Shown here one piece after another: positions 1 to 36,149 of a stretch of DNA of 36,149 nt. A program made the position numbers and the translations under genes. Position 1 is the first letter of the stretch. The number at the start of each line of letters is the position of its first letter. Under the pieces are notes generated by a model, which did no database searches, was not told where the DNA came from, and saw only the letters and a program-made list of their open reading frames with translations. The stretch spans positions 1-36,149 of the forward strand of contig NZ_QJUG01000075.1 of the NCBI RefSeq assembly GCF_003426775.1, given 5' to 3'. This DNA is from Allorhizocola rhizosphaerae. Its GTDB lineage: Bacteria; Actinomycetota; Actinomycetes; Mycobacteriales; Micromonosporaceae.

Positions 1-1305
1 CCGCCCAGTCCCGCCTCCCCGCCCCCCGCCCTGGCTCACAATCCGTACCACCAACAACAGATCGCACCGGCGGATGATGAGGACGCGCTGTTCTCGGTGC
101 CGCAGCCACGCCCGGCGGAAAGGGCGCCGCAAGCCCAGGCGCAGCCACCGGCCATGGCGCACGTGATGGATCGCGCCCCCCGGCTCGGCGACCCGATGCA
201 GGATCTGCTGCCGCCACCGCCGCAGTCGTTCCCGATCCCGGGCAGGCAGCCGGGCCCGTCGCCGCAGCCGGACTCCAACGGGCCGAAGCTCAACCCGAAG
301 TACCGCTTCGAGACGTTCGTCATCGGGTCGTCCAACCGGTTCGCGCACGCCGCGGCGGTCGCGGTGGCCGAGTCGCCGGCGAAGGCCTACAACCCGCTGT
401 TCATCTACGGCGGGTCGGGGCTGGGCAAAACCCATCTGCTGCACGCGATCGGGCACTACGCCAAGGAGCTCGGGCATGCGCACCGGGTGCGCTACGTGTC
501 GACCGAGGAGTTCACCAACGACTACATCAACTCGGTGCGCGACAACCGGGGCCACGACTTTCAGCGGCGCCACCGCGAGGTGGACATCCTGCTCATCGAC
601 GACATCCAGTTCCTTGAGAAGAAGGAGCGCACGCAGGAGGAGTTCTTCCACACGTTCAACACGCTGCACAACGCCAACAAGCAGATCGTGATCTCGTCGG
701 ACCGCTCGCCCAAGGCACTGGCCACATTGGAGGATCGGCTGCGCACCCGGTTCGAGTGGGGGCTGCTGGCCGACATCACGCCGCCGGATCTGGAGACCCG
801 GATCGCGATCCTGCAGAAGAAGGCGGCGCAGGAGCGCATGAACGCGCCCGGTGACGTGCTGGAGTTCATCGCCTCGCGGGTGGCCAACTCGATCCGCGAG
901 CTCGAAGGCGCGTTGATCCGCGTCACCGCCTACGCCAACCTGTCGCGCAGCGCCGTGACCCTGCCGGTCGCCGAGGAGGTGCTGCGCGACTTCATCCCGG
1001 ACGAGCAGGCACCCGAGATCACCGCTGACCAGATCATGGCGTCCACATCGGACTATTTCGGGGTGAGCCTGGAGGACCTGCGCGGGCACTCGCGCTCCCG
1101 GGTGCTGGTCAACGCGCGCCAGGTCGCCATGTATCTGTGCCGCGAGCTGACCGACCTGTCGCTGCCCCGCATCGGGCAGGCCTTCGGCGGCCGCGACCAC
1201 ACCACCGTGATGCACGCCGATCGGAAGATCCGCCAGCAGATGGCGGAGCGGCGATCCCTGTACAACCAGATCGCCGAACTCACCAACCGGATCAAACAGA
1301 ATTAG
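1..1305 (+). CDS. dnaA: Chromosomal replication initiator DnaA (5' end missing)
   Basis: AAA+ initiator that binds DnaA boxes in oriC, melts the origin and helps load the replicative helicase. The frame is open from base 1, so the N-terminal helicase-contact domain lies outside the window. The visible part starts in a Pro/Gln-rich linker typical of actinobacterial domain II. The AAA+ core then shows Walker A (GGSGLGKT, about 409-432) and Walker B (LLIDDIQF, about 589-612). The box-binding domain carries the family signature [15 protein letters not shown] near 1186-1230. The gene ends with TAG at 1303-1305, and its last bases overlap the stop codon of the opposing gene. No terminator hairpin separates the two convergent genes. 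Confidence 0.98.
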
Positions 1306-1964
1306 TCGATCCGGTACCGCTTGATCTGCCCGTTGATCGTGACGTGCAGCTCACTGCCCACCGCCTCGATCTTGGTGGCGTCCAGGAACTCGGTGTAAGG
1401 CTGGTCCACCAGCAGGGTCGCGTTCTTGGTCGTGTCGGGCAGCGGGTAGAGGTGGATCCGCCGCAGCGGGCTGCCCGCGCCGGCCCGGACTTCGATGAGC
1501 GCCGCCGCGATGCCGCGATCCGGAAAGACCGCCGACGAGATGAGCCGCGCGTCGTAGATCGTGTTGATCTCCACTGTGCCGACGCCGTCGGTGAACTGGC
1601 AGACGCCCCGGCCCGCCGGAATGACGACTTCGAGCTTCGCGTTGCGCAGGTCGATCGATGAGGGCCCGGTCGCCACATGTGAAGGGCTCGCGTCCGGTGT
1701 CTGGCTCGGGACAGCCGTGGCGGTCGGGGTGAGAGTAGGGGTCGGATCCAGCGCGCTGGGCCCTATCTCCAGCGGCACGCCGCCCGTGCGCATCTGTGTC
1801 ACGCCGAAGACCACCGCGGCGAGCGCAACCGCCGCAGAGGCCGTGCTTGCCGCGTGCACGCGCCGCGCCCGCCGGCGCGAGCCCGCGATGACACGGTCAT
1901 AAAGGTCGGCCGAATTGGCCTGGTCGGCCAGCGCCGCCAGCTGGCGCCGGAGCATGTCGCTCAC
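1302..1964 (-). CDS. Membrane-anchored partner (putative anti-sigma) of a SigE-family sigma factor
   Basis: A 220-residue protein with a short basic cytoplasmic head (residues 1-37, RRRARR at 30-35), one membrane segment at about 38-55, a Thr/Pro-rich linker near 70-95 and an extracytoplasmic beta-rich domain. The ATG overlaps the stop of the sigma gene upstream by 4 bp (ATGA), so the two are translationally coupled. That order and topology are usual for an ECF-type sigma factor and its membrane-bound partner. No zinc anti-sigma motif (HxxxCxxC) is present, so an anti-sigma role is inferred from context only. Its TAA stop (1302-1304) overlaps the dnaA stop. It shares layout, not obvious sequence, with the proteins at 24300 and 25741. 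Confidence 0.75.
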
Positions 1965-2452
1965 AGCGGTGCCCCCTCTCGTAATGCCGTGACGGCACGT
2001 AGTTTGGCCAATGCCTTGCTGGTCTGGGATTTCACGGTGCCGACGCTCACGCCGAGCACCTCTGCCGTCGCCGCCTCCGTGAGGTCCTCGAAGTACCGCA
2101 ACACGACCACGGCCCGCTGCCTGGGCGGCAGGGTCGCCAGCGCCGCCCGCAGCGCGAGCTGCGCCACGTGCTCCTCGTCACGTGGACCCGGCACGGTCGT
2201 GGGCTCCGGCACCTCACCCGTGGAGATCTCCGCCCGGCGCGTGCGGCGCCACCACGAGATCTGCAGGTGATACATGACCTTCCGCGTATACGCCTCGGGA
2301 TTGCTGTAGCGCAAGCGTTTCCAGGCCCGATGGGTGCGGATGAGCGCGTCCTGCACCAGGTCCTCAGCCCTGTGCTGATCGCCCGCGAGCAGGTACGCGG
2401 TCCGGATCAGGGCGTGGCTGCGCGCCCGGACGAACGACTCGAACTCCTCCAT
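1961..2452 (-). CDS. SigE-family (ECF-type) RNA polymerase sigma factor
   Basis: A 163-residue sigma factor with only regions 2 and 4. Region 2 includes YLLAGDQHRAEDLVQDALIR and the Trp-rich WWRR stretch. Region 4 includes LPPRQRAVVVLRYFEDLTEA and the helix-turn-helix VLGVSVGTVKSQTSKALAKL. An in-frame start at 2563 exists, but it would code through DnaA boxes. The ATG at 2452 gives MEEFESFVRARS, which matches the usual N terminus and length of the SigE family (about 165 residues), so I chose it. No convincing Shine-Dalgarno precedes it. The promoter must lie inside oriC. It is likely co-expressed with the downstream membrane protein. Target genes are not identifiable. Confidence 0.9.
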   Translation of the reverse strand: MEEFESFVRARSHALIRTAYLLAGDQHRAEDLVQDALIRTHRAWKRLRYSNPEAYTRKVMYHLQISWWRRTRRAEISTGEVPEPTTVPGPRDEEHVAQLALRAALATLPPRQRAVVVLRYFEDLTEAATAEVLGVSVGTVKSQTSKALAKLRAVTALREGAPL

Positions 2453-2990
2453 GCGTGAACTAAGGCCTCCGGCCCGCCGAAAGGTTGTCCACATCATCCG
2501 TGGATAACCCGGTGGATTTCCTGTGGACGGGCTGTGGATTGCTGTGGACAGAAAAAGGGCCAAAAATCTTGCTGTGGAGAACGTGTGGACGGGGCTCCAT
2601 GATCAGTGGACAACTCTTCATGATCCGTGGATATCGCTGTGGGAAACTCGATCCGGCGTTCTCCACAGTTTGGGGATAACCCATGGGGATGAGCGGTGGA
2701 TAACCTGTGGACGGCAGTGGAAAAGAGTGCGCCGTCATCCACATGTGGATAAGCGGGCGGGTTGTCCACGCACCGGTCCACAACTCCTCCACAGCCATGC
2801 AGGCATGTTGAGCAGTGGAAACGCCGGTTATCCCCAGTTTCCACAGGCCCTAAGAAGAACCTGGGTTTTATCTCTAATAGAGAAAACAAAACAAAATCAC
2901 CGCGGCTCGATCTGTGGATTGGATCCTGCGAAACCGAGATCGACCGTGAGGGCATATGGTCGTATCCGTTAGGCAACAGCTGGGAGGGGC
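2453..2990. other. oriC: Chromosomal replication origin oriC
   Basis: Non-coding interval with about 20 DnaA-box-like 9-mers between 2485 and 2921, in both orientations. It ends in an AT-rich tract at about 2851-2900, next to dnaN, which is the likely unwinding element. The location beside dnaN, the density of boxes and the absence of plausible reading frames make this a confident origin. The tract contains a small palindrome, CTCTAATAGAG, at 2872-2882. Promoters for dnaN (rightward) and the sigma operon (leftward) must also sit here. No clear -35/-10 pair could be assigned for either. Confidence 0.95.
2485..2921. repeat. Cluster of DnaA boxes
   Basis: Best matches, forward: TTGTCCACA 2485-2493 (perfect actinobacterial consensus), TTCTCCACA 2659-2667, TCATCCACA 2735-2743, TTGTCCACG 2762-2770, CGGTCCACA 2774-2782, TCCTCCACA 2785-2793. 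Reverse (as seen on +): CGTGGATAA 2499-2507, TGTGGACGG 2522-2530, TGTGGATTG 2533-2541, TGTGGACAG 2543-2551, TGTGGAGAA 2573-2581, TGTGGACGG 2584-2592, AGTGGACAA 2605-2613, CGTGGATAT 2626-2634, GGTGGATAA 2695-2703, TGTGGACGG 2706-2714, TGTGGATAA 2744-2752 (perfect TTATCCACA), TGTGGATTG 2913-2921. The boxes at 2735 and 2744 abut as a head-to-head pair. Weaker variants include TTATCCCCA at 2828-2836. Confidence 0.93.
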
Positions 2991-4139
2991 ATGATGAAGT
3001 TCCGGGTGGAGCGCGACGCGCTCGCCGATGCCGTGGCGTGGACCGCGAAGAGCCTGCCGAGCAGGCCGTCCGTGCCGGTGCTCGCCGGTGCGATGCTGCG
3101 CGTGACCGACGGTCGGCTGCAGGTCTCAGGCTTCGACTACGAGGTGTCCAACCAGGTTGACGTCGAAGTGCAGGCAGACGCCGACGGGGCAACGCTCGTC
3201 TCCGGCCGTCTGCTCGCCGAGATTACCAAGGCCCTGCCGGCCAAGCCGGTCGAGATGGCCGCGGTCGGCTCGCACCTGGAGCTGGTCTGCGGCAGTGCCC
3301 GGTTCACCCTTCCGACGATGCCGGTCGAGGACTACCCCAGCCTGCCCGAGTTGCCCGCGAGTGCCGGCCGGGTCGACGCGCCCACCTTCGCCGCCGCCGT
3401 CGCACAGGTCGCCATGGCCGCGGGCCGCGACGAGACGCTGCCGATGATGACCGGCGTGCGCATCGAGCTGTCCGGCGACAAACTCGCGCTGCTTGCCACC
3501 GACCGATACCGCCTGGCCGTGCGCGAGATCACGTGGGCTCCCGACGACCCATCCATCGATGTCAACGCGCTTGTCCCGGCGCGCACGCTGGCCGACACCG
3601 CCAAGACCCTCGGCCCGCTCGGCGGTGAGGTGACCATCGCGCTGGGCGGCAGTGGCGGCGGCGCCGGCGAAGGCATGATCGGGTTTGTGGGCGGCACGCG
3701 CCGCACGACGAGCCGCCTGCTCGACGGGCAGTCCTACCCGCCGGTGCGCTCGCTGTTCGCCCCGAGCTATTCCTCCGAGGCGCGCGTGACCGTGCCCGCG
3801 CTGATCGAGGTCGTCAAGCGCGTGGCGCTGGTTGCGGAGAAGGCGACCCCGGTGCGGTTGAGCTTCAGCGAGGACGGTCTCGTTGTCGAGGCCGGCGGCA
3901 CCGAGGAGGCGCGCGCGAGCGAGGCGATGGAGACCGTCGTGCCGTTCACCGGTGAGACCATGACGGTCGCGTTCAACCCGCAATATCTGCTTGAGGGGCT
4001 GAGTGCGCTGGGCGCGCCGACCGCAGTCTTCTCCTTCAACGACCCGTTCAAGCCCGCGGTTATCACGCCTGCGGGCGAGGATGGTGCGGTGATCGAAGGC
4101 TTCCGTTACCTGATCATGCCCATTCGCGTCGGAAGGTAG
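2991..4139 (+). CDS. dnaN: DNA polymerase III sliding clamp (beta subunit)
   Basis: Ring-shaped homodimeric clamp that tethers the replicative polymerase to DNA. The 382-residue product has the three-fold clamp architecture. It begins MKFRVERDALADAVAW, keeps ATDRYRLAVRE in the middle domain, and ends with the characteristic clamp C terminus FRYLIMPIRV. Two adjacent ATG codons (2991 and 2994) follow GGGAGGGG at 2982-2989. The second gives better ribosome-site spacing, and family members usually start at the MKFR methionine. It lies directly downstream of oriC with gnd 6 bp behind, so dnaN, gnd and recF probably share a transcript. Confidence 0.97.
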   Translation: MMKFRVERDALADAVAWTAKSLPSRPSVPVLAGAMLRVTDGRLQVSGFDYEVSNQVDVEVQADADGATLVSGRLLAEITKALPAKPVEMAAVGSHLELVCGSARFTLPTMPVEDYPSLPELPASAGRVDAPTFAAAVAQVAMAAGRDETLPMMTGVRIELSGDKLALLATDRYRLAVREITWAPDDPSIDVNALVPARTLADTAKTLGPLGGEVTIALGGSGGGAGEGMIGFVGGTRRTTSRLLDGQSYPPVRSLFAPSYSSEARVTVPALIEVVKRVALVAEKATPVRLSFSEDGLVVEAGGTEEARASEAMETVVPFTGETMTVAFNPQYLLEGLSALGAPTAVFSFNDPFKPAVITPAGEDGAVIEGFRYLIMPIRVGR

Positions 4140-4145
4140 GGGCAC

Positions 4146-5018
4146 ATGCAACTCGGACTCATCGGCCTGGGCAGGATGGGCGGCAACATGCGCGAGCGGC
4201 TGCGCGCCGCCGGGCATGAGGTCGTCGGCTACGACCGCAACCCCGACGTGTCGGACGCCACGGACCTTGCCGACATGGTCGGCAAGCTGAGCGCGCCGCG
4301 CGTCGTGTGGACGATGGTCCCGGCCGGTGAGGTCACCGAGCAGACCATCGACGCGCTCATTCCGCTGCTGCAGCCCGGCGATGTGGTCATCGACGGTGGC
4401 AACTCGAAGTTCAGCGACGACGGGCCGCGGGCCGCGCGGCTGGCCGAGCACGGCATCGGCTACCTCGACGTGGGCGTGTCGGGTGGCGTGTGGGGCCGGC
4501 AGTACGGTTACGCGCTCATGGTCGGCGGGTCGGACGAAGACGTGGCCAAGGCCATGCCCATCTTCGAGGCGCTCAAGCCGGAGGGCGAGTTCGGGTTCGT
4601 GCACGCGGGCCCGGTCGGTGCCGGGCACTACGCCAAGATGGTCCACAACGGCATCGAGTATGGACTCATGCACGCCTATGCCGAGGGCTTCGAGCTGCTT
4701 GAGGCGTCCGAGCTGGTGACCAACGTGCCGGGGGTGTTCAAATCGTGGCGCGAGGGCACGGTCGTGCGCTCCTGGTTGCTCGACCTGCTCGACCGCGCGC
4801 TGGAGGAGGACCCCCACCTGGACGGGCTGAAGGGCTACGCCGAGGACACGGGCGAGGGTCGCTGGACGGTTGAGGAGGGGATCCGGCTCGCCGTGCCCAT
4901 GCACGTGATCGCGGCGTCGCTGTTCGCCCGGTTCGCCTCGCGCCAGGAGGACTCGCCCGCGATGAAGGCCATTGCCGCGCTGCGCCAGCAGTTCGGTGGG
5001 CACGCCGTCAAGAAATAG
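4146..5018 (+). CDS. gnd: 6-phosphogluconate dehydrogenase, short (GntZ-like) form
   Basis: Oxidative decarboxylation of 6-phosphogluconate to ribulose 5-phosphate. The protein has 290 residues, well below the roughly 470 of the long pentose-phosphate enzyme, and matches the short decarboxylating family. The N-terminal Rossmann motif is GLGRMG (residues 7-12). VIDGGNSKFSDD is the substrate-binding stretch, and K164 in KMVHNGIEY is the expected catalytic lysine. Asp30 (GYDRN) at the end of the second beta strand suggests NAD+ rather than NADP+ preference; this is inference. It starts 6 bp after dnaN. Its placement between dnaN and recF is a recurrent actinobacterial arrangement. Confidence 0.95.
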   Translation: MQLGLIGLGRMGGNMRERLRAAGHEVVGYDRNPDVSDATDLADMVGKLSAPRVVWTMVPAGEVTEQTIDALIPLLQPGDVVIDGGNSKFSDDGPRAARLAEHGIGYLDVGVSGGVWGRQYGYALMVGGSDEDVAKAMPIFEALKPEGEFGFVHAGPVGAGHYAKMVHNGIEYGLMHAYAEGFELLEASELVTNVPGVFKSWREGTVVRSWLLDLLDRALEEDPHLDGLKGYAEDTGEGRWTVEEGIRLAVPMHVIAASLFARFASRQEDSPAMKAIAALRQQFGGHAVKK

Positions 5019-5081
5019 CGATTGGAATGAATGCTCGCTGCCGCCCCTTCACCCGGCGGCGAACCCATGTGAAGGGCTGAC

Positions 5082-6176
5082 ATGCACGTCCGGCGGCTGG
5101 AGCTCGTGGACGTGCGGTCCTATGAGCGCGCTGCCGTGGAGCTCGAGCCCGGGGCGTCCGTCCTCATAGGACCCAACGGCGTGGGCAAGACCAACCTTGT
5201 CGAGGCGCTGGGCTATGTCGCCACGCTGGCGAGCCACCGCGTGTCCACCGATCAGCCGCTGGTCCGGGTGGGCGCCGACCGGGGCGTGATCCGGTGCGAC
5301 ATCGTGCACGAGGGACGCGAGCTGCTCGTCGAGCTGGAAATCGTTCCGGGCAAGGCGAATCGTGCCCGGCTCGGGCGTTCGCCGGTGCGGCGGGCCCGTG
5401 ACGTCCTGGGCGCGCTGCGGCTCGTGTTGTTCGCGCCGGAGGATCTGGCGCTGGTGCGCGGCGAGCCCGAACAGCGCCGCCGCTATCTCGACGATCTGCT
5501 GGTGGCCAGGCAGCCCCGCATGGCCGGGGTGCGGGCCGACTACGAGCGGGTGCTCAAGCAGCGCAACGCGTTGCTGCGCAGCGCCTATCTGGCACGCAAG
5601 GTGGCCGGGCGGGGTGGCGATCTGTCCACTTTGGAGGTCTGGGACCACCACCTGGCCGAGCACGGCGCGAAGCTGCTCACGGCCCGGCTCGCGCTTGCCG
5701 ATGCCCTCGCGCCGCACCTGGAGGAGGCCTATCGGCTGGTCAGCGCAGGCCAGGGCAAGGCAGTGATGGAATACAAGGCCACGGCGACACCGACGTCCAT
5801 TTTGGACGAGCTGGCTTCCGTCAAGGATGAGGAAATCGCGCGGGGCACGACCCTAGTCGGGCCGCACCGCGACGACCTGCTGCTGCGCCTTGGCGATCTG
5901 CCGGTGCGCGGCTACGCCAGCCACGGCGAATCCTGGTCATATGCACTGGCGCTGCGGCTGGCCTCCTATACGCTGCTGCGCTCCGAGGGCATCGAGCCTG
6001 TCCTGGTACTGGATGATGTCTTTGCCGAATTGGACACAGGGCGCCGGGAGCGCCTCGCCGACCTGGTGAGGGACGCGGCACAGGTCCTGATCACATGCGC
6101 CGTGGAGGCCGATGTGCCGCAATCGTTGCACGGCAATCGTTATCTGGTACAGCCCGGCGAGGTGCACCGTGTCTGA
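5082..6176 (+). CDS. recF: DNA replication and repair protein RecF
   Basis: SMC/ABC-type ATPase that helps load RecA at single-strand gaps, with RecO and RecR. At 364 residues it is the normal family length. Walker A is GPNGVGKT (residues 30-37). The Walker B/D-loop segment [12 protein letters not shown] is at about 305-317, and the region [21 protein letters not shown] is typical of RecF. The ATG at 5082 follows GAAGGG at 5071-5076. The 3' end overlaps the next gene by 8 bp, which indicates coupled translation with the DUF721 protein. Confidence 0.97.
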
Positions 6177-6639
6177 CGAGCCCAAGGGTCCGGAGTTGGC
6201 GCGGGCCGCGCTGGAGGCCGCGCTGCGCAACCGTGCGTCCCGGGTCAAGCCGAAGGAAGCCGCGCCGGTCAAGAAGAGACGCGGCTATTCCGGTGCCGGG
6301 CCGGACCCCCGCGACCCGGCCAAGTTCAGCGACGTGCTGGCCAACCTGGTCAAGGCGCGCGGCTGGGAGCGGCCCGCGGCCGAGGCGACCCTGTTCGGCG
6401 CGTGGGAGACCGTGGTCGGGCCGGACATCGCCGGGCACAGCCGCCCGATGACGCTGTCCGACGGCGAGCTGACCATCGAGGCCGAGTCGACCGCGTGGGC
6501 CACGCAGCTGCGCCTGCTCAACAAGTCGATCCTGACCCGGATCGCCTCCGTCGTGGGCCACAACGTCGTGACGAAGCTGCGCATCCACGGCCCGGCCGCC
6601 CCGGCGCGGCAGAAAGGGCAGTGGCGCGTCCGCAAGTAG
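6169..6639 (+). CDS. dciA: DUF721 protein, DciA-type helicase operator
   Basis: A 156-residue DUF721 protein. In mycobacteria the homologue at the same position between recF and gyrB (Rv0004) is DciA, which helps the replicative helicase DnaB act at the origin; that role is carried over here by family and position. A basic N-terminal arm (about residues 15-45) precedes the conserved core, with [17 protein letters not shown] and [16 protein letters not shown] followed by VTKLRIHGP. The GTG at 6169 overlaps the recF stop and gives [15 protein letters not shown]. An upstream in-frame ATG at 6112 would overlap recF by 65 bp and adds unrelated sequence, so I rejected it. Confidence 0.88.
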
Positions 6640-6871
6640 CGGCGCCGCCGCACATCAGCCACAACCGCAAGTCCGACGCCCGACTCCCTGACCGTGGACG
6701 GCAAGGCGTGCGCGACCGGCGGCGCCCGCCCGTTCGTCAGACCACCACGCCGACGCTGCGGGCGGGCGTGACCGACCCGGACGGCGACCTGATGGACGCG
6801 TACTTCCGGTGGGCCAGGTCGTCCTTTGTGGACGAGCCAGGTGCCCGGGGCGAAGCGCGGCTCGTAGGAGC
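6640..6871 (+). pseudogene. Degenerate remnant of a secreted repeat-domain protein
   Basis: No intact gene here, but two neighbouring frames read as one protein. From about 6664 one frame gives SPTPDSLTVDGKACATGG followed by ARPFV. One base out of register near 6740, another frame continues TTTPTLRAGVTDPDGD and then LMDAYFRWARSSFVDEPGA up to about 6850. Together they resemble the Thr/Pro-rich linker and beta-sandwich segment (xTVDGKAC...TPTLRAxVTDPDG...F.W) seen in large exported actinobacterial proteins of the DNRLRE/LamG kind. A single-base deletion, no start codon and no signal sequence indicate a fossil fragment. The family match is from memory of motifs, so the name is tentative. Confidence 0.5.
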
Positions 6872-7426
6872 TCAGCTCTCCGCGTACACGGCGAAACCCC
6901 GGTCGGCGCAGCGGCGGTAGAACCGCGCGAGCACGGCGAACTCGGAGAGCGGGAAGCTCCACTGTGGCGGGCCGCCCCCGTCGTCGCGCAGGTCGTCGAG
7001 GCGCTGCTCCAGCCAGCGCAGCTGCGCTTCGGCCAGGCGCGCTTCGGCGAGGGCCGTCCGCAGCAGCTCGGCGACGGTCTCGAAGGTCACGGTGTGCCCG
7101 TAACTTTCGTGCCCCTCGACGAACTTCTCCAGCCCGCCCGCGATCCAGGCGCAGCCGTCCGGGTCGATCACCGGGTCTTCGTCCTCCTCGGCCGCCTCTG
7201 TGGCGTAGAGCACGCCCTTGAGCCCGAGCAGGAGATCGACCACCTCGGTGTACGCAGTGGCCCGGACGGTGCCGGTGCGGGCTATGTGCCCGGCGAGCGC
7301 CGCCGTTGGTGCCGCCGTCTCCGGCCGGTCTGCCAGCTCAGCGAAGTCGACGAACTCCGCCGGCGCGACCGGGTCGTAAAACCGGCCGGTCGCGGGCCAC
7401 TGAACAGCGACGTTATCCAGACCCAT
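6872..7426 (-). CDS. Hypothetical protein between dciA and gyrB
   Basis: A 184-residue, acidic, apparently soluble protein with no signal peptide or membrane segment. I do not recognise the family. Visible traits are an N terminus of MGLDNVAVQWPATGRFY, an acidic patch AAEEDEDP near residues 78-85, a Trp at about 94, and a long amphipathic helix (LRTALAEARLAEAQLRWLEQ) near 122-141 that may form a coiled coil. The ATG at 7426 follows an AGAGG about 6 bases upstream. Codon usage is typical of the genome, which supports a real gene. It is transcribed against the replication genes on both sides and interrupts the usual dciA-gyrB adjacency. Confidence 0.7.
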   Translation of the reverse strand: MGLDNVAVQWPATGRFYDPVAPAEFVDFAELADRPETAAPTAALAGHIARTGTVRATAYTEVVDLLLGLKGVLYATEAAEEDEDPVIDPDGCAWIAGGLEKFVEGHESYGHTVTFETVAELLRTALAEARLAEAQLRWLEQRLDDLRDDGGGPPQWSFPLSEFAVLARFYRRCADRGFAVYAES

Positions 7427-7602
7427 CGGTGCCTCTTTCGCCAGTAAGAGGAAAGCGAGTGCAACTTACGGCATCGCGGGCGTGTCGCGCTAGGCGTGCC
7501 TGTCCCGTGTAGGGGGAGTTGCGGGTGGAGCGTTTCGGGCACCTGCGGCGCTGTCAGGTACCCGCACGGTGCCGCCAGCGCACGGTTGTCGGTCCCGCCC
7601 AG

Positions 7603-7608
7603 TAGGAT
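7603..7608 (+). promoter_or_regulatory. Possible gyrB promoter -10 element
   Basis: TAGGAT lies 35 bases before the gyrB start and resembles the actinobacterial housekeeping -10. The expected -35 position (about 7580-7585) has no good match, so this is only a candidate. The remainder of the gap 7427-7602 shows no other clear signal. Confidence 0.25.
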
Positions 7609-7643
7609 TACGGGGCATTCCTAATCCATCCGAGGGGACATTC

Positions 7644-9581
<1,938 letters not shown>

Positions 9582-9609
9582 CAGCCAATTCTTCAAAGGA
9601 TTCGACTAA

Positions 9610-12096
<2,487 letters not shown>

Positions 12097-12099
12097 TGC

Positions 12100-12840
12100 A
12101 TGACCGAGACACAGGCGATGTCGGAGACCGCGGGGACTCCGACGGATCAGCCCGACCAAGGTCCCAATGAGCCGGCCGCCGCGGCGTCTGCGAGTGCAGC
12201 GGCAGCGGTGGACGGCAAAGTGGCCATGGGGCGTGCGACAGTCCCCGCCGACCAGTCCGAAGCGACCACAGCCAGCGGGCCCGCCTTCACCAGGCCGGCT
12301 GGCATGCCCACGCCGCCCGCGGAGGACGGCAAAAAGGGCGACAAGCCGATAGGCAGGACGGCGATGGGCGCGGCGACGCTGCGCTCGGTCGTCAACAGCG
12401 CCACCGCCGGCGCTGTGCGAGTGACCGAGGCCGTGCGCGCGGCGCGGACCACCGCGACGGTGGGCGCCTCACGCGGGCCACGCCGGGCGAGGCTCAGCAT
12501 CAAGCGGGTCGATCCCTGGTCGGTGATGAAGTTTTCCTTCGCCGTGTCCTTCGTTCTGCTCGTCGTCATCATCGTGGCGACCTCGGTGCTTTATCTGGCA
12601 CTCGACGCCATGGGCGTATTCACGTCGGTCAACAAGACGCTGGCCGAGCTGTTCACCTCGCAGGGCGGGGGCGGCGACCCGTTTAAGATCACCGCAGGTG
12701 GCGTGATCGGGGTCTCGGCCATCCTCGGCGCAATCAACGTGGTGCTGTTCACCGCGCTGATGACCCTGGGCGCGTTCGTCTACAACGTCTGCGCCGACCT
12801 GGTGGGCGGCGTGGAGGTGACCCTCGCCGAGCGCGAGTAG
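12100..12840 (+). CDS. DUF3566 membrane protein following gyrA
   Basis: A 246-residue protein. A long Ala/Pro/Thr-rich hydrophilic N-terminal region (1-130) is followed by the DUF3566 core. This begins RRARLSIKRVDPWSVMKFSF, then has membrane segments at about 145-168 and 200-228 and ends GGVEVTLAERE. This is the family of M. tuberculosis Rv0007, found after gyrA across Actinobacteria and of unknown function. The gene starts 3 bp after the gyrA stop, so it is co-transcribed. A strong hairpin follows at 12849-12888. Confidence 0.92.
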   Translation: MTETQAMSETAGTPTDQPDQGPNEPAAAASASAAAAVDGKVAMGRATVPADQSEATTASGPAFTRPAGMPTPPAEDGKKGDKPIGRTAMGAATLRSVVNSATAGAVRVTEAVRAARTTATVGASRGPRRARLSIKRVDPWSVMKFSFAVSFVLLVVIIVATSVLYLALDAMGVFTSVNKTLAELFTSQGGGGDPFKITAGGVIGVSAILGAINVVLFTALMTLGAFVYNVCADLVGGVEVTLAERE

Positions 12841-12848
12841 ATCCGATC

Positions 12849-12888
12849 TGGTGCCGGTGGCGTGGGAATGCCCATGCCACCGGCACCA
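12849..12888 (+). terminator. Strong hairpin terminator of the gyrase operon
   Basis: An 18-bp stem (12849-12866 with 12871-12888, one G-T pair) closes a four-base AATG loop. There is no T run, as is common for GC-rich actinobacterial terminators. The rest of the gap to tRNA-Ile (12889-13000) shows nothing further that I can assign. Confidence 0.8.
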
Positions 12889-13000
12889 TGCTGCACGGGT
12901 CAGGCATTCTTTGCGTGATCGGCGTGATGTGTCACCGGCGCGGCGCGCCTAACTGGTTTGGGGGATTCCGGAGCCATGAGGTAAGGTTCGTTGTCGCTGA

Positions 13001-13074
13001 GGGGCTATAGCTCAGTCGGTTAGAGCGCAGAGCTGATAACTCTGAGGTCGATGGTTCGATTCCATCTAGCCCCA
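13001..13074 (+). tRNA. tRNA-Ile (anticodon GAT)
   Basis: A full 74-nt cloverleaf. Acceptor stem GGGGCTA pairs with TAGCCCC (13067-13073), discriminator A is at 13074, the D arm is GCTC/GAGC, and the anticodon loop CTGATAA holds GAT at 13035-13037. The T arm is GATGG-TTCGATT-CCATC. CCA is not encoded. Its place downstream of gyrA is conserved in Actinobacteria. Confidence 0.98.
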
Positions 13075-13087
13075 CGAGCCGGCCGAT

Positions 13088-13109
13088 GCATCGCGGCCCG
13101 CCGCGATGC
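13088..13109 (+). terminator. Hairpin after tRNA-Ile
   Basis: A perfect 9-bp stem GCATCGCGG/CCGCGATGC with loop CCCG, 14 bases after the tRNA. It is likely a terminator or processing structure. Confidence 0.6.
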
Positions 13110-13229
13110 GAGCACCCGGGGCCTGCGCCCTAGGTCCGAGTCGCGGCGGCCGGCCCGGTGGTTCGGAAGGCTCAGTTGTTGCTACACGTGCACCCCGCCT
13201 GGCGTCGATGATGTGTTGAGGTGGCCACC

Positions 13230-13361
13230 ATGTTCAAAAAGCTCCTGGTTCTCGCGGGGATCGGAGTCGCCGTCGCGTTGGTGGCCCGCAAAATCAAGAC
13301 CAGCATCCACGACCGAGAGGTGTGGCACGAGGCGACGACGACCGCGCCAGACCTGCGCTGA
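13230..13361 (+). CDS. Small DLW-39-like protein
   Basis: A 43-residue protein between the two tRNA genes. It begins MFKKLLVLAGIGVAVALVAR, a single membrane-type helix, and ends in an acidic tail with the motif EVWHEATTTAPDLR. Actinobacteria carry a short one-helix protein at this position, annotated as DLW-39 family after its Asp-Leu-Trp motif; here the motif reads Glu-Val-Trp. A GAGGTGG about 6 bases before the ATG supports translation. The function of the family is unknown. The gene is shorter than usual gene-finding cut-offs. Confidence 0.8.
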   Translation: MFKKLLVLAGIGVAVALVARKIKTSIHDREVWHEATTTAPDLR

Positions 13362-13383
13362 CGCCAACTCCCTTGCGGAGCCC

Positions 13384-13459
13384 GGGGCCTTAGCTCAATT
13401 GGCAGAGCACCGCCTTTGCAAGGCGGGGGTTAGGGGTTCAAGTCCCCTAGGCTCCACCA
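13384..13459 (+). tRNA. tRNA-Ala (anticodon TGC)
   Basis: Acceptor GGGGCCT pairs with AGGCTCC (13449-13455, one G-T pair), with discriminator A at 13456 and an encoded CCA at 13457-13459. The anticodon loop TTTGCAA holds TGC at 13417-13419. The T arm is AGGGG-TTCAAGT-CCCCT. The 3' half probably served as the attachment site of the decayed element whose integrase tail lies directly downstream. Confidence 0.98.
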
Positions 13460-13468
13460 GCCCAAATA

Positions 13469-13536
13469 AAGATCAAAATAGGCTGTACCGGCAGCCGGGT
13501 ACAGCCACCGGTACAGCCTAGAGCGTTATTGATCTT
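13469..13536. repeat. Nested inverted repeats beside tRNA-Ala
   Basis: The outer arms AAGATCAA (13469-13476) and TTGATCTT (13529-13536) enclose GGCTGTACC (13481-13489) and two copies of its complement GGTACAGCC (13498-13506 and 13510-13518). The structure spans the integrase stop codon. It could be a terminator of the old integrase gene or arm-type integrase binding sites of the former attachment region. Local AT content is higher than in the surroundings. Confidence 0.6.
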
Positions 13537-13693
13537 CCTGTTCCGGCTTCTCCTCCATCATGATCCGATCAATCCTGTCGGCGGCATCCCTTGCCTTGGT
13601 GGGCAGGATGTGTCTGTAGGTGTCGGCCGTTAGGCGGATCGTCGAGTGCCCAAGTAGGTCCACCACGGTTCTCAACTCCTGCCCGCTGTGGAT
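13526..13693 (-). pseudogene. C-terminal fragment of a tyrosine-recombinase integrase
   Basis: Only about 55 residues remain. They read QELRTVVDLLGHSTIRLTAD, then TYRHILPTKARDAADRIDRI, then a short tail. LGHS is the box-II motif and the Tyr of DTYRH is the catalytic nucleophile of phage-type integrases. Everything upstream (HxLR box and N-terminal domains) is lost, and the reading frame beyond 13693 has no integrase features. An integrase 3' end pointing into a tRNA 3' end is the standard layout of actinomycete integrative elements, so this marks an ancient insertion. No function is expected. Confidence 0.85.
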
Positions 13694-13726
13694 GCAGCGT
13701 GGACGGCGATCGCTACCGTGCGGCAT

Positions 13727-13930
13727 GTGACTAAACGGCTCCGATGGCTGGTGACCGTGGCGGCCGCAGCCGTGGTCCTCGTGTGTGCCTCGCATGGAAG
13801 TTCCAGGTCAGGGAACGCGCCGCCCACGGCCAAACGGTCGACTGGTGGCTCTACATGAAGAGCGAGGATGACCGCTGGACGGTGTGCACTGATGTGCCTG
13901 GGCCGCAAACCATGGGCTCGCACGGTAGGC
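13727..13930 (+). pseudogene. Possible frameshifted small exported protein
   Basis: GTG at 13727 opens a signal-peptide-like stretch (VTKRLRWLVTVAAAAVVLVC) that then runs into a poor Ser/Pro tail and stops. A neighbouring frame from about 13800 reads VRERAAHGQTVDWWLYMKSE and then DDRWTVCTDVPG, which looks like a genuine folded segment. One indel near 13800 would join them into a secreted protein of about 65-70 residues. It lies inside the decayed insertion. The region 13931-14201 beyond it shows nothing that I can assign. Confidence 0.3.
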
Positions 13931-14201
13931 GGGATGTCCTATCGGAGCCGCTGCTGTAACCGGCAATGATGGACTCACCTTCATCTTGATCTTCGTGCAG
14001 CCCGGTGCCAACGATCGCTGATAAGTGCCGACTATCTCACCTAGCAGTAGCCGGGCTCGCTGGTTTCCGGTCGGCACAGGGTCCACGCGGCCTGAGCCGT
14101 GAGAATCCTCCGTGCCTATGGTTCGGCGTAGCTGCCGTAGGTGCGATGATCTGCCCGGTGGACTGGCCGTGCAAGCAGTCGAGGTAGTGCCAGGGGCAGT
14201 C

Positions 14202-14756
14202 CTAAGCGGGCCGGTATCGCACATTTACGACCGCCGTCGGGTCGCCTTCGCCGACCCGGTGGAGGCGGATCGGGTCGCTGCCGGGGTTGTCGTAAAGCCG
14301 GATGCCCTGGCCGAGCAGGACCGGTGCAATGTGGAGGTCGATCTCGTCGATGAGCCCGAGTTCGAGCAACTGGCGTCCGATGGTCGGGGAGAACACTTCG
14401 AGGTTTTTGCCGCCTGCAGCCTCCAGCCCGATCCGCACCGCCTCGGCCGGACTGCAGTTCAGGAACGTGACTCCCTCGGCGGGCGTCGCGTCCTCAGGGT
14501 GATGGGTCAGCACGAAGAGCGGGCCTTTCCAGGCACCGCCGTAGATCGCGCCGGCGTCCGGGTAGGCGTCCCAACCGTCTCGGCCGCCGAGCACGGCGCC
14601 TGTGGTCTCGACGTATTCGTCGGCGAGGCCCGGACGGTGTGTGGTCCCGGCCATCCAGTCCATCGAGTGGTTGGGCCCGGCCACGAAACCGTCCAATGAC
14701 ATCGTGAAGTGCCAGAGCACCTTGCCACCCGCGGTCTGCGGGGCTGTGTCGCTCAT
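14202..14756 (-). CDS. Dihydrofolate reductase-like (RibD C-terminal domain) protein
   Basis: A 184-residue member of the RibD C-terminal/DHFR-fold superfamily, which includes reductases using NADPH on pterin- or flavin-precursor-like substrates; the true substrate is unknown. Visible motifs are the first strand LWHFTMSLDGFVAGP with DWM, the VLGGRDGWDAYPD helix region, FVLTHHPED, and the closing block LIDEIDLHIAPVLLGQGIRL. The ATG at 14756 follows GGGAG with good spacing. A longer in-frame start at 14834 would extend into the divergent regulator's promoter. It is divergent from the HxlR gene and is its likely target. Confidence 0.88.
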   Translation of the reverse strand: MSDTAPQTAGGKVLWHFTMSLDGFVAGPNHSMDWMAGTTHRPGLADEYVETTGAVLGGRDGWDAYPDAGAIYGGAWKGPLFVLTHHPEDATPAEGVTFLNCSPAEAVRIGLEAAGGKNLEVFSPTIGRQLLELGLIDEIDLHIAPVLLGQGIRLYDNPGSDPIRLHRVGEGDPTAVVNVRYRPA

Positions 14757-14863
14757 GGATCTGCTCCCAAACCAATCTGCTTGCGATATGCAATCGGCAA
14801 TGGTGACGGTAGGACACCCGATGGTAAATTGCAACCAGTTCGGGTGAGGGCGAGGAGGGCGAG
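14757..14863. promoter_or_regulatory. Divergent control region with palindrome
   Basis: The 107-bp gap between the reductase and the HxlR regulator holds overlapping dyads. TTGC-N5-GCAA is at 14781-14793 and CGAT-N5-ATCG at 14784-14796. A second TTGCAA is near 14829. This is a plausible HxlR operator serving both genes, assigned by position and symmetry only. Confidence 0.4.
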
Positions 14864-15349
14864 TTGGCGAACCCGGCGCGTTCAGGTTGTCCGATCAATG
14901 CCGCGGTCGAGGTGTTCGGCGACAGCTGGAGCCTGCTTGTGTTGCGCGACATCATGTTCGGCGCGCGGCGGCACTTCAGGGAGCTGCTCGCCGGCTCCGA
15001 GGAGGGGATCGCCTCCAACATCCTGGCCGACCGGCTCAAGCGGCTGGTGGCTGTGGGCCTGTTGACCCGCGAGGAGGCGGGGCCGGGCCGCCGGGCCGCT
15101 TACAGCCTGACCGAGGCCTCGATCGAGTTGGTACCGATCTTCGCCCAGCTTGGCGATTGGGGCCTGCGCCACCGTCCGACCAGCAAGCGGCTGCGGGTGC
15201 GCGCGGAACTGCTCGCGGCCGGTGGGCCGGAGCTGTGGGCCGAGTTCATGGCCGAGCTACGGACGATCCATCTGGGCGAACCGGCCCCACCGCGCGAAGG
15301 TCCGAGCGTCATGGAGCGTCTGGCGAGCGCTTACGCCGCAGCGCTCTGA
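14864..15349 (+). CDS. HxlR-family winged-helix regulator
   Basis: A 161-residue DNA-binding regulator. The HxlR domain occupies residues 9-105: CPINAAVEVFGDSWSLLVLR, then FGARRHFRELLAGSEEGIAS, then LKRLVAVGLLTREEAGPGRR and YSLTEASIELVPIFAQLGDW. Cys9 before the first helix is in the position of the redox-sensing cysteine of some family members. A 55-residue C-terminal extension follows. The start is TTG at 14864 after GAGGAGGG. It probably controls the divergent reductase gene and itself, often in response to aldehydes or oxidants in this family; the signal here is unknown. Confidence 0.9.
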   Translation: MANPARSGCPINAAVEVFGDSWSLLVLRDIMFGARRHFRELLAGSEEGIASNILADRLKRLVAVGLLTREEAGPGRRAAYSLTEASIELVPIFAQLGDWGLRHRPTSKRLRVRAELLAAGGPELWAEFMAELRTIHLGEPAPPREGPSVMERLASAYAAAL

Positions 15350-15365
15350 AGGTCTGACCGACGGG

Positions 15366-15400
15366 TGCGGCCCGACCTCGGGGGGCGAGGCCGGGCCGCA
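15366..15400. terminator. Bidirectional hairpin between convergent genes
   Basis: A 15-bp stem with one mismatch (15366-15380 with 15386-15400) and a GGGGG loop, 16 bp after the HxlR stop and 17 bp from the stop of the opposing gene. It is suited to terminate both. Confidence 0.75.
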
Positions 15401-15417
15401 GCGTCCGGGCCCGAACG

Positions 15418-15801
15418 CTAGTCGGCTGAGTCGGCCGAGTTGGCTGAGCCGGCCGAGGCCGCCGAGGCCGCGGAGCTGGCAGAGTTGGCTGAACTGGCCG
15501 AAGCCGCGGAGTTGGCTGAGTTTGCCGAGTTGGCTGAGTCGGCTCCGGCCGCCGCGGGGGGTTCCTGAGCCGGCGCGAGCGGGGAATCGGCCGAGTCGTG
15601 TCCGGCTGACGAATTGGGCGAATCGGCGGAGCCGGCAATGCCATCGTCGTCCGCGTCGTACTGCGTGTTGACGTGGACCGGGCTCACCTTGTCGTGCAGG
15701 TCGATGTGTCCGCTGGCGACGGCGGCGCCGCCGAGGCCCGCGATCAGTGCGGCGGCACCTGCTCCTGCTGCGGCGATCCGCCACGGTCGGCTGATCCTCA
15801 T
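15418..15801 (-). CDS. Exported Ala/Ser/Asn-repeat protein
   Basis: 127 residues. A basic start MRISRPWRIAAAG leads into a hydrophobic signal sequence (about 8-29). A conserved-looking segment follows (GHIDLHDKVSPVHVNTQYDA, then DDDGIAGSADSP), and the last 40 residues are low-complexity SAN/SAS triplets ending SADSAD. No cell-wall sorting signal or lipobox is visible. A perfect AAGGAGG lies 8 bases before the ATG, which suggests strong translation. The function is unknown; a wall- or surface-associated, perhaps modified, protein is a guess. It is downstream of the phosphotransferase gene on the same strand. Confidence 0.75.
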   Translation of the reverse strand: MRISRPWRIAAAGAGAAALIAGLGGAAVASGHIDLHDKVSPVHVNTQYDADDDGIAGSADSPNSSAGHDSADSPLAPAQEPPAAAGADSANSANSANSAASASSANSASSAASAASAGSANSADSAD

Positions 15802-15857
15802 GTTGGATGTCCTCCTTCGTCGTGCTTCTGCGTTACCTACGACGGTCCCGGGCCTGG

Positions 15858-15894
15858 ATGAGCTGGGCTTGAGCCGGCGGTGAGAGCTGTCTCA
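15858..15894 (-). repeat. 37-bp repeat, copy A, at the phosphotransferase 3' end
   Basis: It shares 30 of 37 bases with copy B (17098-17134), in the same orientation. Read on the minus strand, it starts with the stop codon TGA, which forms part of a small stem TGAGA/TCTCA. Two GGCTCA/GCTCAT units follow. Confidence 0.7.
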
Positions 15895-17073
15895 TGGAGT
15901 CCTCACGGGCGCGTCCGCCAGCCATGCGGCGGCAAGGTCGAGCCGGGCCATGGTGATCGCGGGCCAATCGGGTTCCTGTACCCGGTGTGGGCCCGTGGCC
16001 AGGGACAGCACCACGGCAGCGATGCGCCCGCGCAGGACTGCCGGGTCGGTGTGCCGGTCAAACACGGCCAGCCAGTCGGCAGCCAGCCGGTTGATGGCCG
16101 GCGCGCGCCGTGGGTCGATCTGGGCCAGCACGCTGAGGTGGCCGATCATGCAGGCCAGGTCGTCCGCGCGGTAGCCCGCTCCGGCAGTGTCCACATCGAG
16201 CAGACCCGTGATGCGATCGCCGGTTACCAACAATTGGCTTTCATACAGGTCCCCATGCACCGCGGTGACCGGCTCCGGCTCGTCAAGGGTCGCGAGTTCA
16301 GCGGCGAGTTCACCGACCCGGGTGGCCCGTTGCGGCAGTGCCGCTCCGATCACCGCGGCATAATGTCCGGCTCTGTCCAACCACGACACTCGGGGCGGCC
16401 CATCAGCCAACCGAGGCGGCAGCCGGTCCAGCACGGAGAGCACCTGCTGCGCGGACGGCACGGCGCCGCCGAGCATCAGTGAGCGCCGCAGTGTCCGGCC
16501 AGGCAGAGCCTCCAGCACGAGCAGCCCGTCCACCGTGTACCCGAGGCTGGGCGGCGCAGGCACGCCGCAGCCCGTGAGCAGCCGGTGCCGTTCGTGCAGC
16601 GCCACGACCTTCTGGGGCCGGACCACCTTGAGGTACAGCCGCCCGCGCCCGGTGGCGGCCTCGATGACGGCGCGCCGTCCCGGCCGATAGGCCCGTGTGC
16701 GCAGCCGCGGAGGCCCGCCACCGTAACCGAACTCGCCTAGCAAGCGCCCGACCGCGCCCGGATCGGTGGCGGCAGCCAGCGCGGGCAGGTACGGATCGTG
16801 GGGAAACCGCCAGACCGCGACCCGATCGACACCGTCGTCGAGCACGAGAGCCCCGTCGGGCGCACGCGCGGTGGTGGCTGCGAGCTGTTCCTCGCTCACG
16901 CGCCCGTCGGGCCAACCGATGCGTGCCTGGTATCCGACGGTGCAGCCACGACCGGGCTGATTGTCGACGTGAACAGCGCGCCAGGACAACAGCCGCCCGC
17001 CCACCGGAGCAAGAGCCGCGGCGAGTGGACCGGCCGCATCCGGTCCGGTCAACAGCCCGAGATCACCAGTCAT
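15892..17073 (-). CDS. Aminoglycoside-phosphotransferase-fold (APH) protein
   Basis: A 393-residue kinase-like protein of the APH/choline-kinase superfamily. A GRGRLYLKVVRPQKV segment supplies the N-lobe lysine. The catalytic loop is HGDLYESQLLV (His273, Asp275), and the metal-binding DVD follows at 293-295 (GLLDVDTAG). The asparagine usual four to five residues after the catalytic Asp is Gln280 here. The N-terminal 120 residues appear family-specific. It sits 58 bp downstream of the LysR gene on the same strand. The substrate is unknown; aminoglycoside resistance should not be assumed. There is no clear ribosome-binding site. Confidence 0.85.
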   Translation of the reverse strand: MTGDLGLLTGPDAAGPLAAALAPVGGRLLSWRAVHVDNQPGRGCTVGYQARIGWPDGRVSEEQLAATTARAPDGALVLDDGVDRVAVWRFPHDPYLPALAAATDPGAVGRLLGEFGYGGGPPRLRTRAYRPGRRAVIEAATGRGRLYLKVVRPQKVVALHERHRLLTGCGVPAPPSLGYTVDGLLVLEALPGRTLRRSLMLGGAVPSAQQVLSVLDRLPPRLADGPPRVSWLDRAGHYAAVIGAALPQRATRVGELAAELATLDEPEPVTAVHGDLYESQLLVTGDRITGLLDVDTAGAGYRADDLACMIGHLSVLAQIDPRRAPAINRLAADWLAVFDRHTDPAVLRGRIAAVVLSLATGPHRVQEPDWPAITMARLDLAAAWLADAPVRTP

Positions 17074-17097
17074 GTCGTCGAACGGTGCCAGTCCCCG

Positions 17098-17134
17098 ATG
17101 AGCCGGCCGTGAGCCGCCGATGAGAACCGTCTCA
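17098..17134 (-). repeat. 37-bp repeat, copy B, at the LysR 3' end
   Basis: Second copy, again beginning at the stop codon of the upstream minus-strand gene. The stem TGAGA/TCTCA has loop CGGT on that strand, followed by GGCTCA-type units. The two copies bracket the phosphotransferase gene. Confidence 0.7.
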
Positions 17135-18043
17135 GGCGGCCGGCGCCGACCTGCCCGTGAGGCGCAGGTGCGACTGGATGGCCTGGACCAGGGCCAACGT
17201 CTGTGCCGTGGCGTATTCGGCGGACCACACGATGCCGTAGGTCATGGTGAGCCCCGCGTCGAACGGAACGAACGCCAGGTCGGGCCGGCGCACCGTGCCC
17301 GCGAGCGGCGCCGGGGTGGGCAGAACACCGCGCCTGGCCGCCACCAGATCCAGCGCGGTGGTCCAGTTGTCGTGCTCGTCGCCGTCCTGAAAGCCAATGC
17401 CCTCGGCCCGCAACCGCGCGATCAGCTGGGCCCACACGCTTCCGGGCGGCCTGCTGCGCGGCATGAGCAGCGTCCGCCGGGCCAACTGTCCAAGGTGGAC
17501 TCGCGCCGCGCCCGCGAGCGGATCCGCCATGGCCACGGCCAGATGAGTGATCGGGATGTGGAACCGCCCGGTGTAGGCCAGCCCCGGCGGGAACGGCGCG
17601 CTCATGATGGCCACCGCGTCGCGCGCCAGCTCCGCCGTTGCCGAGCTCCAACCGGTCGGGCGCAGCTCGACCTTGATGGGCGGGGTGCGCTGGCCGAGCC
17701 GCTGCGCGACCTGTGCGGCCAGCGTGCCGGTGAGCGGGCAATAAGCCAGGCGAATGGATCCGCCGGTGGGCAGGGCCAGCCGGGTGGCCTCCGCCGTGAA
17801 GGCCCGCGCCCGGTCGAGCAGCTCCTCGGCGTGCGGCAGCAGCAGCTTGCCCGCCTCCGTGAGCTGCACCTGCCGGCTGCTGCGGTCGAACAGACGCAGA
17901 TCGAGCGTGCGCTCCAGCCGGGCGATGGTCTGGCTGACCGCGGGCTGCGACATGCCGAGCTCCCGCGCCGCCCCCGAGAAGCTCATGCGCTGAGCGACCA
18001 GCACATAGCAGGCGATGTCGGCAAGCGGCGGGCCCGGCTCCAT
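17132..18043 (-). CDS. LysR-family regulator divergent from metE
   Basis: A 303-residue LysR-type regulator. The N-terminal winged helix reads ADIACYVLVAQRMSFSGAAR, then ELGMSQPAVSQTIARLERTL, then LRLFDRSSRQVQLTEAG. A two-lobe effector-binding domain follows. The ATG at 18043 gives MEPGPPLADIACYV and normal family length; the frame is open further, but that extension would overlap metE. There is no Shine-Dalgarno. CATACT ends 6 bases before the ATG, suggesting a leaderless transcript. Divergence from metE with an 84-bp gap suggests it controls metE in a MetR-like manner; this is inference. Confidence 0.9.
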   Translation of the reverse strand: MEPGPPLADIACYVLVAQRMSFSGAARELGMSQPAVSQTIARLERTLDLRLFDRSSRQVQLTEAGKLLLPHAEELLDRARAFTAEATRLALPTGGSIRLAYCPLTGTLAAQVAQRLGQRTPPIKVELRPTGWSSATAELARDAVAIMSAPFPPGLAYTGRFHIPITHLAVAMADPLAGAARVHLGQLARRTLLMPRSRPPGSVWAQLIARLRAEGIGFQDGDEHDNWTTALDLVAARRGVLPTPAPLAGTVRRPDLAFVPFDAGLTMTYGIVWSAEYATAQTLALVQAIQSHLRLTGRSAPAA

Positions 18044-18127
18044 CGGCCAAGTATGCCCAGGCACCGACCCATAAGCGAGCGTGATACGGGCCGCGCCGAT
18101 CGCACCCGGCCACCACAATTGCCCGCT
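18044..18127. promoter_or_regulatory. Divergent LysR/metE promoter region
   Basis: The 84-bp gap has two candidate -10 elements facing outward. CACAAT (18114-18119) lies 8 bases before the metE GTG, and CATACT (reverse strand, 18050-18055) lies 6 bases before the LysR ATG. The interval is too short for a cobalamin riboswitch. TATG...CATA at about 18052-18074 is a weak dyad that could be a LysR site. Confidence 0.4.
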
Positions 18128-20311
18128 GTGACGATCTCCAAGAAATCCAGCACCGTGCTCGGCTATCCGCGGATCGGCCTGCGCCGCGAACTCAAGCGTG
18201 CCCTGGAGTCCTATTGGGACGGTGCGATCAGCGCCGAACAGCTTCACCAAACCGGCCGGCTGCTGCGCGAACAGACCTGGTCGCGCCTGCGCGAGCTGGG
18301 TCTGGACCAACTGCCGGGCAACACGTTCTCGTACTACGACCATGTGCTCGACGCGGCAATGCTCTTTGATCTGGTACCGGATAAATATCGCAGTGAACAC
18401 GAGCTGGACAGCTATTTCGCGATGGCGCGCGGCACGTCGACACTCGCTCCGCTGCCCATGACCAAGTGGTTCGACACCAACTACCACTACATCGTCCCGG
18501 AGATCGGCCCGTCGTCGGCGTTCAAGCTCAACGCCGCCAAGGTGATCGGCGAGTTCCGGGAGGCGCGCGAGCTTGGCCTGATCACCCGGCCGGTACTGCT
18601 CGGCCCGATCACCCTGCTGCTGCTCTCCCGCGCCGAAGCGGGCAGCCCGCCCGCCTTCACCCCGCTGGATCGCCTCTACGCGCTGCTGGCCGTGTACGCC
18701 GAACTGCTCGCGCTCCTGCAGGCCGAGGGCGTGCCGTGGGTGCAGCTCGACGAGCCGGCGCTGGTGCAGGACCGCTCGGACCGCGAACTCGACGCGCTCG
18801 CTGAGGCCTACACCTACCTGGGCGGGCTGACCGGCCGCCCACAGCTCATGGTGGCCTCGTATTTCGGCGAGCTCGGCGCCGCCCTGCCGATCCTGGCCCG
18901 CACCCCGGTCGAGGCGATCGCGGTGGACCTGGTGCGCGGTTCGGCGCACGGGCTCAGCGAAACGGGCAAGACCATCGTGGCGGGCGTGGTTTCGGGCCGC
19001 GACGTGTGGCGCACGGATCTACCCGCCGCGGCCGCACTCCTGCAACGACTCGGGCCGGACGTCGTGGTGAGCACGTCGTGCTCACTGCTGCACGTGCCCT
19101 ACTCCTTGGACGCCGAGTCCAAACTGGACCCCGAGTTGCGTGCCCGCCTGGCCTTCGCCGAGCAGAAGGTGGCCGAGGTGGTCCAGCTCGCTTCGGGCAC
19201 GGTCGAACCGGTGCCCGCCGCGCAGAACACACGTCCCTGGATCCCGCGCCAGGCGCAGCGCAGAAGCCCTTATCCCGCAAGGTCCGCGGCGCAGGCCGAG
19301 TATCTGCGCCTGCCCCCGCTTCCGGTCACGACCATCGGCTCGTTCCCGCAGACCGCCGACCTGCGCGCCACGCGCGCCGACGCCACCGCCGGGCGCATCG
19401 ACTGGCCCCAGTACGCCAAAGCCATCCAAGCCGAGATCGAGAAGGTGATCCGGCTGCAGGAGGAGCTGGGCCTCGACGTGCTCGTGCATGGCGAGCCGGA
19501 GCGCAACGACATGGTCCAGTATTTCGCCGAGCACCTGGACGGGTTCGCCACCACCGAGCACGGGTGGGTGCAAAGCTACGGCTCGCGCTGCACCCGCCCG
19601 CCCATCCTGCACGGCGACGTTTCGCGTGTTGCACCGATCACGGTCGGCTGGTCGCGCTTTGCCCAATCGCTGACCGGCAAGCCGGTCAAGGGCATGCTCA
19701 CCGGGCCGGTCACGATCGTCGCGTGGTCGTTCAAGCGCCCGGACGTGCCGGTCGCCGAGTCGGTGTGGCAGGTGGCCGAGGCCCTGCGGGACGAGGTCGC
19801 CGACCTTGAGGCGGCCGGGATATCGATCATCCAGGTAGACGAGCCGGCGCTGCGCGAGCTGATGCCGCTGCGCCGGCGCGATCAGGCGGACTATCTGGCG
19901 TGGGCGGTGGAGGCCTATCGGCACGCGACCTCGGGCGCGAGCGATCGCATCCAGATCCACACGCATCTGTGCTATTCCGACGCGGCAACGATTTTCGCGG
20001 CCATCGACGGGCTCGACGCCGACGTCACCACCATCGAGTCGGCCCGCTCGCATGGCGCGGTCCTGCTCTCGCCAAGCGCCTCGGGGTTCGAGCGTGGGCT
20101 GGGGCCGGGCGTGTACGACATCCACTCGCCGCGCGTGCCGTCCGAGGACGAGGTGGCCGCGCTGATCGCCGCCGCGCGGCGGGTCGTCCCGGCCCCGCGA
20201 TTGTGGGTCAACCCGGACTGCGGTCTCAAGACACGCACGTATCCACAGGTCCAGGCCGCTCTGCGCAACCTCGTCTCGGCCGCGCGGCAGGCGCGCGATC
20301 GGATGGCGTGA
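18128..20311 (+). CDS. metE: Cobalamin-independent methionine synthase
   Basis: Transfers the methyl group of 5-methyltetrahydrofolate polyglutamate to homocysteine, making methionine without B12. 727 residues in two homologous barrels. The first begins VLGYPRIGLRRELKRALESY. The second begins VTTIGSFPQTADLRATRADA. The zinc ligands expected in the second barrel are His613 and Cys615 (HTHLCYSD), Glu637 (TTIESARS) and Cys698 (NPDCGLKTR). The GTG at 18128 gives VTISKKSSTVLGYPRIG. The frame is open far upstream, but that part overlaps the LysR gene and has no MetE homology. Confidence 0.97.
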   Translation: MTISKKSSTVLGYPRIGLRRELKRALESYWDGAISAEQLHQTGRLLREQTWSRLRELGLDQLPGNTFSYYDHVLDAAMLFDLVPDKYRSEHELDSYFAMARGTSTLAPLPMTKWFDTNYHYIVPEIGPSSAFKLNAAKVIGEFREARELGLITRPVLLGPITLLLLSRAEAGSPPAFTPLDRLYALLAVYAELLALLQAEGVPWVQLDEPALVQDRSDRELDALAEAYTYLGGLTGRPQLMVASYFGELGAALPILARTPVEAIAVDLVRGSAHGLSETGKTIVAGVVSGRDVWRTDLPAAAALLQRLGPDVVVSTSCSLLHVPYSLDAESKLDPELRARLAFAEQKVAEVVQLASGTVEPVPAAQNTRPWIPRQAQRRSPYPARSAAQAEYLRLPPLPVTTIGSFPQTADLRATRADATAGRIDWPQYAKAIQAEIEKVIRLQEELGLDVLVHGEPERNDMVQYFAEHLDGFATTEHGWVQSYGSRCTRPPILHGDVSRVAPITVGWSRFAQSLTGKPVKGMLTGPVTIVAWSFKRPDVPVAESVWQVAEALRDEVADLEAAGISIIQVDEPALRELMPLRRRDQADYLAWAVEAYRHATSGASDRIQIHTHLCYSDAATIFAAIDGLDADVTTIESARSHGAVLLSPSASGFERGLGPGVYDIHSPRVPSEDEVAALIAAARRVVPAPRLWVNPDCGLKTRTYPQVQAALRNLVSAARQARDRMA

Positions 20312-20398
20312 TGGCAGACGCGATCCTGACCGCGCGGCAGCGACCCCGGCTGCGGCAGGGGTGTCGACTCCAGGTTTCCCGTCCGGGAGTAGGTCGGA

Positions 20399-20872
20399 CT
20401 AGAGCGGCGCGGCACTGTCCAAGATGGAGTCCACGAGGCGGGACTGCGATTCGGGCGCCACGGCCAGCACGAACGACACCAGCTCGGCCGTGAGCGCCAC
20501 GACCAGCACGCGGACGTAGGCCGGCTCGCCGTCCTCGGGGTGCAGCACGAGGCGGTACCCGGCAAGCGCGGCGGGGCGACCGGCGACCGTCGTCTCCTCC
20601 ATCACGACGTCGACCCGGCTGCCCTCGAACGGCAGGAAGAACTCGCCGTATTCGGAGGCGAGCCAGGCGGCACCCGCGATGAGCTCGTCTTTGGACGGTG
20701 GTGCCGCCAGCAGGTGATCCCACCGGCCTGAGCCGATCATCGCGCCCGCGGAGTCGGAGATGGCTCGGGTGAACGGCGCGATCAGTTCCTCCGCGCGGTC
20801 ATGCCAGCCGGGCGGCAGCACATAGCTCAGGCCGGAGTCGGGGTCTGCGGTTCGGGGGAGCGACACGGACAC
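20399..20872 (-). CDS. Hypothetical protein, conserved-looking single domain
   Basis: 157 residues, with no signal peptide or membrane helix. It begins with a segment YVLPPGWHDRAEELI and contains GEFFLPFEGSRVDVVMEETT, then VAGRPAALAGYRLVLHPEDG, then the hydrophobic strand VRVLVVALTAELVSFVLAVA. The pattern of a Pro-Gly-Trp start, mixed strands and a closing helix recalls small PsbP/LpqN-like alpha-beta folds, but I cannot name the family. GTG start at 20872 preceded by GGAGG. A good promoter with an internal palindrome (20911-20939) is upstream. Confidence 0.7.
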   Translation of the reverse strand: MSVSLPRTADPDSGLSYVLPPGWHDRAEELIAPFTRAISDSAGAMIGSGRWDHLLAAPPSKDELIAGAAWLASEYGEFFLPFEGSRVDVVMEETTVAGRPAALAGYRLVLHPEDGEPAYVRVLVVALTAELVSFVLAVAPESQSRLVDSILDSAAPL

Positions 20873-20910
20873 AGCCCCACCTCCACATCCGACAGAGGCT
20901 TCCGCGGCCG

Positions 20911-20939
20911 ACTATAGGTGAATCATTCAACCCCGACAA
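20911..20939 (-). promoter_or_regulatory. Promoter with operator-like palindrome in its spacer
   Basis: On the minus strand, TTGTCG (20934-20939) and TATAGT (20911-20916) are separated by exactly 17 bases, a good housekeeping promoter for the gene ending at 20399. The spacer is almost entirely the dyad GGTGAAT-C-ATTCAAC (20917-20931, one mismatch), a likely repressor site. Confidence 0.55.
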
Positions 20940-20943
20940 TGTG

Positions 20944-20957
20944 GTTTCACGTGAAAC
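20944..20957. other. parS: parS centromere-like site
   Basis: GTTTCACGTGAAAC is a perfect 14-bp palindrome identical to the core of the bacterial ParB binding site (TGTTTCACGTGAAACA). ParB clusters at such sites near oriC to segregate chromosomes. It lies in a non-coding gap about 18 kb from oriC, where actinobacterial parS sites are concentrated. No second copy was seen in this window. Confidence 0.9.
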
Positions 20958-20974
20958 GTCGACATCGTTGACTA

Positions 20975-21634
20975 TCAACAGCCGTCGTCGCCGCAGTATT
21001 CACCCGAGCCGGTCGGCGCGAGCTGGACGAAACCCGTGCGGCGCTGCACCTCGGCGATCACATCGCGGAACGTGGCCGGGTCCTGCGCGCCGCTGATCGC
21101 GTACTTGCCCTCGAAGACGAACATCGGCACACCGGTCACGCCCAACTCGCGAGCCGTCGCGAGCTCCGACCGGACCTCCTCGACGCCCTCGCCGCCCGCG
21201 AGATCGATCGGCAACTCCAGTTCGAGGGCCAGCCGGTCGAGCACCTCGTGCGAGCCCACATCGAGCCCGTCGGTGAAGTGCGCCTTGTGCAGGGCCTCGA
21301 CAACCGGCCGCTGGTCGAGCCCGAGCGCGCCCGCCTTCCAGATCAGACGGTGCGCGTCGAACGTGGCGGCGGCCACGGCCCGGTCGAAGTTCATGGTGAG
21401 ACCCTCGTCACGGGCAACGGAAGTGACGCGCTCGAACATGCGCCGCGCGTTGGCCTCGCCGCCGTAGCGCGAACCGAGCCACTCCACGAGTGGGGTGCCC
21501 CCGGACTGCACCGACGGATCGAGCTGAAACGCACGCCAGCGCACCTTCGACGCCGGGGGCAGTGCTTTGAACAGGCGGCGCTCGCCGATCCAGCACCACG
21601 GGCACACGACATCCGAGTAGACCTCAATGTTCAC
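20975..21634 (-). CDS. frnE: DsbA-family oxidoreductase, FrnE type
   Basis: 219-residue thioredoxin-fold protein with active site CPWC (Cys11, Cys14), a helical insertion, and the cis-proline loop GVTGVPMFVF. The C terminus EYCGDDGC carries a second cysteine pair, CX4C (214 and 219). Deinococcus FrnE is described with exactly such an extra C-terminal CX4C pair, which supports this subfamily. No signal peptide, so it is expected in the cytoplasm acting on thiols or disulfides. GTG start at 21634 preceded by AGGGG. Confidence 0.9.
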   Translation of the reverse strand: MNIEVYSDVVCPWCWIGERRLFKALPPASKVRWRAFQLDPSVQSGGTPLVEWLGSRYGGEANARRMFERVTSVARDEGLTMNFDRAVAAATFDAHRLIWKAGALGLDQRPVVEALHKAHFTDGLDVGSHEVLDRLALELELPIDLAGGEGVEEVRSELATARELGVTGVPMFVFEGKYAISGAQDPATFRDVIAEVQRRTGFVQLAPTGSGEYCGDDGC

Positions 21635-21700
21635 GACCCCTGCAACAGAGGATGACTGTTCAACAATTCCCGCCGCCGAGTGTGTGTAAAACTACGCGAC

Positions 21701-22456
21701 GTGGCTTGGAGCAGGTATGTAGCCCTGGGGGACAGCTTCACGGAGGGCCTGGACGATCCATACCCCGACGGCATGGGCACCGGCTATCGCGGCTGGGCCG
21801 ATCTCGTGGCTGCCCACCTCAACGTCGAATACGCCAACCTCGCCATCCGTGGGCGGCTGTTCGACGCGGTCGTGGCCGAGCAGGTCGAGCCGGCCCTGGC
21901 GATGCAGGCCGATCTGATCAGCTTCGCCGCCGGGGGCAACGACATCCTGCGCCGCCGGTGCGACCCGCCTGCCCTGATGGCGCGCTTCGCGAAAACCATT
22001 GAGCTTTTTCGCGGTACCGGTGCCGACGTGCTGGTGTTCCGGTTCGCCAACGTGCTGTCGCGCCTGCCGGGCAACCGCATGATCGGGCCGCGGGTGCGCT
22101 ATCTCAACCAGGCGGTGGGCGAGATCACGGAGCAATCCGGCGCGCGCCTGGTCGACCTGTGGTCCGACCCCGAGTACGACAACCCCGCCCTGTGGAGCGT
22201 CGACCGCCTGCACCTGTCGGCAGCCGGCCACCTGCGCACGGCCGCGCATGTCCTTGCCGCGCTTGACGTTTCGCCCCCAAGCCAGTGGTGGGATGTGCCC
22301 GGCTGGCCCCCGCCGAGGTCGTGGGCTGCCGCGCGGGCCGCCGACGCGGCGTGGGCCGCACGCCACCTCGCACCGTGGATCAAGCGTCGGCTCACGGGCA
22401 GGTCCTCTGGCGACGGGATCCAGGCGAAGCGGCCGAGCCTGCGCCCGATGGCTTGA
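21701..22456 (+). CDS. SGNH/GDSL-family hydrolase
   Basis: A 251-residue esterase/lipase-fold protein. Block I is YVALGDSFTEG (nucleophile Ser), block III is SFAAGGNDILRR (GxND), and block V is DRLHLSAAGH (Asp and His of the catalytic dyad). No export signal; a basic C-terminal tail. The substrate is unknown. GTG at 21701 (VAWSRYVALGDS) is chosen because TAAAAC ends 8 bases upstream, a leaderless arrangement. A GTG at 21680 would add 7 residues. Two hairpins follow the gene. Confidence 0.88.
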   Translation: MAWSRYVALGDSFTEGLDDPYPDGMGTGYRGWADLVAAHLNVEYANLAIRGRLFDAVVAEQVEPALAMQADLISFAAGGNDILRRRCDPPALMARFAKTIELFRGTGADVLVFRFANVLSRLPGNRMIGPRVRYLNQAVGEITEQSGARLVDLWSDPEYDNPALWSVDRLHLSAAGHLRTAAHVLAALDVSPPSQWWDVPGWPPPRSWAAARAADAAWAARHLAPWIKRRLTGRSSGDGIQAKRPSLRPMA

Positions 22457-22508
22457 CGCCGGCCGAGCACGCGTGTGCCCCCGAGCACACATGCGCCAAC
22501 GGGCCCCG

Positions 22509-22567
22509 GGCCGCGGCACACAGCTGCCGCGGCCGAACCCCCTCGCGGTCAGACAGTTCCTGACCGC
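22509..22567 (+). terminator. Two consecutive hairpins after the SGNH hydrolase gene
   Basis: Stem 1 is GGCCGCGGCA/TGCCGCGGCC (22509-22534, loop of 6). Stem 2 is GCGGTCAG/CTGACCGC (22545-22567, loop of 7). Both are perfect and together probably terminate transcription. The remaining gap to 22695 contains a TAGGAT at 22655-22660 that could be the -10 of the next gene. Confidence 0.7.
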
Positions 22568-22695
22568 CCCCGCTGAGAAGTCAGGGTGCCCAACCGGTGG
22601 CGGTGCGTCCACAAGATTCGGTTCCAACCTAAAGACGCACGTCACGACTGTGGTTAGGATCTTTCAAACCCTCGAAACCCCTGGATTTGTCGCAG

Positions 22696-23685
22696 ATGCT
22701 CAGGATCTTCTTCACGGCGCAGGACATCGCCCGGACCCGGCTTGCCCCCGCACCGGATCCGCTGTGGGAGATCGTGCTCAGCCTGCAGATGCTCCGCGGC
22801 CAGCGTGGCGATCTGCTGTTCTCGCAGTGGCGCCGGGAGACCGCGCGGACGCTGCGCCGCGCCGAGCTGGGCCCGCGGCTGGAACTGCTATTGGCCCTGG
22901 CTCCCGAGCTCGGGTACTTCCCCGACTTCATCACGCCGGACGATTCGCTGCGCGGCATGGAGTACGGCCTGGAGGCGATCCGCAGCGCGCCGAACGAGAC
23001 CATGCGCCACGAGCTGGCCCTGCTTGAGCACAGCCAGCTGCTGCGCACCGGCAAGCGGCTGCCGGCCGGCGCGACGCGACTGGCCCGAGGCGAGCCCGCG
23101 GCCGTGACCGAGCTCACGCAGACCATGCGGGAGTATTACGAGCTGGCGATCCAGCCGCACCAGCGCGGGATCGAGGCCGCCGTCCAGGCCGACCGCAACC
23201 TGCGCCTGGACGCGTTCGCCCAGGCCGGGATCGAGGGCCTGCTGGCCAGCCTGCGCCCGATGATGACGTGGAACGCGGGCGAGCTGCAGGTGCACGGCCA
23301 TCGCGACCAGGAGATCCACCTGGATGGGCGCGGTCTGCTGATCATCCCGTCGTATTTCTGCGTCAACCATCCCATGACGATGTTCGATCCCACGCTCCCG
23401 CCGGTCCTGATCTACCCGGTGTCCCGTTCGCCGGCGAACCTGCCGCACGGTCAGCGGGTCGCGCTCGCCGGGCTGATCGGGCAGACCCGCGCGGCCATGC
23501 TGGAAGCGATCGCGGGCGGGTGCACGACCTCCGAACTGGCCCGCCGCGTCGGCGTCTCGGCCGCGTCGGCCAGCGAGCACGCCGCGATCCTGCGCAGCGC
23601 CAGGCTCATCACGAGCCATCGCGACCGCAATCGCATGGTGCATCACGTGACCCGGCTGGGCCACGCCCTGCTCAACGGGCTGTGA
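22696..23685 (+). CDS. ArsR-type winged-helix regulator with DUF5937-like N-terminal domain
   Basis: A 329-residue protein. The N-terminal region MLRIFFTAQDIARTRLAPAP is followed by DPLWEIVLSLQMLRGQ, a pattern I associate with the DUF5937 family of actinobacterial ArsR-like regulators. A long helical middle region follows. The C-terminal winged helix (about 275-325) reads TTSELARRVGVSAASASEHA, then AILRSARLITSHRDRNRMVH. It has no metal-binding CxC typical of true ArsR. The ATG at 22696 is preferred over TTG at 22687 because the family begins at this methionine; no ribosome site is visible for either. Target unknown. Confidence 0.85.
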   Translation: MLRIFFTAQDIARTRLAPAPDPLWEIVLSLQMLRGQRGDLLFSQWRRETARTLRRAELGPRLELLLALAPELGYFPDFITPDDSLRGMEYGLEAIRSAPNETMRHELALLEHSQLLRTGKRLPAGATRLARGEPAAVTELTQTMREYYELAIQPHQRGIEAAVQADRNLRLDAFAQAGIEGLLASLRPMMTWNAGELQVHGHRDQEIHLDGRGLLIIPSYFCVNHPMTMFDPTLPPVLIYPVSRSPANLPHGQRVALAGLIGQTRAAMLEAIAGGCTTSELARRVGVSAASASEHAAILRSARLITSHRDRNRMVHHVTRLGHALLNGL

Positions 23686-23693
23686 AACCTGGG

Positions 23694-23721
23694 TGCAACC
23701 GGGCCCTTTCCCTTCGCGTGT
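23694..23721 (+). promoter_or_regulatory. ECF-type promoter of sigma cassette 1
   Basis: TGCAACC (23694-23700), 15 bases, GCGTGT (23716-23721). The same two elements with the same spacing precede cassette 2 (25132-25159), while the sequence between them is unrelated. AAC in the -35 is the hallmark of ECF sigma factor promoters, so autoregulation is likely. Confidence 0.65.
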
Positions 23722-23773
23722 ACGAGGTGCTTCAAGGCAGGGGAGTTCATCCGGTACAGGAAGGAAGGGCAGT

Positions 23774-24307
23774 GTGACGGTCATGGCGGCAGCCGCGACA
23801 ATACCGATCGCCGAATCCCAGCGGGATTTCGACGACCTATATGCCGTGGCATATCAAGGGCTGACGCTTCAGCTCTACGCATATCTCGGCGATCTGTCCG
23901 AGGCACAGGACGTCGTGCAGGAGGCGTTCTGCCGGGCGTATTCCAAATGGAAGACCATCAGCGGGTACCAGGAACCGGCCGCATGGGTGCGCCGAGTGGC
24001 GTGGAATCTGGCCACGAGCCGGTTTCGTAAGCAGAAGGTGGCCGCGACGTTCTGGCGCAAGCAGCGGGTCGAGCACCTCGAGGGTCCGTCGCCCGACCGG
24101 GTGGCGCTGACCCGGGCACTGGCGAAAATCCCGGCGCAGCAACGCAGGGCGGTGGTCCTGCACTACATGGCGCAACTGTCCATCGTGGAGATCGCCGAGC
24201 AGGAGGGTGTCGCTGAGGGCACCGTGAAGAGCTGGCTGAGCCGGGGCAGGGCCGCGCTCGGGCAGCAGTTGCAAGACCGGAAGGCGAAGGGGCGTAACGA
24301 TGTCTGA
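23774..24307 (+). CDS. SigE-family sigma factor, cassette 1
   Basis: A 177-residue ECF-type sigma factor. Region 2 is LQLYAYLGDLSEAQDVVQEA with WVRRVAWNLATSRFRKQK. Region 4 is IPAQQRRAVVLHYMAQLSIV with the helix-turn-helix GVAEGTVKSWLSRGRAAL. The GTG at 23774 lies 4 bases after AAGGAAGGG; the longer frame upstream has no sigma homology. It overlaps the membrane-protein gene by 8 bp. It is closely similar along its length to the sigma factor of cassette 2, indicating tandem duplication. No extended C-terminal domain. Confidence 0.93.
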   Translation: MTVMAAAATIPIAESQRDFDDLYAVAYQGLTLQLYAYLGDLSEAQDVVQEAFCRAYSKWKTISGYQEPAAWVRRVAWNLATSRFRKQKVAATFWRKQRVEHLEGPSPDRVALTRALAKIPAQQRRAVVLHYMAQLSIVEIAEQEGVAEGTVKSWLSRGRAALGQQLQDRKAKGRNDV

Positions 24308-25064
24308 GCACTACGACGAACTGATCGGTGAGGCATTCGGCGAGTTCACCAGCGCGGCGGCGCCGTCGGTGCGCGCGGCCGGGACGGCTGCGGTGCGAAG
24401 CACGGTGGCGCACCGGCGCAAAGCGCGGCTCATGACCTTCAGCGTGCTCGGCGCATTGCTGCTCGCTGTCCCGGTGACGGCGCTGGCAGCCAACCCGTGG
24501 GGCAACAACGGCCCGCCCCACATGGCGGCCTCCGACGGGCCCACGACGCCGGTCCCGTCGCCATCGGCCGAACCGAGCCCGCCCCCGCCGCGACAGGTGC
24601 AGTCGCCCGATGGCCGGATCACGCTGGACCAGCTGACCAGTGTGGACGTGACCGTGCCCGCCTGGGCCAAGGACTTCGCCCGGTGCAAGAGCGGCTCGGT
24701 GCGGCTGAAGAAGACCGGTCCCGCGCAAAACGATCTGGTGGTCAACGCCGTGGTGCACACCAATCTGGACTCGGATCCGCAACTGGAGACGGCCGCCGTG
24801 CTCCTCTGCCTGTCCGGTGACCCGAGCCCGGAGATGGTGGTGGCGTTCGACCGGGACCACGACGGGAAGATCGTCACGCTCGGGCGCATCCTGGGCGGCG
24901 GTGGCTGGGACGACGTCGACTTCGTGCAGACCATGTCGGCCCGGCCGGACGGCGGGATCAACGTGCGCGCCTGCATCGGCGGGTGCGGGTCGGACCCGAC
25001 CGACAACATGTACCAGAACCGCGAATACGCCTGGGACGGGAGCGAATTCGCCCGGGTGAAGTGA
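24300..25064 (+). CDS. Single-pass membrane protein paired with sigma factor, cassette 1
   Basis: 254 residues. The cytoplasmic head (1-45) begins MSEHYDELIGEAFGEF and ends with basic HRRKAR. A membrane helix is at 46-64, followed by a Pro/Ser linker (about 80-100) and an outer domain. That domain contains HTNLDSDPQLETAAVLLC and VVAFDRDHDGKIVTLGRI, and closes with YAWDGSEFARVK. The D-x-D-x-D pattern recalls calcium-binding FG-GAP/VCBS-like repeats; this is a guess. It carries six cysteines or fewer, mostly in the outer domain, and lacks the zinc anti-sigma motif. Coupling to the sigma gene suggests an anti-sigma or sensor role. Confidence 0.85.
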   Translation: MSEHYDELIGEAFGEFTSAAAPSVRAAGTAAVRSTVAHRRKARLMTFSVLGALLLAVPVTALAANPWGNNGPPHMAASDGPTTPVPSPSAEPSPPPPRQVQSPDGRITLDQLTSVDVTVPAWAKDFARCKSGSVRLKKTGPAQNDLVVNAVVHTNLDSDPQLETAAVLLCLSGDPSPEMVVAFDRDHDGKIVTLGRILGGGGWDDVDFVQTMSARPDGGINVRACIGGCGSDPTDNMYQNREYAWDGSEFARVK

Positions 25065-25082
25065 CACTGACAGCAGTTGACC

Positions 25083-25110
25083 GGGGCCTCGCCGATCGGC
25101 GGGGCCCCTT
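25083..25110 (+). terminator. Terminator between the two sigma cassettes
   Basis: Stem GGGGCCTCGCC/GGCGGGGCCCC (25083-25108, one G-T pair) around GATC, followed by TT. It separates cassette 1 from the promoter of cassette 2. Confidence 0.8.
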
Positions 25111-25131
25111 AGCGTACCCAATAAAGATCTT

Positions 25132-25159
25132 TGCAACCGACCACGGACAGCATGCGTGT
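25132..25159 (+). promoter_or_regulatory. ECF-type promoter of sigma cassette 2
   Basis: TGCAACC (25132-25138), 15 bases, GCGTGT (25154-25159), identical in elements and spacing to the promoter at 23694. The predicted transcript start lies about 35 bases before the sigma gene. Confidence 0.65.
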
Positions 25160-25201
25160 TGCCGGTGCGCTCCCATCGGAGCAGCAGAGAGGAACGGCGA
25201 G

Positions 25202-25738
25202 ATGGAGCATGTCATGGTGAGTGGGGCGGCGCCACCACTGTCCAAAGTGGCCGAAGCCGCACGCCGCGATTTCGACGAGTTCTACGCGGCGACGTTTCAA
25301 TCGTTGAGGTCGCAGCTGTACGCGTATCTCGGTGATCGCGCCGAAGCGCAGGATGTGGTGCAGGAGGCATACTGTCGCGCCTTCGCGCGCTGGAAAAGGA
25401 TCAGCACGTATGACGACCCGGTCGCCTGGGTCCGCCGGGTGGCGTGGAACCTCGCCACAAGCCGCTTCCGCAAGCAGCGGTCGGCCACCACGTTTCTGCG
25501 CAGACAACGCGAACAGCACGCCGACGGCCCATCGCCGGACCGGGTGGCGCTCGTGCGCGCGCTCGCGGCCATCCCCGAGCGGTTGCGCAAGGCCGTTGTC
25601 CTGCACTACATCGGGCAACTGTCGGTCGGCGAGATCGCGCTGCAGGAGGGCGTCGCCGAGGGCACGGTGAAGAGCTGGTTGTCGCGCGGCCGGGCCGCGC
25701 TGGGCGAGCAATTGAGCGACAAAGGGAACCGGAGGTAA
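25202..25738 (+). CDS. SigE-family sigma factor, cassette 2
   Basis: A 178-residue paralogue of the cassette 1 sigma factor. Region 2 is SQLYAYLGDRAEAQDVVQEA with the identical block WVRRVAWNLATSRFRKQ. Region 4 ends in the shared helix-turn-helix EGVAEGTVKSWLSRGRAAL. The recognition helices of the two proteins are the same, so they should read the same promoters. The regions differ mainly around residues 100-120 and at the N terminus. The ATG at 25202 follows AGAGGA. The membrane-protein gene starts 2 bp after its stop. Confidence 0.93.
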   Translation: MEHVMVSGAAPPLSKVAEAARRDFDEFYAATFQSLRSQLYAYLGDRAEAQDVVQEAYCRAFARWKRISTYDDPVAWVRRVAWNLATSRFRKQRSATTFLRRQREQHADGPSPDRVALVRALAAIPERLRKAVVLHYIGQLSVGEIALQEGVAEGTVKSWLSRGRAALGEQLSDKGNRR

Positions 25739-25740
25739 TC

Positions 25741-26844
25741 ATGTCTGAGCACTACGAGGAACTGATCGGCGGAGCGCTGGACGAGTTCCGCTACGCGGAA
25801 GCACTTGAGGGGGCGCCCACGGGCGGATCGGCGGCCGTGCGGGCCAAGGTGGCACACCGCCGCAGGGTGCGCATCACGACATACAGCGTGCTGGGGGCAT
25901 TGTTGATCGCCTTGCCGGTGGCGGCGTTCGCGGCCAATCCGCGCGGCAACAACAGCCCGCCGGCCGATGTGCTGGAGACGCCGACACCGGCCCCGGTCGT
26001 CACCACACCACCCCCGCATTCGCCGTTGCCGGAGGTCAAGGACGGGCGCTTCACGGTTGAGGAGCTGCTGGGCGCCCCTGCGCCGACGTTCGACGAGCCG
26101 GCCTGCGGCAAGAAGATCGTGGCCAAGCCGGCGCCCGGGGTGGAAAGCAAGGTGTTCGCCAAGGAGGTGGCGCACGCCAACCTCGACTCCGATCCGCAAC
26201 TGGAGACCGCGGCCCTGCTGGTGTGCACCACCGACGACGAGTCCACCCGGGTCGCGGCCTACGACCGCGACGCCGAGGGAAAGGTCGTCATGCTGGGCGT
26301 CGTCGTCGGCATGCTGGGCGAACGCGGCATGCACGATGTCATCGGGATCAAACCCCGGACGGCGGGCGGGATCATCGCGACCGTGCACTACAGCACGTAC
26401 AGCCCGGAGCCGGGCGAGCCGGATCCGCAAGAGCGCGAGTACGCGTGGAACGGCAGCAAGTTCACCCAGGTCGGTGGGCCCACCACGTTCGCACCGGCCA
26501 AGACCGACCTCTCGCTGACCGCGAGCCCGCTGCGGCTGGGCCCGGCCCAGAACGGCAAACGGACCGGGACGGTGACGCTGACGCTGACGGGCAGCGGCCC
26601 CGACGACTCGCATTCGATCGACATCGAGCTGTCCACCGGCCATCGGATCACGATCGAGGGCCATCCGGGCAACGTGATCAAGCACGGACCGGTCAAGGCC
26701 GAGGAGACCAGGACGATCACCCTGACCGTGACGATCGAGGTCGGCTCCGGCCAGTCGCCGCTGAGCATCGGCGCGGGGATCACCTCGTACGCCAATGACT
26801 CGAACCGGGACAACAACTTCGTCACCATCGAGGTCACCGAATGA
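25741..26844 (+). CDS. Single-pass membrane protein paired with sigma factor, cassette 2
   Basis: 367 residues, a longer paralogue of the 24300 product. The head begins MSEHYEELIGGALDEF and carries VAHRRRVR (38-44), followed by a membrane helix at 47-65 and a Pro-rich linker. The same outer domain follows, with HANLDSDPQLETAALLVC (145-162), AAYDRDAEGKVVMLG and YAWNGSKFTQVGG at about 234-246. A further beta domain (255-367) is added, starting KTDLSLTASPLRLGPAQNGK and ending YANDSNRDNNFVTIEVTE. It looks like a CARDB/Ig-like fold. GGAGG precedes the ATG. Four bases overlap the lipoprotein gene. Confidence 0.85.
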   Translation: MSEHYEELIGGALDEFRYAEALEGAPTGGSAAVRAKVAHRRRVRITTYSVLGALLIALPVAAFAANPRGNNSPPADVLETPTPAPVVTTPPPHSPLPEVKDGRFTVEELLGAPAPTFDEPACGKKIVAKPAPGVESKVFAKEVAHANLDSDPQLETAALLVCTTDDESTRVAAYDRDAEGKVVMLGVVVGMLGERGMHDVIGIKPRTAGGIIATVHYSTYSPEPGEPDPQEREYAWNGSKFTQVGGPTTFAPAKTDLSLTASPLRLGPAQNGKRTGTVTLTLTGSGPDDSHSIDIELSTGHRITIEGHPGNVIKHGPVKAEETRTITLTVTIEVGSGQSPLSIGAGITSYANDSNRDNNFVTIEVTE

Positions 26845-27269
26845 GAGCCGCGCTGCCGGCTGTGCTGCTGCTCGCCCTCGCCGCGTGCGAGGGCGAGCAG
26901 CCCGTGCGTAGCGGGCTGGTCGGCCCCAGCAGCGAGCTGAAGATCGAGGAGATCAAGCCGGAGTGTGCCCAGGGGCGCGTGCAGAACGTGGCCTACAGCA
27001 ACCTCGATGACGATCCGGCGTTCGAGACGGCCGCCTATGTGCTGTGCGAGAAGGACTGGCATATCGCCGCTTACGCACGCGACCAGAAGACCGGCGACAT
27101 CATCCGGCTCGGCGTTGTCCTGCAGAGTGGGCCGGGCGAACAGATGCTCAGCATGAGCCAGCGCATCTGGGGCGGGGTCTTCGTCGTGGTCGGCTTCGAC
27201 GACGGGCGCCCCCGCGAAAGCCGTGAGTATGCCTGGACGGGCAGCAAATACGCCCAGGTGGGCGGCTGA
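26841..27269 (+). CDS. Lipoprotein sharing the outer domain of the sigma-paired membrane proteins
   Basis: 142 residues. A signal peptide MRAALPAVLLLALAAC gives a canonical lipobox (LAAC, Cys16), so the mature protein should be a lipid-anchored surface protein. The body repeats the same domain without any cytoplasmic part. It has YSNLDDDPAFETAAYVLC, a segment AAYARDQKTGDIIRLG, and a C terminus YAWTGSKYAQVGG nearly identical to the cassette 2 protein. The ATGA overlap with the preceding gene shows co-expression. It may compete with or modulate the membrane sensors. Confidence 0.85.
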   Translation: MRAALPAVLLLALAACEGEQPVRSGLVGPSSELKIEEIKPECAQGRVQNVAYSNLDDDPAFETAAYVLCEKDWHIAAYARDQKTGDIIRLGVVLQSGPGEQMLSMSQRIWGGVFVVVGFDDGRPRESREYAWTGSKYAQVGG

Positions 27270-27273
27270 GACC

Positions 27274-27323
27274 GGGCCCGCTCCACGTCGGTCTGCCAAT
27301 CCAGGCGGAGCGGGCCCCCTTTT
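27274..27323 (+). terminator. Terminator of the sigma/membrane-protein operon
   Basis: Perfect 11-bp stem GGGCCCGCTCC (27274-27284) with GGAGCGGGCCC (27307-27317), a 22-base loop, followed by CC and TTTT. This is a classical intrinsic terminator. Confidence 0.85.
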
Positions 27324-27325
27324 CT

Positions 27326-27357
27326 CGTCGATCATGAACTTACGTCCATGTTCGACG
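27326..27357. repeat. Imperfect palindrome upstream of the HSP90 gene
   Basis: Two 14-base arms (27326-27339 and 27344-27357) pair at 12 of 14 positions around TTAC. It could be a second weak terminator stem or an operator. Confidence 0.5.
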
Positions 27358-27400
27358 GCGTGTCGTGACACTAACTTCTTGGTCAACATCGGCTGGCCCC

Positions 27401-27431
27401 GGTGGACCCGGTTGGGCTGACCGGGTCCACC
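27401..27431. promoter_or_regulatory. Perfect 12-7-12 inverted repeat before the HSP90 gene
   Basis: GGTGGACCCGGT (27401-27412) and ACCGGGTCCACC (27420-27431) flank 7 bases, ending 31 bases before the GTG. A TACGGT at 27450-27455 lies 7 bases before the start and is a candidate -10, so the repeat would cover or abut the -35. It is neither CIRCE (TTAGCACTC) nor the HspR box (CTTGAGT), so any regulator is unknown. Confidence 0.55.
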
Positions 27432-27462
27432 GCGAGGCTCGAATACGGGTACGGTTTCCCGC

Positions 27463-29199
27463 GTGAGTCACTCCTTCCAGGTCGACCTCCGCGGCGTAGT
27501 CGACCTGCTCAGCCACCACCTCTACGCCAGCCCGCGGGTCTACGTGCGCGAGTTGTTGCAAAACGCGGTCGATGCGATCACCGCCGCCGGGATCGACCAC
27601 GGGCTGGTGCGCATCGACTGCGACGGCACAGGGCTGACCATCCGCGACAACGGCATCGGGCTGACCCTGGCGCAGGTGCACGAGCTGCTGGCCACGATCG
27701 GGCGCTCGGGCAAGCGCGACGAGCTGGGCTTCGGCCGGCACGAGTTTCTGGGCCAGTTCGGCATCGGGCTGCTGTCGTGCTTCCTGGTGGCTGACGAGAT
27801 CCGGGTGGTCACGCGCAGCGGGGACGAGCCGACCGTGTACTGGACGGGGTACTCAGACGGGCGCTACGAGACCGGCGACGGCCCGGCCCGGCCCGAGCCG
27901 GGCACGACCGTCACGCTGCTGCCGCGACACGGTGAGGAGGCATGGCTGGCCGAGCCGCGCGTGCTGGAGCTGGCCCGCCTGTTCGGCTCGCTGCTGCCGG
28001 TCACTGTCCAAGTTGGACAGACGGTGGTCACGGGCCGGCCGCTGCCCTGGGATGCGGACGGCGATCGCGTGCGTTACTGCCAGGAGGTGTTCGGGTTCAC
28101 GCCCTATGACGTGATCGACCTCAACGTGCCGGAGGCGGGGCTGCGCGGGCTGGCGTTCGTGCTGCCGGCCCCGGCGAGCCCGGCAGCCCGCGCTGGGCAT
28201 CGCGTCTATCTCAAGCGCATGCTGCTGGCCGAGGGCGCCGAAGGACTGCTGCCGGAGTGGGCGTTTTTCGCGCGCTGCGTGGTGAACGCGACCGAGCTGC
28301 GCCCGACCGCGAGCCGTGAGGCGCTCTATGAGGACGGGCTGCTGGAGCAGACGCGCGAGGCGCTGGGCGCGCAACTGCGCGGCTGGCTGGTCAATCTGGC
28401 CCATCAGGATCCCGGGCGGGTCATCGACTTCCTGCGCATCCACCACGTCGGGGTGAAGGCCCTGGCGCTGCACGACGACGAGATGCTGCAGCTGGTCGCG
28501 CAGTGGTGGCCGATGGAGACCAACGTCGGGCGGCTCACGCTCAGCGAGGTGCGCGAGCGGTACCAAATAATCAGATATTGCTCAACCCTCGACGAGTTCC
28601 GGCAGCTCGCCGCGGTCGCCGCCGCCCAGCAGCTGGCCGTGGTCAACGGTGGGTACACCTACGACATGGAGCTGATAGAAAGACTTCCCGCGATGGATCC
28701 GGGATATATGGTCGACCGGCTCGACCCGAGCGACCTGACCACCCGGTTCCACGTGCTCGATCTGGCCGAAGAGCTTGACATGCGGGGCTTCCTGACCACC
28801 GCGCAGCGCACGCTCGACCGGCTGGGATGCGAGGTGGTGGTGCGCGGCTTCGACCCGGTGACGCTGCCCGCGCTCTATCTGGTCGACCGCGACGCCACGT
28901 TCCAGCGGCACCTGCGCGACACCCGCGAGGTGGCCGACGAGGCGTGGGCGGGAGTCCTTGCGGCGTTTGAACAATCGGCCGCCCAGGCGCGCCCGCAGCT
29001 GGTCGTCAACCACCGCAACGCGCTGGTGCGCCGGATCGCCTCGCTGGGCGATCCCAAACTGATGGAGCTCGCCGTTGAGGGGTTGTATGGCCAGGCGCTG
29101 CTGCTCGGCCACCACCCGCTGCGGCCCGCCGACACGGCCCTGCTCAACCGGTCGTTCCTCGGGCTGCTCGACCGGGCCGTGCTGGGAGGCGGATCATGA
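27463..29199 (+). CDS. Short HSP90-family chaperone
   Basis: 578 residues, shorter than HtpG (about 620-650). The GHKL ATP site is intact. It has RELLQNAVDAI (Glu30, Asn34), RDNGIG (Asp62, Gly66), and the lid/third motif GQFGIGLLSCF (97-107). The middle domain keeps the catalytic-arginine segment (LRPTASREALYED). The C-terminal third is divergent and has no MEEVD-like tail. GTG start without Shine-Dalgarno, with TACGGT 7 bases upstream, suggests a leaderless transcript. ATGA overlap with the TPR gene indicates coupled synthesis of chaperone and partner. Confidence 0.92.
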   Translation: MSHSFQVDLRGVVDLLSHHLYASPRVYVRELLQNAVDAITAAGIDHGLVRIDCDGTGLTIRDNGIGLTLAQVHELLATIGRSGKRDELGFGRHEFLGQFGIGLLSCFLVADEIRVVTRSGDEPTVYWTGYSDGRYETGDGPARPEPGTTVTLLPRHGEEAWLAEPRVLELARLFGSLLPVTVQVGQTVVTGRPLPWDADGDRVRYCQEVFGFTPYDVIDLNVPEAGLRGLAFVLPAPASPAARAGHRVYLKRMLLAEGAEGLLPEWAFFARCVVNATELRPTASREALYEDGLLEQTREALGAQLRGWLVNLAHQDPGRVIDFLRIHHVGVKALALHDDEMLQLVAQWWPMETNVGRLTLSEVRERYQIIRYCSTLDEFRQLAAVAAAQQLAVVNGGYTYDMELIERLPAMDPGYMVDRLDPSDLTTRFHVLDLAEELDMRGFLTTAQRTLDRLGCEVVVRGFDPVTLPALYLVDRDATFQRHLRDTREVADEAWAGVLAAFEQSAAQARPQLVVNHRNALVRRIASLGDPKLMELAVEGLYGQALLLGHHPLRPADTALLNRSFLGLLDRAVLGGGS

Positions 29200-31991
29200 C
29201 GACTTCCCCGGACCGGGTGCGCGCCCTCATCGACCAGTCGTGGGACATGCCCTATGGCGCGGCGCAGATCGCGCTCACCGAGGAGGCGATCGCGCAGGCC
29301 GACGCGATGGGCGACGACGATCTGCGGTTCGACGCGCGGATGGCCGCGACCAACGCCTATCAGCACGGTGGCGAGCCGGCCAAGGGGTTCGTGACGTTCT
29401 CGTGGTGCCTGGCGCACTATGACCGTGACCCGGCGCGCTTCGGCCATCACGAGCACCTGCTGCTCTGGTACTTCAAATACATGGTGCATTCTTTGACCCG
29501 ATTTCCTGAGGTACCGCTTGAGCGCACCTATGCCGTGCTCGACGACATGCAGCGGCGGTTCGCGCAGGGCGGGCACAGTTTGCAGACGGTGCACAAGCAT
29601 CGCTGGCTGGTCGCGATGCACATCGGCGACATGGAGGCGGCCGAAAGGCATTACGACGCATGGCAATCCGCGCCACGGGACTCCAATTCGGACTGTCAGG
29701 GGTGCGACCCGACCGATCAGGTGTGGCACCTGGCGCAGCAGGGGCGCTACGAGGAGGCGATCGCGCTCACCGGTCCCGTGCTCGCGGGCCGGCTCACCTG
29801 CGCCGAGCAGCCGCAGTCGATCCTGACTCAGCTGCTCATCCCGTACCTGCGCACGGGTCGGCTGGATGAGGCCCGAGCGGCGCATCACACGGCCTACCGG
29901 GCGATCCGGCGCAGCGTGGCCAACCTGTCCGACCTCGCCGACCACCTGTACTTCCTCGCCGTGTGCGGCAACGAGTCCTACGCGCGGGAGCTGATGGAGC
30001 GCCATCTGTCGTGGTTGGACAGACCGGCCACGCCCTATGGCGAGATGTGGTTCAGCGCGGCGGCCGCGCTGGTGCTCAGCCGCCTGGGCGAGGCGCGGCA
30101 CGCCGAATTCGCCGAGCGCGCGTTGGCTCTGGCAAAGCGCTTCGACGCGCGCAACGGCACCGGCCACCAGAGCGAGCAGGTGCGCGCCTGCCTTGCGGCG
30201 CAACCGATCGTGGCCAAGCTGCCAATGAGCCTGACCGCGCAGCTGGCGCGCCCGGCGCAGGCACCGGCTGCTCCCGCGCCCAAGGAGCGTCCAAAGGCGA
30301 CACTCGACGACGTGCCCGCCGGGGCCGGGCTGGACGAGCTGCTCGACCTCGCCGAGGACGCGCTGTGGCGGGACGACTCGGCCCGGGTCGAGGCGCTCTG
30401 GGCACGGGTCACCGAGCTCACCGGCGGTGACGACCTCACCGCCCTGCAGCGCGGGCGGGTGGCCGACCTCGCGGGCATGCGGATGTACGACGGGGACTCG
30501 CGCGAGCTGGTCGAGAAGTGGCACGAGGCCGTCCGGTGGTATGAGGCGGCGGGCGACACGATCCGGCGGGCGCGCACGCGCGGGCGCATCGGCCTGCACC
30601 GATGCCGGCACGGTGAGCCCGACCAGGGCCTGGAGCAGGTGCGTGAGACGACCGATTTCCTGCTGGCGCACGGCTCGCCCCGGGACCACGCCGGAGCGCT
30701 GCGCCGCCTCGCGGTCGCGTTGCTGCACGTGGGGGCACCGGCCGAGGCGATCGAGACCCTCGACAAGCTCGACGGCGTGCCCGAGCCCGACCCCGGCCCA
30801 CGGGTCCGCCTGCAGGCCACGATGATCCGCGCCCAGGCGCTCGGCGCCGACGGCCGGCTGGACGAGGCCCTCATCGCCGGGCAGTCGCTTGTGGACGGTG
30901 GGCGCGCGGCGGGCGAGGGCGAGCTGGTCGCGCTCGGCGAGTTCATCCTGGGCCAGGCGCACCTGTTGCGCGAGGACAGCGACGCGGCGGTTGCCGCCTA
31001 CGAGCGTGCGCTGCGCCACGCCGATCTGCCGTTCGAGCTGGTCCGCGAGGTGCGGGAACGGCTCGGCATGCTGCTGGCCGGCACGGGCCGCTCGGCCGAG
31101 GCGGTCGACGACCTCGCCTCGCTGGTGGCCCGGCTGGTCACCGAGGGGCAGGAGGCCGAGGCCGATTACGCCCGCTTCCAGCTCGCGGTGGCCCTGTTCA
31201 ACGCCGACCGGGCCAACGACGCGGCCGAGGTGGCCGAGGAGGCGCTCTACGGTGCCGAGCGCGCGGGCAGCCAGGGGCTGGCCGATCAGGTCAGGCACCT
31301 GCTCTCGGCGATCTATCAGCGTCTGGACGACCCCGGCCAGGCGCTGGCCCACCTGGACCAGCTGGCCGCCAACCTCAACGGGTTCGACCACGCACAGGCC
31401 CGCGCCAGCGTGCTGGAACAGGCCGGCGATCTGCTCTATGAGCAGGACCGCGACGGGCAGGCGGCGCAGCGGTTCGAGGCGGCCGCGGCCGCATATGACG
31501 TGGCCGGGCTGCCGGTCGACCGGCTGCGCATGCTGCGCCGGCAGGCCGTGGCCGCGATGTTCGGGTTCGGCGCCGACACGGCCCGGGAGGTGCTCGCCGC
31601 CGCCGACCGGCACGCCGCGACCCTGCCCACCCACGAGCCGGACAGCCAGTACGAGCTGGCCTGGCTGGCCCTCGACGGGGCGCGCGTGCTCGCAGGGGCC
31701 GGTGACGCCGAATCGGCGCTCGAACGAGTGCGCCCGGTGCCCGAGGCCTTCCGCTCCTTGGGATCTTTTGGCGAAGCCTTCCTCGCCGAGTTGACGATGG
31801 GCGAAGTGCTGCTCACACTGGGCCGACCCGATGCCGCGGAGCGCGTGCTGCGCGGTGTGGTCGGTGGCCTCCCGCGCGATGCGGGGGCGCTGCCCCGGGC
31901 GGCGTATGCACTGGCGCATGCGCTCGCGCAGCAGGACAAGATGGAGGAAGCACGCAAGCTGGCAGGTGAGTATGGATTCGACCTGGAATAA
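29196..31991 (+). CDS. TPR-repeat protein coupled to HSP90
   Basis: 931 residues, almost wholly helical and Ala/Glu/Leu-rich, consistent with many tetratricopeptide repeats. Recognisable units include ARTRGRIGLHRCRHGEPDQG, ALIAGQSLVDGGRAAGEGEL and SDAAVAAYERALRHADLPFE. The N-terminal 240 residues form a distinct module with SDCQGCDPTDQ (Cys167, Cys170) and LTCAEQPQ (Cys202). A Pro/Ala linker near 350-370 separates it from the repeats. No signal peptide, so it is cytoplasmic. The 4-bp overlap with the HSP90 gene suggests a co-chaperone or scaffold role; that is inference. Confidence 0.88.
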   Translation: MTTSPDRVRALIDQSWDMPYGAAQIALTEEAIAQADAMGDDDLRFDARMAATNAYQHGGEPAKGFVTFSWCLAHYDRDPARFGHHEHLLLWYFKYMVHSLTRFPEVPLERTYAVLDDMQRRFAQGGHSLQTVHKHRWLVAMHIGDMEAAERHYDAWQSAPRDSNSDCQGCDPTDQVWHLAQQGRYEEAIALTGPVLAGRLTCAEQPQSILTQLLIPYLRTGRLDEARAAHHTAYRAIRRSVANLSDLADHLYFLAVCGNESYARELMERHLSWLDRPATPYGEMWFSAAAALVLSRLGEARHAEFAERALALAKRFDARNGTGHQSEQVRACLAAQPIVAKLPMSLTAQLARPAQAPAAPAPKERPKATLDDVPAGAGLDELLDLAEDALWRDDSARVEALWARVTELTGGDDLTALQRGRVADLAGMRMYDGDSRELVEKWHEAVRWYEAAGDTIRRARTRGRIGLHRCRHGEPDQGLEQVRETTDFLLAHGSPRDHAGALRRLAVALLHVGAPAEAIETLDKLDGVPEPDPGPRVRLQATMIRAQALGADGRLDEALIAGQSLVDGGRAAGEGELVALGEFILGQAHLLREDSDAAVAAYERALRHADLPFELVREVRERLGMLLAGTGRSAEAVDDLASLVARLVTEGQEAEADYARFQLAVALFNADRANDAAEVAEEALYGAERAGSQGLADQVRHLLSAIYQRLDDPGQALAHLDQLAANLNGFDHAQARASVLEQAGDLLYEQDRDGQAAQRFEAAAAAYDVAGLPVDRLRMLRRQAVAAMFGFGADTAREVLAAADRHAATLPTHEPDSQYELAWLALDGARVLAGAGDAESALERVRPVPEAFRSLGSFGEAFLAELTMGEVLLTLGRPDAAERVLRGVVGGLPRDAGALPRAAYALAHALAQQDKMEEARKLAGEYGFDLE

Positions 31992-31998
31992 ACTCGTT

Positions 31999-32021
31999 TA
32001 CTCGCGAGTAGTGTTCTTGCC
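31999..32021 (+). promoter_or_regulatory. TetR-gene promoter with perfect palindrome
   Basis: TACTCGCGAGTA (31999-32010) is a perfect 12-bp palindrome. It overlaps a TAGTGT (32009-32014) that lies 7 bases before the GTG of the TetR gene. This is typical of an autorepressor operator over the -10 of a leaderless promoter. Confidence 0.6.
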
Positions 32022-32606
32022 GTGACAGTCACCATCAAGGGCACCGGCAAACGCAAGTCGCGGCGCGACGAGATCCTGGAGATCGCCGTCGGCCTGTTCG
32101 CCTCGCGCGGCTACCACGGCGTGTCGATGGACGACATCGGCACCGCGGCGGGGGTCACCGGGCCCGCGCTCTATCACCACTTCGCGGGCAAGGAGGCGAT
32201 GCTCGCCGCCGCGCTCAAGCCGGTCAGCGAGGGCCTGCTGAGCGGGGGCCAGGCGTGCGTGGCCGAAAGCGGCGGGGACGCCACCGCGGCGCTGCGCAGG
32301 CTGGTCGACTTCCACGTCGAGTTCGCCTTGAACAACCCCGCCGTGATCGCCCTGCACCTGCACGAGCTCGACCGGCTGCCGGAGGAGCCCCGGCGCGAGA
32401 TCCGCCGGCTGCAGCGGCAATACGTCGAGGTGTGGGTGGACATGCTGACCAAGGCTCGCACGCGGTTGGCGGCCGCGGAGGCACGGGTGCTCGCGCACGC
32501 CGCGTTCGGCCTGATGAACTCGACCCCGTTCCTGGGCGGCGAGGTGGAGCGTGATCGCCGCGCGTCGCTGCTGCGCGACGCCACACTTAGAGCCTTGCTT
32601 GGCTGA
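32022..32606 (+). CDS. TetR-family regulator
   Basis: 194 residues. The N-terminal helix-turn-helix reads RRDEILEIAVGLFASRGYHG, then VSMDDIGTAAGVTGPALYHH, then FAGKEAML; the rest is a helical ligand-binding domain. It sits directly before genes for a biotin carboxylase and HMG-CoA lyase, on the same strand. Family members next to such genes often sense acyl-CoA esters and control fatty-acid or branched-chain amino-acid breakdown; for this one, that is inference. The GTG at 32022 is supported by the promoter spacing. Confidence 0.93.
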   Translation: MTVTIKGTGKRKSRRDEILEIAVGLFASRGYHGVSMDDIGTAAGVTGPALYHHFAGKEAMLAAALKPVSEGLLSGGQACVAESGGDATAALRRLVDFHVEFALNNPAVIALHLHELDRLPEEPRREIRRLQRQYVEVWVDMLTKARTRLAAAEARVLAHAAFGLMNSTPFLGGEVERDRRASLLRDATLRALLG

Positions 32607-32616
32607 CTCCTACAAA

Positions 32617-32638
32617 ACTTGTCGGCGGGTTTTGACAA
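32617..32638. repeat. Inverted repeat between the TetR and biotin carboxylase genes
   Basis: CTTGTC (32617-32622) and GACAAG (32633-32638), interlaced with AAAAC/GTTTT. It may be a terminator for the TetR gene or an operator for the next gene. A TTGACG at 32650-32655 is a possible -35, but no well-spaced -10 was found. Confidence 0.4.
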
Positions 32639-32709
32639 GCCGCGCCTAGTTGACGTCGAGTCCCGGCCATTACCGTCGGCTAGGTCGTGCCTTTGGAGGG
32701 AGACTTTCG

Positions 32710-34041
32710 ATGATCGAGTCGGTGTTGGTGGCAAACCGGGGCGAGATCGCGCGCCGCGTCATCCGGACCGCGAAGCGGCTGGGCATCCGGTCCATCGCGG
32801 TTTACTCCGAGGCAGACGCCGATCTTCCGTTCGCCAGGGAGGCCGATGAGGCCGTGCTGATCGGGCCGGCCAACCCCGCCGAGTCCTACCGCAACACCGA
32901 GGCCATCCTGAACGCGGCCAAGCAGACCGGCGCGCAGGCCATCCACCCCGGTTACGGGTTCCTGTCGGAAAACGCCGACTTCGCGCGCATGGTGACCGAG
33001 CACGGGCTGATCTGGATCGGGCCGGGGGCCGAGGCGATCACGGCCATGGGCGACAAGATCAATGCACGCAATCTGATGGCGGCGGCCGGGGTGCCGGTCG
33101 CACCGGGGACGCAGGATCCGGTCGCGTCGGTCGAGCTCGCCCTGCAGGCCGCGAGCGATATTGGGTACCCGATAATGGTCAAGGCCGCGGCAGGCGGCGG
33201 CGGGATGGGGATGGCGGTGGCCACCGACGAGGCCTCCCTCGAAGCCGAATACGAGCGGGTGCGCGGCTTCGCCGAGCGCATGTTCGGCGACGGTTCGGTG
33301 CTGCTGGAGCGCTATTTCCCGCGGGTGCGCCACATCGAGGTGCAGATCCTGGGCCTGGCCGACGGCAGCGTGGTGGCGCTGGGCGAGCGCGAGTGCTCGG
33401 TGCAGCGGCGCAACCAGAAGCTCGTGGAGGAGTCGCCCTCGCCCGCGCTCACGCCCGAGCAGCGCAGCGCACTGCTCGCGGCCGCGGTCCGGGCCGGCGA
33501 GGCGGTCAACTATCGCAACGCGGGCACGGTCGAGTGCCTGTTCGACCCGACCGCGGGGGAGTTCTTCTTCCTGGAGATGAACACCCGGCTGCAGGTCGAG
33601 CACCCGGTCACCGAGGCCGTGTTCGGCATCGACCTGGTAGAGGCGCAGTTCCGGGTGGCCTCGGGCCTGCCGGCGGACGTGCCGACCGTCGCGAATGGAC
33701 ATGCGATCGAGTTCCGGGTCAACGCCGAGGATCCGAAGCGCTTCCTGCCCGGACCGGGCGCGATCACGACCTGGGTCGAGCCGCTCGACCTGCCGGGGGT
33801 GCGGGTCGACTCCGGCTATCGCGAGGGCAACAAGGTGACGCCCAACTACGACTCGCTCATGGCCAAGCTGATCGTCTTTGGCGCCGACCGGGCCGAGGCC
33901 ATCGAGCGGGCCAAGGCGGCCGTCGCGGCGTTCGAGATCGCCGGGCCCAAGAACAACCTGCCGTTCTTCATCGAGCTGTTGTCCAACGACGAGTTCACCT
34001 CCGGCGACTACGACACCGCGCTCGTCTCAAGGATGCGCTGA
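32710..34041 (+). CDS. accC: Biotin carboxylase subunit (stand-alone)
   Basis: 443 residues. ATP-dependent carboxylation of biotin on a carrier protein, the first half-reaction of acyl-CoA carboxylases. Motifs in order are VLVANRGEIARRVIRTAKRL, HPGYGFLSENADFA, the glycine-rich ATP-grasp loop KAAAGGGGMGM, ERECSVQRRNQKLVEESPSP, EMNTRLQVEHPVTE, and YDSLMAKLIVFG. It ends after the carboxylase domain. Unlike most actinobacterial alpha subunits, it has no fused biotin-carrier domain (no MKM). GGAGGGAG precedes the ATG at 32710. No carrier or beta subunit is in the window. Confidence 0.93.
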   Translation: MIESVLVANRGEIARRVIRTAKRLGIRSIAVYSEADADLPFAREADEAVLIGPANPAESYRNTEAILNAAKQTGAQAIHPGYGFLSENADFARMVTEHGLIWIGPGAEAITAMGDKINARNLMAAAGVPVAPGTQDPVASVELALQAASDIGYPIMVKAAAGGGGMGMAVATDEASLEAEYERVRGFAERMFGDGSVLLERYFPRVRHIEVQILGLADGSVVALGERECSVQRRNQKLVEESPSPALTPEQRSALLAAAVRAGEAVNYRNAGTVECLFDPTAGEFFFLEMNTRLQVEHPVTEAVFGIDLVEAQFRVASGLPADVPTVANGHAIEFRVNAEDPKRFLPGPGAITTWVEPLDLPGVRVDSGYREGNKVTPNYDSLMAKLIVFGADRAEAIERAKAAVAAFEIAGPKNNLPFFIELLSNDEFTSGDYDTALVSRMR

Positions 34042-34078
34042 CTCTCAAGACACGGTGAACGAGCGTTAAGCTTGCGGC

Positions 34079-34990
34079 ATGGACAGGTGGCCGGCAAGGG
34101 TTTCGATTCGTGAGGTGGGCCCGCGGGACGGGCTCCAAAACGAGCAGCCCGTCCCGACGGCCGACAAGGTGCGGCTGATCGAGGCGCTCGGCGCGACCGG
34201 GGTCGGGCGCATCGAGGCGGTGTCGTTCGTGCACCCCAAGGCCATCCCGCAGATGGCCGACGCCGACGAGGTGTGGGGCTCGATCAAGCGTTTTCCCGAG
34301 GTTCGCTACAGCGCGCTCGTGCCCAACGTGCGTGGCGCGCAGCGGGCGCTCGACGCCCGGTTCACCGAGGTCGAGGTCGTCGTGTCGGCCAGCGACACGC
34401 ACAACCGGCGCAACATCAACCGGTCCACCGACGAGTCGCTCGACGACATCGCGGCCCTGGTGGAAATGTTGCACGGGGCCGGGGCGACCGCCGAGGTCAT
34501 CATCGCCACCAGCTTCGGGTGCCCCTATGAGGGCGACGTCGACCCGGGCCGGGTGGCCGCGATCGTCGACCGGGTGGTCGCCCACGGGGCCGACCGGGTG
34601 GCGTTCGGCGACACCACCGGCATGGCCACGCCCACGCGCGTGCGCGACGTTGTGTCCCGTGTGCGCGAGAGGCATTCCGAGGTGCCGATGTTGCTGCACT
34701 TCCACAACACGCGCGGCACGGCCCTGGCCAACATCCTGATCGCGCTGGAGCTCGGAGTCACCGAGTTCGACGCGAGCGTGGGTGGGCTGGGTGGCTGTCC
34801 CTATGCGCCGGGCGCGACCGGCAACGTGGCCACCGAGGAGGTCGTGCACATGCTGCACGACATGGGCATCGACACGGGCATCGACCTCGAAAAGATGATC
34901 GATGCGGCCCGGTTGGCCCAGGAGATCGTCGGGCGGGAGCTGCCGTCCGGCGTGCTCAGGGCCGGGCCGCGCACACGCCTGGTCGGCTGA
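34079..34990 (+). CDS. mvaB: Hydroxymethylglutaryl-CoA lyase
   Basis: 303 residues. Cleaves HMG-CoA to acetoacetate and acetyl-CoA, the last step of leucine breakdown. TIM-barrel enzyme with SIREVGPRDGLQNE (Arg16, Asp17), the GDTTGMATP strand, metal-binding HFHN, and the family signature GGLGGCPYAPGATGN with catalytic Cys240. There is no Shine-Dalgarno; TAAGCT (34067-34072) lies 6 bases before the ATG, again a leaderless pattern. The gap from the biotin carboxylase gene is 37 bp, so the gene has its own possible promoter. The usual partners (isovaleryl-CoA dehydrogenase, methylcrotonyl-CoA carboxylase beta, methylglutaconyl-CoA hydratase) are not in view. Confidence 0.95.
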   Translation: MDRWPARVSIREVGPRDGLQNEQPVPTADKVRLIEALGATGVGRIEAVSFVHPKAIPQMADADEVWGSIKRFPEVRYSALVPNVRGAQRALDARFTEVEVVVSASDTHNRRNINRSTDESLDDIAALVEMLHGAGATAEVIIATSFGCPYEGDVDPGRVAAIVDRVVAHGADRVAFGDTTGMATPTRVRDVVSRVRERHSEVPMLLHFHNTRGTALANILIALELGVTEFDASVGGLGGCPYAPGATGNVATEEVVHMLHDMGIDTGIDLEKMIDAARLAQEIVGRELPSGVLRAGPRTRLVG

Positions 34991-35035
34991 TCAGCCTATT
35001 GGCACGGAGTGCGGCCCGCACATTGAATATGGCGC

Positions 35036-36149
35036 ATGTTTACAACTTCACGGGGGGCTGGGGTGATCGCGACCGTGGCGATCCTTGTCTCCCTTGGCAT
35101 CGCAGCCCCGGCACGGGCCGAAACCGCCGCCATCTCCGGGCGCATCACCGACCACACCGGCGCACCCGCGGCGGGGGTCTCCATATTCTCGTCCAATGAG
35201 GACGGGACGTCCGTCGGAGGCGCGTCGACCAACGCGAGCGGCGCATACCGCATCGCCAACCTCAAGCCCGGCCGGTTCTATCTGGACCTGCGCACCAATT
35301 GGGGCGGCACCAGGCAGACCGAGCGGTTCGACGTGTCCGGTGAGACCGTCTTCGACTACGCGCTGCCGGCCATCGGGTCGGTCACCGGGCGCCTGTCCAA
35401 ACAGGACGGCACCGGCGCCGCTGACGTCACGGTCGGTGTCACCGGCAACTGGCGCACCACGAGGACCGACGCCAACGGCGACTGGCGGGTGGAGCAGGTG
35501 TTCGCCGGGGCCGATGCGATCGTTACATACTTCGACCCACGCCAAGGCATCCAGCAGTACGCCTACGGCAAGCTGACCCATGCCACGGCCGATCGGGTCA
35601 CCGTGGTCGGCGGGCAGACCACGACGGTCAACGAGGTGGTGCTGCCCACCGGTTCCGTGCGCGTCACGGCGAAGGACTCGGTCACCGGTGCGCCGGTGCT
35701 CAACTTCATCGCGTCGGCACGGTTTGCCAGGCACGAGACCAGCGCCGGCGAGGCGATCCTCGACAACGTCACGGCCGGGACGCACGTGCTGTACGTAGAC
35801 TCGCCCGGCTATATCGCGCAAGACCCCAAGGAGGTCACGGTCGTGGCCGGGCAGCGGGTCGACATCGAGGTGACGCTCACGCCCGAGGCGAAGATCGATG
35901 TCACGGTGGTCGATGCCATCACAGGTGCGCCCCTGCGCGGCGTGTGCGTGGCGGCGGTGTCCCCGCGCCACGTGCCGGAGGACGGCTGCTGGAACACGAC
36001 CGGCGACGACGGCCGGCTGACCATCGCCGGGCTGCCGGCGGGCGGGCACCAGCTGCTCGCCGTCCCGACCGAGGCGCCGGGCCATGGCGCGCAATGGGTC
36101 GGCGTGTCCGGCGGCACGGGCCGCCAGGTCCTGGCCGCGACCGTCGAGG
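35036..36149 (+). CDS. Exported protein with repeated carboxypeptidase-regulatory-like domains (3' end missing)
   Basis: The frame is open to the window edge, so only the first 371 residues are visible. A signal peptide (1-28, AAPARA cut before ETAA) is followed by at least four beta-sandwich repeats. Each has a G-x-V/I-x-D...TGAP...G...T...G-x-Y/W...L pattern, for example ISGRITDHTGAPAAGVSIFS, VTGRLSKQDGTGAADVTVGV, VRVTAKDSVTGAPVLNF and DVTVVDAITGAPLRGVCVAA. It is a cell-surface or secreted protein; any catalytic domain would lie beyond the window. The ATG at 35036 has no Shine-Dalgarno; TTGGCA-N18-TTGAAT (34999-35028) ends 7 bases upstream. Confidence 0.85.
   Translation, partial: MFTTSRGAGVIATVAILVSLGIAAPARAETAAISGRITDHTGAPAAGVSIFSSNEDGTSVGGASTNASGAYRIANLKPGRFYLDLRTNWGGTRQTERFDVSGETVFDYALPAIGSVTGRLSKQDGTGAADVTVGVTGNWRTTRTDANGDWRVEQVFAGADAIVTYFDPRQGIQQYAYGKLTHATADRVTVVGGQTTTVNEVVLPTGSVRVTAKDSVTGAPVLNFIASARFARHETSAGEAILDNVTAGTHVLYVDSPGYIAQDPKEVTVVAGQRVDIEVTLTPEAKIDVTVVDAITGAPLRGVCVAAVSPRHVPEDGCWNTTGDDGRLTIAGLPAGGHQLLAVPTEAPGHGAQWVGVSGGTGRQVLAATVE

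Follow-up and report, generated by a model that had tools for sequence, protein, structure and literature searches.

Organisation of two tandem sigma factor units

Do two neighbouring sigma factor operons that share a promoter core act as one regulatory circuit or as two? The question is raised by a 36,149-nucleotide stretch of the Allorhizocola rhizosphaerae genome (contig NZ_QJUG01000075.1, referred to here as the window), in which two units, each composed of a predicted promoter, a SigE-family ECF sigma factor gene and a gene for a membrane protein, lie one behind the other (Table 1). A first-pass annotation, made from the DNA alone, had proposed two self-activating circuits that can cross-activate, the product of a retained duplication with a shared output and different inputs. 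The sequence facts behind this proposal were confirmed by our analysis, and the interpretation was supported in part. The pair is mostly ordinary, being built from the parts and the start signal of a widespread bacterial family; what is added is a detached sensor and an apparent arrangement for cross-activation. In the reading that we consider probable, each unit is an autoregulated ECF sigma cassette with a CnrY-like anti-sigma partner in the membrane, and the two inputs would converge.

Table 1. Features of the two units in the window
Feature	Position	Strand	Remarks
Predicted ECF-type autoregulatory promoter 1, TGCAACC-N15-GCGTGT	23694..23721	+	exact match
Sigma 1, SigE-family ECF sigma factor with no domains besides sigma2 and sigma4; starts with GTG	23774..24307	+	
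Membrane partner 1; cytosolic segment of about 44 residues, one transmembrane (TM) helix, outer domain	24300..25064	+	8-nt overlap with sigma 1
Possible terminator between the units; hairpin, no T-run	25083..25108	+	-26.6 kcal/mol, z -3.66
Predicted ECF-type autoregulatory promoter 2, TGCAACC-N15-GCGTGT	25132..25159	+	exact match
Sigma 2, SigE-family ECF sigma factor	25202..25738	+	groups with lone Dactylosporangium and Micromonosporaceae MAG cassettes
Membrane partner 2; two helices (3-22; 30-64, running into the TM) with the invariant G29 between them, then an outer beta domain	25741..26844	+	
Lipoprotein, free copy of the partners' outer domain without a cytosolic segment; LAAC lipobox recognised by eye	26841..27269	+	
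Probable terminator of operon 2; hairpin with CTTTTCT behind it	27274..27317	+	missed by terminator scan

Both sigma genes have the SigE family (TIGR02983) as their best match, with a score of 143.9 bits for sigma 2, above the curated cut-off of 141.55, and of 131.7 bits for sigma 1, below it. Sigma70_r2 and Sigma70_r4_2 score above cut-off in both proteins, as in ECF (group IV) sigma factors, which have no other regions and a length of about 180 residues. The two proteins are 66% identical and have in common an HTH stretch of 19 identical residues, as had been noticed, together with an identical sigma2 segment (AWVRRVAWNLATSRFRKQ) and an identical region-4.2 segment. Recent gene conversion within the HTH was rejected because 8 of the 19 codons of this stretch differ. 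The presence of a single-pass membrane protein gene next to each sigma gene was likewise borne out; one hydrophobic helix is seen by eye in each product and, for partner 2, also in a structural model. The lipoprotein gene, which had been overlooked, overlaps the partner 2 gene by ATGA.

Conservation of the promoter element

The core TGCAACC-N15-GCGTGT is exact ahead of both sigma genes and the spacers are unlike (4 of 15 positions agree), as previously described. A looser element, [CT]GCAAC with GT at a fixed distance, is found ahead of 70 of 92 related Micromonosporaceae sigma genes, compared with 14 of 814 control stretches, and the spacer is 15 in 69 of these 70 cases. In its strict form the motif precedes 60 of the 92 genes; among random stretches it turned up in 11 of 1596, and its mirror image stood ahead of 0 of the 92 genes. 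The element is lacking from the scanned stretch of the other 22 genes; the upstream anchors were too far out for a few genes (e.g. at L093 and L137), with loss of motif matches. This set of 92 sigma genes overlaps with a second set of relatives, comprising 40 cassettes. In 66 of the 70 elements GT is followed by G, and both window promoters read CGTGT. Since the element is family-wide in the Micromonosporaceae, the promoter core is no distinguishing mark of the pair, contrary to what had been suggested. The conservation of an AAC/CGT-type element and its spacing ahead of the sigma factor's own gene, as in autoregulated ECF factors, nevertheless lends good support to the predicted self-activation, in which each sigma factor would transcribe its own operon from TGCAACC-N15-GCGTGT.

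Cross-activation or insulation

Given identical DNA-reading segments and identical promoter cores, either sigma factor should be able to start both operons, and two inputs would then converge; judged from the sequences, cross-activation of both units is plausible. The alternative that survives best, although we regard it as rather unlikely, is that the units are insulated, the likeness of their cores being a property of the whole family. Specificity would then come from the pairing with anti-sigma factors, from the level of expression or from bases beyond the core. It is favoured by the presence of similar elements ahead of 8 of the 11 SigE-family genes in the A. rhizosphaerae genome (on a loose reading) and by the bases 3' of GTGT, which are AC in one window promoter and TG in the other. 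Moreover, insulation seems to evolve in this family, because two Micromonospora tandem clades differ in sigma2 and also at -10, where A precedes GT in 0 of 16 cases in one clade and in 9 of 9 in the other, with the -35 element and region 4.2 fixed. The window pair, on the other hand, is alike in the -10 core and in the sigma2 and region-4.2 segments, which argues against insulation here. Paired differences at -10 and sigma2 in Micromonospora, and their absence from this pair, provide a natural series for studying how duplicated sigma circuits become insulated.

Membrane partners and their outer domains

The outer domains of the two partners, which had been described as different, are homologous (55 of 142 residues identical), but partner 2 does possess an extra C-terminal CARDB/DUF11-like domain that partner 1 lacks. 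Identity between the partners amounts to 25 of 44 residues in the cytosolic part and 15 of 21 in the helix. The idea of differing inputs is not supported, because both partners and the lipoprotein carry one and the same outer domain. A stand-alone lipoprotein of this kind was found in 1 of 200 family genomes, that of A. rhizosphaerae (search at E 1e-5).

Matches to the partners occur in at least 93 of the 200 genomes, a lower bound since at most 13 candidates were scored per genome, and in each of the 29 best-scoring loci fetched from the 93 matching genomes (L045-L073) a sigma gene is located directly upstream of the partner. By a loose rule, 88 of the 92 related sigma genes are followed by a protein with a basic segment within its first 56 residues. 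The partner profile applied to the related sigma genes was built from relatives alone, with the two window proteins left out. The cytosolic segment and the single TM are retained where the outer domain is lost. For example, the partners in Rhizocola L094 and L118, with 63 and 68 aa respectively, stop behind the TM, while those of L149 and L163 are short only because their contigs end. The L098 partner has another outer sequence, which appears 'TolB-like' by eye and has no Pfam match.

No known anti-sigma family in Pfam or NCBIfam matches the partners, and a search of solved structures with the partner profile gave a best E of 0.048, with no solved anti-sigma factor among the matches. The AlphaFold model of partner 2 consists, in its inner part, of two helices (pLDDT about 71-80) joined by a loop (pLDDT 54) that contains the invariant G29; alignment shows helix 1 and G29 to be conserved in split partners. 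Class I anti-sigma factors have a four-helix N-terminal domain, whereas the model has two helices, the second of which enters the membrane. Alignment and model instead point to class II (CnrY-like), with a cytosolic part of less than about 50 residues and two helices, although a layout of two helices says little for a likeness to CnrY. Some faint matches to calmodulin, at E 0.2 or worse, cover the DxDxDG stretch and are no more than suggestive. Foldseek with the whole partner 2 model, used only for naming the outer folds, returned low-TM matches to integrin alpha folds and, at rank 38, CARDB (3idu).

We propose that the operon-mate is a membrane-anchored anti-sigma factor, whose short two-helix cytosolic segment would bind the sigma factor in the manner of CnrY, with two short helices around sigma2 and sigma4, and not through a classical class I anti-sigma domain. 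One helix would span the membrane and the outer beta domain would act as sensor for a signal from outside, perhaps by means of an acidic loop of the calcium type. The signal, or proteolysis, would free the sigma factor, which would then amplify its own operon; in unit 2 the lipoprotein would represent a detached copy of the sensor.

A variation in the arrangement of these components, which we count in favour of this proposal, is provided by ten distinct natural fusions, in which sigma factor, juxtamembrane segment, TM and outer part form a single protein (L265 and L136, being one protein, were taken as a single case; L269, which has no HTH match, L029, whose frame is broken after the sigma part, and L028, which runs off its contig, were left out). 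Four complete sigma-TM fusions are encoded in the A. rhizosphaerae genome. Only 40-50 residues separate the HTH from the TM in fused relatives, with little counterpart of helix 1, and the binding mode could therefore not be identical in split and fused forms. The fusions hold the sigma factor at the membrane with this short linker, and they have the juxtamembrane basic segment, but not helix 1, in common with the split forms, which would suit a partner that is a tether holding the sigma factor until cleavage, or a positive regulator, in place of an occluding anti-sigma factor. We consider this distinctly unlikely, as a mere tether could do without helix 1 and G29, yet both are conserved in split partners, and as operon-mates of ECF sigma factors are usually anti-sigma factors (PMC8103513).

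If the partners are anti-sigma factors as we favour, a broader and more doubtful extension would be a single modular Micromonosporaceae system, comprising a SigE-family sigma factor, a two-helix CnrY-like stub with TM and an outer domain that can be exchanged or absent, in separate or fused proteins, under one promoter class. Neighbouring Micromonospora copies would be insulated by paired changes at -10 and sigma2, and the window pair would be uninsulated, with two sensors and a possibly ligand-competing lipoprotein acting on one positive loop.

Ancestry of the tandem pair

The tandem arrangement itself is less unusual than had been supposed: among 79 named loci, which are the best matches to sigma 2 and not a random sample, 11 have two or more cassettes on the same strand and 7 have directly adjacent ones, and adjacent cassettes are also found in other species. 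Sigma 1 is a relative of that of Rhizocola hellebori L094, located at the same locus, and unit 1 occupies the position where relatives have one cassette. The lineage of unit 2 is kept elsewhere in Dactylosporangium. A simple recent tandem duplication with redundant function, as adjacency, common gene order and the weak grouping of the two partners (76/63, contrary to the sigma tree, which the partner tree does not confirm) might suggest, is very improbable, given that a sister grouping of sigma 1 and sigma 2 is rejected (p-AU 0.009), that sigma 2 groups with Dactylosporangium cassettes (support 99/97 in one tree and 98/96 in another) and that 52 of 114 identical sigma residues are encoded by different codons.

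Occurrence of the motif elsewhere in the genome

The genome scan for TGCAACC-N15-GCGTGT suggested earlier yielded three exact copies in 8.8 Mb, but we claim no regulon from the motif. With one mismatch allowed there are 17 sites against 22 for a reversed control; the strict motif has 10 sites in this genome against 6 for the reversed control, hardly above control, and 37 against 27 summed over seven relatives. Since the motif alone is not enriched, its weight lies in position and conservation. Among the other strict sites, two were looked at: C31 lies within a reading frame, and no gene start was seen behind C309.

The third exact copy is located ahead of a gene for a lipoprotein that combines a YkuD L,D-transpeptidase domain with a peptidoglycan-binding one. 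A looser element is present at 26 of 30 YkuD-enzyme loci (30 of at least 41 matches listed, own locus included, counted without shuffle control), although in L221 it lies inside a coding stretch. These elements end in CGTCT, the sigma-E form, in 19 cases and in CGTGT in three (L196, which is the own locus, L197 and L224). The YkuD lipoprotein gene may therefore be a sigma-E target, and we do not claim it as a target of the window sigma factors.

Relationship to known systems

The general rules for ECF sigma factors given in PMC8103513 comprise an AAC/CGT promoter, a co-transcribed anti-sigma factor and positive autoregulation. The window units resemble the autoregulated ECF factors with membrane anti-sigma factors described there in having sigma2 and sigma4 only, an AAC...CGT promoter and a one-TM operon-mate, and their positive autoregulation is probable. 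They depart from this rule in that the partners have no recognised anti-sigma domain and a cytosolic part of only about 44 residues. A precedent for the latter is CnrY, two short helices of which embrace sigma2 and sigma4 (PMC4598750 and PMC8103513). The window partners similarly have a short two-helix cytosolic part, here placed directly before the single TM; however, no sequence match to CnrY was found, the outer beta domain of the partners is in the same chain, and the likeness in binding is proposed.

Streptomyces coelicolor sigma-E (ECF39; PMC6767563 and PMC8999054) shares with the window units an AAC-type -35 element, similar spacing and a lipoprotein in the system, and its listed targets include L,D-transpeptidases. 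In contrast to the CGTGT of the window, its -10 element is mostly CGTCT, so that the window promoters do not have the ECF39 -10 form, and sigma-E does not target its own promoter, unlike the autoregulation predicted here. Sigma-E is governed by the CseB/CseC two-component system; no two-component system was recognised beside the window locus when the surrounding ORFs were read by eye.

Fused TM extensions serve as anti-sigma parts (PMC8999054). In ECF48, ECF52 and ECF53 the sigma factor is fused to a membrane part, as in several paralogues of the window family, but their extensions are described as containing a zinc-finger domain, whereas here a short basic segment leads straight into the TM. 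Short putative CnrY-like anti-sigma stubs and natural sigma-membrane fusions make these actinomycete proteins a family worth testing, and with the family-wide promoter one can predict where many sigma genes of this kind have their autoregulatory sites. A literature search found no paper on CU044_5270 and, among the matches listed, no title on this cassette, which is not to say that nothing has been published on the family.

Transcript ends

The terminator previously placed between the units corresponds to a strong hairpin, which lacks a T-run; a terminator scan gave no terminator on the + strand, and a terminator function for this hairpin is plausible from its sequence. The hairpin behind the lipoprotein gene lies in a 63-base stretch of -33.3 kcal/mol (z -3.86).

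Organisation of the tandem cassettes

Two cassettes follow one another on the same strand of the window, and each consists of an exact TGCAACC-N15-GCGTGT element, a gene for a SigE-family sigma factor and a gene for a membrane protein (hereafter partner 1 and partner 2), as the first-pass annotation had described. Cassette 2 also includes a lipoprotein gene, which that annotation lacked. The spacers of the two elements differ, agreeing at 4 of 15 positions, which is about chance level. Sigma 1 and sigma 2 are 66% identical and contain sigma2 and sigma4 domains only; the best family for both is TIGR02983 (SigE-fam), with sigma 2 scoring above its cut-off and sigma 1 below it. The terminator predicted between the units holds as far as a strong hairpin, but this lacks a T-run. 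A hairpin followed by CTTTTCT lies at the end of the second operon, and a simple terminator scan reported neither structure.

Features of the two cassettes in the window
Feature	Position	Strand	Remark
Promoter element 1	23694-23721	+	exact TGCAACC-N15-GCGTGT
Sigma 1 gene	23774-24307	+	cassette 1
Membrane gene (partner 1)	24300-25064	+	cassette 1
Promoter element 2	25132-25159	+	exact TGCAACC-N15-GCGTGT
Sigma 2 gene	25202-25738	+	cassette 2
Membrane gene (partner 2)	25741-26844	+	cassette 2
Lipoprotein gene	26841-27269	+	third gene of cassette 2; ATGA overlap with membrane gene 2

The promoter element and its targets

The exact element occurs three times in the whole genome and, with one mismatch allowed, 17 sites were found against 22 for a reversed control, so that its sequence by itself proves nothing and position carries the evidence. 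The genome has eleven SigE-family genes, both window genes counted, with 44% or more identity to sigma 2, and on a loose reading GCAAC and GTG lie upstream at about the right distance in eight of them (the exceptions being L026, L030 and L033). Deviating elements are found at L025 (TGCAACA), L029 (spacer one base shorter) and L032 (ending in CGTGA). Among other Micromonosporaceae, the family in which its named relatives place the host, a lenient form of the element is present upstream in 36 of the 40 cassettes that surround the nearest relatives of the partners and, in an overlapping set of 79 named loci, in 70 of 92 sigma genes (control 14/814); the strict form precedes 60 of the 92 (random stretches 11/1596) and a mirrored motif none. 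The spacer is 15 in 69 of the 70 elements and G follows GT in 66. Conservation of both boxes while the spacers vary argues that the element is functional. It is a family-wide signature and not, as had been supposed, a mark of this pair. The G after GT sets the element apart from that of Streptomyces coelicolor sigma-E, CGTGT here against CGTCT there (PMC6767563). By the rule outlined in PMC8103513, an element placed ahead of a sigma factor's own gene usually indicates autoregulation, and both cassettes would accordingly be autoregulated.

The strict motif gave 10 hits in the own genome (6 for the reversed control) and 37 in seven relatives summed (27 for the control), cassettes being among the hits; outside the cassettes it is hardly above the control. 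The genome scan proposed for listing a regulon recovered three exact copies but little excess. The third copy (site C279, L001 1501-1528) precedes a gene for a lipoprotein L,D-transpeptidase, a suggestive extra candidate target outside the cassettes; in relatives the promoter of this gene mostly has the sigma-E form CGTCT. Since the motif is scarcely in excess and the lone target only suggestive, the cassettes may be small, nearly self-contained loops.

Origin of the pair

The pair may stem from an old duplication with later losses, or cassette 2 may have been gained from a Dactylosporangium-like lineage. In a 102-row sigma tree, sigma 2 groups at 99/97 with lone cassettes of Dactylosporangium (three genomes) and of one Micromonosporaceae MAG, and sigma 1 with Rhizocola hellebori L094 (98/79). 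The former grouping stays in a 33-row tree (98/96), in which the latter was not recovered as resolved. Plain duplication, as first proposed, is not supported: a forced sister group of sigma 1 and sigma 2 was rejected in the 33-row tree (p-AU 0.009). The partner tree does not settle the origin; in it partners 1 and 2 pair with weak support (76/63), and the clade around them also includes the Dactylosporangium partners (92/84). A locus with genes for a DsbA-like protein, a GDSL/SGNH hydrolase, the cassette, an HSP90-type ATPase and a TPR protein (neighbour names being Pfam labels) is found whole or in part in L080, L081, L086, L089, L094 and L096, each with one cassette, so a single cassette there is likely to be ancestral. 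This neighbourhood, at 20975-31991 in the window, recurs in several genera; the DUF5937/HTH gene at 22687-23685 is missing at the corresponding place in Rhizocola L094.

The tandem arrangement had been regarded as unusual, but it is not rare. Among the 79 named loci, picked by similarity to sigma 2, 11 have at least two cassettes on the same strand, directly adjacent in seven. Triple rows are present in Micromonospora lupini (L110) and, beyond the named loci, in L074. Adjacent cassettes are non-sister in the sigma tree in six of the seven (the exception being L130), and on this phylogenetic reading they are old pairs maintained side by side.

Shared or insulated output

The identity noted for the helix-turn-helix segments is borne out: sigma 1 and sigma 2 are identical in the 4.2 segment, and also in the sigma2 segment AWVRRVAWNLATSRFRKQ. 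Two tandem clades of Micromonospora, A and B, have the -35 and most of 4.2 in common. At the -10, A precedes GT in none of the 16 clade A rows with an element (19 in all) and in all nine such clade B rows (11 in all), the latter also having T after GTGT. The sigma2 segment reads NLGH in all 16 readable clade A rows (of 19) and LARSRWRR in 11/11 of clade B. We take the residues in the region of AWVRRVAWNLATSRFRKQ, NLGH and LARSRWRR to read the -10 element. The two features differ together between these old clades, which stand in tandem in nine loci (L110, L121, L122, L127, L131, L137, L138, L147 and L152), and in six of the nine both -10 forms are readable within one locus. This divergence reads as insulation in Micromonospora, which the window pair would lack; common descent within each clade is the simpler part of the cause, and the comparison confounds the two. 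The cassette family thereby poses a testable question about insulation.

The membrane partner

The cassettes form a well-delimited family, on which no study was found in the literature searched. Of 200 family genomes, at least 93 encode proteins similar to P0002, with a sigma gene directly upstream in all 29 loci fetched for them. In the 37 aligned partners the N-terminus is a short segment in which one glycine is invariant; a basic stretch and one transmembrane segment (TM) come next. Lengths range from 63 to 464 residues (median 385.5, contig-end cases counted); the L094 (63 aa) and L118 (68 aa) partners lack the outer part, with a stop codon right after the TM, and that of L098 has an outer part of different sequence. 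Being constant, the cytosolic segment and TM should be the part that works on sigma. The L098 partner (6492-7577, Rhizocola) has the usual cytosolic segment and TM; its outer sequence appears TolB-like by eye and gave no Pfam match.

In ten distinct SigE-family proteins a basic juxtamembrane segment links sigma to a TM, beyond which the outer parts vary, four of the proteins being complete in the own genome (L025, L026, L032 and L033) and the others elsewhere (L266-L268, L270, L271 and L136). The L026 outer part (P0007) matches the NF038083 CU044_5270 family below cut-off. A GCAAC element lies in the scanned upstream stretch in 8 of 12 rows of the fusion table. These natural fusions strongly support an action of the partner on sigma. 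Most of helix 1 is missing from them, which points to this helix as a putative docking element of the split partner.

Partner 2 was modelled at a mean pLDDT of 83.9, with values of 71-80 for the two helices and 54 for the loop. The model comprises helix 3-22, helix 30-64 entering the membrane, a linker and two beta domains, of which the first matched integrin alpha folds at low TM score and the second resembles CARDB (3idu; TM score 0.61 by target length). We propose with moderate confidence that the cytosolic two-helix part would grip sigma in the mode of CnrY, a short class II anti-sigma factor that wraps two helices around sigma2 and sigma4 (PMC4598750). The two-helix cytosolic layout is alike, and a sequence match between partner and CnrY is absent. 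Class II anti-sigma factors are also treated in PMC7406223 and PMC8103513, and the review PMC8999054 covers fused membrane parts that serve as anti-sigma factors and are freed by proteolysis.

Outer domains and inputs

Different inputs had been envisaged for the two cassettes; both partners and the lipoprotein have homologous outer domains (partner 1 against partner 2, 55/142 identical). At E 1e-5, a threshold that may miss more diverged lipoproteins, 12 of the 200 genomes of the family gave a match to the outer domain, as a stand-alone lipoprotein in the own genome only (1/200) and within open frames of 389-513 residues in the remaining 11. A free sensor beside anchored ones suggests that the inputs are shared rather than different. 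The acidic loop NLDxDPxxE, which corresponds to DVDGDGAxE in relatives and contains D151, invariant in the alignment, may be a calcium-type loop.
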